Source: Clostridia bacterium
GTDB taxonomy: Bacteria > Bacillota > Clostridia > Lachnospirales > JAOARL01
Reading direction: 5' to 3'
Length of the DNA: 47,387 nucleotides
Assembly (NCBI GenBank): GCA_025210555.1
Contig: JAOARL010000028.1
Location: 1-47,387 of the forward strand
The position numbers were made by a program, and so were the translations under genes. Each line of letters opens with the position of its first letter. Position 1 is the stretch's first letter. The notes under the pieces are model-generated. The model did not search any database. It saw nothing but the letters and a program-made list of their open reading frames with translations, and was not told the DNA's origin. This document shows, piece by piece, positions 1 to 47,387 of the stretch.

Positions 1-208
1 AAAAAGGGACGAAAGTTATATTCCGCGGATCCACCCAAGTTCTCTATAAAATAGAGCTCTCATAATCGTAACGTGATCAAACGGGCTGTATTAAAGCCAC
101 TCAAAGGTAGTTTTCAGTAATCTCCATATCAAAGGGCTTTCAGCCGGTGACCCTCATTCTCTTTATACTTCTGATAACGTACTCTGTCCTTGTCATCGTG
201 TTAAATTT
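1..208 (-). promoter_or_regulatory. T-box leader, probably threonine-specific (partial)
   Basis: Read on the minus strand this is a T-box riboswitch. It has a stem I region and a specifier-loop segment reading CTGAAAACTACCTTTGAG, with the likely specifier ACU at 111-109. The T-box core TGGATCCGCGG is at 33-23, and the 5' half of an antiterminator/terminator (CTTTCGTCCC) runs to the window edge. Aligned with the valine T-box in this window (specifier, purine-C-Y, then UUUGAG-like), the triplet is ACU (Thr). The TGGA bulge expects a tRNA with discriminator U; tRNA-Thr of many Firmicutes is, as I recall, U73, whereas the alternative reading CUA (Leu) would need A73. The regulated gene, presumably thrS, lies beyond position 1. 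The core departs from the usual GGTGGNACCGCG by a T at the first A. Confidence 0.85.
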
Positions 209-214
209 GTATAA

Positions 215-243
215 ACTATATCACCATTAATTATTTTTGTCAA
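215..243 (-). promoter_or_regulatory. Sigma-A-type promoter of the left-edge T-box transcript
   Basis: On the minus strand TTGACA (243-238), a 17-base spacer and TATAGT (220-215) form a near-consensus promoter. It starts transcription about 8 bases before the T-box leader. Its -35 element lies inside the last codons of the Nudix gene. Confidence 0.8.
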
Positions 244-673
244 CTTGGTCTTTTAACATTAGAGCTTTTTCATAAGTTCTAATTAGCCAAGCTGGAACGC
301 CAAGATCTATCATATCATTTCTAGATACCCATTTGTAGTAACTATGTTCACGACTTACTAAAACTTTACCAGATTTATATGTACATAAGTAGTTTATTAT
401 AGTTACATGGTGTCTTTCTCTAATAGAATCATAAACACTAAATGGTGTTAAAACATTAACGTTAAGATTTGTTTCTTCCTTTACTTCTCTAAGAAGTCCC
501 TCTAAAACAGTTTCAGAAAACTTAACTGATCCTCCTGGAAGGTCCCAAACAGAACTTTGAGAAGGGTGGGTCTTAGCCATTTCTTCCTTTGATCTGTGTA
601 AAAGAAGCATTTTATTTTCTCTACCAATGATTACAGCTTTTGCAGCAACGGTAAATACATTTCTATAATACAT
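227..673 (-). CDS. Nudix hydrolase
   Basis: A 148-residue single-domain Nudix protein. The Nudix box is intact at about residues 48-70: G48, five residues, E54, seven residues, then R62-E63-V-K-E66-E67-T. This is the metal-binding signature of enzymes that hydrolyse nucleoside diphosphates linked to another group. The substrate cannot be read from sequence; a nucleotide-pool cleaning or NADH/ADP-ribose-type role is possible. It is the last gene of a minus-strand run with hslO (17 bases away) and a methyltransferase. The ATG follows an AAGAGGT ribosome site. The promoter of the next minus-strand transcript overlaps its 3' end. Confidence 0.88.
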   Translation of the reverse strand: MYYRNVFTVAAKAVIIGRENKMLLLHRSKEEMAKTHPSQSSVWDLPGGSVKFSETVLEGLLREVKEETNLNVNVLTPFSVYDSIRERHHVTIINYLCTYKSGKVLVSREHSYYKWVSRNDMIDLGVPAWLIRTYEKALMLKDQVDKNN

Positions 674-690
674 AAAAGTACCTCTTTCTT

Positions 691-1566
691 TTATAAGTTA
701 TCTATTATATTTTGGATTTCTTCTCCTGAGAAATCATAAGAAGTATTACAGAAATGACAATTTAAGCTTGTTTTTCCATCTTCTTCTAAAATCTTAGTAA
801 GTTCATCTTTTCCTATACTAATTAAAGCTTTTTCAACTCTTGTTTTATCACAATTACAGCTGAAGTTTGGTTCTAGTTTATCATAAATTTTGTAATCTAT
901 ATTATTAAGTAAAATTTCTAAAATATCTTCAGGTGTCTTTCCTTCTTCAAGCATTGTAGTAACTGAAGCCATACTTGATAGGTTAGCTTCAAGTTTTTCA
1001 ATGTATTCTTCTTTTGCGCCAGGTAATAACTGAACTATAAATCCACCAGACTGTTTGATAGATAAATCGGTATCAACTAAAACTCCAAGTGCAACAGCAG
1101 AAGGTACTTGTTCAGATGCAGTGTAGTAATAAGCTATGTCTTCAGCAATTTCACCAGAAACAAGGTGAGTTTGCCCTACATAAGGTTGTTTAAGTCCTAT
1201 ATCCTTTATCATTGTAAGCATTCCGGCTCCAAATCCGTTAGCAACATCTAACTTTCCAAGGTTATTAAGAGGTAACTCAACACCAGGGTTAAATACATAG
1301 CCTTTAACATTAGCTTTTTGATCGGCTGTTACAACTACACCTCCAGTTGGTCCTGAACCTTTTATTGAAAGTGTTACTAAATCATGTTCATTTTTTAAAG
1401 TTTGGCTTATCATTGCAGTAGCAGTAAGCGTTCTTCCTAAAGTAGCTGATGCTAAAGCAGATGTGTTGTGTATCTCATGAGCTTTTTGAACTAATTCTTT
1501 TGTTGTTGCTATGAAGGCAATTATACTTCCTTCACCAGCAGATACACGTAATATGTAATCTTTCAT
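691..1566 (-). CDS. hslO: Hsp33 redox-regulated chaperone
   Basis: A 291-residue protein, the normal length for Hsp33, a cytosolic holdase chaperone activated by oxidation. The zinc-binding redox switch is complete: C237-N-C239 and C270-H-F-C273. The N-terminal domain (MKDYILRVSAGEGSI) and the GGFIVQLLPGA segment near residue 175 are typical of the family. It sits between the methyltransferase (three bases upstream) and the Nudix hydrolase, almost certainly in one transcript from the promoter at 2334-2362. Confidence 0.97.
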   Translation of the reverse strand: MKDYILRVSAGEGSIIAFIATTKELVQKAHEIHNTSALASATLGRTLTATAMISQTLKNEHDLVTLSIKGSGPTGGVVVTADQKANVKGYVFNPGVELPLNNLGKLDVANGFGAGMLTMIKDIGLKQPYVGQTHLVSGEIAEDIAYYYTASEQVPSAVALGVLVDTDLSIKQSGGFIVQLLPGAKEEYIEKLEANLSSMASVTTMLEEGKTPEDILEILLNNIDYKIYDKLEPNFSCNCDKTRVEKALISIGKDELTKILEEDGKTSLNCHFCNTSYDFSGEEIQNIIDNL

Positions 1567-1569
1567 TAA

Positions 1570-2301
1570 TTATTTCTCCTTCCTAAGTATGTAAAAAATT
1601 CTTTCGCTCTCATCTTTTGGAGCATTGAAAGTTGTATCGTCATATATGTTTTGTATTTTAAGTGGTGTATTAGATATTGCTAGGTTAATATCTTCTAAAG
1701 AATACGCACGTTCATAGTGAGTTTCAGTATATTTCTTGTAAAGATCATTATCTGCTTTCACAAAAAACTCAACATAATATTCGTTTATACGTTCTTCATC
1801 GTCGTAGAAGTTTTCCCATATATAACTAGCATCATCCTCAGAATATGCAAATGTATTATCTGCATATATATTTTTAAACTTATGTTCTGTATTAAGATCA
1901 AATATTAAAATTCCATTTTTATTCAAATGACTCGAAATTTTTTCGAACGCTAAATGAAGATCATATTCATCAGTAATGTAATTAAGTGTGTCACAAACAC
2001 AAATAATTACATCGAATGATTTATCAATATCTAGGTTAATTATGTTCTGATTAATAAAAATAGTATCAGGACATTTTTCTTTTGCTATCGTTAGCATATC
2101 TTCCGAAAGATCTACGCCTATAACGCCTATGCCTTTTGAAACAAGTCTTGAAGTAATATTTCCGCTTCCTGCGCCTAGGTCTAAAATCTCATTAGTCTTA
2201 ATGTTTTCTTTTTTAATAATTTCTAAAATATAATTTGTCCATTCATCATAAGGAGCATTGCTCATAAACTTATCATAAACGGCTGCAAAATTTTCATACA
2301 T
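1570..2301 (-). CDS. Class I SAM-dependent methyltransferase
   Basis: A 243-residue Rossmann-fold methyltransferase. Motif I is LDLGAGSGN at residues 40-48, followed by an acidic strand end (GVDLSEDML) and a motif-IV-like segment with CVCDTLNYI. The architecture matches small cytosolic methyltransferases often found next to ribosome-silencing-factor or hslO genes in Firmicutes; the substrate is unknown. It is the first gene of the minus-strand operon methyltransferase-hslO-Nudix. Confidence 0.88.
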   Translation of the reverse strand: MYENFAAVYDKFMSNAPYDEWTNYILEIIKKENIKTNEILDLGAGSGNITSRLVSKGIGVIGVDLSEDMLTIAKEKCPDTIFINQNIINLDIDKSFDVIICVCDTLNYITDEYDLHLAFEKISSHLNKNGILIFDLNTEHKFKNIYADNTFAYSEDDASYIWENFYDDEERINEYYVEFFVKADNDLYKKYTETHYERAYSLEDINLAISNTPLKIQNIYDDTTFNAPKDESERIFYILRKEK

Positions 2302-2333
2302 ACAATCACTCTCACATATAAATTCAATAGTAT

Positions 2334-2362
2334 ATTATACTCTAAAATTAGCTATTTCTCAA
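2334..2362 (-). promoter_or_regulatory. Promoter of the methyltransferase-hslO-Nudix operon
   Basis: On the minus strand TTGAGA (2362-2357), 17 bases, TATAAT (2339-2334). This gives a leader of about 25 bases to the ATG at 2301. It is back to back with the uvrC promoter region. Confidence 0.7.
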
Positions 2363-2392
2363 GTCGATGAACTTTTTTATAATGATAAAAGG

Positions 2393-2401
2393 TGATATAA
2401 T
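2393..2401 (+). promoter_or_regulatory. Extended -10 promoter of uvrC
   Basis: TGATATAAT is a perfect extended -10 element (TG-n-TATAAT) placed 17 bases before the chosen uvrC ATG. No good -35 is visible, as is common for extended -10 promoters. A second TATAAT at 2378-2383 is an alternative. Confidence 0.45.
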
Positions 2402-2417
2402 AAATTTGGTGATATTA

Positions 2418-4193
2418 ATGTTTGATATAAAAGAAAATTTAAAAAAGTTACCGCTTAAGCCCGGAGTCTATTTAATGAAAAATACAGATGGACATATTAT
2501 ATATGTTGGTAAGGCTAAAAAGCTTAAAAATAGAGTAAGTAGTTATTTTATAAATAAGGCAGGACATAATCTAAAAACTAAAGTCCTTGTTGAAAATATA
2601 TATAGCTTTGATTTTATTGTTACGAATACTGAAGCAGAAGCTTTAATTCTTGAAAATAACCTAATTAAGAAGTATATGCCAAAGTACAATATACTTCTGA
2701 AGGATGATAAAACATATCCTTTTTTAAAGGTTACAGTGTCAGAAGATTTTCCGAGAATTATTAAAGTTAGGAAAGTTAAAAAGGATAAAGATAAATACTT
2801 CGGACCTTATGTTAGTGGTTATGAGCTTAGTAACATAATGAAAATTATTTATAGCATATGGAACGTAAGAACATGCAATAGGAATTTACCCAAAGACATA
2901 GGTAAAGCAAGACCGTGTCTTAATTATCACATAAAAAAATGTGATGCTCCTTGTGATGGCAAAATAAGTTCTGAAGACTATAAAAAAATAATCGATGAAG
3001 TTATTACATTTTTAGGTGGAAATAAAAAAGACATTATAAGTAAGCTTACTGAGAAAATGGCGTATTTTTCAGAAAAACTTGATTATGAAAGAGCTATGGA
3101 AATTAGAGATAACATAATAACTCTAAAAGGTGAAAATACAGACCAAGCTATCGAAAATGTAAACATGGAAAGCAAGGATATTGTGGGTATTTATGGAAAT
3201 GTTGTTAATATATTCTTTGTTAGAAATGGGAAAATGGTAGGCAAGGATGAGTTTGTTCTTGAAAATGAAAATGGAGAACCTGAAAATACAGTTCTTAACC
3301 AGTTTATAAAGATGTTTTATATTGGAGCTTTGGATATTCCAAAGACAGTTGTTGTGTCTGAAGAAATAGAAGATTTAGATGTAATTATGGATATATTAAA
3401 AGAGGAAACCGGTAAAAAAATAGTTATTAAAAAACCTGAAAGAGGGGAAAAACTTAATTTTGTTAACCTAGCAGTTGAGAACTCTAAGATTAAATATGAA
3501 AATATACATTCAAAAATAGATAAGATAAATAGAAATATGAGTGAACTTGAAAGTATATTTGAAACTAAAATTTCTAGGATTGAGTCTTATGATATATCTA
3601 ATACAAGTGGAGTAGAAACAGTTGGATCTATGATTGTTTATGAAGATGGAAAACCAAGTAGAAAAAATTATAGAAAATATAAGATTAAAACTGTAGTAGG
3701 TCAAAATGATTATGCAAGTATGGAGGAAGTTGTAAGTAGAAGATTTAAAAATGAAGAGTTAGAACTACCAGAGCTTATATTAGTAGATGGTGGAAAAGGG
3801 CAGATTAACATAGTTAAAAAAGTTATAGATGAGCTTAATGTTAAGAGTGTAATAGTAGCAGGTATGGTTAAAGATGATAAGCATAGAACTAGAGGCTTGC
3901 TTTTTAATGATAAAGAGATTAATATCAGTAGAGAACTTTTAAGGTTTTTAACAGAAATTCAAGATGAGGTTCATAGATTTGCTATTGATTATCATAGAAG
4001 CAGAATGATAAAAAGTCAAAAGAAATCTGAACTTGATAAAATAAAGGGTGTTGGTGAAAAAACAAAATTTAAGTTAGTTAAACACTTCAAGAGTTTGAAG
4101 AATATTAAAAATGTAGGAATTGATGATTTAGAGGCGGTTGTAAATAAAGATGTAGCTAAAAATATTTATGATTACTTTAATAAAGGGGAGTAG
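2418..4193 (+). CDS. uvrC: Excinuclease ABC subunit C
   Basis: 591 residues from the chosen start, the usual UvrC length. UvrC makes both incisions in nucleotide excision repair with UvrB. In order it has: a GIY-YIG nuclease domain at the N-terminus (PGVYLM...IIYVGKAKKLKNR), the cysteine cluster CLNYHIKKCDAPCDG, a UVR motif (KLDYERAMEIRD), the RNase H-like 3'-5' nuclease domain (SYDISNTSG, LILVDGGKGQ, HRFAIDYHR) and a C-terminal helix-hairpin-helix (IKGVGEKTKFKLVKHF). The reading frame is open from 2367, but I chose ATG 2418 because it has a GGTGAT ribosome site and places MFDIKENLKKLP at the normal UvrC N-terminus. The next gene begins one base after the stop. Confidence 0.97.
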   Translation: MFDIKENLKKLPLKPGVYLMKNTDGHIIYVGKAKKLKNRVSSYFINKAGHNLKTKVLVENIYSFDFIVTNTEAEALILENNLIKKYMPKYNILLKDDKTYPFLKVTVSEDFPRIIKVRKVKKDKDKYFGPYVSGYELSNIMKIIYSIWNVRTCNRNLPKDIGKARPCLNYHIKKCDAPCDGKISSEDYKKIIDEVITFLGGNKKDIISKLTEKMAYFSEKLDYERAMEIRDNIITLKGENTDQAIENVNMESKDIVGIYGNVVNIFFVRNGKMVGKDEFVLENENGEPENTVLNQFIKMFYIGALDIPKTVVVSEEIEDLDVIMDILKEETGKKIVIKKPERGEKLNFVNLAVENSKIKYENIHSKIDKINRNMSELESIFETKISRIESYDISNTSGVETVGSMIVYEDGKPSRKNYRKYKIKTVVGQNDYASMEEVVSRRFKNEELELPELILVDGGKGQINIVKKVIDELNVKSVIVAGMVKDDKHRTRGLLFNDKEINISRELLRFLTEIQDEVHRFAIDYHRSRMIKSQKKSELDKIKGVGEKTKFKLVKHFKSLKNIKNVGIDDLEAVVNKDVAKNIYDYFNKGE

Positions 4194-4194
4194 A

Positions 4195-5865
4195 ATGAAA
4201 AAGATTTTGATAGGACTAGTAGTAATAATATTAATTCACAATATATATTACTTTATGCCAAATATATTTTATAAAGATAAATATGAGGTATATGAAGCGT
4301 TAAGTGAAGGACAAGTAGGTATTGTTTATGGGAATGAATATATAAAGTATGAAGGTAATGTAGAGATAGATGAAGATAGAATATATGTACCAGTAGATGT
4401 AGTGAAAGGAAATATTGATAAGTATATATTTTGGGATGAAGAAGAAAATAAGTTAATAATAACTACAGAAGATAAATATATAAAGATGAATTCTGAAGAA
4501 CTTACATCATATATTAATAATGAGGTAGTAGATTTTAATGTTCCAGTTAAAAAAGTTGATGGTAAGCCATATTTAAATATAAATGATTTTGCAGAACTTT
4601 ATAATATAAACGTATATTATAATAGTAAAGAAAATATACTTGTTATAGATAAGTTAGAAAATAATTATTATGAAAGTAAGATAACTAAAAACACAGTTGT
4701 TAGAGATTATTATGATAGAAAAGGTTTTGTTATATCAAAAGCTTTAGAAGGGCAAGATATAAGAGTGTATAAAGAATCTAATAATTATTATTTTATAAGA
4801 ACTGAAGATGGACTTTTAGGTTTTGTAGCTAAAAATAAAATTAGCAAACCTATTTTGATAGAAGGTATAAAAGATGAAGCGTATCATAAAGAAAATAAAA
4901 TTGATGAAGGTAACATAACGGTTGTGTGGCATCAAATTAATAGAACAAGAGATAATAAAAACAAAATACCTAAAATAGAAGGTTTAGATGTAATATCACC
5001 GACATGGTTTTATGTTGAAAATACAAAAGGGGATATAAGAAGTAAGGCAGATCTTGGTTATGTAAAAGATGCACATAGAAAAGGATACAAGGTGTGGGGG
5101 CTTATAACGGATTCTTTTAATAGAAAAATGATAGGTGAGGTATTAAAGAGTAGTGAAAAGAGAGAGAAGCTTATTAAGCAGCTATTAGTATTTTCAAAAC
5201 TATATGATTTAGATGGTATTAATATAGATTTTGAAGCAATTGGAAAAGATACAGGGGAATATTATCTTCAATTTATAAGAGAGTTAGCACCATTTATGAA
5301 ATCAGCTAATTTAACACTCTCAGTAGACATGTATGTTCCGTCTGCTAGTACTAAACACTATATGAGAGAAGATGTTTCAAAAGTAGCAGATTATATAATG
5401 GTAATGGCTTATGATGAACATTGGAGAACTGCGCCTAAAAGTGGTTCTATTGCTTCGCTTCCTTGGGTAATAAGAGGGATAGAAAGAACTCTTGATGAAG
5501 TTGATTCTAGTAAAGTGATTTTGGGAGTGCCTTTCTATACAAGACATTGGCAGGAAAAAGATGGAAAAATTGTAGAAAATCCTGCATATTCTATGGGTAG
5601 AATAGAAAGTATTGTAAAAAACAGTGGAGCAACTCCAGTTTGGAATAGTATTTTAGGTCAAAATTATGTTGAATATAATAAAAATGGAATTACTAATAAG
5701 ATTTGGATAGAAGATAGAAGATCGATGGAACTTAAATTAGACTTAGTGAAGAAGTATAATTTAAAAGGAGTAGCTGCTTGGAAGTATGGGCTTGAAAAAG
5801 ATGAAATATGGGTAGCTATTAATGAAAAGATTAAGAAAGAAGCAGAATATATAAGTAAAGAATGA
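4195..5865 (+). CDS. Membrane-anchored GH18 family protein (YaaH/SleL-like)
   Basis: 556 residues. An N-terminal hydrophobic segment (residues 2-20) acts as signal peptide or anchor. Residues about 30-160 resemble two copies of the copper-amine-oxidase-like N-terminal domain (YVPVDVVKGNIDKYIFWDE, YLNINDFAELYNI). An SH3b-like stretch (about 170-225) precedes a glycoside hydrolase 18 barrel. The GH18 catalytic signature is intact: DGINIDFE, with E347 as predicted acid. The barrel also contains VMAYDEH and ends with GVAAWKYGLE. Related enzymes cleave peptidoglycan or spore cortex; the exact substrate here is unknown. I chose ATG 4195 rather than 4168 because GGGGAG sits 5 bases before it and the longer version has no ribosome site. 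Confidence 0.88.
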   Translation: MKKILIGLVVIILIHNIYYFMPNIFYKDKYEVYEALSEGQVGIVYGNEYIKYEGNVEIDEDRIYVPVDVVKGNIDKYIFWDEEENKLIITTEDKYIKMNSEELTSYINNEVVDFNVPVKKVDGKPYLNINDFAELYNINVYYNSKENILVIDKLENNYYESKITKNTVVRDYYDRKGFVISKALEGQDIRVYKESNNYYFIRTEDGLLGFVAKNKISKPILIEGIKDEAYHKENKIDEGNITVVWHQINRTRDNKNKIPKIEGLDVISPTWFYVENTKGDIRSKADLGYVKDAHRKGYKVWGLITDSFNRKMIGEVLKSSEKREKLIKQLLVFSKLYDLDGINIDFEAIGKDTGEYYLQFIRELAPFMKSANLTLSVDMYVPSASTKHYMREDVSKVADYIMVMAYDEHWRTAPKSGSIASLPWVIRGIERTLDEVDSSKVILGVPFYTRHWQEKDGKIVENPAYSMGRIESIVKNSGATPVWNSILGQNYVEYNKNGITNKIWIEDRRSMELKLDLVKKYNLKGVAAWKYGLEKDEIWVAINEKIKKEAEYISKE

Positions 5866-5899
5866 TTTGGTTATATATTATTTAAAAATAAGCGATTTA

Positions 5900-5931
5900 T
5901 GGTATAATAAACAGGGAGAAAATCTCTGTTT
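5900..5931 (+). promoter_or_regulatory. radA extended -10 promoter followed by a hairpin
   Basis: TGGTATAAT at 5900-5908 is an extended -10 element. Immediately after it lies an inverted repeat AAACAGGGAG/ATCTCTGTTT (5909-5931) followed by TATTTTATTTT. The hairpin could terminate the upstream GH18 transcript. It also covers the predicted transcription start of radA, so some of it may be in the radA leader. Confidence 0.5.
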
Positions 5932-5958
5932 ATTTTATTTTGAAAGGTAGGACGAAAA

Positions 5959-7308
5959 ATGGCAAAAAAGAAAAATGTATTTGTATGTATGGAATGTGGT
6001 TATGAGTCAAATAAATGGCTTGGTAAGTGTCCTGCTTGTAATGAATGGAATACTTTTAGTGAGGAAGTTTTATATAAAGATAAAGGTGGCTCAGCAAGAG
6101 CAGTAGTAAAGACACCTAAAAAGTTAGAAGAAATAACGTTAGATAATTATGATAGAATTAAAACTGATAATGAAGAATTAGATAGAGTTTTGGGTGGTGG
6201 AGTTGTAAAAGGGTCGTTAGTTCTTATTGGTGGAGATCCAGGAATTGGTAAATCAACACTTCTATTACAAATAACAGAAGCTATTGGGAAAAAAGATTTA
6301 AATATACTCTATGTTTCTGGAGAAGAATCAGAAAGTCAAATAAAGCTTAGGGCTGATAGATTAGCAATAACGACTGATAAGTTAAGTATAATAACAGAAA
6401 CAAATCTTGAGATTGCAGCAGAAGTAATAAAGAAGAGTATGCCAGATTTTGTTGTTATTGATTCAATACAAACCCTTTATAGTGAAAATGTAACATCTGC
6501 ACCAGGAAGTGTTAGTCAAGTTAGAGAAGCAACAGCTACGTTTTTAAGATTATCAAAAGAATATGGTATTCCTATTGTAATAGTAGGACATGTTACGAAA
6601 GAGGGAGCTATTGCAGGGCCAAGAGTTCTTGAGCATATGGTAGATGTTGTTCTATACTTTGAAGGGGATAGACACGGTAGTTACAGAGTTTTAAGAACTG
6701 TTAAAAATAGATTTGGTTCAACTAATGAAATTGGTGTTTTTGAAATGAAGGATAAAGGGTTAGTTGAAATATCGAATCCATCAGAGGTAATGCTTTCAAG
6801 CAGGAATGAGAGTGTTATAGGTTCAGCTATAACGTGCCTTATTGAAGGTACAAGACCACTTCTTGTTGAAACGCAAGCATTAGTTACTAGTACAAACTTT
6901 GGTATGCCAAGAAGAATGGCTACAGGAATAGATTACAACAAGGTAATACTTTTAATGGCAGTACTTGAAAAGAAACTTGGTATGCAATTAGGTGGATATG
7001 ATGCATATGTAAATCTTACGGGTGGAATAAAAATATCAGAGCCCGCAATTGATTTGGCAATAGTTGCAGCAATAATATCAAGTTATAAAAATAAGCCTAT
7101 TGCAGATAAAACTGTATTTATAGGAGAAGTTGGTCTTACAGGAGAAGTGAGACATATAAATTTAATTGAGAAAAGAATAAATGAAGCATATAAGTTAGGA
7201 TTTAAAAGATGTATAGTTCCTAAGGTAAGTTGTAAGGATCTTAAGAGTAAAGACATTGAAGTAATTCCAGTTAAAAATGTTTCAGAGATGATAAATATGA
7301 TTTTTTAG
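5959..7308 (+). CDS. radA: DNA repair protein RadA
   Basis: 449 residues, normal RadA/Sms length. RadA is a RecA-like ATPase and branch-migration helicase in homologous recombination. It has an N-terminal zinc finger with C10, C13, C24 and C27, Walker A GDPGIGKST, the RadA-specific VKNRFGS motif, and a C-terminal Lon-protease-like domain (GGIKISEPAIDLAIVAAIISS, GEVGLTGEVR). AAAGG precedes the ATG. The rnz gene follows after 15 bases, so the two are likely co-transcribed. Confidence 0.97.
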   Translation: MAKKKNVFVCMECGYESNKWLGKCPACNEWNTFSEEVLYKDKGGSARAVVKTPKKLEEITLDNYDRIKTDNEELDRVLGGGVVKGSLVLIGGDPGIGKSTLLLQITEAIGKKDLNILYVSGEESESQIKLRADRLAITTDKLSIITETNLEIAAEVIKKSMPDFVVIDSIQTLYSENVTSAPGSVSQVREATATFLRLSKEYGIPIVIVGHVTKEGAIAGPRVLEHMVDVVLYFEGDRHGSYRVLRTVKNRFGSTNEIGVFEMKDKGLVEISNPSEVMLSSRNESVIGSAITCLIEGTRPLLVETQALVTSTNFGMPRRMATGIDYNKVILLMAVLEKKLGMQLGGYDAYVNLTGGIKISEPAIDLAIVAAIISSYKNKPIADKTVFIGEVGLTGEVRHINLIEKRINEAYKLGFKRCIVPKVSCKDLKSKDIEVIPVKNVSEMINMIF

Positions 7309-7323
7309 AAAAGAGGAAATAAA

Positions 7324-8232
7324 ATGTTAGATGTATGTTTACTAGGAACAGGAGGTATGATGCCGCTACCAAATAGGTGGTTAACTTCTTGTCTTCTTAG
7401 ATATAAAGGAAGTATGATTTTAATAGATTGTGGAGAAGGAACGCAAATTCCATATAAAGCAAAGGGATGGGGGTTTAAAAACTTAGACATTATATGTTTT
7501 ACCCATTATCATGCGGACCATATAGCTGGTCTTCCAGGGATGCTTTTGACTTTAGGAAACTCTGAGAGAACAGAGCCTATAACATTAATAGGTCCTAAAG
7601 GGTTGAAAGATACAGTAGAAGCATTAAGGGTTATCGCTAGAGAACTTCCTTTTGAGATAGAATATATTGAGTTTTCAAATGAAGAAGAGGTAAGAATAGA
7701 GTTTGATGAATTTGATATAAGAGCGCTAAAGGTTGACCATAGAATAGATTGTTATGGATATTCAGTAGAATATAAAAGAGATAGAAAGTTTGATATCCAA
7801 AAAGCAGAGAAGTTAAATATTCCTAGAAATTTATATAGTAGCCTTCAAAAAGAAGAAATTGTAGAATTTGAAGGGAAAACATATACTCCAGATATGGTTT
7901 TAGGCGATACTAGAAAAGGTTTTAAAGTTAGTTATATAACAGATACAAGACCAACTAAAGCAATGGAGAAATTTGTAGAAAAATCAGATCTTTTTATAGC
8001 AGAAGGAATGTATTTTGAAGAAGAAAAATATGATAGAGCTAAAAAGACTAAGCATATGATGATGAGTGAAGCTGCTAAGTTAGCTCAAATATCAGAAGTT
8101 AAAGAGCTTTGGTTAACTCATTTTAGTCCTGCGGTAGCAAAACCGATAGTGCATAGGGATGATGTTAGAAGGATATTTAGAAATACTTATATGGGGAAAG
8201 ATGGAATAGAAAAAACATTTAAATATGAATAA
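7324..8232 (+). CDS. rnz: Ribonuclease Z
   Basis: 302 residues with the metallo-beta-lactamase signature HYHADH (H61, H63, D65, H66), further histidines in KVDHRIDCYGY, and TDTRP and HMMMSEAA segments found in tRNase Z. It cleaves the 3' trailer of tRNA precursors. GAGGAAATAAA precedes the ATG. It lies in a tight run between radA and a small gene nine bases downstream. Confidence 0.93.
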   Translation: MLDVCLLGTGGMMPLPNRWLTSCLLRYKGSMILIDCGEGTQIPYKAKGWGFKNLDIICFTHYHADHIAGLPGMLLTLGNSERTEPITLIGPKGLKDTVEALRVIARELPFEIEYIEFSNEEEVRIEFDEFDIRALKVDHRIDCYGYSVEYKRDRKFDIQKAEKLNIPRNLYSSLQKEEIVEFEGKTYTPDMVLGDTRKGFKVSYITDTRPTKAMEKFVEKSDLFIAEGMYFEEEKYDRAKKTKHMMMSEAAKLAQISEVKELWLTHFSPAVAKPIVHRDDVRRIFRNTYMGKDGIEKTFKYE

Positions 8233-8241
8233 GGTGATTTT

Positions 8242-8775
8242 ATGAAAGCGTTGAAAGTATTTTTTATAACAATAATGATAGGGTATATAGCATGGAATGT
8301 TTACCAGGGATATACAGGAGATAAAGAAAGTGAATACAATATTTTAGTAACCGAATGTAAGATGGAAAAATATCCGGTTGATATACTTGGAGTCATTGAC
8401 AGGTTTAATAGACTGAAACTTTATATGTATAGTGAAGAATCTACAATTAGCGAGATAAGAGAGCTTGCAAATTGGCAGAAAAAGATGTATCATAGTGAAT
8501 TACTAGAAAAAAATAAAAATTATAATGAAATTATTAAAAATATTGTAAAAGAGAAAAAGAATCTTATAGATAAAAATATAAAATTATTAAAAATAGAAGT
8601 TGTGAACGGGAGCTTAGAATATGATCCTAATAATCCGAATGTTGGATATATTAAAGTTAAGGAACAGACTAGCAAAGAATTTGAAAATATAATTTTATAT
8701 GTAATGGTTAAAGAAAATGATAAATGGAAAATAATAGGATTTAAAAATGAAAGGAAGATAGAGAGTGGAAGCTAA
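8242..8775 (+). CDS. Hypothetical membrane-anchored protein
   Basis: 177 residues. One hydrophobic segment at residues 5-20 is followed by a charged extracytoplasmic or cytoplasmic domain with an alpha/beta look ([32 protein letters not shown]), which resembles the curved-sheet folds of DUF4829/NTF2-like proteins. I do not recognise the family with confidence. The ribosome site is AAGGTG. Its 3' end overlaps the tsaD start by 11 bases, so translation is probably coupled to tsaD. Confidence 0.75.
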
Positions 8776-9802
8776 AGAAGATGTTAAAATACTTGCTATA
8801 GAGACTTCATGTGATGAGACATCTGCAGCAGTTGTAAAAAATGGTAGAGAAGTATTATCAAATATTATATCGACACAGATTGATTTACATAAACTTTATG
8901 GTGGTGTTGTTCCTGAAATAGCTTCAAGAAAACATATAGAGAAAATCAATCCAGTGATAGAGGAAGCATTAAAAGAAGCAAAATTAACATTTGATGATAT
9001 AGATGCAATATCTGTAACATATGGGCCAGGATTAGTAGGTGCATTACTTGTTGGATTATCAAGTGCTAAAGCACTGGCATATGCACTTAATAAACCCTTA
9101 GTTGGTGTTCATCATATAGAAGGACATATATCAGCTAATTATATAGAAAATAAAGAGTTTAAACCGCCATTTATATGTTTAGTAGTTTCAGGTGGACATA
9201 GTCATTTGGTAAAAGTTAAAGATTATGGAGAGTATGAAATATTAGGACATACTATGGATGATGCAGTTGGAGAAGCTTTTGATAAAGTTGCTAGAGTTAT
9301 AGGTCTTGGATATCCAGGAGGACCTAAGATAGATAAGCTTGCAAAAGATGGAAATAAAAATGCAATAGATTTTCCAAGAGCTTTTAAAGGGGACTCATCA
9401 TATAATTTTAGTTTTAGTGGAGTTAAATCGTCAGTGCTTAACTATGTTAATTCAGCTAAAATGAAAGGTGAAGACATAAATGAAGCAGATATTGCAGCTA
9501 GTTTTCAAGAAGCTGTAGTTGATATATTAGTGGATAAAACAATAAAAGCTGCTAAAGATTTTGGAATTGATAAAGTAGCAATGGCAGGTGGAGTTGCAGC
9601 TAATAGCGGGCTAAGAGAAGCAATGAGTAAAGCCTGTGAAAATGAAAATATATTTTTACAATATCCAAGTATTGAACTTTGTACAGATAATGCAGCAATG
9701 ATAGGAGCTGCAGCTTATTATGATTATATAAAAGGAATAATACATGGACTTGAACTTAATGCAGTGCCAAATTTAAAATTAGGTGAAAAACACAGGGGCT
9801 AG
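8765..9802 (+). CDS. tsaD: tRNA threonylcarbamoyladenosine transferase TsaD
   Basis: 345 residues, the usual TsaD length. It transfers the threonylcarbamoyl group to A37 of ANN-decoding tRNAs together with TsaB and TsaE. It starts with [16 protein letters not shown], carries the metal-binding HHIEGH (residues 116-121), VSGGHSHLV, and the C-terminal [10 protein letters not shown] and CTDNAAMIG motifs. The start is GTG 8765, preceded by AAGGAAG, inside the end of the upstream gene. tsaB and tsaE are not in the window. Confidence 0.96.
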
Positions 9803-9813
9803 AAAGCCTTTTT
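9794..9813 (+). terminator. Weak hairpin at the tsaD stop
   Basis: GGCT/AGCC with a four-base loop, extended by two G-U pairs and followed by TTTTTGTTTT, overlaps the tsaD stop codon. The stem is short, so read-through into 9841 is likely. Confidence 0.4.
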
Positions 9814-9840
9814 GTTTTCGCTAAATTAAGGAGGAACTAA

Positions 9841-10536
9841 ATGTTTTGGAGAATATTTAATAACCATATATCAAATACGGATAAGAAAAAAGCTATTAAA
9901 ATATTTGAGAATCAAAAGAGTGCAATTAGAAAAATAAAATATGAACTTTCAAAAAGTAATTTAGATCAAGATATAGCGATTAAAGAAGTATTAAAAATCT
10001 TAAATATTAATCAAGACATGTTTGAAATAAGAGGTGAAGACACAGGATTAAGAAAAATTAAAGGGAAAGTTTATTTTAATAGTTCTGAGCTTATTATAAG
10101 TGAAGATAAAATATCATTTAGCGACCATGAATTAAATGAAAATATAAACTTTGAATTTAGTAAAACAAATAGATTATTATTAAATTCATTTGAAAGTAAC
10201 AGAGAAAATTTGAGTGTAACTTTAAGAAATGGATATTTTGATAATGTGGAAATAGAAACACAAAACAATGTGTGTAAAATTCAAATGGATTATGATAAAG
10301 GAAAAATTGCAGAAGGTAGTATTACACATTTAGATGTTAAAAATTATATTGATGCTTTAAATGATACTGAGCCTGAAAATATTTTAGAGAGAGTAGATAA
10401 AGCTAGTGAAATATTTTTTGGAGCTCAAAGGATGAAACTTACAAGGATGGAAAAATATATAGAGCAAACACAAGAGGGTAATATAGAAATAATTGGACTA
10501 GAAGGAGAGCAAGGATTAAATAATGAAAAAGGTTAG
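9841..10536 (+). CDS. Unrecognised small protein, family member 1
   Basis: 231 residues, no family recognised. No signal peptide or membrane segment. A basic N-terminal helical region (about 1-45, with FENQKSAIRKI) leads to a short helix (IAIKEVLKILNI) and then a beta-rich middle with GKVYFNSSELIISEDKI. It ends in a charged helical and acidic tail. The motif ENQK-x-AI-x-KI is shared with the next protein, and the layout with the pair at 18111-19273 (see findings). AGGAGGA precedes the ATG. No promoter of its own is obvious, so it may be read from tsaD. It overlaps the next gene by 14 bases. Confidence 0.8.
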   Translation: MFWRIFNNHISNTDKKKAIKIFENQKSAIRKIKYELSKSNLDQDIAIKEVLKILNINQDMFEIRGEDTGLRKIKGKVYFNSSELIISEDKISFSDHELNENINFEFSKTNRLLLNSFESNRENLSVTLRNGYFDNVEIETQNNVCKIQMDYDKGKIAEGSITHLDVKNYIDALNDTEPENILERVDKASEIFFGAQRMKLTRMEKYIEQTQEGNIEIIGLEGEQGLNNEKG

Positions 10537-11155
10537 AGAAATTATAAAAGAACAAAAAAGAAGAAAAAAGCTAGAAAACCAAAAACAGGCTATAAGTAAA
10601 ATTGAAGCAATGGTCTATGAAGAATTAGGTATAGAAGATGAATATAAGTATGATGCATATAAGAATGTTATGAGGTTACTTGGAATCGATTACAAACATG
10701 GACCAGCATTACAAAGAGATATTGGAATAGAATTTAAAAGAGGAAATGTTTTATTAGGTGAAAAATTCAATTTACATATTAGAGAAAGAGAAGTTTTGTT
10801 AGAGCATATTAACAATAATGTTATTACCAGTTACATAAGTCACAGTGATGGAGATTTAACATTCGATGCAATGAAAGTTATGACATCTGAGATGGAGGAT
10901 AGGTTTTTAATACTTAATAATGAAGATAATACATTTTTGATAACAGTAAATGATGGAATAGATTATGAAATGTACTCTAAATTAGAACTTTCTTTTGAAA
11001 CAATAAAACTTATATCAGAAAAAGATAGTAGAAATGAAATAAAAGAAGTTTTGGATGGTTTGGACTTAGGATATGCAGAAGTAATTGGAGAAAATAAAGC
11101 TGATGAAGGAGTAGTTTTTAATTTAAAAGGTGAAGAAGAAATAAAGATAAGTTAA
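10523..11155 (+). CDS. Unrecognised small protein, family member 2
   Basis: 210 residues, no family recognised, no membrane segment. The N-terminus is strongly basic (about 10 Lys/Arg in the first 20 residues). LENQKQAISKI at about 17-27 matches member 1, and DAYKNVMRLLGIDY near residue 45 matches DQVFKNIMGLSGLDY of member 4 (18716). A beta-rich middle and an acidic C-terminus follow. It overlaps member 1 by 14 bases, implying coupled translation and possibly a heteromeric pair. A strong terminator follows. Confidence 0.8.
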   Translation: MKKVREIIKEQKRRKKLENQKQAISKIEAMVYEELGIEDEYKYDAYKNVMRLLGIDYKHGPALQRDIGIEFKRGNVLLGEKFNLHIREREVLLEHINNNVITSYISHSDGDLTFDAMKVMTSEMEDRFLILNNEDNTFLITVNDGIDYEMYSKLELSFETIKLISEKDSRNEIKEVLDGLDLGYAEVIGENKADEGVVFNLKGEEEIKIS

Positions 11156-11180
11156 AGGCATTTTATAATGTCTTTTTTTT
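11154..11180 (+). terminator. Intrinsic terminator after 10523
   Basis: AAAGGCATT/AATGTCTTT stem (one G-U pair) with loop TTAT, then a run of T. It separates the small-protein pair from the RND operon. Confidence 0.85.
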
Positions 11181-11199
11181 ATGTTTATAAATACTTAAT

Positions 11200-11218
11200 A
11201 ATTAGTTAAGCACTAATT
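11200..11218. promoter_or_regulatory. Inverted repeat upstream of the RND operon (operator candidate)
   Basis: AATTAGT-TAAGC-ACTAATT, a perfect seven-base dyad with a five-base centre. It lies about 50 bases before the RND start and next to A/T-rich -10-like sequence (TATATA at 11219-11224). The shape is reminiscent of MarR-type operators. No regulator of that kind is encoded next to it. Confidence 0.4.
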
Positions 11219-11264
11219 TATATATAGCATTTAAAATAAGGAGTATATTGAAAGGAGAGTGTCT

Positions 11265-14200
11265 ATGGACGAAAATAAAAACATATCAGAACTTAAGCAA
11301 GAACAAAATATTTTAGGAAAGATAGCAAGTACACTAATAGATAAGTATAGAGTAATATACCTTATGTTATTTGTACTTTTAATTGTAGGGGTGAAAGCAT
11401 ATAATGACCTTCCAAGAGAGACTATGCCAGATATAAACTTCCCGTATGGGGTTGTTGGTACAGTTTATCCAGGTGCCTCGCCAGCAGAAGTTGAAAATTT
11501 AGTAACAGATGTTATTGAAAAGAAACTTAATGACATAGAAGATCTTGAAAATATAACATCAACATCAGCTGATAGTTATAGTACAGTAATACTTGAGTTT
11601 AATACAAAGGTAGATATTGATGATAAGATTGAAGATATAAAATCAGAGCTTACAGGGATTGAATCAGAACTTCCAGAGGAAGCAGAAAGCCCAAGTATAT
11701 TCTCATTTAAAACAGGAGAAATTCCAGTTTTAACTCTTGGAGTTGCAGGAGATTATGAGGATTATGAACTTAAAGAAATAGCAGAAGATATAAAAGAAGA
11801 GCTTGAAAAAGTAAAAGATGTAAAAGAAGTTAAAATTGTTGGGGGAGTAGAAAGAGAAATACAGGTTATAGTAAACCCCGCTAAATTAGATGTTTATGGA
11901 ATTTCAAAAAATGATATTAAAAATGCAATAAATTATTCAAATATAAATATTCCAGGTGGAGCAATAGAGCTTGATGGATTAAATTACAATTTGAGAACAA
12001 TTGGAGAAATAAGTAAAGTATCAGAAATTGAAAATATCATAGTTAAGGTAAGTGGTAAAACACCAATATTCTTAAAGGATATTGCAGAGGTTAAAGATAC
12101 GCATACTGAAGAAAAATCATATGCAACACTAGGTATTAATAATAATGGTGAGTATGAAAACAAAAAACTCATATCATTATCTGTTTTAAAGTCAGAAGAT
12201 GGAGATGCTACAAAAGTTAGTAAAAAAGTAAAGAAAACTTTAGAAGCAGAAAAAGGTAAAACCTATCCATCTGATATTGAAATAGATATAAGTACAGATT
12301 ATGGTAAAGAAATTGAAAATCAATTATCAGATGTAACAGGAAATGCTTTGTCAGGATTATTTATGGTTATAACAGTGTTGTTCTTATTCATAGGGTTATC
12401 AGAATCTATGATAGTAGCATTTGTTATACCATTATCGCTATTAGGTACATTTATAGCTTTAGGGCAGGCAGATATGTCACTTAACTCTATATCACTACTA
12501 GCATTAATATTAGCACTTGGTATGCTTGTAGATAATGCAATAGTAGTAATGGAAAACATTGATAGACTTAGAGAAAAAGGATTATCACCACTTAAAGCGG
12601 CTAAAGTTGCAACAAACCAAGTTGCACCAGCTATAATGGCTTCAACAATGACAACGTTAGCAGCATTTTTCCCATTAGCAATAATGGATGGGATAATGGG
12701 TGAGTTTATTAAATCGATACCGCTTACGGTAATATTTGCATTAACGGCATCATTTTTTATATCACTAACAGTAACGCCTGCTCTGTGTTCAAGATTTTTA
12801 AAAGGTAAAAAAATGCAAGGTAAAGGTAAACAAGCAGCCGTAGCAGTAATAACGATAACATCGTATTTAGCATTTGCTAACGGGCTTACTCCAACTTTAT
12901 TGTCAGTATTAGCTGCAATAATATTTGGTTCAGCTATGTATTTTAAAGAGTTTAGATTAGAGAATACAAATCTTGAAGAAAGTAAGATGATTAAGGATTA
13001 TTCAAATAATATATATTCAATTATTACTGATAGTAAAAAAAGAAAAAGAGTAATAATGGCAGCAATAGCGGCATTTATAATGAGTATTGCATTAATACCA
13101 TTAGGAGTACTTAAAGTTGAATTAGTTCCAAAAACAGATTCAGAGCAGATATATGTAAATATAGATTTACCAAAAGGTTATTTAGTTGAAGACACAGAAG
13201 TTGTTGTTAAAGAAGTTGAAAGTAGACTTTATAAATATGAAGAAATAGAAAAAATATTAACAACGGTAGGAACTAAAGGAAGTGATGGTAGGTTAAGAAC
13301 AAGCAATGGTGCAACAGAAAATGAAGCTAGAATAACTATTGATTTAGTGGATGATAAAGATAGAGATAAAAAAAGTTATGAAATGATAGACCTTATAAGA
13401 GAAGATGTTAAGGATATAGCAGGAGCAAAAATTGAACTTGAAGAACCTGCATCAGGTCCAAGTTCAGGAAAACCTATATCAATTGAATTAAAAGGTGGAG
13501 ATTTAGAAACTCTTGAAGAAGTATCAGATGAACTTAAAGTTTTACTAGATGATATTGATGGAGTTGTAGATAGCGAAACTACATTTACAGATGGTGTTCC
13601 AGAATTGAGATTTACAGTTAATAAATCAAAAGCAAAACTTTTAGGATTAGAAGTAGCTAGTATAGGTTCAGGGATAAGAACAACTATAATAGGAACCGAT
13701 GTTGGAATATATAAAGAAAACCAAGAGGAATATGATATTGTTATTAAAGATAATGATAAAAATATCAAGAGCATTGCAGACCTTGAAAAAATAACTTTTA
13801 CAAATAATAAGGGTGAAAAAATAGGATTTTCACAAGTTGTAAAAATAGAAGAAGCAAAAGGTGTAGTTGCAATAGAGCATGATGAACTTGATAGAGTAGC
13901 TAAGGTGTCAGCGAATGTTGAAAAAGGTAAGAACTTAGCTATAATAATGAATAAATTTAACGAGAAAGTAAAAGAGTATAGATTCCCTAATGGGGTTGAG
14001 ATGAGCATAGGTGGAGAATCAGAAAGGATGGCAGATTCTTTTGGAGATATGTTCTTTAATATGCAGATAGCAGTTCTTTTAGTATTTGTTATATTAACAG
14101 TGCAATTTAATTCATTCTCACAGCCATTTGTAATACTTATGTCAGTACCACTTGCGGTAATTGGAGTTCTTCCAGGACTAGTTTTAACTGGAAATAACTT

Positions 14201-14576
14201 TGGTTTTTATGCATTCTTTGGTATAGTAGCACTTGTAGGTATTGCAGTAAATGATGCAATTGTTTTAATCGATTACATTAATTACTTGAGAAGTGTAGGT
14301 ATAGAGAAATATGAAGCAGTTAGAGAAGCCGGTAAAACTAGATTTATACCAGTTATAGCTACTTCACTTACAACAATTGGTGGTATGTTACCGCTAGCAC
14401 TTAAAGATCCAGAATATGCGCAAATGGGATTTGCACTTATATTTGGACTTATGGCATCAACAGTTTTAACACTTCTGATGATACCAGTTATATATACGAG
14501 TGTTGATGAATTCAAAGAAAAATTCAAGAAAAAAGTACCAGTTTTAATTGATGAGGAGGAGAGAATATATGAATAA
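11265..14576 (+). CDS. RND-family efflux transporter (SwrC/AcrB-like)
   Basis: 1103 residues, a full-length RND permease driven by proton flow. It has an N-terminal membrane helix (about 27-45), a first large external domain, helices 2-6, a second external domain and helices 7-12. Family signatures are GMLVDNAIVVMENIDR with the helix 4 aspartate, FFPLAIMDGIMGEF, and IAVNDAIVLIDYINYLR in helix 10. Between helix 6 and helix 7 there is an extra pair of hydrophobic stretches (AAVAVITITSYLAF and LLSVLAAIIFGSAMYF, about residues 520-565). I chose ATG 11265, seven bases after AAAGGAG, over GTG 11259. The gene overlaps its adaptor by eight bases. Gram-positive relatives export lipopeptides or amphiphiles. 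Confidence 0.95.
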   Translation: MDENKNISELKQEQNILGKIASTLIDKYRVIYLMLFVLLIVGVKAYNDLPRETMPDINFPYGVVGTVYPGASPAEVENLVTDVIEKKLNDIEDLENITSTSADSYSTVILEFNTKVDIDDKIEDIKSELTGIESELPEEAESPSIFSFKTGEIPVLTLGVAGDYEDYELKEIAEDIKEELEKVKDVKEVKIVGGVEREIQVIVNPAKLDVYGISKNDIKNAINYSNINIPGGAIELDGLNYNLRTIGEISKVSEIENIIVKVSGKTPIFLKDIAEVKDTHTEEKSYATLGINNNGEYENKKLISLSVLKSEDGDATKVSKKVKKTLEAEKGKTYPSDIEIDISTDYGKEIENQLSDVTGNALSGLFMVITVLFLFIGLSESMIVAFVIPLSLLGTFIALGQADMSLNSISLLALILALGMLVDNAIVVMENIDRLREKGLSPLKAAKVATNQVAPAIMASTMTTLAAFFPLAIMDGIMGEFIKSIPLTVIFALTASFFISLTVTPALCSRFLKGKKMQGKGKQAAVAVITITSYLAFANGLTPTLLSVLAAIIFGSAMYFKEFRLENTNLEESKMIKDYSNNIYSIITDSKKRKRVIMAAIAAFIMSIALIPLGVLKVELVPKTDSEQIYVNIDLPKGYLVEDTEVVVKEVESRLYKYEEIEKILTTVGTKGSDGRLRTSNGATENEARITIDLVDDKDRDKKSYEMIDLIREDVKDIAGAKIELEEPASGPSSGKPISIELKGGDLETLEEVSDELKVLLDDIDGVVDSETTFTDGVPELRFTVNKSKAKLLGLEVASIGSGIRTTIIGTDVGIYKENQEEYDIVIKDNDKNIKSIADLEKITFTNNKGEKIGFSQVVKIEEAKGVVAIEHDELDRVAKVSANVEKGKNLAIIMNKFNEKVKEYRFPNGVEMSIGGESERMADSFGDMFFNMQIAVLLVFVILTVQFNSFSQPFVILMSVPLAVIGVLPGLVLTGNNFGFYAFFGIVALVGIAVNDAIVLIDYINYLRSVGIEKYEAVREAGKTRFIPVIATSLTTIGGMLPLALKDPEYAQMGFALIFGLMASTVLTLLMIPVIYTSVDEFKEKFKKKVPVLIDEEERIYE

Positions 14577-15831
14577 AAATAGATTAATGATACTTGCTGT
14601 AATAGCGTTAGTAATAGTATTTGGATTGTCTAAGAGAAATACTAGTGATATAAATGCAGTAGAGTCTAAAACAATTCCAGTAGAAGTAATGGAGCTTATG
14701 AAATCAGATATAAGTGAGGAATATTATTCAGTTGCAATGATAGAGGCAAATAAAAATGTAAATATAGTTCCGAAAGTACAAGGTGAAGTTAAAGATGTGT
14801 ACGTAAAAGTTGGAGATAAAGTAAAAAAAGGACAAAAGTTATTTAAAATAGATAGTTATGGATATCAAAATAAAGTAAATACACTTGAGGCTAATCTTAA
14901 AAATGCAAATGTAAATGTATCTACTGCGAAGACAAATTTAGCATTAGCGACAGGTGGACAAAAGGATGAAAAAATTGTTAGTGCAGAAGCATCTTATACA
15001 AAAGCAAAACTTGCTTTTGAAGATGCTGAAGATACTTACAATAACATGAAGGATTTATTTAAAACAGGTGGAATATCTAAAAATGATTTAGATAAGGCAA
15101 AATTAGGATATGATAATGCAAAAGCTAATTATGATAATGCAAAAGTTTCATATGATGTATTTATAAAACAAGGATTAGATACTTCTATTGAAGTGTCTAA
15201 GAATCAATACGAGTCAGCTCTTGCGAATAAGGAAAGTTTAGAAGCTCAAATTAGAGATGCTAAAGAAGCTTTAAATAACACGGTAGTAACAAGTCCAATA
15301 GATGGTGTTGTTGCAAGTGTTGAGATTGAAGCAGGAGAAATAACTCAAGGATCAGCAGTTACAATAGTTAATACTGAAACAATGAAAGTATCAGCTTTAG
15401 CTTCTGAAAGTGTTATTAAAAATGTTAGTATTGGGGATAAAACTAGAGTTTATATTGAATCAATAGCTAAAGAAGTAGAAGGTGAAATAATATCTAAGAG
15501 CCCAGTAGCTATAAATAATAAATATGAAGTAGAAGTACTTTTAAATAATGAAGATAAGCAAATATCTGAAGGTATGTTTGCTGAAATATATTTGAAAGTT
15601 GGAGAAGAAGATAAAAGATTTATTGTTGATAGAAAGCATTTAGTTAAAAATGAAGGCAAAACTTACATATATGTAATTGAAGATATGAAAGCAATAGAAA
15701 AAGAAGTAGAAGTTGGAGCTATAAAAGATGGGAAAGTTGAGATAAAAGGAGCTTTAACAGAAGGTGAAGTTTTAATAGTAAAAGGACAAAACTATGTTGA
15801 TGATGGAACTGAAGTAAATGTTGTAAAATAA
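14569..15831 (+). CDS. RND/HlyD-type efflux adaptor (membrane fusion protein)
   Basis: 420 residues. One N-terminal anchor (residues 6-20), a first biotinyl-lipoyl-like half (VNIVPKVQGEVKDVYVKVGDKVKKGQ), a long alpha-hairpin coiled coil (about 90-230), the second lipoyl half (VTSPIDGVVASVEIEAGE) and beta-barrel/membrane-proximal domains. It should couple the RND pump to the cell-wall side. I chose ATG 14569 because GAGGAGAG precedes it; the upstream in-frame ATG at 14548 lacks a site. Transporter-before-adaptor is the reverse of the usual Gram-negative order. An internal heptad repeat is seen in the coiled coil. Confidence 0.92.
   Translation: MNKNRLMILAVIALVIVFGLSKRNTSDINAVESKTIPVEVMELMKSDISEEYYSVAMIEANKNVNIVPKVQGEVKDVYVKVGDKVKKGQKLFKIDSYGYQNKVNTLEANLKNANVNVSTAKTNLALATGGQKDEKIVSAEASYTKAKLAFEDAEDTYNNMKDLFKTGGISKNDLDKAKLGYDNAKANYDNAKVSYDVFIKQGLDTSIEVSKNQYESALANKESLEAQIRDAKEALNNTVVTSPIDGVVASVEIEAGEITQGSAVTIVNTETMKVSALASESVIKNVSIGDKTRVYIESIAKEVEGEIISKSPVAINNKYEVEVLLNNEDKQISEGMFAEIYLKVGEEDKRFIVDRKHLVKNEGKTYIYVIEDMKAIEKEVEVGAIKDGKVEIKGALTEGEVLIVKGQNYVDDGTEVNVVK
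15109..15145 (+). repeat. 21-base tandem unit within the adaptor coiled coil
   Basis: TATGATAATGCAAAAG occurs at 15109-15124 and again at 15130-15145, a 21-base (seven-residue) period encoding YDNAKAN/YDNAKVS. It is a recent-looking heptad duplication in the coiled coil. Confidence 0.75.
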
Positions 15832-15840
15832 TGATATAAT
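15832..15840 (+). promoter_or_regulatory. Extended -10 promoter of the kinase/regulator genes
   Basis: TGATATAAT directly after the adaptor stop, 20 bases before the kinase ATG. It is identical to the extended -10 upstream of uvrC. It would let the two-component genes be transcribed without the pump. Confidence 0.45.
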
Positions 15841-15859
15841 AAATATGTGAGGTGAGAAA

Positions 15860-17365
15860 ATGAAATTAAAATATAAATTAGTAATATCACATATATTAAT
15901 GATACTTGTACCATTGTTTATAATTATTTTTGTAAATAATAATGTTCTTGAAAGGGAAGATGATTTTATTCTAAATGGGAAAAAGCTTATTACTCCCTCA
16001 ACAGAAAGACAGTTCTATAAAAAAACATTAATTGATTTGAATAAAATTAATGAAATTGGTGAACTTCATAGAAAAAAATTTGAAACAGAGTATAAAGTAA
16101 AAGTGGATGAGAGAATTAATAAGGAAAAAGTATTAGAGTTCTTAATAGAGGCAGAGAAAGAAGTAGGATTAGAGGATACAGGTTTTGTTATAACACAGGA
16201 AAATGATGATAAACTTATATATATTAGTCCTACATTAAAAGAGCACACAGATGAAGTTTTGAAAGTTGTAAAAAATGAAGATCATCATTATTTGAACTTC
16301 AATGAAAGATATGTAATATTATTAAAATCAGAATCAGATTATGATGTTAAGTTTTATTATGTTGGAGATACCAAATATGCTAAGAAAAGTATATCTGAAT
16401 TTAAGATGACAGCTTTTATAATATTAGTGCTTATACTGTTTTCTATAAACGGGTTGCTTTCATATGCTGTATCAAGGACGGTTACAGTGCCGCTTAAAAA
16501 AATACAGAAGTCCTTAGATGAAGTTAGAGCGGGTAACTTAGATCATAAAGTTGAGTTAGAATGTTATGATCAAGAAGTTGGAGAACTTGCTTACGCAGTT
16601 GATGCATTAAGAATAAGACTTAAAGAGCATAAGGATATAAGATGTAAGTATGAATCAGAAAGAAAAGAACTTATTTCGAATATATCACATGATCTTAAGA
16701 CTCCTGTAACTGCTATAAAAGGATATGCAGCAGGAATAAAAGAAGGTGTAGCTGATACTCCAGAAAAAGCAGACAAGTATATGGATGTAATATATAAAAG
16801 AGCAGAAGATATGGAGAAACTTGTAAATGAGCTTGCTACATTAACTAAGTTAGATTTCAATAATATGGAATTTAATATGAAAAAATTTGACTTCATTAGA
16901 TATATAAATGATGCAGTCGAAGAATTTAAGTTTGATGTAGAACAAGTAGGTGGAGAAATTTCACTTAAAGTAAATGCTAAAGAAGCTATCATTTATGGAG
17001 ATGTTGATAAAATTAACAGAGTAATGAGTAATATAATAGATAACGCGATAAAATATAGAAGTAATAAAGATTTAAAGCTAGATATAAAAGTTAAAGATAC
17101 TAAGGAAAAGATTATAATAAGCATAAGTGATAATGGAATAGGGATTGATGATGAAAAGCTGAAAAAAATATTCGATAGATTCTTTAGAGCAGATGAATCT
17201 AGGAATCCATCTATTAAAGGTCATGGGATTGGATTATCTATATGTAAAAGGATAATAAATACTCATAAGGGTGAAATTTATGCCGAAAGTAAAAAAGGAA
17301 CAGCTATAATTATAAAATTACCAAAGGAGGCAAATGATGAAAAAAATATTGATAGTAGAAGATGA
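15860..17365 (+). CDS. Sensor histidine kinase next to the RND pump
   Basis: 501 residues. Membrane helix 1 at about 6-25, an external sensor of roughly 150 residues, helix 2 at about 177-198, HAMP (RTVTVPLKKIQKSL...EVGELAYAVDALR), a dimerisation domain with H277 (NISHDLKTP), and an ATPase domain with N box (NIIDNAIKY), DNGIG and GHGIGLSI. GAGGTGAG precedes the ATG. It overlaps the downstream response regulator by 29 bases. The position suggests that it senses a pump substrate or envelope stress and controls the pump; this is inference. Confidence 0.94.
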   Translation: MKLKYKLVISHILMILVPLFIIIFVNNNVLEREDDFILNGKKLITPSTERQFYKKTLIDLNKINEIGELHRKKFETEYKVKVDERINKEKVLEFLIEAEKEVGLEDTGFVITQENDDKLIYISPTLKEHTDEVLKVVKNEDHHYLNFNERYVILLKSESDYDVKFYYVGDTKYAKKSISEFKMTAFIILVLILFSINGLLSYAVSRTVTVPLKKIQKSLDEVRAGNLDHKVELECYDQEVGELAYAVDALRIRLKEHKDIRCKYESERKELISNISHDLKTPVTAIKGYAAGIKEGVADTPEKADKYMDVIYKRAEDMEKLVNELATLTKLDFNNMEFNMKKFDFIRYINDAVEEFKFDVEQVGGEISLKVNAKEAIIYGDVDKINRVMSNIIDNAIKYRSNKDLKLDIKVKDTKEKIIISISDNGIGIDDEKLKKIFDRFFRADESRNPSIKGHGIGLSICKRIINTHKGEIYAESKKGTAIIIKLPKEANDEKNIDSRR

Positions 17366-18020
17366 TTTAAATATAGCAGATCTTGAAAAAGACTATCTTG
17401 AAGTTAATGAGTTTGAAGTAACTGTGGAAAATGATGGAATTAAAGGATTGGAAAATGCTAGGAAAAATAATTATGATCTTATAATACTTGATCTTATGCT
17501 TCCAGGGCTTGATGGGTTTAGAATATGTAAAACATTAAGAGAAGAAACAGATATTCCTATACTTTTAGTAACGGCTAAGGGTGAGGATATAGATAAAATA
17601 AGAGGACTTGGGATAGGAGCAGATGATTACATAACAAAGCCTTTTAGCCCAGGAGAGTTAGTTGCTAGGGTTAAGGCTCATATAAGTAAGTATGATAGAC
17701 TTGTTAGTAAAGACAGTGTAAGTGAAGTTATTGAAATTAGGAGCCTAAAAATTGATAATCATTCTAGAAGAGTTTATCTTGATGGTAAAGAGATACAGTT
17801 AACAACTAAAGAATTTGATCTTTTATACATGTTAGCATCTAGTCCTAATAAGGTATTTACAAAAGAATATTTATATGAACATATATGGGATATGACATCA
17901 ATCGGAGACTTGCCAACAGTAACAGTTCATATAAGAAAACTAAGAGAAAAAATTGAAAAAGATCCAGCTAATCCAGAGTATATACATACTGTTTGGGGAA
18001 CGGGATATAGATTTGAATAG
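17337..18020 (+). CDS. OmpR/PhoB-family response regulator
   Basis: 227 residues. Receiver domain with the acidic pair in VEDD, phosphoacceptor D52 (LIILDLMLPG), T/K switch residues (LLVTAKG, ITKPFSP), then a winged-helix DNA-binding domain (LTTKEFDLLYMLA, VTVHIRKLREKIE, HTVWGTGYRFE). ATG 17337 is preferred to 17334 because AGGAGG lies six bases before it. It is the partner of the overlapping kinase. Confidence 0.95.
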   Translation: MKKILIVEDDLNIADLEKDYLEVNEFEVTVENDGIKGLENARKNNYDLIILDLMLPGLDGFRICKTLREETDIPILLVTAKGEDIDKIRGLGIGADDYITKPFSPGELVARVKAHISKYDRLVSKDSVSEVIEIRSLKIDNHSRRVYLDGKEIQLTTKEFDLLYMLASSPNKVFTKEYLYEHIWDMTSIGDLPTVTVHIRKLREKIEKDPANPEYIHTVWGTGYRFE

Positions 18021-18042
18021 AAAAGCGGGAAACCGCTTTTTT
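18021..18042 (+). terminator. Intrinsic terminator after the response regulator
   Basis: AAAAGCGG-GAAA-CCGCTTTTTT: a perfect stem with a GAAA tetraloop and a T run directly after the stop codon. Confidence 0.92.
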
Positions 18043-18048
18043 GTTGCA

Positions 18049-18086
18049 TTGACAAATTGACAGAAAATTGATAAAATTTATATAGT
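18049..18086 (+). promoter_or_regulatory. Two overlapping consensus promoters before family members 3 and 4
   Basis: Two perfect -35 hexamers lie eight bases apart in TTGACAAATTGACA. TTGACA (18049-18054) has TAAAAT (18072-18077) at a 17-base spacing. TTGACA (18057-18062) has TATAGT (18081-18086) at 18 bases. AAAGGAGGG follows before the ATG at 18111. This predicts strong expression from two starts nine bases apart. Confidence 0.75.
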
Positions 18087-18110
18087 GTTTCTTAAAAAAA
18101 GGAGGGCAAA

Positions 18111-18716
18111 ATGACAGAATTAATTCGAGGCTTAATAAAGAGGGCTAAAAAAAGAAAGAATTTTAGAGAAATTAACATGCCTTATACAATGATCAAGAAG
18201 AGTATTTCAAATATGAAACTTAATCCAGCTGTGGAAGATCAAGAGGTTTTTGCTAATATATTATTTGAATGTGGCTTTGGATTAAATGATTTGAAGTATG
18301 ACAATGGAAAGATATATATAGATGAAACAAGAATGATAGATATTAAAGATAATTATATTGTTATAAATAAAGAAGGTAAGAATAAAATAGAATATGTTGA
18401 GGAATATGGTGTAGGATTAAATGGAAAAGTGAATCCACATTTTTTTAAACAATCAAATGGAAATAATGAGAGTGTAAATGTAACTTGGGAAAAAGAAGAA
18501 AGCGAAACAACAGCTGAGTTAGTTGTTAATGGAACTAATTTAGTTGGGCGTATAGAATATACTTCGCTAGAAAGTAATATAGCAAGGGATATAATGAATG
18601 TTGTTAGCGATGAAGAGCAGACATTAGATATAGTTGGTAGGGTTCTAGAAGTAAATAAGAGTGGTCCATATACAGTTAATCAAGTTGATATTTATGAAAT
18701 AGGAGATGATAGCTAA
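18111..18716 (+). CDS. Unrecognised small protein, family member 3
   Basis: 201 residues, no family recognised, no membrane segment. A basic N-terminal helix (RGLIKRAKKRKNF) is followed by a helix VEDQEVFANILFECGFG, then YDNGKIYIDETRMIDIKDNYIVI and further beta strands, and a C-terminal helix plus strand (ARDIMNVVSDEEQ...VDIYEIGDDS). It aligns with the next protein over V-D-x-VF-x-NI ... Y-x-x-GKI-x-x-D ... D/LK-N. Its stop overlaps the next ATG by one base (TAATG), so translation is coupled. It has its own strong double promoter. Confidence 0.82.
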   Translation: MTELIRGLIKRAKKRKNFREINMPYTMIKKSISNMKLNPAVEDQEVFANILFECGFGLNDLKYDNGKIYIDETRMIDIKDNYIVINKEGKNKIEYVEEYGVGLNGKVNPHFFKQSNGNNESVNVTWEKEESETTAELVVNGTNLVGRIEYTSLESNIARDIMNVVSDEEQTLDIVGRVLEVNKSGPYTVNQVDIYEIGDDS

Positions 18717-19273
18717 TGAATATAATAAAGTTTATAAAATCTGAAATAGGATTATATAAAATAAAAAAAATAATTAAAGGTCAAGCAATAGATAAATCAG
18801 TGGATGGAGACCAAGTCTTTAAAAATATAATGGGATTATCTGGATTAGATTATACAGAAATTAATTATAAAGATGGTAAAATAATAGGGGACGGAGTTAA
18901 TGGTAAGACTAGTGTTGGACTTAAAAATAATTTGTTGGAAATTTACCAAGATAAATATATTAAAAATCGTACTTTTAAATATTTGCTTACTGAAAATGGA
19001 GAATTTACACCAACTTCGTTTGTATATAATAATGAAGTTAATAATACTAAATTAACTGAGATATTTACGATGACAGATGAAGCTGGAGAAGTAATTGTAG
19101 AAGCGGATAATGTTAAAACTTTTGCAAGTTGTAGAGGTTTAGATATAGATAAAGCAACAAAGGTTATGGATGTATTAGATAATACAGATTTTGTTCCGAA
19201 TAATAAAGTTTCTGTATATAGTCTTATAGAATCAACAGGAGCTGAAGTTTTAGGAGTAGAGGAATATAATTAA
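18716..19273 (+). CDS. Unrecognised small protein, family member 4
   Basis: 185 residues, no family recognised. An N-terminal amphipathic, Lys-rich helix (IIKFIKSEIGLYKIKKIIKG), then VDGDQVFKNIMGLSGLDY, a beta-rich middle (YKDGKIIGDGVNG, VGLKNNLLEIY) and a C-terminal helix/strand (ATKVMDVLDNTDF...SVYSLIES). The KNIM-x-L-x-G-L-DY segment matches KNVMRLLGIDY in member 2 and NILFECGFG in member 3. It is the second gene of the coupled pair and is closed by a strong terminator. Confidence 0.82.
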   Translation: MNIIKFIKSEIGLYKIKKIIKGQAIDKSVDGDQVFKNIMGLSGLDYTEINYKDGKIIGDGVNGKTSVGLKNNLLEIYQDKYIKNRTFKYLLTENGEFTPTSFVYNNEVNNTKLTEIFTMTDEAGEVIVEADNVKTFASCRGLDIDKATKVMDVLDNTDFVPNNKVSVYSLIESTGAEVLGVEEYN

Positions 19274-19276
19274 GTG

Positions 19277-19312
19277 ATAAGGGTTAATGATGAAATTAAC
19301 TCTTATTTTTTT
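19277..19312 (+). terminator. Intrinsic terminator after family member 4
   Basis: ATAAGGGTTAA/TTAACTCTTAT, an 11-pair stem with one G-U pair, an eight-base loop and a T run just after the stop. Confidence 0.9.
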
Positions 19313-19316
19313 GTAT

Positions 19317-19345
19317 AAAAAAAGAACCAATGACGGTCGGTTCTT
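19317..19345 (-). terminator. Intrinsic terminator of rpsT
   Basis: On the minus strand AAGAACC/GGTTCTT closes a ten-base loop and is followed by TTTTTT, 13 bases beyond the rpsT stop. Confidence 0.8.
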
Positions 19346-19357
19346 ATATTTATATGA

Positions 19358-19624
19358 TTAAGCTTCTAAGTTATGTACTAATTTAGAAAGTTGAGCTTTT
19401 CTTCTAGAAGAAGTCTTCTTGTGGAAAGTCCCTTTTTGAGTAGCTGTATCAATTACAGAAAACGCATTGTTTAATGCTTCTGTAGCTAAAGCTTTATCGT
19501 TAGCTTCAACAGCAGCCATTACTTTCTTAACAGCATTCTTAACCTTAGTTTTTCTAGCTTTGTTTAAAGCAGTTTTAGTTTCGATAACTTTAATTCTTTT
19601 CTTAGCTGATTTAATATTTGCCAT
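19358..19624 (-). CDS. rpsT: 30S ribosomal protein S20
   Basis: 88 residues, highly Lys/Ala-rich helical protein beginning MANIKSAKKRIKV and containing GTFHKKTSSRRKAQLSKLV, diagnostic for S20, a primary 16S rRNA binding protein of the small subunit. GGAGGTG precedes the ATG. It is a single-gene unit with its own promoter and terminator. Confidence 0.97.
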   Translation of the reverse strand: MANIKSAKKRIKVIETKTALNKARKTKVKNAVKKVMAAVEANDKALATEALNNAFSVIDTATQKGTFHKKTSSRRKAQLSKLVHNLEA

Positions 19625-19681
19625 GTGTGCACCTCCATTAATTTTTATATACTCTCGTGGCGTTCGAGTTCAACACAAGTT

Positions 19682-19710
19682 ATTATAATATAAATGCTAT
19701 TATAAGTCAA
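19682..19710 (-). promoter_or_regulatory. rpsT promoter
   Basis: On the minus strand TTGACT (19710-19705), 17 bases, TATAAT (19687-19682). This gives a leader of about 50 bases to the ATG; S20 leaders often carry autoregulation. Confidence 0.85.
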
Positions 19711-19722
19711 TCAAATATATGA

Positions 19723-19738
19723 AAAACTCAGAAGTTTT
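19723..19738. promoter_or_regulatory. Upstream palindrome of the ppdK promoter
   Basis: AAAACT-CAGA-AGTTTT, a perfect six-base dyad. It shares the ACTCAGA core with the second palindrome; the two centres are about 30 bases apart (three helical turns). Confidence 0.45.
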
Positions 19739-19748
19739 AAAGGTTTTA

Positions 19749-19776
19749 TTGAAATAACTCAGAGTTATATTATAAT
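19749..19776 (+). promoter_or_regulatory. ppdK promoter with palindromic spacer
   Basis: TTGAAA (19749-19754), 16 bases, TATAAT (19771-19776). The spacer is almost entirely the palindrome ATAACTC-A-GAGTTAT (19754-19768), a seven-base perfect dyad placed where a repressor would block polymerase. Confidence 0.65.
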
Positions 19777-19805
19777 AGTAATGTAACGACAAAAGGAGGA
19801 GTTTT

Positions 19806-22430
19806 ATGGCTAATAAATATGTATATATGTTTTCTGAAGGAAACAGAGATATGAAAAACATATTAGGGGGAAAAGGGGCTAATTTAGCAGAGATGACTAA
19901 CTTAGGAATGCCAATACCTCAAGGTTTTACAATATCTACTGAAGAATGTATGAAATACTATGAAGACGGTGAGAAGCTGTCTGATGAAGTTATAAAAGAA
20001 ATTGAAGATAGTTTAAAACAATTAGAAGAGTTAACTGGTAAAGAGTTTGGATCATTAAATAATCCATTACTTGTATCAGTGAGATCAGGAGCAAGAGCAT
20101 CTATGCCTGGAATGATGGATACAATTCTTAATTTAGGACTTAATGATGAGTCTGTTGTGAGTTTTGGTAACCTTACAGGTAACGAATGGTTTGCTTACGA
20201 TTCATACAGAAGATTTATTCAAATGTTTGCAGATGTTGCAAAAGGTGTTAAGAAATCTTACTTTGAAAGAGTTCTTGACGAATTTAAAGAAAAAGAAGGA
20301 GTTAAGTTTGATAAGGACTTAACAATAGATAACTTAAAAGAAATAGTAAATACGTTTAAAGGTATTTATAAAGATGAGCTTGGGGAAGAATTCCCACAAA
20401 ATCCAAAAGATCAATTATTTGCAGCTATAGTTGCAGTATTTAAATCTTGGAATAATGAAAGAGCTATAGTATATAGAAAAATGAATGAAATTCCAGATGA
20501 TTGGGGAACTGCTGTAAACGTTCAAATGATGGTATTTGGAAATATGGGAGATACATCAGGGACAGGAGTAGCATTCACAAGAAATCCAGCTACTGGAGAA
20601 AAAGGAATGTTTGGAGAGTACTTAATAAATGCACAAGGTGAAGACGTTGTTGCAGGTATTAGAACTCCAAAAGCAATAACTGTACTTGAGGAAGATATGC
20701 CAGAAGTATATAAAGAGTTTATTGCAATAACTGAAAGACTTGAAAATCATTATAAAGATATGCAAGATATGGAGTTTACTATTGAGAATGGAAAACTTTA
20801 TTTCTTACAAACTAGAAATGGTAAAAGAACAGCTGCTGCGGCGCTTAAGATTGCAGTAGATATGGTTGATGAAAAGCTTATTACTAAAGAAGAAGCTTTA
20901 ATGAGAGTTGAACCAAAGCAGCTTGACCAATTACTACATCCAGCATTTGATCAAAATGCTCTTAAAGAAGGTGTAGTGGTAGCTAAGGGTCTTCCAGCAT
21001 CACCAGGAGCTGGAGCAGGAAAAGTTTACTTTACTGCTGAAGATGCAAAAGCTGCTAGAGCTAAAGGTGAAAGAGTAATTCTTGCTAGACTTGAAACGTC
21101 ACCAGAAGATATTGAAGGTATGATAGCTGCAGAGGCAGTACTTACAGTTCGTGGAGGAATGACTTCACATGCTGCAGTTGTTGCTCGTGGAATGGGAAGA
21201 TGTTGCGTTTCAGGATGTGGAGATATCCATATGAATGAAGAAGCTAAAACTTTCGAAGTTAGTGGTAAGACATTTAAAGAAGGAGACTACGTATCAGTTG
21301 ATGGATCAACAGGAACTGTATACGAAGGAGATATAGCAACTACACCAGCTGAAATATCAGGAGATTTTGCTACATTTATGGCATGGGCTGATGAAGTTAA
21401 GAGACTTAAAGTAAGAACTAATGCAGATACTCCTACAGATGCTAAAAAAGCATTAGAATTTGGAGCAGATGGTATTGGTCTTTGTAGAACTGAGCATATG
21501 TTCTTTAATGAAACAAGAATATTCTCAGTTAGAGAAATGATTTTATCTGAGTCAGATGAAGAAAGAGCGAAAGCTTTAGAAAAGCTTATTGAATATCAAA
21601 GAGAAGACTTTATAAAACTTTATGAAGTTATGGATGGACATGTAGTTACTATAAGATTACTTGATCCACCACTACATGAGTTCTTACCAAGAGAAGAGGA
21701 TGAAATAGTAGCTCTTGCGAAAGATATGGGTAAGACAGTAGAGCATGTTAAGGAAGAAATTGAAAGCCTTAAGGAATTTAACCCAATGATGGGACATAGA
21801 GGATGTAGACTTTCAGTAACATTCCCAGATATAACAAGAATGCAAGTAAGAGGTATTTTACAAGCAGCTGCTCATGTTGAAAGAGAACTTGGGCATGATA
21901 TAACAAGTGAAATTATGGTTCCTCTTGTAGGAAACATAAAAGAGCTTAAGTATGTTAAAGAGATTATTATTGATGAAGCTGAAAAAGTAATTAAAGAAGA
22001 AGGAATAGATATTAAGTATGAAGTTGGTACTATGATTGAAGTTCCAAGAGCAGCTATTACGGCTGATGAAATTGCTACAGAAGCTGAGTTTTTCTCATTC
22101 GGAACTAATGACCTTACTCAAATGAGTTTAGGATTCTCAAGAGATGACGTTAGTAAGTTCTTAGGAGATTACTATGATAATAAAATTCTAGAAGCTGATC
22201 CATTTGCAAGAATAGATGAAGATGGTGTTGGTAAATTAATTAAGATGGCTGTAGAGCTTGGAAGAAAAACTAATCCAAACTTACCAATAGGTATTTGTGG
22301 AGAGCAAGGTGGAGAAGAAAAGTCAGTTGATTTCTGCCATAGAGTAGGACTTGACTATGTTTCATGTTCACCATATAGAGTTCCAATTGCTAGACTTGCA
22401 GCAGCGCAAGCAGCTATTAGAAATAGATAA
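19806..22430 (+). CDS. ppdK: Pyruvate phosphate dikinase
   Basis: 874 residues, full length. It interconverts pyruvate, ATP and phosphate with PEP, AMP and pyrophosphate, an anaplerotic or pyrophosphate-linked glycolytic step in anaerobes. It has the N-terminal ATP-grasp domain (GGKGANLAEMTNLGMPIPQGFTI is split around residues 17-39), the phosphohistidine domain GGMTSHAAVVARGMG with catalytic H455 and regulatory-position T453, and the C-terminal PEP/pyruvate barrel with C831 (GICGEQGG). AAAGGAGGAG precedes the ATG. It is monocistronic, and the palindromes in its promoter suggest a dedicated regulator. Confidence 0.98.
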   Translation: MANKYVYMFSEGNRDMKNILGGKGANLAEMTNLGMPIPQGFTISTEECMKYYEDGEKLSDEVIKEIEDSLKQLEELTGKEFGSLNNPLLVSVRSGARASMPGMMDTILNLGLNDESVVSFGNLTGNEWFAYDSYRRFIQMFADVAKGVKKSYFERVLDEFKEKEGVKFDKDLTIDNLKEIVNTFKGIYKDELGEEFPQNPKDQLFAAIVAVFKSWNNERAIVYRKMNEIPDDWGTAVNVQMMVFGNMGDTSGTGVAFTRNPATGEKGMFGEYLINAQGEDVVAGIRTPKAITVLEEDMPEVYKEFIAITERLENHYKDMQDMEFTIENGKLYFLQTRNGKRTAAAALKIAVDMVDEKLITKEEALMRVEPKQLDQLLHPAFDQNALKEGVVVAKGLPASPGAGAGKVYFTAEDAKAARAKGERVILARLETSPEDIEGMIAAEAVLTVRGGMTSHAAVVARGMGRCCVSGCGDIHMNEEAKTFEVSGKTFKEGDYVSVDGSTGTVYEGDIATTPAEISGDFATFMAWADEVKRLKVRTNADTPTDAKKALEFGADGIGLCRTEHMFFNETRIFSVREMILSESDEERAKALEKLIEYQREDFIKLYEVMDGHVVTIRLLDPPLHEFLPREEDEIVALAKDMGKTVEHVKEEIESLKEFNPMMGHRGCRLSVTFPDITRMQVRGILQAAAHVERELGHDITSEIMVPLVGNIKELKYVKEIIIDEAEKVIKEEGIDIKYEVGTMIEVPRAAITADEIATEAEFFSFGTNDLTQMSLGFSRDDVSKFLGDYYDNKILEADPFARIDEDGVGKLIKMAVELGRKTNPNLPIGICGEQGGEEKSVDFCHRVGLDYVSCSPYRVPIARLAAAQAAIRNR

Positions 22431-22438
22431 GTAATTAT

Positions 22439-22465
22439 GAGCTATGTTTATGCATAGCTCTTTTT
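22439..22465 (+). terminator. Intrinsic terminator of ppdK
   Basis: GAGCTATG/CATAGCTC with a six-base loop (TTTATG) and TTTTT. Confidence 0.92.
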
Positions 22466-22483
22466 ATTTGAAAATAATCAATA

Positions 22484-22508
22484 AAAAAGCTGCCTATTGG
22501 CAGCTTTT
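22484..22508. terminator. Bidirectional terminator between ppdK and the coupling ATPase
   Basis: AAAAAGCTGCC-TATT-GGCAGCTTTT has T runs on both strands; on the minus strand it ends the transcript of the VirD4-like gene four bases after its stop. Confidence 0.88.
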
Positions 22509-22511
22509 ATT

Positions 22512-24158
22512 TTATTTCCAATCTGGATTATGTTTTTTCATTATCTTTCTATATTTATCTACAGTATAGTAAGCATTTTTATCATCCATAACAGCATTTT
22601 TACTATGCGCTATTATTAGTACTTTATCTTCATCCATACGTCTAACTTCATCTGGTGTTAAAAGTTCACGTCTTTGAGAAGATGTAGTTTTATTTGATGA
22701 ATCTTTACCTTTAGATTCACTAGTTGTTTTCATTGTAGTGTAACCTGCAAGATCTGAAACATATTTTGCAGATGTTCCTGTAAGACCAGTAAATATAACT
22801 TTAGTCTTTAAGTTGTTTAAGATATCATGTGCGTTGTCTTCACCGTAGTTACGCTTAAGCTGTTCCATACCTTGAAGACCAACTGAGATACCAATCTCTC
22901 TACTTCTAGATGTTGCTATAACATTTGCTATATTTGGAATTGTACCTATGTTTGCAAACTCATCAAGCATGAATAATATAGGTGTTCCATCTTCATCCAT
23001 ACACTTATTTAGTAATTGAGAGTAGAATACCGACATAAGTGGCATTAAGAATGTTGCTTTTCTCTCAGGAACACAAACGAATAAAACAGTAGGTTTCATT
23101 CTAAGCATTTTTGGATGGAATAATTTGTGTACTTTAGCTTTGTAATAAATTTTTCCTTCTTCTTTGTTTTCTTCTTTATCAAATGGAGTTGATGTAAACT
23201 CCTTAATTGTTGGATCTGTAAATATCTGTAATGCATTAGATAATGTTATCTTAATACCAGATATTGTCTTACTTGCACCTGCTGCTTGAGCAAATATTAA
23301 GAATTCCTGATAAGCTGCTGGAACTTCTTTGAATTTTTCAGCAAGTTTATTTAAATCAGATGTATTTAAAACTAAATTCATAGCTTCACAAATATCTTTT
23401 TGTTTACCCTTATGCATTGAATAAATCATAGATGCTGTAAGTAGTGGGGCAGCCATGTTAAGCCACTCAGCATTACCACTTTTTGCACCTGTTGCAATTT
23501 CATAACTTTTATTACCATTTATCATAATCATCTGAGCTATTTCTTTCATTTCAGTTATACTTTTACCAGCTATTAAAAGTGGGTTGTATACTAAGTCTGG
23601 ATTGAAAGGCTCAATAAGTTTTATATCATAACCTTGATCAATAAGGTGTTTATGAGTTAATGAATACATTTCTTTCTTTGGATCTGATACAACTATAGAT
23701 GTTTTACCATCAAGTTCTAAAAGATTAGGAATAAAGAAACTAGTTGATTTTCCAGAACCAGTTGGTCCAAGTATTGCAACATGCTCAAAACTTTTTCCTT
23801 TTGAAAGTCTTATGTTTTTAGAAAGTACAAAACCATCATCACCAGTAAGTCCTTTCATTTCATCTTCATCACCAATTTTAGCTGTACCATGTTCTTGCTT
23901 ATCTTTATCTTTGTCTTTTTTCTCAAGATGTTTAAAATAGTGAACTAAAGGATACATTATCCATGCAAAACCTAAAGTTATTTTAAATAATCCTAAGAAG
24001 TCACCAACTATTTTTGTGTGACTCGAGTTAGAAGCTAAGCTACTATGAGTTATGTACTCATACAAATAAGCTATAGCTAAGTCTAATCCTTTGTATAATA
24101 ATAGTATTCCACCTACTATATATAAAAACCATAAAAATTTTATAAATTTTTTCTTCAT
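22512..24158 (-). CDS. VirD4/TraG-family coupling ATPase
   Basis: 548 residues. Two N-terminal membrane helices (about 7-35 and 52-75), a Lys/Asp-rich linker, then a RecA-like motor with Walker A GPTGSGKS (131-138) and Walker B-like LFMLDEFANIG, plus ATSRSREIGISVGLQ. This is the arrangement of type IV coupling proteins, which feed DNA or protein substrates to type IV secretion. No relaxase, mating-pair or integrase genes are nearby, and flanking genes are housekeeping, so it is an orphan here. AGGGGAA precedes the ATG. It may be the relic of an integrated element or have a chromosomal role. Confidence 0.92.
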   Translation of the reverse strand: MKKKFIKFLWFLYIVGGILLLYKGLDLAIAYLYEYITHSSLASNSSHTKIVGDFLGLFKITLGFAWIMYPLVHYFKHLEKKDKDKDKQEHGTAKIGDEDEMKGLTGDDGFVLSKNIRLSKGKSFEHVAILGPTGSGKSTSFFIPNLLELDGKTSIVVSDPKKEMYSLTHKHLIDQGYDIKLIEPFNPDLVYNPLLIAGKSITEMKEIAQMIMINGNKSYEIATGAKSGNAEWLNMAAPLLTASMIYSMHKGKQKDICEAMNLVLNTSDLNKLAEKFKEVPAAYQEFLIFAQAAGASKTISGIKITLSNALQIFTDPTIKEFTSTPFDKEENKEEGKIYYKAKVHKLFHPKMLRMKPTVLFVCVPERKATFLMPLMSVFYSQLLNKCMDEDGTPILFMLDEFANIGTIPNIANVIATSRSREIGISVGLQGMEQLKRNYGEDNAHDILNNLKTKVIFTGLTGTSAKYVSDLAGYTTMKTTSESKGKDSSNKTTSSQRRELLTPDEVRRMDEDKVLIIAHSKNAVMDDKNAYYTVDKYRKIMKKHNPDWK

Positions 24159-24194
24159 AATTTAATTCCCCTTACATTTAATTCATATAAAATA

Positions 24195-24223
24195 ATTTTA
24201 CTCTAGCTAAGTTTAAAAAGCAA
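24195..24223 (-). promoter_or_regulatory. Possible promoter of the VirD4-like gene
   Basis: On the minus strand TTGCTT (24223-24218), 17 bases, TAAAAT (24200-24195), about 35 bases before the ATG. Confidence 0.4.
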
Positions 24224-24261
24224 TTAAAATAAGGGATTTTAACAAAATCTTAACATATTTA

Positions 24262-24270
24262 TGGTATTAT
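24262..24270 (+). promoter_or_regulatory. Possible extended -10 promoter of the radical SAM operon
   Basis: TGGTATTAT fits an extended -10; TTAACA at 24239-24244 is a loosely spaced (20 bases) -35. It lies about 30 bases before the ATG at 24299. Confidence 0.35.
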
Positions 24271-24298
24271 ATATCTAATAAAGAAATAGGAGAAAAAC

Positions 24299-25216
24299 AT
24301 GTATAATAAATATTCAGATTATCTAAAAGAAAAATATGGAGAAAAAGTGTATAAACTTCCAATAAATCTACCCCTTACTTGTCCTAATAGAGATGGGTGT
24401 TTAGGAGAAGGTGGATGCACTTTTTGTGCAGAAGAAGGCGCTGGACATGAAAGTCTTGAAAACACTAAAAGTGTAAAAGAGCAACTGCTAGAGAATAAAG
24501 ATTATATATCTAGTAGATATGGTGCTAAGAAGTTTATTGCATACTTTCAAAATTATTCTAATACCTATGTAGAATTAGAATCATTTAAAAAATATATAAA
24601 AGAAGCTATGATAGAGGATGTAGTAGAAATAGCAATATCTACAAGACCGGATTGTATAAGAGAAGATTACTTAGAATTTTTAAGTGAATTAGACATAAAT
24701 GTTTCATTTGAACTAGGACTTCAAACAGTTAATTATAAAACGCTGAAGAAGGTTAATAGAGGTCATACATTAGCAGAGTTTATAGATGCGGTAAATATGA
24801 TTAAAAAATATAACTTTGAAATAGCAGTGCACATAATAACTAATTTACCTTGGGATGAAGATGAAGATTTAATAGAAGCTTCAAAAATTATGTCTGCTCT
24901 CAAAGTAGACCAAGTTAAATTACATTCATTATATATTGCAGAAGGTACAGAGATGGCTAGAGGATATAAAGCAGGAGAGTTTGAAATAATTAGCAAAGAT
25001 GAATTTGTTGAAAGAACAATATTGTTTTTGGAATACTTAAATCCGAAGATAACACTTCAAAGACTTTTAGGAAGAGTGCCTGAAGAAAGAAGTGTGTTTG
25101 CTAACTGGGATATGAGTTGGTGGAAAATAAAAGATGAAATTGAAGAAAAAATGGAAAAAGAAAATAGGCATCAAGGAAGACTGTTTAACTATTTAAATGG
25201 GAAGTGTTTAAAATGA
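24299..25216 (+). CDS. Radical SAM protein, YhcC family
   Basis: 305 residues. The N-terminal region carries the cysteine motif of the YhcC/TIGR01212 family (CPNRDGCLGEGGCTFC), in which the cysteines bind the 4Fe-4S cluster that cleaves SAM. Conserved downstream segments include AYFQNYSNTY, STRPDCI, FELGLQT, HIITNLPWDE and KLHSLYIAEGT. The substrate is not established for the family; it is related to Elp3-type enzymes. AGGAG precedes the ATG. First gene of a three-gene operon with overlapping ends. Confidence 0.92.
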   Translation: MYNKYSDYLKEKYGEKVYKLPINLPLTCPNRDGCLGEGGCTFCAEEGAGHESLENTKSVKEQLLENKDYISSRYGAKKFIAYFQNYSNTYVELESFKKYIKEAMIEDVVEIAISTRPDCIREDYLEFLSELDINVSFELGLQTVNYKTLKKVNRGHTLAEFIDAVNMIKKYNFEIAVHIITNLPWDEDEDLIEASKIMSALKVDQVKLHSLYIAEGTEMARGYKAGEFEIISKDEFVERTILFLEYLNPKITLQRLLGRVPEERSVFANWDMSWWKIKDEIEEKMEKENRHQGRLFNYLNGKCLK

Positions 25217-25629
25217 AAAAGAAAGTACTTTTATCAATAAAAACTAAATATGTTAATAGGATTATAGAAGGAAGCAAGAAGTATGAATATAGAAAAAAAT
25301 TTCCAGTATTAGAAGGAATTGAAAATACTATATACATATACTCTTCTAAAGATGATAAAGCTATAGTTGGAGAAATGATAATATCAGAAATAATATCAGG
25401 AGATGCTATAGAAGTAAGTGAAGTTACAGGAAAAGATATACTCGGTTATGCTGATGAGTATGAAGGCAAGACGCTTAATGCACTTAAAGTTAAATCGTTT
25501 ATAAAATATGATGAACCAATAAGCCTTAAGTGGTTAAAAGATAAAGGATTTACAGTACCACAAAATTATAGATATTTAGATGAAGAGTCTATAGTCTATA
25601 AAGAAATATTAAAGAGGAGAAAAAAATGA
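25213..25629 (+). CDS. ASCH-domain protein
   Basis: 138 residues. The start LLSIKTKYVNRIIEGSKKYEYRKKFP fits ASCH/PUA-like domains that bind RNA or modified nucleotides (K-x-x-Y...I-x-x-G-x-K-x-x-E-x-R-K). A beta strand with YIYSSKDDKAIVGEM follows. I chose ATG 25213 because GGGAAG lies eight bases upstream and the start overlaps the previous stop (ATGA). Its 3' end overlaps the next gene by four bases. Predicted cytosolic; the ligand is unknown. Confidence 0.82.
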   Translation: MKKKVLLSIKTKYVNRIIEGSKKYEYRKKFPVLEGIENTIYIYSSKDDKAIVGEMIISEIISGDAIEVSEVTGKDILGYADEYEGKTLNALKVKSFIKYDEPISLKWLKDKGFTVPQNYRYLDEESIVYKEILKRRKK

Positions 25630-26315
25630 GTTTATATGCAATAGCAGACCTGCATTTATCTTTTAAGGTTAATAAACCTATGGATATATTTGGAGATGTG
25701 TGGGTAGATTATGAAAATAAAATAAAGAAAAACTGGATTGATAAAATAACTGATGAAGATCTAGTATTGATACCAGGGGATATATCATGGGCTATGAAAA
25801 CAGAAGATGCAATAATAGATCTTGATTTTATTGATTCTTTGCCTGGAAAAAAGCTATTAATAAAAGGAAATCATGATTATTGGTGGAATTCAGTTAATAA
25901 GCTTAATGACAAATATGTAAATATGACATTTATGCAAAATGATTTTTATGTGTATGAAGATTATGCAATATGTGGAAGCAGAGGATGGCTTTGTCCTAAT
26001 GAAGTTAAATTTGATGATAATGATGATAAGCTTTATAAAAGAGAGGTAAGAAGGATAGAAGCTTCAATTACTAAAGCTATTAATGCTGGTTATAATAAAA
26101 TAATAATTATTATGCACTATCCACCTACTAATGATAGAAAAGAAGAAAGTGAATTTATAAAGTTATTTAGGGAATACAATGTAGAAAAGGTTATATATGG
26201 GCACTTGCATACAAAACAATCATTTAATAGCAGCTTAATAGGAATGCATGATGGAATAGAATATATTTTAAGCTCAGCTGACTATATAGACTTTAATCCC
26301 ATAAATATATTGTAA
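25626..26315 (+). CDS. Metallophosphoesterase
   Basis: 229 residues with the calcineurin-like phosphoesterase motifs in order: ADLHLSF, PGDISWAM, KGNHDYWW, IMHYPP and YGHLH. These supply a two-metal centre for phosphodiester or phosphomonoester hydrolysis; the substrate is unknown. It resembles the YkuE/DR1281-like cytosolic group without a signal peptide. Third gene of the radical SAM/ASCH operon, with an ATGA overlap. The operon could act on RNA or nucleotides, which is inference from the ASCH neighbour. Confidence 0.9.
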   Translation: MSLYAIADLHLSFKVNKPMDIFGDVWVDYENKIKKNWIDKITDEDLVLIPGDISWAMKTEDAIIDLDFIDSLPGKKLLIKGNHDYWWNSVNKLNDKYVNMTFMQNDFYVYEDYAICGSRGWLCPNEVKFDDNDDKLYKREVRRIEASITKAINAGYNKIIIIMHYPPTNDRKEESEFIKLFREYNVEKVIYGHLHTKQSFNSSLIGMHDGIEYILSSADYIDFNPINIL

Positions 26316-26340
26316 AGGGTTATTATTTGCAGTATAATAA
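26310..26340 (+). promoter_or_regulatory. Promoter of the coiled-coil protein gene, with dyad
   Basis: TTGTAA (26310-26315), 17 bases, TATAAT (26333-26338). The -10 is embedded in a perfect dyad TTATTAT-TTGCAGT-ATAATAA (26320-26340), so the site may double as an operator. Confidence 0.6.
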
Positions 26341-26374
26341 TAGTCAGAATATTATATAAGGAAGGTATATTAAC

Positions 26375-27553
26375 ATGTCATTTATAAATAAAGTTAAAAA
26401 AATCATTGAAAACTTTTTTTATACAGTAGAAGTTTTTGAAGATAAAGAAAAAACAAAGACAATTGATGAAAAGATAAAAGATATTAATAATTTATTTGAA
26501 AAATTGACTAATTATAATGATCATAAAAATGAACTTTTAAGCACTCTAAAAGAACTTGAGATTAGAAAAGAAAAATATGACGAATTTGATAGACTTGAAA
26601 ATTCTGAAGTTCATAAGATAAATGCATTGATGCTTAGAAGAAGTAGAATTAATAATAGAAAAACAAAACTTAAAGATAAAATTGTAGAATTTAATGAAGG
26701 TATAAGCTATTTAAGAGACCATGAAGAAGAAATGCCAGAAATATTGAATAGAATGGATGAGTTAGACAAAAGACAAAGAATTTTGAGAGAATCTGTTACA
26801 GCGCTTGAGGTAGAACAAGATGTTAATGCAGAAAAAAACACTATAAATAGAAAAATGTTTAGAATAATAAACAAGGTTTCACTATTTGCAGTAGGATTTT
26901 TCTGTTTAGGAATTTTAACAATATATTTATTAACTGTTAATTCAGACTCAGATTTATTATGGCCTATAGCTATATTTGTAGCTTTCTCAATATTCTTAGC
27001 AGGATGGTTATATGCATTTAGAAATAGACTTATTCATGAAATAAAATTACAAAAGAAGAAACAATTAGCTGAAGTTAAGAATCTTAATAAGGATAAGTTA
27101 GCTCTTCACAAAGTGAATAGAGAAATTAAAATTGAATTAGACAAATTTAGTGTGACTAATCTAATAATGCTTAAAGCACACTGGCAAGAGTATAAAGAAA
27201 ATGAAGAGACAAGAGATTTATTTACAAATACTATGGCAGAAATGATCAAGTTAGAGCAAGAGATAGATGAAATAATTGAAGAAAAAGGAATTGAAGAGTT
27301 GCTTTATTTAGATGATTATTCAAATGATGTTGTAATAAATCATTTAACAAAATCCGAAATAAAAGAGAATACTAAAAATACAATTATTGAGTTAAACAAT
27401 AAAATAGATAGACTTATAGAAGAGCAGAAGATGATACTTAAGTCTTTAGATGCTATTAAATCTAATGATATAACTGAGGAACAAGTATTAGCAGAGCTTA
27501 TAGATAGTTATATAAGTGATATGAAGGATGTATTTTTAAAAGACGAAAGATAG
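26375..27553 (+). CDS. Coiled-coil integral membrane protein, unknown function
   Basis: 392 residues; no family recognised. A long, charged coiled-coil region (about 25-155) is followed by two close membrane helices (about 168-188 and 195-215: KVSLFAVGFFCLGILTIYLL and LWPIAIFVAFSIFLAGWLYAF), then a second coiled-coil region to the end. Both coiled coils should face the same side, probably the cytoplasm, giving a hairpin-anchored rod pair. AAGGAAGG precedes the ATG. It is a single-gene unit between its own promoter and the valine T-box promoter. Confidence 0.8.
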   Translation: MSFINKVKKIIENFFYTVEVFEDKEKTKTIDEKIKDINNLFEKLTNYNDHKNELLSTLKELEIRKEKYDEFDRLENSEVHKINALMLRRSRINNRKTKLKDKIVEFNEGISYLRDHEEEMPEILNRMDELDKRQRILRESVTALEVEQDVNAEKNTINRKMFRIINKVSLFAVGFFCLGILTIYLLTVNSDSDLLWPIAIFVAFSIFLAGWLYAFRNRLIHEIKLQKKKQLAEVKNLNKDKLALHKVNREIKIELDKFSVTNLIMLKAHWQEYKENEETRDLFTNTMAEMIKLEQEIDEIIEEKGIEELLYLDDYSNDVVINHLTKSEIKENTKNTIIELNNKIDRLIEEQKMILKSLDAIKSNDITEEQVLAELIDSYISDMKDVFLKDER

Positions 27554-27582
27554 TTGACAAAAATAATTAAATAATATAAAAT
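27554..27582 (+). promoter_or_regulatory. Promoter of the valine T-box operon
   Basis: TTGACA (27554-27559), 17 bases, TAAAAT (27577-27582). The -35 begins directly after the preceding stop codon. Confidence 0.85.
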
Positions 27583-27588
27583 TACGTA

Positions 27589-27818
27589 AATGCAAAGAAA
27601 AAGAGGAGTAAATATTTTAAGCTTATAGAGAGGAAAAGCCATCGGTTGAAAGCTTTTCTAAGAACTGAAATATTGAATGTAGCTTTGGAGCAGATATATT
27701 GAAATAGTAGTAAATATATACGGGTAATCCTGTTAAAGATATTGAGAGTCTAGGAAACTAGAAATTAAGGTGGTACCGCGAATATAACTTCGTCCTTTTA
27801 TTAGGACGGAGTTTTTTT
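27589..27818 (+). promoter_or_regulatory. Valine-specific T-box riboswitch with terminator
   Basis: A complete T-box leader. The stem I distal region is AGAGAGGAAAAGCCATCGG. The specifier loop TGAATGTAGCTTTGGAG carries GUA (27679-27681), a valine codon. The T-box core AAGGTGGTACCGCG is at 27767-27780, and the terminator AACTTCGTCC/GGACGGAGTT with a T run is at 27786-27818. The TGGT bulge expects discriminator A, as in tRNA-Val. Uncharged tRNA-Val should allow read-through into the methyltransferase, small membrane protein and valS genes. This accounts for the 290 bases without a gene. Confidence 0.95.
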
Positions 27819-27845
27819 ATTTATATAAAAAGAAGGGAGGATGTT

Positions 27846-28436
27846 ATGCAGCATTATTTTTCAAAGGAGACAAATGTAGAACATAATAGAAGAGAAGTTG
27901 TTTATAAAGTTTTAGATAAAGAGCTAAAGTTTATGACAGATACTGCAGTTTTTTCAAAAGGAAAAATTGACTTTGCAAGTGATCTTATGGTAACAGCAAT
28001 CTTAAAGAAAGAAGATCCACTGCATGGGGATGTTTTAGATGTTGGGTGTGGATATGGAACTTTAGGGATAAGTCTTTTTAATGAGAATATGAATCTTACT
28101 ATGATAGATGTTAATGATAGGGCTATGGATTTAACAAGAGAAAATTTAATAGCTAATAATGTTAAAGCAAAAGTTTTAGAATCTCATGCTTATGAAAAAG
28201 TTGAAGGAGCATTTGATTATATAATAACTAATCCTCCAATAAGAGCAGGAAAAAAAGTAGTTCATGAAATACTTATAGGTGCTAAGGATTATTTAAAAGA
28301 TAATGGAATACTATATTTTGTTATGAATAAGAAGCATGGTTATGAAAGTGCAAAAAAAGCACTAGATGAGTTTTTTGAGATAGAAGTTGTTGATAAAAAG
28401 GATGGTTTTAGGGTCGTCAGGTGCGTGAAGAAATGA
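27846..28436 (+). CDS. RsmC-like class I methyltransferase
   Basis: 196 residues. It begins with HYFSKETNVEHNRREV and has the SAM motif DVGCGYGTLG (residues 65-74) and the catalytic-loop NPP at 129-131 (ITNPPIRAG), as in the RsmC/RlmG family of rRNA guanine N2 methyltransferases. It is the single-domain Firmicute form without the N-terminal duplicate. GAAGGGAGG precedes the ATG. It is the first gene after the valine T-box, so it should respond to tRNA-Val charging. It overlaps the next gene by four bases. Confidence 0.87.
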   Translation: MQHYFSKETNVEHNRREVVYKVLDKELKFMTDTAVFSKGKIDFASDLMVTAILKKEDPLHGDVLDVGCGYGTLGISLFNENMNLTMIDVNDRAMDLTRENLIANNVKAKVLESHAYEKVEGAFDYIITNPPIRAGKKVVHEILIGAKDYLKDNGILYFVMNKKHGYESAKKALDEFFEIEVVDKKDGFRVVRCVKK

Positions 28437-28702
28437 TTAAGTACATACTTTTTGGAATATTATTAATAACATTTATATTTGATATGTATCTTAAAAGATA
28501 TATAAAAAAGAATCAAAAAAACTTATATGAATTTGATGAAGATAAGAAAGAAGAAACTGAGAATGAAGATGAAGAATATGAAATGTTTGCAAATAATTCA
28601 TATTCATTTATAAAGGTTTTAGTGCTTATATTGCTTTTAGGTAGCGTAATAGGAACTGGAACGTTTGTATATATTTTAGAAATGATAAAAGGAGTGAAAT
28701 AA
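28433..28702 (+). CDS. Small two-helix membrane protein
   Basis: 89 residues, unrecognised. Membrane helix 1 at about 2-17, a charged acidic linker (EDKKEETENEDEEYE) and helix 2 at about 63-85. I chose ATG 28433, which overlaps the methyltransferase stop as ATGA, over GTG 28421. It sits between the methyltransferase and valS in the T-box operon; its ATG-to-valS gap is zero apart from the stop. Confidence 0.7.
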   Translation: MIKYILFGILLITFIFDMYLKRYIKKNQKNLYEFDEDKKEETENEDEEYEMFANNSYSFIKVLVLILLLGSVIGTGTFVYILEMIKGVK

Positions 28703-31321
28703 ATGAGAAAAGAATTAGAAAAAAATTATAATCCTCATTCATTTGAGGACAGACATTATAAGAAATGGGAAGATAATGGATATTTTCACGAAGAAGTAGA
28801 TAAGAGTAAAAAGCCTTTTTCAATAGTTATGCCACCGCCAAATGTAACAGGGCAACTTCATATGGGACATGCTCTTGATAATACTATTCAAGATGTAATG
28901 ATTAGATGGAGAAGAATGCAAGGATACAATACATTATGGGTTCCAGGAACAGATCATGCATCTATATCTACAGAAGTAAAGGTAATAAATAAGATGCTTG
29001 ATGATGGATGGAAAAGAGCAGATATTACAAGAGAAGCATTTTTAGAAGAAGCTTGGGCTTGGAAAGAGAAGTATGGAAACAGAATAATAGAGCAGCTAAA
29101 AAAGTTAGGAACTTCTTGTGATTGGGAAAGAGAAAGATTTACAATGGATGAAGGTCTTTCTTATGCAGTTCAAGATGTATTTGTTAAGTTATATGAAGCA
29201 GGGCATATATATAGAGGAGAAAAAATTATAAATTGGTGTCCGGTATGTCAAACTAGTATATCTGATGCCGAAGTTGAGCATGAGGAGCATGAAGGAAACT
29301 TCTGGCATATAAAATATCAAGTTGTAGATTCAGAGGAATTCGTTGAGATTGCAACAACTAGACCTGAAACAATGCTTGGAGATACAGCGTTAGCTGTTAA
29401 TCCTAAAGATGAAAGATATGCACATTTAGTAGGAAAAAAAGTAGTTTTACCAATAGTAGGATCTGAGATTCCAGTTGTAGCTGATAATTATGTAGATATG
29501 GAGTTTGGAACAGGTATTGTTAAAATAACGCCTGCTCATGACCCTAACGATTTTGAGGTAGGAGAAAGACATGATTTACCTATAATAAATGTAATGAATG
29601 ACGATGGAAGTATAAATGAAAAAGGTGGAAAATTCCAAGGTCAAGATAGATATGAAGCAAGAAAAAATATTGTAAAAGAATTAGAAGAAACAGGACACTT
29701 AGTTAAGATAGAGAAACATGATCATAATGTTGGGGTTCATGATAGATGTAAAACTGTAGTAGAGCCTATGGTTAAGCTACAATGGTTTGTTGCTATGGAA
29801 GAATTAGCAAAACCAGCACTTAAAGCTAATATAGATGGAGATGTAAACTTTGTAACAGAAAAATATGCAAAGGTTTATAGACATTGGCTTGAGAATATGA
29901 AGGATTGGTGTGTATCTAGACAACTTTGGTGGGGACATAGAATTCCAGCTTATTACTGTAATGAATGTCATCATATAGAAGTAGGACATGAAGCTCCAGA
30001 AAAATGTAGCAAGTGTGGACACTCTTCATTTAGGCAAGAGGAAGACGTTCTTGATACATGGTTCTCATCAGCACTATGGCCATTTAGTGTATTAGGCTGG
30101 CCAGAAAAAACTGCTGAACTTGAACACTTCTATCCAACTAGCGTATTGGTTACAGGATATGACATAATACTTCCTTGGGTAATAAAAATGGTATTCTCAG
30201 GGTTTGAGCAAATGGGCGAGAAACCGTTTAGTGATGTATACATACATGGACTTGTTAGAGATTCAGAAGGTAGAAAGATGAGTAAATCTTTAGGTAATGG
30301 TGTAGATCCACTTGAAGTAATAGAAAAATATGGAACAGATGCGTTAAGATTCAGTCTTATAACAGGAAACTCACCAGGTAATGATATGAGATTCTACTGG
30401 GAAAGAGTAGAATCATCAAGAAACTTTGCCAATAAATTATGGAATGCAACTAGATTCATAATGATGCATATGGATGATGATGCTGATTTAGAACTTAAGA
30501 ACTTAGAATCAGAAGATAAATGGGTATTATCTAAATTTAATAGATTAGCTAAAGAAGTTACTGATAACATGGGAACATATGACTTTGGTATAGCAGCTAA
30601 TAAGATACATGAATTTGCTTGGGAAGAGTTATGTGACTGGTATATAGAAATGGTTAAACCAAGGTTAAATGGTGAGGAAAAAGCTTCTAAAGATGCAGCA
30701 CTAGCTACATTAAATGAAGTATTAATTGGAACGCTTAAGTTATTACATCCATATATGCCGTTTATAACAGAAGAAATTTATACAACATTAACTGGTGAAG
30801 AAACAATTTTATTTGCAGCTTGGCCAGAGTATAAAGAAGAAAATAACTTTGAAGCTATTGAAAAAGAGATAGAGCTTATGAAAGAAGCTGTTAGAAGTAT
30901 TAGAAATATGAAAGCAGAAATGAATGTAGCGCCATCTAAGAAGATTAGTATAGATGTAGTTACAGAAAATGCTGAAATATTTACTAATAATGAAACGTTC
31001 TTTAAAACTTTATCAAATGCTTCAGAGATGAGCGTTAAATCTAGTAAAGAGGGAATAGATGATAATGCCGTTTCACTTGTTGTTGAAGGTGCAACTTTAT
31101 ACATTCCACTTGGAGATTTAGTAGACTTTGAAAAAGAAAAAGAAAGACTTTCTAAAGAAAAAGAGAAGTTAGTTAAAGAGATCGAAAGAGTGGACAAGAA
31201 ACTTTCTAACGAAGGATTTGTTTCTAAGGCTCCAGAATCTGTAATTAACGAGGAGAAAGAAAAGAAAGTTAAATATGAAGAAATGCTTAAACAAGTTGAA
31301 GAAAGATTAACTAGTTTATAA
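28703..31321 (+). CDS. valS: Valyl-tRNA synthetase
   Basis: 872 residues, full-length class I synthetase. HMGH at 53-56 and KMSKS at 525-529 form the ATP site. The editing domain contains TTRPETMLGDTA and the anticodon region ends in a coiled-coil arm (DFEKEKERLSKEKEKL). A zinc-ribbon-like CNECHH...CSKCGH insertion is seen near residue 415-435. AAAGGAGTG precedes the ATG. Regulated by the valine T-box three genes upstream. Confidence 0.98.
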   Translation: MRKELEKNYNPHSFEDRHYKKWEDNGYFHEEVDKSKKPFSIVMPPPNVTGQLHMGHALDNTIQDVMIRWRRMQGYNTLWVPGTDHASISTEVKVINKMLDDGWKRADITREAFLEEAWAWKEKYGNRIIEQLKKLGTSCDWERERFTMDEGLSYAVQDVFVKLYEAGHIYRGEKIINWCPVCQTSISDAEVEHEEHEGNFWHIKYQVVDSEEFVEIATTRPETMLGDTALAVNPKDERYAHLVGKKVVLPIVGSEIPVVADNYVDMEFGTGIVKITPAHDPNDFEVGERHDLPIINVMNDDGSINEKGGKFQGQDRYEARKNIVKELEETGHLVKIEKHDHNVGVHDRCKTVVEPMVKLQWFVAMEELAKPALKANIDGDVNFVTEKYAKVYRHWLENMKDWCVSRQLWWGHRIPAYYCNECHHIEVGHEAPEKCSKCGHSSFRQEEDVLDTWFSSALWPFSVLGWPEKTAELEHFYPTSVLVTGYDIILPWVIKMVFSGFEQMGEKPFSDVYIHGLVRDSEGRKMSKSLGNGVDPLEVIEKYGTDALRFSLITGNSPGNDMRFYWERVESSRNFANKLWNATRFIMMHMDDDADLELKNLESEDKWVLSKFNRLAKEVTDNMGTYDFGIAANKIHEFAWEELCDWYIEMVKPRLNGEEKASKDAALATLNEVLIGTLKLLHPYMPFITEEIYTTLTGEETILFAAWPEYKEENNFEAIEKEIELMKEAVRSIRNMKAEMNVAPSKKISIDVVTENAEIFTNNETFFKTLSNASEMSVKSSKEGIDDNAVSLVVEGATLYIPLGDLVDFEKEKERLSKEKEKLVKEIERVDKKLSNEGFVSKAPESVINEEKEKKVKYEEMLKQVEERLTSL

Positions 31322-31324
31322 TAC

Positions 31325-31351
31325 AAAGCCGGTAGAAATACTGGCTTTTTT
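31325..31351 (+). terminator. Intrinsic terminator of the valS operon
   Basis: AAAGCCGGTA-GAAA-TACTGGCTTT with one G-U pair and a T run. A TATAAT at 31356-31361 just after it may serve the next operon. Confidence 0.9.
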
Positions 31352-31384
31352 ATTGTATAATAAGCCTATAAAGGTGGTGGTATT

Positions 31385-31762
31385 ATGGGAAATAAATTTG
31401 ATGAATTAGAAGAAAAAGAATTAAGTGAAAAAAGAAGAGTGGCTGTAGATGAGGATAGGGATATAAAAGAGATAATTAAAAATATATTAGTTATAATAGT
31501 GCCTGTGCCATTATTTATAATTTTAATATTATTAATGTTTTTAATTAGCTTTGGAGTTTTCTTTAGTGGAGTTATGAGTGTTTTAGCTGCTATATTTGGA
31601 ATGATTTTTTCGCTTGAGTATATAACTAATGTAAATAATGTTTTTTGGTTATTTTTAGGATTAGGAAATATAATGTTAGGGGTTCTTATGAGTCTAGGTA
31701 CAAATTTTGTTAGAGGAAAACTTTATGTATTAATAAAGAAAATGTTAGGAATGGAGGTATAA
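31385..31762 (+). CDS. Integral membrane protein, DUF1700-like
   Basis: 125 residues. A charged N-terminus (about 1-32) precedes two or three membrane helices (about 33-56, 58-78, 84-105). The order membrane protein then DUF4097-like protein recalls the DUF1700-DUF4097 gene pairs of Firmicutes, but the HAAS helix bundle usual for DUF1700 is not seen. The family call is tentative. AAGGTGG precedes the ATG; three bases separate it from the next gene. Confidence 0.7.
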   Translation: MGNKFDELEEKELSEKRRVAVDEDRDIKEIIKNILVIIVPVPLFIILILLMFLISFGVFFSGVMSVLAAIFGMIFSLEYITNVNNVFWLFLGLGNIMLGVLMSLGTNFVRGKLYVLIKKMLGMEV

Positions 31763-31765
31763 TAT

Positions 31766-32170
31766 ATGAAAAAGTCAATAATAATAATAGTTAGTGTGAT
31801 GCTTGTTAGTTATTTAATAGCTATAATAAGTATAGCTAAAACTGGTGGAAAGATTAATGTAGGATATATATTTGAAAAAAATCATATAGAACATACTTCT
31901 AGAATTGAAATTCCCGAAGAATTAATTAAAGTCAAAATAGATACAGACATAGAAAATATTGAATATAAAAACATTTTAGGTAAAGAAATAGAAGTTAATT
32001 TAAAAGGTACAGGGTGGTTAGGTTTTGAAAAGAAACTTAAAGTTACAGAAGCTGATAATGTAATAACGATTAAAACTTACAATACAGATATATTTTTAGA
32101 TATGTTTAAAGATTTCAAACTTGAAATATGGATTCCAGAAAAATACAAAGAAATGGTTGAAGAAGCTTAG
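31766..32170 (+). CDS. Membrane-anchored DUF4097-like protein, short
   Basis: 134 residues. An N-terminal anchor (about 4-22) is followed by a strand-rich part (LIKVKIDTDIENIEYKN...KEIEVNLKGTG...ITIKTYNT...LEIWIPEKYKEMVE). This resembles the first rungs of DUF4097, whose members normally continue for 100 or more residues of beta repeats after the 'P-x-KY' point. Here the protein stops at that point. The stop codon lies inside the loop of a terminator hairpin. GGAGG precedes the ATG. It may be a minimal version or a truncated remnant. Confidence 0.7.
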   Translation: MKKSIIIIVSVMLVSYLIAIISIAKTGGKINVGYIFEKNHIEHTSRIEIPEELIKVKIDTDIENIEYKNILGKEIEVNLKGTGWLGFEKKLKVTEADNVITIKTYNTDIFLDMFKDFKLEIWIPEKYKEMVEEA

Positions 32171-32185
32171 TCTTCTTCTTTTTTT
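32159..32185 (+). terminator. Terminator overlapping the stop of 31766-32170
   Basis: GAAGAAG-CTTAGT-CTTCTTC with a T run; the loop contains the TAG stop. Confidence 0.82.
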
Positions 32186-32186
32186 C

Positions 32187-32215
32187 TTGAAAAATATGTC
32201 AACTTACCTTAAACT
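32187..32215 (+). promoter_or_regulatory. Possible promoter of the 46-residue ORF/TPR operon
   Basis: TTGAAA (32187-32192), 17 bases, TAAACT (32210-32215), 28 bases before the ATG at 32243. Confidence 0.35.
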
Positions 32216-32242
32216 ATATGTAAGAATATTTGGAGGTGCAAT

Positions 32243-32383
32243 ATGATTAATTTAAAGGAAGAATTAAAAAAATTCAAACCAATTGAAAATGTGGATCAAA
32301 TTGAGAAAAGTTTAAAAGAAGATGAAATAATAGATTTAATTGATGTATTAAAGGAAATTGTAAATAATAGTAAGAGTAAATAA
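32243..32383 (+). CDS. Small protein of 46 residues
   Basis: A short ORF beginning MINLKEELKKFKPIENVDQ and ending IVNNSKSK. It is mostly charged helix (EKSLKEDEIIDLIDVLKEIV) with no membrane segment. TTTGGAGGTG lies seven bases before the ATG, and the gene ends 14 bases before the TPR gene start, so it is well placed for translation and co-transcription. No family recognised. The strong ribosome site and tight spacing argue that it is real. Confidence 0.65.
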   Translation: MINLKEELKKFKPIENVDQIEKSLKEDEIIDLIDVLKEIVNNSKSK

Positions 32384-32397
32384 AGGAGGGACCTTGA

Positions 32398-33753
32398 GTG
32401 GAAAAATTAACAGACATAGAATTAGAGAATAAAGATAAACTATGTAAGGGCTGCGATATAAGTAGAGATGCATATGGTAAAATTTCAAGAATATCTAATA
32501 GACTTTATAACGAGGCCCTTGAAGTCCTTAAAGAAGGAAATGTAAGTTTAGGGATCAAGAAATTAAATAAAAGTTTAGAATTTGATAAAACTAATGCAAA
32601 TGCAAGAGCTTTAATTGGTGTATGTTATTATGAAATTGGTGAAATATCTAAAGCTATAAAAGAATGGATAATAACATTAAATACAGATAGCAATAATGCA
32701 CAAGCACTTAGATACTTAAGAAGCATCGAAAAAAATTCTCATGAACTTGATAAGTGTGAAAAATCAATTAAGTATTATAATGAAGCACTAAAGTTTTTTG
32801 AACAAGGAAATGATGATATTGCAGTTTTAAAAATTAAGAAGGCAATATCTAGTAATCCAAAGTTAGTTCAGGCTAAAGTTTTAAAAGCTGTAATAGATTT
32901 AAGTGATAATCATATAGAGAAAGCTTTGGAAGAACTAGAAGAAGTTTTAAAAGTTGATAAGGGTAATGAGAAAGCGTTATATTATTATGACATGCTAAAG
33001 GGAAATTATGTTGAAAGCAAGCTAGAAGCTACGATGAATAGAAAGAGAGAAAATGATTTATTTAGCAAAGTAATGTTCAAACAAAATATAAAGAAGAATT
33101 TGTTAAATCCAAAAGTAGTTTTTTATATGGCGATAGGAGCGATATTAAGTGCAATCTTTATATTTGGATTTATAAATCCAGTGAAACAAGAACTTACACT
33201 TAGCAATATAAGAAAACTTGAAAGAGACACAAGAGAATATAAGGTCAGTATAGAACAAAAAGATACAGAAATAAGTCAAAATAAAGAATTAGTTGAAGAT
33301 CTAAATAAAGAAATAGAATTACTTAAGACAAAAATGACTGAAATGAGAAAAGTTGAAGGTGCTTACTTAGAATATAAAAATGATAATGATAATGAAGCAG
33401 CTTATATGCTTACAAAAGTAGATTATTCTAAATTAACAAGTGAGACTAAAGCTATGTATAATCATATAAAGAATAAGACTTTTGATAATGCTGTAAAATA
33501 TTATTATAATCTTGCAAAAGAGAAAAATTATGAAAAAGAAAATTATGAGTTAGCAATAAAAAACTTTACAAAAGTTATAGAGTTTGGGGAAAAAGGAAAC
33601 TATGCTGGATATGCTACTTATTTCACGGCGAGATCATATCAAAAGCTTGAAAATTACAAAAAGGCTATAGAGTATTTTGAAAAATATTTAGAAAAATACC
33701 CAAGTTCTAGTCTAAGAACGAATGCAAGAAATCATTTAAAGGCAATAAAATAA
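32398..33753 (+). CDS. TPR repeat protein with one membrane helix
   Basis: 451 residues. N-terminal TPR region (about 30-220; for example ALEVLKEGNVSLGIKKLNKSLEFDKTNANA), a membrane helix at about 240-262 (VVFYMAIGAILSAIFIFGF), a coiled coil (about 268-320) and a second C-terminal TPR block (about 370-450) ending with LEKYPSSSLRTNARNHLKAI, like YbgF/Tol-Pal-associated TPRs. The helix puts the two TPR blocks on opposite sides of the membrane. The start is GTG 32398, seven bases after AAAGGAGGG. It is probably a scaffold; no partner can be named. Confidence 0.87.
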   Translation: MEKLTDIELENKDKLCKGCDISRDAYGKISRISNRLYNEALEVLKEGNVSLGIKKLNKSLEFDKTNANARALIGVCYYEIGEISKAIKEWIITLNTDSNNAQALRYLRSIEKNSHELDKCEKSIKYYNEALKFFEQGNDDIAVLKIKKAISSNPKLVQAKVLKAVIDLSDNHIEKALEELEEVLKVDKGNEKALYYYDMLKGNYVESKLEATMNRKRENDLFSKVMFKQNIKKNLLNPKVVFYMAIGAILSAIFIFGFINPVKQELTLSNIRKLERDTREYKVSIEQKDTEISQNKELVEDLNKEIELLKTKMTEMRKVEGAYLEYKNDNDNEAAYMLTKVDYSKLTSETKAMYNHIKNKTFDNAVKYYYNLAKEKNYEKENYELAIKNFTKVIEFGEKGNYAGYATYFTARSYQKLENYKKAIEYFEKYLEKYPSSSLRTNARNHLKAIK

Positions 33754-33770
33754 TAATGAAATGCAGTTGA

Positions 33771-33812
33771 AATAGAGTTTGTTATTAAAAAATAACAGAT
33801 TCTATTTTTTTT
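33771..33812 (+). terminator. Strong terminator after the TPR gene
   Basis: A 16-pair stem (33771-33786 with 33791-33806, two G-U pairs) around loop AAAA, followed by TTTTTTTT. It isolates the Tad-like cluster from the TPR gene. Confidence 0.92.
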
Positions 33813-33824
33813 GTTGAGATTTTT

Positions 33825-35372
33825 TTGAAAAAAACTAGAATTTTTAGTAGAGGAGGTGAAAATATAGAAAAAATAAATGAGTGGCTTAAGGATATGGTTG
33901 AATATCAAAAGGAAGCTGACATTATATCTAAAGAGGTTAAAGATGCATTAAATAATTTTAGTGTTGGAGATAGCCAAAAAAAAGAAATTATTAAAACTTA
34001 CATACTAAATCTAATATATAAGGAAAATAAAATACAGGAAGTATATAAGTATTTTAATTTTGACAATGATGAACTAATGTCAGTTGAAGATAAATTTAAT
34101 TTGTTACTATATAGCTATTGTAAGAGGTATGGAGCTAATGCATTTATAAAAATTATAGAAAAGTATAAATTGAATTTGTTAAGAAAAAAAGGAAATGCTA
34201 ATTATTATTATATTGATGAAAGTGACATACTCTTGATATATGAAAAAGAAAAATTAGAATTAACAAAAGAAGATAAAGTAAAAATTTCAGTCCAAAAGAT
34301 TTATTCTAAATATAAAGGGTTAGGAGTAATAGATGAGCTACTAAGTTTGAATATAGATGGAATATCAGGTGGGGTGAGTAATAAGGTAGATGGTTTTGAA
34401 ACTGTATGGATCTTTTATAAGGGAAATATGATGCACCTTGAATTTTTGAAGTTTAGCAATGAGGAGTTAAAGAGAGTATGCGAAAATCTTTATAGATACA
34501 ATACATTAAAACAGTTATCTAAAAGAACAGGATATGTAATTAGTAAAATGAAAGATGGGTCAAGGGTTGTGGTTGCTAGACCGGAATTTGGAGAAGATTG
34601 GATGTTCTTTGTAAGAAAGTTTAACATAACGGATAAAAACATGTTAGATATAATTACTGGAAACGGCTCAGAAGATGTAGTTAAAATTTTAAGGTTTTTG
34701 GTTAAAGGAAGTAGGAATATAGCTATAACAGGACAGCAAGGTGTAGGTAAAACTACATTGTTAACATTGCTTGTTGAATATATATATGATATCTACCCTA
34801 TAAGAATTTTTGAAACAAATTTTGAATTAAATGCAAGAAAACTGTATAGCAATAAGAATATATGCTCTTTCCAAGAAACAGAAGAAATATGTATAAAAAA
34901 GGCTTTGGATTTTGGTAAGAAGACAGATGGAGCAGTAACTATAATTGGAGAGGTTTCAAATGATCAGGTGGCGGCACACATAATAGAAATTGCACAAGTA
35001 GCAAGCCGATTTACTATATTTACACATCATGCAAAAAAATTTGAACATTTAGTCATGTCACTTAGGAATTCACTTATTAATATAGGAAGTTTTAAAAATG
35101 AGGAAATAGCTAAGGAACAGGTTATAAGCATATTGGAATTTGATGTTCATATTGAAAAAGATTTTTATGGTAAGAGATATATAAGCAGAATAACAGAATG
35201 TATTAAGTTAGAAAATGACAGATATAGAGAAATTAATATTGTAGAAAATGAAGAAGGTGAATTTAAGTTTAAAAATGCTATTAGTAAAGAAAAAACAAAT
35301 GAGATGATGAGAGAAATGTCAAAGGAAGATAGAGATGAATTTAAATATTGGATTAAATCAATTTATCATTAG
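33825..35372 (+). CDS. CpaF/TadA-like secretion ATPase
   Basis: Up to 515 residues. Walker A is GQQGVGKTT (303-311). The Walker B region reads AVTIIGEVSNDQ (GEVS at 375-378), followed by FTHHAKKFEHLVMSLRNSL, where CpaF proteins have the histidine-box TTIHANSP...RL. The N-terminal domain is divergent. The catalytic glutamate (E376) is kept, but the arginine that usually follows in GEVR is Ser378. The open frame begins at TTG 33825, which has no ribosome site. A perfect AGGAGGTG (33851-33858) instead precedes an in-frame ATA at 33864, which may be the true, unusual start (502 residues). It overlaps the next gene by 38 bases. Predicted motor of a Tad/type II-like machine. Confidence 0.88.
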   Translation: MKKTRIFSRGGENIEKINEWLKDMVEYQKEADIISKEVKDALNNFSVGDSQKKEIIKTYILNLIYKENKIQEVYKYFNFDNDELMSVEDKFNLLLYSYCKRYGANAFIKIIEKYKLNLLRKKGNANYYYIDESDILLIYEKEKLELTKEDKVKISVQKIYSKYKGLGVIDELLSLNIDGISGGVSNKVDGFETVWIFYKGNMMHLEFLKFSNEELKRVCENLYRYNTLKQLSKRTGYVISKMKDGSRVVVARPEFGEDWMFFVRKFNITDKNMLDIITGNGSEDVVKILRFLVKGSRNIAITGQQGVGKTTLLTLLVEYIYDIYPIRIFETNFELNARKLYSNKNICSFQETEEICIKKALDFGKKTDGAVTIIGEVSNDQVAAHIIEIAQVASRFTIFTHHAKKFEHLVMSLRNSLINIGSFKNEEIAKEQVISILEFDVHIEKDFYGKRYISRITECIKLENDRYREINIVENEEGEFKFKNAISKEKTNEMMREMSKEDRDEFKYWIKSIYH

Positions 35373-36519
35373 TTTTACTGGGCTTATTTTCATATTAGAA
35401 ATATTGAAAAACATGATAGCAAGTGAACAAAAAAGTAAAAAATATTTGAAGGTACTATTAGAAACTCCAAATTACATAAAAAAGGTGAAGCATAAATATT
35501 ATTACAAACATATAATAGATGATGATGAAGTTGCAGAAATAAACAACAATCAAACTTTAAACTTTATTAAGGAAATAATATATTTATCAAAAGAGTATGG
35601 TGATATAAAAGAGAATGGTAAGTCAATTTTTATAAGTAATCTTAACCTAATGATTGAGTATATGAAAATGGAAGAGTTTAAATATAAGCTTAGAAAATAT
35701 TTTTTCAAAGGGGCAAATTGGGCTTTGGTGTTACCAATAATAATGTTACTACCAAGCAAAGGAATAGTTACGGGGATTTTTCCAGAATTAGATGAATATT
35801 TTAGTAGGGCTGAGTATTATTCAAGTGTTTTGTTGTTCTTTATAATTACATATTTTGTTTTTTTGATGGTAAACAATGTGGTTATGTTAAATATTAATAG
35901 AACTATTGTAAGCGTTAATTATATATTAGTTTTTTTTGCAATAATATTATTAAGAAATATAAGTTTAATAATATTGGCATTAATTGTTGGTATAATATAC
36001 ATTAAATGCTTAAAAGCATATAAGAAAAAAAGTTATGAAGAGCAGAAGAATAATGAAGTTTTTAAAATGAATATAGTTATAGATATTTTAAAAAATTACA
36101 CTAATATTGGTGTTAGAGATTTTAGTATTTGGGCTATTAAATTTTGTGAAATAGACAGCAATAAATTTGAAAAATTTGTTAGTAATTATGAAAGCGGAAG
36201 TGTAAGAGAATTAGATAATTTAATTAATAGTATAGATAACATTGAACTTAAAGAAATGCTAGAAGCATTTAGAAATATTGAAAATGGAATGGATGTTAAA
36301 ACGGCATTTGAATATATTGAGATGGAAAGAGAATTTATAAAAACAACTAAAAAAAATAGAGATGATCTATATATAAAGGCTATTAAAATGTTTATTGAAA
36401 TTGTTGGAGTTATTCCATTTTATGTTCTCGTTATAATAAATATAGTTTTACCTATAGTTGTAATGGGAATAAAAGAATTAGAAGAATTAATGGATGTATT
36501 AAAAGGAGGTGTAATGTGA
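35335..36519 (+). CDS. TadB/TadC-like membrane protein
   Basis: 394 residues. Membrane helices at about 9-25, 130-150, 165-190, 193-225 and 350-378. The cytoplasmic part between the later helices (VIDILKNYTNIGVRDFSIWA...LEAFRNIENGMDVKTAFEYIE) resembles the type II secretion F domain of TadB/TadC. Overlap with the ATPase gene and the order ATPase-then-membrane-protein support this. AAAGGAAG lies six bases before the ATG although the start is inside the preceding gene. Only one such protein is present; classical Tad loci have both TadB and TadC. Confidence 0.78.
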   Translation: MNLNIGLNQFIISFTGLIFILEILKNMIASEQKSKKYLKVLLETPNYIKKVKHKYYYKHIIDDDEVAEINNNQTLNFIKEIIYLSKEYGDIKENGKSIFISNLNLMIEYMKMEEFKYKLRKYFFKGANWALVLPIIMLLPSKGIVTGIFPELDEYFSRAEYYSSVLLFFIITYFVFLMVNNVVMLNINRTIVSVNYILVFFAIILLRNISLIILALIVGIIYIKCLKAYKKKSYEEQKNNEVFKMNIVIDILKNYTNIGVRDFSIWAIKFCEIDSNKFEKFVSNYESGSVRELDNLINSIDNIELKEMLEAFRNIENGMDVKTAFEYIEMEREFIKTTKKNRDDLYIKAIKMFIEIVGVIPFYVLVIINIVLPIVVMGIKELEELMDVLKGGVM

Positions 36520-36929
36520 GTGAAAATTTGCAAAAGGTAATATTTATGGGAGCTAGTATTTTGATGACAGTTGCCATAATTGCAGTCGGTATGAGGGTTT
36601 TTTCAACTGCCAATAGAATTGTTGAAGATTCTGAACAGGAAATGGTTAAAATGCATATAGACTTATCAAATAGTAAATTTGACACATATGACAATTCTAA
36701 ATGCAAAGGATATGAAGTGCTGAATGTTATAAAGATGATAAAAGATGAAGATATAATTGTTAAAGTTGAAACCACAGAAGGTGTAGAAGTTACTTATGAT
36801 AAAGATAACGAATATAGCATAGTAAGTGAACAAGATAATAATTACATAAATCCATTAGGTAATTTTGCATCTAATATAATATATAATGGCAATGATGTCG
36901 TGTCAGAATTGATATTTGAACAAATATAA
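36516..36929 (+). CDS. Small protein with N-terminal helix, pilin-like position
   Basis: 137 residues. A hydrophobic segment at about 7-28 (VIFMGASILMTVAIIAVGMRVF) directly after a short polar start, then a polar domain. The layout resembles pseudopilins, but no classical prepilin cleavage site (G then F-T-L-I-E) is seen. The start is GTG 36516, overlapping the previous stop (GTGA) behind AAAGGAGGTG. Its stop overlaps the next start (TAATG). Probably a subunit or assembly factor of the cluster. Confidence 0.72.
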   Translation: MSENLQKVIFMGASILMTVAIIAVGMRVFSTANRIVEDSEQEMVKMHIDLSNSKFDTYDNSKCKGYEVLNVIKMIKDEDIIVKVETTEGVEVTYDKDNEYSIVSEQDNNYINPLGNFASNIIYNGNDVVSELIFEQI

Positions 36930-37336
36930 TGAATGATATTGTAGGAAATTTATTTTCTGTGTTTTTTCTAACTATAGTATATTTAGTAATCGTAACATTC
37001 CCCATAAAACAATACATGTTTTTAGAAAAAACTAGATATTTAAATTTTGAAATAAAATCCATTGTAGACGAAGCTGTTGTTACAGGTAATTTAAATGAAA
37101 GAAAAATAAGTGTCTTAAAGAAGAAGATAAATAAAATGGATATAAACGGGAAAATAAAAATAATATATTATAAAAAAAGAATTTTGTATAATGAAAATAA
37201 TAATTCGTATAGTGTTTTGTATGAATATAGTGATAATATTGAGAATATGAATAAAGGCGATAAAATATATATGACTTTTGAAGGGAAAAAGCACTATATA
37301 AAATACGGAGGATATATATTAAATGAGTATAAGTAA
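36929..37336 (+). CDS. Small protein with N-terminal helix, TadE-like position
   Basis: 135 residues. A hydrophobic segment at about 9-25 (SVFFLTIVYLVIVTFPI) is followed by a basic and strand-rich external domain (KIKIIYYKKRILYNENNNSYSVLYEYS). The family is not recognised; size, topology and place resemble the minor pilins TadE/TadF. The ATG overlaps the previous stop by one base and the 3' end overlaps the next gene by 14 bases, so all cluster genes are coupled. Confidence 0.7.
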   Translation: MNDIVGNLFSVFFLTIVYLVIVTFPIKQYMFLEKTRYLNFEIKSIVDEAVVTGNLNERKISVLKKKINKMDINGKIKIIYYKKRILYNENNNSYSVLYEYSDNIENMNKGDKIYMTFEGKKHYIKYGGYILNEYK

Positions 37337-37664
37337 AAGTACAATTGTGTTAACAATTGTGCTTTTTTCTTCTATTTTGCAATTAGAAGTTAAAAGTATA
37401 AAAAATTTAAGCGGAGTATATGAAGCAAGTTTTATTGAAGGAAAAGAAAAAATGAATATCAGCAGTGAATACCTAACTATAATAGAGCCAGTTGGAATTG
37501 AAGAATTAGAACTCCTATCAGAAAATAAAATTGTTGAAAAGATGGAATTATATAAATCTAATTATAAGTTTGGATATATTTTAAATAATAAGGGGAAATA
37601 TATTATATATTTGAATAAATATGCAAGGAGCAGATTTGATATAAAAAAATGTGAGAATAGATAA
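37323..37664 (+). CDS. Small protein with signal-like N-terminus, last gene of the Tad-like cluster
   Basis: 113 residues. Residues about 6-22 (STIVLTIVLFSSILQLE) form a signal peptide or anchor; the remainder is a small domain of unknown fold (YLTIIEPVGIEELELLSENKIVEKMELY). GGAGG precedes the ATG at 11 bases. The first codons contain a strong terminator-like hairpin (37335-37368), so expression may be attenuated, or the cluster transcript may end here and this ORF may be little expressed. Confidence 0.6.
   Translation: MSISKSTIVLTIVLFSSILQLEVKSIKNLSGVYEASFIEGKEKMNISSEYLTIIEPVGIEELELLSENKIVEKMELYKSNYKFGYILNNKGKYIIYLNKYARSRFDIKKCENR
37335..37368 (+). terminator. Terminator-like hairpin inside a coding region
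   Basis: AAAAGTACAATTGT-GTTA-ACAATTGTGCTTTT, a 14-pair stem with one U-G pair, followed by TTTTTT in total. It covers codons 5-15 of the last cluster gene. Confidence 0.7.
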
Positions 37665-37670
37665 TAAATA

Positions 37671-37679
37671 TGTTATAAT
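37671..37679 (+). promoter_or_regulatory. Extended -10 promoter of the CPBP gene
   Basis: TGTTATAAT, a perfect extended -10, about 30 bases before the ATG at 37708. Confidence 0.5.
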
Positions 37680-37707
37680 TTAAGAATAGTAGAGAAAGGT
37701 GATAATT

Positions 37708-38502
37708 ATGGATAAATTCAAGAAAATTTTAGTAATGTTTTTGGGAATGTTGATGTTTAATGTATTTTGGGCAAGTTTGATAACTTTTATATTTAAAAGA
37801 TTTTTCTTTTTTGAAAGTATAGATGATATTGGTGGGAACTATATATTTATATTACTTATGACGTTATTAAGTGTTATATATATTAATATACTTAAAGTTG
37901 ATAAGTGTAAACCAGATTTACATAAGATATTGCACACATTAATGGGAGTTCTTCTAGGAATGACAACCCTTATAGTTGTAGGAACGTTGAACTTATCTAA
38001 CTTTGACTTTTTTGGAATTGATGTTTATTCAAGTTTTGAAATAATATTATCGCTTATAATAACATTAATTTTTTCAGTTGCTTCAGCCTTTGCAGAGGAA
38101 TTAATTTTTAGAGGATATATGCAGCAAAAAATGAGCGAATACTTAATAAAAGAGGGCGCGATATTTATAAGCTCAATATTTATGGCTCTTTATATGTATA
38201 GTTTAGGATATGGATATTTATTAAGTATAGCATTCTTATTTATAAGTATAATGCTTGGATATATATATGAAGTAACTAACACAATATTTGTGTCTTTTGG
38301 ATATAATTTAATGATAAAATTTGGATTTTTATCATTAATAAGAGTTTTTAAATATAAGTACGTTATTTTACCTGGAATTTTAAATTATAAAATGGGAATA
38401 GATAACGGAGTTATAATATTAATTTCTATGCATATATTAATAGTTGTGACATTGATATTTATCGAAAAGAAACATGTAATAAAAAAATTTTTTGAGGATT
38501 AA
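37708..38502 (+). CDS. CPBP-fold membrane protein lacking catalytic histidines
   Basis: 264 residues with about seven to eight membrane helices. Motif 1 of CPBP (CAAX prenyl protease 2-like/Abi) intramembrane proteases is intact: E130-E131-L-I-F-R135. Motif 2, normally F-x-x-x-H, reads F158-M-A-L-Y162. Motif 3, normally H-x-x-x-N, reads S196-F-G-Y-N200. Both metal-ligand histidines are thus absent, so protease activity is doubtful. I chose ATG 37708 (AAAGGTGAT upstream) over GTG 37699. It follows the Tad-like cluster and has its own promoter and terminator. Confidence 0.82.
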   Translation: MDKFKKILVMFLGMLMFNVFWASLITFIFKRFFFFESIDDIGGNYIFILLMTLLSVIYINILKVDKCKPDLHKILHTLMGVLLGMTTLIVVGTLNLSNFDFFGIDVYSSFEIILSLIITLIFSVASAFAEELIFRGYMQQKMSEYLIKEGAIFISSIFMALYMYSLGYGYLLSIAFLFISIMLGYIYEVTNTIFVSFGYNLMIKFGFLSLIRVFKYKYVILPGILNYKMGIDNGVIILISMHILIVVTLIFIEKKHVIKKFFED

Positions 38503-38525
38503 AGCATAACAAAGTTATGCTTTTT
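38501..38525 (+). terminator. Intrinsic terminator of the CPBP gene
   Basis: AAAGCATAAC-AAA-GTTATGCTTT with a T run, overlapping the stop codon. Confidence 0.92.
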
Positions 38526-38583
38526 CATTTTTTTGTAACATAAACAAATAATGACGATAATATAATAAAGTAAAGGAGTTAAT

Positions 38584-39663
38584 ATGAATAAAATAGTTGT
38601 GTTTTGTATAATTACATTATTACTTACTGCTTGTAGTGGTCCTGAAACAAGCCTTAAAAACCCTAGAAATGAAAAAGAAGAAAAATTCATACACAATTTA
38701 ATATATAAAAGAATAAGTTATGATGATAATTTAATATATCTTAAGCTGAAAGATGGATATGAGAAAGTGACATATGAAAATCTTATTGATGATGAAAGAA
38801 AAGAAATTTTATTTTATTACGCAAAAGATTCTGGAGCACAAGGTATTTATATATTAAGAGATACGGGTAAAAGCTGGGAAGATGTATTTAATTTTGAAGA
38901 AAAAAATATAAGGTTAAAGGGAATAAGTTTATTTGGAAGTAAATTTGCTTTGGAATATAAAAAAGATGGAAAAGACTATATATCCGGCTTTGAATATAAA
39001 GAAGGAATGAAGGAAATATTTAAATATGAAGGAGATATGGTTTTGTATGATAATGGTAAATTCATTATAAATAATAAAAAAAATAAGAATATTACTATAG
39101 TTAACGAAAAATTAGAAGAATATAAGTACTATTATCCATATGATCTTTTTGAAATATATGAAATGAAGGCTAAGCAAGATAAAATTGCCATAATTGGAGA
39201 TACGAGCAAGGGAAGCATGCTATATGTTTTTAGTAAAGGAAATACTAATAAGTATGTTGCTAGTTATGGTAAGGTAGATTCGATTCAAGGTATAAGAAAT
39301 ATTACTGAAAAAAATATAGAACTTAAAAACTCAACATATATTGATGTATATAGGTCAATTAATAACCAAATTGATAAAAATGGAGTTAAATATATAGATT
39401 CTGAAGTTGAATTTGAAGTTCCTGTTAAGGAAATGAAAGTAGAAAAAGATAGGACTAGATTACACGTTAAAACTCAAAACAAATCGATAGCTACAATAGA
39501 TATAATAGATACGCAAAACGAGTATACTTATTTTGTGAATGCAAAAGGTAAGTATTTAGGAAGTATAGATAATAAAATATATTTTCTAAGAGAAAATATA
39601 AATAAAGATGTTAAAAATAGTATAGTAAATACATTTATAATAAGAGGTGATAGTAATGATTAA
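38584..39663 (+). CDS. Lipoprotein of a two-component operon
   Basis: 359 residues. Signal peptide with lipobox LLTAC (C17), so it is lipid-anchored outside the membrane. The mature part is strand-rich with repeated short blades (AKQDKIAIIGD..., KFIINNKKNKNITIVNEK), suggesting a beta-propeller; the family is not recognised. AAAGGAG precedes the ATG. It overlaps the response regulator by eight bases, placing it in one operon with the regulator and kinase, so it may be an accessory sensor. Confidence 0.82.
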   Translation: MNKIVVFCIITLLLTACSGPETSLKNPRNEKEEKFIHNLIYKRISYDDNLIYLKLKDGYEKVTYENLIDDERKEILFYYAKDSGAQGIYILRDTGKSWEDVFNFEEKNIRLKGISLFGSKFALEYKKDGKDYISGFEYKEGMKEIFKYEGDMVLYDNGKFIINNKKNKNITIVNEKLEEYKYYYPYDLFEIYEMKAKQDKIAIIGDTSKGSMLYVFSKGNTNKYVASYGKVDSIQGIRNITEKNIELKNSTYIDVYRSINNQIDKNGVKYIDSEVEFEVPVKEMKVEKDRTRLHVKTQNKSIATIDIIDTQNEYTYFVNAKGKYLGSIDNKIYFLRENINKDVKNSIVNTFIIRGDSND

Positions 39664-40333
39664 AATTTTAGTTGTTGAAGATGAAGAATCAATAAGAAAA
39701 TTGTTAGAAGTTAATTTGAAAAGAGAAGGTTATGATGTTTATGTGGCATCAACAGGAGAAGAAGGATTAGAGATTATAGAGAAAACAAAGATTAATATAG
39801 CGCTACTAGATTGGATGTTGCCTGGCATTCAAGGTATTGATGTTTGTAAAAAGATAAAGGAAAGTAGCAAGGAAGTTGGAATAATAATGTTAACGGCTAA
39901 AGCTATGGAAGATGATAAAGTGTTAGGCTTAAAAGTAGGAGCTGATGATTATGTATCTAAACCATTTAGTGTAAATGAATTAATGGCGAGAGTAGAAGCT
40001 CTAGGTAGAAGAATTAATGGAACTGAAAAGGAAGTTGAAATAAAAGGCATTAAATTAAATTTAGAAGAAAGAACTATTTATAAAGAAGGAAAGAATATTC
40101 AGGTTACACCAACAGAATATGAAATAATAAAGTTACTTTTCCTAAATAAAGATAAAGCTGTAAGTAGAGATGAAGTTTTAGATGAAATATGGGGCGTGAA
40201 TTATGTAGGAGATCTTAAAATTGTTGACGTTAATATAAGGAGAATAAGATCTAAAATTGAAGAAGATGATAAAAATCCAAAAATTATAGAGACTGTATGG
40301 GGATATGGATATAAAGTAAAAGAGAGTGAATAA
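39656..40333 (+). CDS. OmpR/PhoB-family response regulator
   Basis: 225 residues. Receiver domain with VEDEE, phosphoacceptor D52 (ALLDWMLPG), LTAKA and VSKPFS; winged-helix output domain (VTPTEYEIIKLLF, VDVNIRRIRSKIE, ETVWGYGYKVKE). I chose ATG 39656 behind AGAGGTGA. Two bases separate it from the kinase gene. Confidence 0.95.
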   Translation: MIKILVVEDEESIRKLLEVNLKREGYDVYVASTGEEGLEIIEKTKINIALLDWMLPGIQGIDVCKKIKESSKEVGIIMLTAKAMEDDKVLGLKVGADDYVSKPFSVNELMARVEALGRRINGTEKEVEIKGIKLNLEERTIYKEGKNIQVTPTEYEIIKLLFLNKDKAVSRDEVLDEIWGVNYVGDLKIVDVNIRRIRSKIEEDDKNPKIIETVWGYGYKVKESE

Positions 40334-40335
40334 GT

Positions 40336-41715
40336 ATGAGTATAAAAAGTAGAATTATATATAGTTATGTGTTAATAATAACCTTCATAGCACTGGTGTG
40401 TGAAGGTATATTTTTGTATGAATTAAATAAATATTATTATGTATCTACTATAAGTGATTTTACTAAAGAACTTGAAAATGATATTAAATACTATGAAAAA
40501 TATTATAATTTTTCAGGGATAGATAAACTAGCCAATGATTTCAAGAGTGACTTTAAATATGATAGAAATAGAGAAAAGCAAATTATAAACGAAAAGGGTA
40601 TGATTATACTCTCTAGTAATTTAATAAAGCGAAATGTTGAAGTGATGCAAAAGGATTATTTTACATCACTTAAAGGAAGAGTTGGAGTATATAAAGGATA
40701 TGGTAATAAAAGTGATAATGAGATAATTGCGGTATCTGTTCCAATAAAAAGCAATGATGTTGTAGTTGGAAGTATAAGACTAGTTACAGATATAACAGAA
40801 GTCAATGATATAGTTCTTAAGCAAACAATATTATCAATTGGAATTATGTTAGCTATAATAGGAATTGTATGGGTCTTTTCTGTGTTTTTGGTTAGAGAGA
40901 TAACGGATCCTATAGAGAAAATAATTGATGATGTTAATGAAGTTGCAAAAGGTAATTATAATGTTAAATTTAACGTTTCAGAAAAAAATAAAGAGTTTAG
41001 AGTGCTTGCAGATAGTATGACAAACATGATAAATGAAATATTAAGAACAAGAAAATTAAAGAATGAATTTATATCATCTATATCACATGAGATAAAGACC
41101 CCATTAACTTCTATAAAAGGGTGGAGTGAAACAATATCATATGACAGTGAGAAAAACTCAGAATTAGTTAATGATGGAATAGGAATTATTAGTAATGAAA
41201 GTGATAGACTGATAGGACTTGTTGAAGAATTATTAGACTTTTCAAAGTATGAACAAAATCAAATAGTGTTAAATGTAAGAGAAAGTTCAATAAAGGAATT
41301 AATAAAAAATATAAGTAAGCAATATAAGAACATACTTAGTTCTAAAGATGTGAAATTAGAAACTAAATTTAAACATAAGAGAGATGTTATATCGTTAGAT
41401 GAGTCAAAAATGTATCAAGTTTTAATAAACATAGTTGATAATGCTGTGAAATTTAAAAAAGAAAATAATTCAAAAATTAATATAGTAGTGTATGAGGAAA
41501 AAGAAAATGTTATAATTAGTATTAAAGATAATGGAATAGGACTTACTAATGAGGACCGTGAAAAAATATTCGATAAGTTCTACAAAGTTAATGTTAATAA
41601 AAATGGAAGTGGTATAGGACTATCAGTAGTAAAGGAAATAATTAGTCTTCATAAATTTGAAATAGAAGTTAAAAGTGAATTAGATAAGTATACTGAATTT
41701 AAAATAATTATGTAG
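40336..41715 (+). CDS. Sensor histidine kinase
   Basis: 459 residues. Helix 1 at about 8-27, an external sensor of roughly 135 residues, helix 2 at about 165-186, HAMP (REITDPIEKIIDDVNEVAKG), H251 in SSISHEIKTPLTSI, an ATPase domain with NIVDNAVKF, DNGIGL and GSGIGLSVVKEI. It is the partner of the regulator upstream; the preceding lipoprotein could feed it a signal. The next gene (rmuC) starts ten bases after the stop, so the operon probably continues. Confidence 0.94.
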   Translation: MSIKSRIIYSYVLIITFIALVCEGIFLYELNKYYYVSTISDFTKELENDIKYYEKYYNFSGIDKLANDFKSDFKYDRNREKQIINEKGMIILSSNLIKRNVEVMQKDYFTSLKGRVGVYKGYGNKSDNEIIAVSVPIKSNDVVVGSIRLVTDITEVNDIVLKQTILSIGIMLAIIGIVWVFSVFLVREITDPIEKIIDDVNEVAKGNYNVKFNVSEKNKEFRVLADSMTNMINEILRTRKLKNEFISSISHEIKTPLTSIKGWSETISYDSEKNSELVNDGIGIISNESDRLIGLVEELLDFSKYEQNQIVLNVRESSIKELIKNISKQYKNILSSKDVKLETKFKHKRDVISLDESKMYQVLINIVDNAVKFKKENNSKINIVVYEEKENVIISIKDNGIGLTNEDREKIFDKFYKVNVNKNGSGIGLSVVKEIISLHKFEIEVKSELDKYTEFKIIM

Positions 41716-41724
41716 GGGGAGAAT

Positions 41725-42924
41725 ATGGTAGAAATATTATTAGGTTTAAATGTATGTTTGTTAATTGTTGTAATTGTATATTTATATAAAAATAGAGTAG
41801 ATGAAAAGATAAGTAGCGAATTTGAAAAAATAAATGAGAAATATAAAGATGAAAGTGCTAAGAGCAAAGAAGAAATACAAAACATGATGAATGTATATAC
41901 TGATTTTCAAAAAAAGCAAATGGAAATTTTTTCGGATAATTTCCAAAAGCAAATGGATTCAATTAGAAAAACATTAGAAGATAGAATAAAAGATTTAAAT
42001 GAAGAAAATAGTAAAAAGTTAGATGAGATGAGAATGGTTGTAGATGAAAAACTACATGAGTCTCTTGAAAAAAGACTGGGTGAAGCTTTTAAACAAGTTA
42101 GTGATAGGCTAGAAAGAGTTCATCAAGGACTTGGAGAAATGCAAAAGTTAGCTACAGGTGTTGGAGATCTTAAAAAAGTATTAAATAACGTTAAGACAAG
42201 AGGTAGTTTTGGAGAAATACAACTTGAAGCTCAGCTTGAAGAAGGATTAAGTCCAAATCAATATGAGAAAAATGTTAAGACAAAATCAGACTCTGATGCT
42301 ATAGTAGAGTTTGCGATAAAGCTCCCAGGTAATTCAAGTGATGAAAAGCCTATATGGATACCGCTAGATTCTAAATTTCCGATGGACAAATATGAGCAAT
42401 TATTAGATGCCTATGAAGAAGGAGAAAAGGTAAATATACAAAAGAAGCAAAAAGAATTAGAACAAAGTATAAAAATATTTGCAAAAGATATTGCTACTAA
42501 GTATATTGATCCACCTAACACAACAGACTTTGCAATAATGTATCTTCCTTTTGAAGGCCTATATGCAGAAGTTATAAGAATCCCTGGGATGATAGATACT
42601 TTGCAAAAGGATTATAAAATACTTCCAGTAGGACCAACTAACTTAATGGCGTTGCTTAATAGTTTGAGGTTAGGATTTAAAACACTAGCAATAGAAAAAT
42701 ATTCAAGTGAAGTATGGAAACTTTTAGGTGCTGTTAAAACTCAATTTGGAAAGTTTGGAGATTTGCTTGATAAAACACAGAAAAAACTTAATGAGGCTAG
42801 CAAAACAATTGAAGATGCTTCTAAAAAGAGCAGATATATTCAAGGTAGATTAAATAAGGTAGATAGTGTTGAATTAGATGAGAGTATAAATATTATAGGA
42901 GATGTAATTCCGGAGGAGGAATAG
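41725..42924 (+). CDS. rmuC: DNA recombination protein RmuC
   Basis: 399 residues. N-terminal membrane anchor (about 3-18), a coiled coil (about 25-140) and the RmuC domain with TRGSFGEIQLEAQLEE, WIPLDSKFPMDKYE, DFAIMYLPFEGLYAEV and PTNLMALLNSLRLGF. RmuC limits inversions at short inverted repeats in E. coli and has a predicted nuclease fold. GGGGGAGA precedes the ATG. Probably co-transcribed with the kinase. Confidence 0.94.
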   Translation: MVEILLGLNVCLLIVVIVYLYKNRVDEKISSEFEKINEKYKDESAKSKEEIQNMMNVYTDFQKKQMEIFSDNFQKQMDSIRKTLEDRIKDLNEENSKKLDEMRMVVDEKLHESLEKRLGEAFKQVSDRLERVHQGLGEMQKLATGVGDLKKVLNNVKTRGSFGEIQLEAQLEEGLSPNQYEKNVKTKSDSDAIVEFAIKLPGNSSDEKPIWIPLDSKFPMDKYEQLLDAYEEGEKVNIQKKQKELEQSIKIFAKDIATKYIDPPNTTDFAIMYLPFEGLYAEVIRIPGMIDTLQKDYKILPVGPTNLMALLNSLRLGFKTLAIEKYSSEVWKLLGAVKTQFGKFGDLLDKTQKKLNEASKTIEDASKKSRYIQGRLNKVDSVELDESINIIGDVIPEEE

Positions 42925-42925
42925 T

Positions 42926-43162
42926 ATGAAGTACATTGTGCCAATAATAGTAACGGCAATATTTTTACTTATATTTGGACTTCAAATGATTGCGGTTTTG
43001 TTAAGTATGTTTGAAGTATCTGGATTAGGTTTCACAACTCAAATTATAATAGGTACAATTTTGTTATTTATAGCATTGATTGTATATGCACTTGTTTATA
43101 ATTTGAATGAGAGAATTAAAGAAATAAAAGAAGAAAATGAAGATGATTTTAAAAAATATTAA
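42926..43162 (+). CDS. Small two-helix membrane protein
   Basis: 78 residues: helix 1 at about 4-27, helix 2 at about 36-58 and an acidic/basic tail. GAGGAGG lies within the end of rmuC, two bases upstream of it. Function not recognised; co-transcription with rmuC is likely. Confidence 0.72.
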   Translation: MKYIVPIIVTAIFLLIFGLQMIAVLLSMFEVSGLGFTTQIIIGTILLFIALIVYALVYNLNERIKEIKEENEDDFKKY

Positions 43163-43173
43163 GGAGTGATAAA

Positions 43174-43485
43174 ATGTTATTATTAAATGTTGATTATGTA
43201 GCGGGCAAAGAAGTTGAAATGCTAGGAATGGTTAGAGGTTCTACAGTAAGATCTAAGCATATGGGAAAGGATATTCTTAGTGGGCTTAAAACAATGGTAG
43301 GTGGAGAAATAACAGCTTATAAAGAAATGATGGATGAAGCAAGAGCTATTGCTACTAAAAGAATGGTTGAAGAAGCAGAAGCAAAAGGGGCAGATGTAGT
43401 ACTTAATATAAGATACACGACTAGTGCTATTATGCAAGGTGCTGCAGAAGTTATAGCATATGGAACTGCTGCTAAAATTAAATAG
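43174..43485 (+). CDS. YbjQ/UPF0145-family protein
   Basis: 103 residues, full length for the family. Characteristic segments are GMVRGSTVRSKHMGKDI, GEITAYKEMMDEARAIA and ADVVLNIRYTTSAIMQGAAEVIAYGTA. Family members form pentamers; the function is not settled. AAGGAGTG precedes the ATG. A bidirectional terminator follows. Confidence 0.92.
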   Translation: MLLLNVDYVAGKEVEMLGMVRGSTVRSKHMGKDILSGLKTMVGGEITAYKEMMDEARAIATKRMVEEAEAKGADVVLNIRYTTSAIMQGAAEVIAYGTAAKIK

Positions 43486-43492
43486 TAAACAA

Positions 43493-43525
43493 AAAAGCTT
43501 TGAAGAATTAATCTTCAAGGCTTTT
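43493..43525. terminator. Bidirectional terminator between the YbjQ gene and pepF
   Basis: AAAAGCTTTGAAGA-ATTAA-TCTTCAAGGCTTTT with one G-U pair. It serves both converging genes and overlaps the last codons of pepF. Confidence 0.88.
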
Positions 43526-45307
43526 ATTTATTAGTATTTCAAATTCATTAAGTAAATCTTCAAATACTTTTAATGCATCTTCAATTGGCTTCGGTGTTGA
43601 CATATCAAGACCAGCCTTTTTAAGAAGTTCTAAAGGATAATCTGAACAGCCTGATTTTAAAAGTGTCAGGTAATTATCTAAGTGTTTTTCAGGATCTTCT
43701 GAAATCATTTTATAGAATGATAATGCAGCAGATAATCCAGTTGCATACTGATATACATAGAACTTAGTATAGAAATGAGGTATTCTAGCCCATTCATATG
43801 CAATTAAGTCATCACTTACTATATTATTTCCGTAATACTTTTTATTTAGTTCTAGATAAATATTACTAAAATCGGAAGCTGATAAGTTTTCGCCCTTTTG
43901 GAATTTTTCATGACATAGAAGTTCAAATTCAGCAAATTGGGTTTGTCTAAAGATTGTTGATTTGATCATTTCTAAAAACTCTGATAGCAAAAATAATTTG
44001 TTATTTATATCCTGTTCTTTTTCTAGTTGATAGTTTATTAAAAATGTTTCATTTAATGTTGATGCTATTTCAGCTAAGAAAATAGGATAGTTTGAATTTA
44101 AGAAATTCTGGTTTTTATCACTATAATAACTGTGTATAGCATGGCCAAGTTCATGAGCCACTGTTGATACATCATTATTTGTATTAGCATAATTTAAAAG
44201 CACAAGTGGTGGTGTTTTGTATTGTCCTCCACTATAAGCACCAGATCTTTTTCCATCCGAAGGATAAACATCCATCCATCTATTTTCAAATGCACTGCTT
44301 AAAATAGATAAATATTCTTTGCCAAGAGGTGAAAGAGCATCTAATATAATATCTTTGCATTCATCAAATTCTATGCTGTTTAAATTACTTTTAAATGATT
44401 TTTTGTATATATCATACATATGCATCTCATCAACTTTTAAAGCTTTTTTTCTGAGTTCTACATATTTATGTAATAAATGTAAATTATTATTAATTGTAGT
44501 CACTAAATTAGAATAGACACTTATTGGAATCTCTTTAGGGTTTAATTCTGATTCAAGTGCAGAATTATAATTTCTTATATTAGCTATTTTATTATCTGTT
44601 TTTATTTGAGTACCATACATTGATGCAATAGAATTTTCGTGTTTCTTAAAAAATGTATGAACTTTGTTAAAGGCTTCTTCTCTCTCTTGCTTGTTACCTA
44701 ATTGCATTATAGGTGTATAATTATTAGGTGTTAAGGTGATTTTTTCATTATTATAGATCATATCACCAAAATCCACATCGGCATTTGCTAGTAATGAATA
44801 AGTATTGTCTGAGGCATTTAAAATGTCAGCTAATGAAGAAAGTAACTGTTCTTCTGAGTCGCTAAGGACATGATCTTCGTTTTTAACAATTTTATTAAGA
44901 TAGTTAGCATATTCATTTAAATATTCATTTTCAGCAATATAATTTTTAATAGTTTCGCTTCCTATTTTTATTATTTCAGGTTCTATGAACGCAATTTTAC
45001 TATCAGCTTCAGACATTATTGTATCAGCTTTAGATTTTAAAGATTGATATGTGCTGTCTTTCGTATTTATATTAGCATTGCTATATACATATACAACTAA
45101 TGCATAAAAATTTGAAACTAGTTCTGATAATTCTGTTAAACAATTGTAAATACTTTCAGCAGAGTCTAAGTTATTCTTATACTTGGTATTGAATTTGTTG
45201 TATTTATCAATATAACTTTCAATTTCGATCTCAGCTTTTTGTGGAGATTCACAAATTGCTTCGGTGTTCCATTTATATTTTATATCTATATCTTTTCTGT
45301 TTTTCAT
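43508..45307 (-). CDS. pepF: Oligoendopeptidase F (M3 family)
   Basis: 599 residues, normal for PepF. Zinc-metalloprotease motif HELGH with H385, E386 and H389, followed by the third-ligand helix EIASTLNE; other family segments are PPLVLLNYANT, WMDVYPSDGKRSGAYS and RQTQFAEFE. It degrades cytosolic oligopeptides. The frame is open to 45337, but I chose ATG 45307 because GGGAGG lies six bases before it. Single-gene unit. Confidence 0.96.
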   Translation of the reverse strand: MKNRKDIDIKYKWNTEAICESPQKAEIEIESYIDKYNKFNTKYKNNLDSAESIYNCLTELSELVSNFYALVVYVYSNANINTKDSTYQSLKSKADTIMSEADSKIAFIEPEIIKIGSETIKNYIAENEYLNEYANYLNKIVKNEDHVLSDSEEQLLSSLADILNASDNTYSLLANADVDFGDMIYNNEKITLTPNNYTPIMQLGNKQEREEAFNKVHTFFKKHENSIASMYGTQIKTDNKIANIRNYNSALESELNPKEIPISVYSNLVTTINNNLHLLHKYVELRKKALKVDEMHMYDIYKKSFKSNLNSIEFDECKDIILDALSPLGKEYLSILSSAFENRWMDVYPSDGKRSGAYSGGQYKTPPLVLLNYANTNNDVSTVAHELGHAIHSYYSDKNQNFLNSNYPIFLAEIASTLNETFLINYQLEKEQDINNKLFLLSEFLEMIKSTIFRQTQFAEFELLCHEKFQKGENLSASDFSNIYLELNKKYYGNNIVSDDLIAYEWARIPHFYTKFYVYQYATGLSAALSFYKMISEDPEKHLDNYLTLLKSGCSDYPLELLKKAGLDMSTPKPIEDALKVFEDLLNEFEILINKSLED

Positions 45308-45327
45308 TGTATCCCTCCCAGGGTTAT

Positions 45328-45356
45328 ATTTTAGCACTTTTTTTAAAGTATAACAA
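45328..45356 (-). promoter_or_regulatory. pepF promoter
   Basis: On the minus strand TTGTTA (45356-45351), 17 bases, TAAAAT (45333-45328), about 20 bases before the ribosome site. Confidence 0.65.
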
Positions 45357-45385
45357 TTGAAAACAGAACATATATAATGTAGAAT
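45357..45385 (+). promoter_or_regulatory. Promoter of the DUF5711-like/CvpA genes
   Basis: TTGAAA (45357-45362), 17 bases, TAGAAT (45380-45385). Its -35 abuts the pepF -35 back to back. Confidence 0.55.
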
Positions 45386-45406
45386 TATATTAGAATTTAG
45401 AAGAAG

Positions 45407-46522
45407 GTGATTGGTATAAAAAATAGAAGAAGAATAGTTGCATTACTTTTTTTAGGATTAATAGTTTTTGGAGGTATTAAACTATTTAATAACTCTACGG
45501 AAAAAACTATTGAAGAAGTAAGAACTATAGAGGTAAGAGATTTTAATATAAGAAATTATTATGAGGAAATTGATGGGAAAATTATTAAGGTTAATAAAGA
45601 CAGTGTTAAGTGTATGAATATTAATGGCGAAGATATTTGGCAAGAAGCTATAAATGTAGATAATCCAGTTATAAAAAGAAATAATAATACTATTGCTATA
45701 AGTGAAAATAGAGGTCATGATGTATATGTATTTAATCAACATGGAATTGTGTCAAAATTAAAAACAGAGAAACCAATAGTAAAATTTAATATAAATAAAA
45801 ATGGATATGTTGCAATTTTAGAGGAAGAAACTGATTCTTATGTTCTTAAAGTATATACAGATAAAGGTGAAAAAAATCTTGAAATAAAAAATTATTTAAT
45901 TAAAGATGGTTATGTAATGGATTTTGATATAACAGATGATAATGAAATGCTTATTATAGGAAGTGTAGATGTCTCTTTAGTTACTCCAGAGAGTAAGGTT
46001 GACTTATATAGGTTAAGCAAAACAGAAGGTAATGAAAATCCTTTATATTATAGTAAGAAACTGGAAAGTATAATAGGAAAGATTGAAGTTCTTAAGGATG
46101 ATGAATTTATAATTGTTACTAATGATAGTATATTAAAGTTCGATGGATATAATGAAAAATGGGTGGAAGAAATAATAGGAACAATTAAAAAAATATTTAT
46201 AGGTAATTCAAATATGTATTTAGTATTTGGTAAAGAATATGGAGCTAGTCTAGATGAATTGCTAGTTATAGATATAAAGAATGGAAATACTAAAGACAAC
46301 AATCTTGGAACTATTCAAGCGATTAGTTATTTTAATGGTGATGAGGATGAAGTTTTTATTAAAAGTATAGATAGTCTTAAGTCAGTGGTAGTAAGCGATA
46401 TTAATTGGGAAAAGAATTTTCAAGATGAAATTGAGTTAATTAGAAAAATAAATTCTAAAGAATACTTGGTAGTAACCCAAAATAATGTTAAAATAATGAA
46501 AATTACTAGAAAGGAAGAATAG
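45407..46522 (+). CDS. Membrane-anchored DUF5711-like propeller protein
   Basis: 371 residues in the open frame. A membrane anchor (about 10-26, IVALLFLGLIVFGGIKLF) is followed by a strand-rich external part with propeller-like blades (YYEEIDGKIIKVNKDSVKCMNINGEDIWQEAI...VYVFNQHGIVSKL). The listed start is GTG 45407, which lies inside the ribosome site itself (AGAAGGTG). The in-frame ATA at 45416 is better spaced and would give MKNRRRIVALL. The same pattern is seen at the CpaF-like gene. One base separates it from the CvpA gene. Confidence 0.8.
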   Translation: MIGIKNRRRIVALLFLGLIVFGGIKLFNNSTEKTIEEVRTIEVRDFNIRNYYEEIDGKIIKVNKDSVKCMNINGEDIWQEAINVDNPVIKRNNNTIAISENRGHDVYVFNQHGIVSKLKTEKPIVKFNINKNGYVAILEEETDSYVLKVYTDKGEKNLEIKNYLIKDGYVMDFDITDDNEMLIIGSVDVSLVTPESKVDLYRLSKTEGNENPLYYSKKLESIIGKIEVLKDDEFIIVTNDSILKFDGYNEKWVEEIIGTIKKIFIGNSNMYLVFGKEYGASLDELLVIDIKNGNTKDNNLGTIQAISYFNGDEDEVFIKSIDSLKSVVVSDINWEKNFQDEIELIRKINSKEYLVVTQNNVKIMKITRKEE

Positions 46523-46523
46523 A

Positions 46524-47171
46524 ATGAATTTTATCGATTTAATAGTTATAGCAGTTTTAGTTTTTAATGCACTAATAGATTACAAAAGAGGTTTTATCGT
46601 ATCTTTTTATAGAGCCACTTCAATGGGAATATCTTTATTCACAGCGAGTAAATTATATCCGGTTATAAGTAATGTATTAAAAAAGACACAGTTTTATAAT
46701 AATGTAGAAGCTAATTTATCAGCTAATATATCCGTTAATGAAATTGTTAATAGTCAAACTGTTGATACGCCGTTGCCAGATATAGTTGATAATATGGTTA
46801 TGGAAGCTGTTAAAAATGGGACAGCAAATATTAAAACAATGTTAGTAGGAGAGCTTACTGAATTTGTAATCAAGATTGTATCTATGGCTATAGTAGTAGT
46901 GGTAGTATCAGTTGGGTTAAAAATTGTAGTATATATGCTTGATTTAATATCTAAATTACCAGTTCTTAATTTCTTTAATAAGAATTTAGGATTAGCGTTT
47001 GGGTTAATTGTAGGAGTGTTTCAATTGTGGGTAGCTGGAACGGTACTTACGTATTTAGCAATAAACCAGAAGTATGCATGGTTATATGAAGCAGTAGAAA
47101 GTTCTAAATTAGGAAACTATTTCTATAACAATAATATTCTCTTAAATGTTGTAACTGGAATATTTAAATAG
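46524..47171 (+). CDS. CvpA-family membrane protein
   Basis: 215 residues. Starts MNFIDLIVIAVLVFNALIDYKRGFIVS, the CvpA signature, with four membrane helices (about 4-20, 28-48, 112-140, 150-175) and the family's KLPVLNFFNKNLGLAFGLIVG segment. CvpA proteins affect envelope homeostasis and were named for colicin V production. AAGGAAG precedes the ATG. It is probably co-transcribed with the upstream propeller protein. Confidence 0.88.
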   Translation: MNFIDLIVIAVLVFNALIDYKRGFIVSFYRATSMGISLFTASKLYPVISNVLKKTQFYNNVEANLSANISVNEIVNSQTVDTPLPDIVDNMVMEAVKNGTANIKTMLVGELTEFVIKIVSMAIVVVVVSVGLKIVVYMLDLISKLPVLNFFNKNLGLAFGLIVGVFQLWVAGTVLTYLAINQKYAWLYEAVESSKLGNYFYNNNILLNVVTGIFK

Positions 47172-47229
47172 TAATTATATAGAAGAAAAAAAGATAACAA
47201 AAAAAATATAAAAAAAGTTTTAAAATTTG

Positions 47230-47258
47230 TTGACAAAAAGAAAGACCTTTGATAATAT
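47230..47258 (+). promoter_or_regulatory. Strong promoter at the right edge, probably of an rRNA operon
   Basis: TTGACA (47230-47235), 17 bases, TAATAT (47253-47258), preceded by an A/T-rich tract (UP-element-like). Confidence 0.75.
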
Positions 47259-47264
47259 ATTACT

Positions 47265-47387
47265 TGTCGTAACAAGCGACGAAGAACAATGACAACTAAA
47301 CAATACTACAACAAGCCAAGTTAATTCTTATTAACAATAATGAAGATAAAAAATTAAGTCAAAATTTTGACTGAGATAAACAGGAAA
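47265..47387 (+). other. Untranslated leader, probably upstream of 16S rRNA
   Basis: No ORF. The segment ACAATGACAACTAAACAATA followed by ACAACAAGCCAAG recalls the A-rich leader regions before 16S rRNA in Firmicutes. A perfect 16-base palindrome AGTCAAAATTTTGACT lies at 47357-47372 and is followed by GAGATAAACAGG. The window ends before any mature 16S sequence, so the identity is inferred. Confidence 0.5.

Follow-up and report, generated by a model that had tools for sequence, protein, structure and literature searches.

What kind of machine is encoded by five overlapping genes for a CpaF-like ATPase, a membrane protein and three small proteins that begin with a hydrophobic segment? The cluster lies in a stretch of 47,387 nucleotides from a Clostridia bacterium (contig JAOARL010000028.1), the whole of which is called the window here. 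The original prediction, made from the letters of the DNA, had described a reduced or distinct machine for pilus or surface-protein assembly. Cleavage by a prepilin peptidase is regarded as a defining step in the assembly of type IV filaments, and pilin finders look for the cleavage site.

Layout of the cluster and its flanks

The five overlapping genes were found as predicted, as five open reading frames on the + strand, named W1 to W5, with an overlap at each junction (38, 4, 1 and 14 bases for W1/W2, W2/W3, W3/W4 and W4/W5, respectively). The features are as follows:

33769..33808, + strand: terminator-like hairpin and T run, between the upstream TPR gene and W1
33825..35372, + strand: W1, CpaF/TadA-like motor ATPase
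35335..36519, + strand: W2, predicted compact TadB-TadC fusion, membrane platform
36516..36929, + strand: W3, leaderless pilin-like protein, probable main subunit
36929..37336, + strand: W4, c5-type small protein, probable minor subunit
37323..37664, + strand: W5, small protein with an N-terminal hydrophobic segment, in the place of c6

The upstream hairpin has a predicted RNA fold of -19.4 kcal/mol (z -4.4 against shuffles) and is absent from a consensus terminator scan, which requires three G-C pairs. Since a stable hairpin and T run separate the TPR gene from the cluster, W1 to W5 probably form a unit of their own. The gene directly upstream, beyond the hairpin (32398-33753), encodes a TPR protein with one central membrane segment; TPR proteins (TadD) are found alongside Tad loci elsewhere. 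Directly downstream (37699-38502) lies a gene for a CPBP/Rce1-like membrane protease with weak likeness to myxosortase-type enzymes.

The cluster is AT-rich, with a GC content of 0.25 vs 0.29 for the window, and has no close relatives suited to measuring selection. Model scans detected no Flp-like gene, peptidase gene or GspG-like match within it. In agreement with the original prediction, neither a prepilin peptidase nor TadZ was found among the scanned proteins next to the cluster. A phage origin was considered and is unsupported, the phage records yielding a single weak match.

The W1 ATPase belongs to a separate lineage

W1 matched a profile of the lineage ATPases, built without the window, at E 1.8e-177, and matched the TadA, VirB11 and T2SSE models weakly, far under their cut-offs. 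W2 to W5 matched no Pfam or NCBIfam model of note. When solved structures were searched with the ATPase family profile, CpaF was the sole find at E 1e-5 or better (E 5.5e-15), and no GspE-type motor was matched. The P-loop of W1 (GQQGVGKTT) is intact.

The residues singled out in CpaF are K287, E312, E357, H382, R223, R347 and R359, the last in the GEVR motif (PMC11300603). By manual reading of the alignment, five have counterparts in W1 (K287=K309, E312=E330, E357=E376, H382=H402 and R223=R247), R347 stands opposite a gap, and R359 is replaced by Ala or Ser throughout the lineage. All of the motor features of type IV filament ATPases, namely P-loop, Asp box, Walker B and His box, are kept. 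The GEVS motif noted in the original prediction is indeed present, but it is no peculiarity of the window, as relatives carry mostly GEVA and also GEIA; because the arginine is replaced lineage-wide, GEVS is a lineage trait and no sign of reduction.

In a quick tree with long branches that also held canonical TadA and the PilB-like and PilT-like ATPases of the genome, the lineage formed one clade (support 99), joined by ATPases of the type found on contig C22 of the same genome (support 96), the two together being sister to the sampled TadA clade. Within this quick tree, the sister of W1 was the ATPase of locus L039 (support 96), with similar branch lengths of 0.85 and 0.87. Decay of the ATPase in relatives, which the original prediction had listed as counting against it, was not observed.

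The sole good Shine-Dalgarno sequence near the start of W1, AGGAGGTG at 33851-33858, precedes an ATA codon (33864), and none precedes the listed TTG (33825) or the ATG at 33894. Translation therefore probably starts near 33864, downstream of the listed TTG. The ATA may be a rare start codon, a sign of weak expression or a sequencing error.

A conserved gene order in Clostridia and Paenibacillaceae

Among 344 genomes sampled across the order to which the window belongs, 34, its own genome included, had W1 relatives at E 1e-30 or better. Public genome contigs contain them in at least 452 stretches, the best of which come mostly from Paenibacillus and Clostridia. Relatives were also found on plasmids of Paenibacillus, Lysinibacillus, Butyrivibrio and others. 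The neighbourhoods of 89 lineage loci were read, and fractions were taken from the testable ones (84 for the upstream genes, 81 for the core). The usual order is a kinase, a CpaB-like SAF protein, a receiver-like protein, a MinD/TadZ-like protein, the ATPase, a membrane protein of about 690 aa, one to six pilin-like proteins, and the small proteins c5 and c6. Just upstream of the ATPase, the CpaB-like SAF and MinD/TadZ-like genes were each found in 83 of the 84 testable relatives, and the kinase gene in 39 of 84. Of the 81 loci of sufficient length, 71 had the whole core from the ATPase to c6 in the usual order; a conserved five-gene order was what the original prediction had named as support. 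Judged by homology and gene order, the cluster thus appears to be the conserved core of a divergent machine of the Tad type (type IVc), found in Clostridia and Paenibacillaceae.

In searches of Pfam, NCBIfam and PDB sequences, the ATPase was the sole protein of the cluster to receive a name; in relatives, names were also obtained for the CpaB-like and MinD-like genes, with the CpaB model itself reaching E 1e-9 on one relative, under its cut-off. The expectation that annotation would leave these genes as hypotheticals holds for the platform and all of the small proteins, which RefSeq calls "hypothetical protein" in relatives, but not for the ATPase, usually named TadA/CpaF; the SAF protein is named as well. 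The platform and the small proteins belong to no family model, and the lineage is essentially unstudied: a literature search, whose scope left out most subscription journals, found no paper on it.

In five of the loci (L188, L189, L190, L183 and L185), some of them plasmid-borne, genes for an SLH or stalk-domain protein and a large DUF5704 protein come next. Such proteins are possible surface partners of a filament. In a regular-expression survey, S-layer proteins were found downstream in 2 of 55 cases. A search for DUF5704 gave no hit in the genome of the window and none in the control genomes either, so that its negative result carries no weight.

W2 as a compacted TadB-TadC fusion

The original prediction had taken W2 for a protein with a lone F domain and had counted no second TadB/C in the cluster; the comparisons did not uphold this description. 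W2 (394 aa) matched the lineage platform profile, built without the window, at E 4.2e-35, full-length relatives measuring about 690 aa. In hhalign comparisons it aligned with both halves of this family, with probabilities of 97.6 for the N-terminal and 98.2 for the C-terminal part. In profile-profile comparisons, the N-terminal half of the 690-aa family matched TadB of canonical Tad loci from the same order (probability 92, E 5e-7) and the C-terminal half matched TadC of related two-gene loci (probability 96-98), the match of the latter half to canonical TadC alone not being significant. No match to the platform was obtained with the Pfam T2SSF model.

Because W2 aligns with both halves, the supposed single F domain is best described as a shortened TadB-TadC fusion containing both the TadB and the TadC part. 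The TadB half comes first and the TadC half second, which suggests a fusion of neighbouring bacterial genes and not the archaeal state. An ancestral, archaeal-like platform was accordingly judged less likely.

Pilin-like proteins that begin with a membrane helix

W3 matched the pilin-like family profile, built without the window, at E 3.9e-27, and starts with GTG, six bases after GGAGG. W4 matched the c5 profile, likewise built without the window, at E 1.1e-4, and keeps four nearly invariant c5 positions (P22, G53, G110 and D111). In the AlphaFold2 models, W3 (pLDDT 92.9) has a helix at residues 3-53 followed by a small alpha/beta domain, and W4 (pLDDT 95.7) a helix at residues 2-52 and a beta sheet. 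In both models a helix of about 50 residues thus leads into a small globular domain, a predicted architecture like that of type IV pilins. Searches of the two models against the PDB with Foldseek and VIA-align gave weak, unrelated matches and no confident pilin, and the pilin fold of W3 and W4 is therefore unproven. No signal was obtained when W5 was compared with c6 by HMM, MAFFT and hhalign; its position and the gene order would make W5 the c6 counterpart. Within its first codons (37335-37366) lies a terminator-like hairpin of 14 pairs followed by a T run, so that W5 may be transcribed less than the other genes, unless the palindrome is due to chance.

As the original prediction had stated, no prepilin cleavage site is recognisable in W3, W4 or W5. 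The same holds across the lineage, where a class III-like cleavage motif was found in 1 of 235 pilin-like proteins (200 of one family and 35 of a second). In these proteins the hydrophobic stretch begins at about residue 4, after a common Met-Glu-Asn-Ala-Ser-Lys-Ala-Leu. The annotated starts hold up: a Shine-Dalgarno sequence lies ahead of 149 of 198 of them, whereas for internal ATGs the figure is 152 of 4343, and the open part of the frame ahead of the starts has a median length of only five codons. W3 has no room for a leader, and the missing cleavage site is a trait of the lineage rather than a mark of reduction.

Reduction of the locus and other pilus systems in the genome

Unlike its relatives, the window locus has no CpaB-like, TadZ/MinD-like or kinase gene, and it is the most reduced member of the lineage among the loci examined. 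Together with the profile matches of W1 to W4, this leaves the core of the machine without any upstream accessory genes. A middle stage is found in the same order, where locus L181 keeps the MinD-like gene but lacks adjacent SAF, receiver-like and kinase genes. The original wording, reduced or distinct, therefore stands in both of its parts, the missing accessory genes accounting for the first, and the ATPase lineage sister to canonical TadA, with its platform and small proteins outside any family model, for the second. What does not stand is the use of GEVS, the missing cleavage site and a lone F domain as signs of reduction.

The genome (1.56 Mb in 38 contigs) contains further pilus loci. 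A fuller and more divergent locus of the same kind lies on contig C22 (L010, 4800-14700); it has genes of the MinD-like and SAF-like kinds, encodes TadB and TadC as separate proteins, and includes small proteins in which a membrane helix likewise comes first. Downstream of it are encoded an S-layer homology protein and a secreted-looking protein of 945 aa. Contig C10 carries a canonical Tad-type locus (L051, 400-9400) with only one T2SSF match, several TadE/F-like proteins, one kinase-like protein and one SAF protein, while a type IVa-like pilus lies on contig C7 and a PilT-like ATPase on contig C36. Lineage profiles detected no further MinD-like/SAF set, the match on contig C32 being a lone MinD-like protein. 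The original prediction had regarded a tad locus elsewhere, with the window genes as its duplicates, as evidence against it. Fuller loci do exist, but W1 falls in another clade and the cluster has its own platform and subunits, so that the window genes are not what is left of the C22 or C10 loci, nor duplicates of them.

The genome has one A24 peptidase, on contig C29, which adjoins no pilus locus. An A24 peptidase was found in 27 of 28 lineage-bearing genomes, and a canonical platform that would need the peptidase in 14 of 15 checked. With both present nearly everywhere, the occurrence of the enzyme cannot tell whether the lineage subunits are processed.

Proposed mechanism and alternative explanations

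The cluster is probably a reduced, working and divergent type IVc filament machine with a fused platform and unprocessed subunits. The W1 ATPase, presumably as a hexamer in the cytoplasm, would hydrolyse ATP and move the W2 platform, which, with TadB and TadC in one chain, would lift small subunits out of the membrane into a thin filament. W3 would be the main subunit, and W4 and W5 minor or initiating ones, all held in the membrane by an N-terminal helix that starts at the very beginning of the protein. Since the helix begins there, no leader would have to be removed and a prepilin peptidase would be unneeded for assembly. The proposal builds on what was computed for the cluster and its lineage (the homology of W1 to W4, gene order, fusion, absence of leaders, catalytic residues and loss of accessory genes). 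From this lineage, known here through its genes, we infer the filament, its role at the surface and the absence of processing. Against the last point, the A24 peptidase of this genome and of nearly all relatives could act in trans.

The features that make the locus small could also be those of a remnant that lost its upstream half so recently that the frames are still open. The missing MinD-like and SAF genes would fit such decay, as would W2 and W5, much shorter than in relatives, the very low GC content, and an ATA instead of a usual start codon after the W1 Shine-Dalgarno sequence. Nevertheless, five frames remain open with their overlaps retained, W1 keeps its catalytic residues on a branch like that of its sister, and W4 retains the nearly invariant c5 positions. 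Moreover, the genome of L181 has separately lost most accessory genes while keeping the core, and a decaying remnant is on balance unlikely.

A less probable reading still, and a distinctly doubtful one, is a type II-like secretion piston, in which a short endopilus would push proteins across the wall instead of forming a surface filament. Subunits with globular domains, unlike Flp pilins, are compatible with it, and large secreted proteins (with SLH, DUF5704, Ig or LRR domains) are often encoded downstream of related loci; the window, however, has no large secreted neighbour, W1 is closest to CpaF and not to GspE, and neither secretin nor GspL/M/G-type genes were seen in the loci. Least probable of all, and very unlikely, is a module whose proteins depend on accessory proteins of the C22 or C10 loci. 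MinD-like and SAF-like proteins could come from the former and a SAF protein from the latter, the genome having no other accessory set, but the W1 and C22 ATPases lie in separate clades, and platform and subunits are particular to each locus.

The filament machine with unprocessed subunits may have a wider bearing. It is conceivable, at somewhat less than an even chance, that a major branch of type IV filaments never processes its subunits, having neither leader nor peptidase and a fused platform, and that the window holds its minimal form, in which a motor, a platform and two or three subunits suffice. With the lineage in many Paenibacillus and gut Clostridia, and hundreds of pilin-like proteins lacking the site, the cleavage rule would become directly testable; the missing site would also account for these loci having escaped notice. 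A fused platform would fix the TadB:TadC ratio at 1:1, which bears on rotary vs gyratory motor models, and the five-gene form would lend itself to reconstruction as a minimal machine.

Comparison with known systems

Type II secretion differs from the machine described here, in which no GspE-type motor and no GspG-type pseudopilins were found. The cluster shares with the type IV filament superfamily a T2SSE/CpaF-kind motor and a T2SSF/TadB/TadC-kind membrane platform, but its subunits, unlike those of superfamily members, have no class III signal peptide or prepilin cleavage site. Archaeal type IV pili have a two-domain platform (PMC6668835), and two F-type domains in one chain are a likeness to the present case, in which, by contrast, TadB is followed by TadC. 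The reduced Tad systems of Bifidobacterium breve and Micrococcus luteus (PMC6916266) are also few-gene machines of one-membrane bacteria; they possess two platform proteins, cleavable pilins, a prepilin peptidase, and TadZ or TadG.

Imam et al. (2011; PMC3244431, group iii) reported that a few tad-like loci of clostridia have no prepilin motif at all. Compared by their description, those loci resemble the present lineage in being clostridial and lacking a recognisable prepilin, and some of the named species belong to lineage-bearing groups. They have tadV and a tadA that is not divergent, and no fused platform or subunit family was described for them.

With Tad or type IVc systems in general, the cluster shares a CpaF-like motor, relatives of TadB and TadC, and small pilin-like subunits, to which relatives of the window add CpaB-like and TadZ/MinD-like genes. 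It departs from them in the predicted fusion of TadB and TadC, in GEVA or GEVS in place of GEVR, in an ATPase that forms a separate sister lineage in the quick tree, in leaderless subunits with a globular domain, and in a locus without a prepilin peptidase (Flp and TadV being absent).
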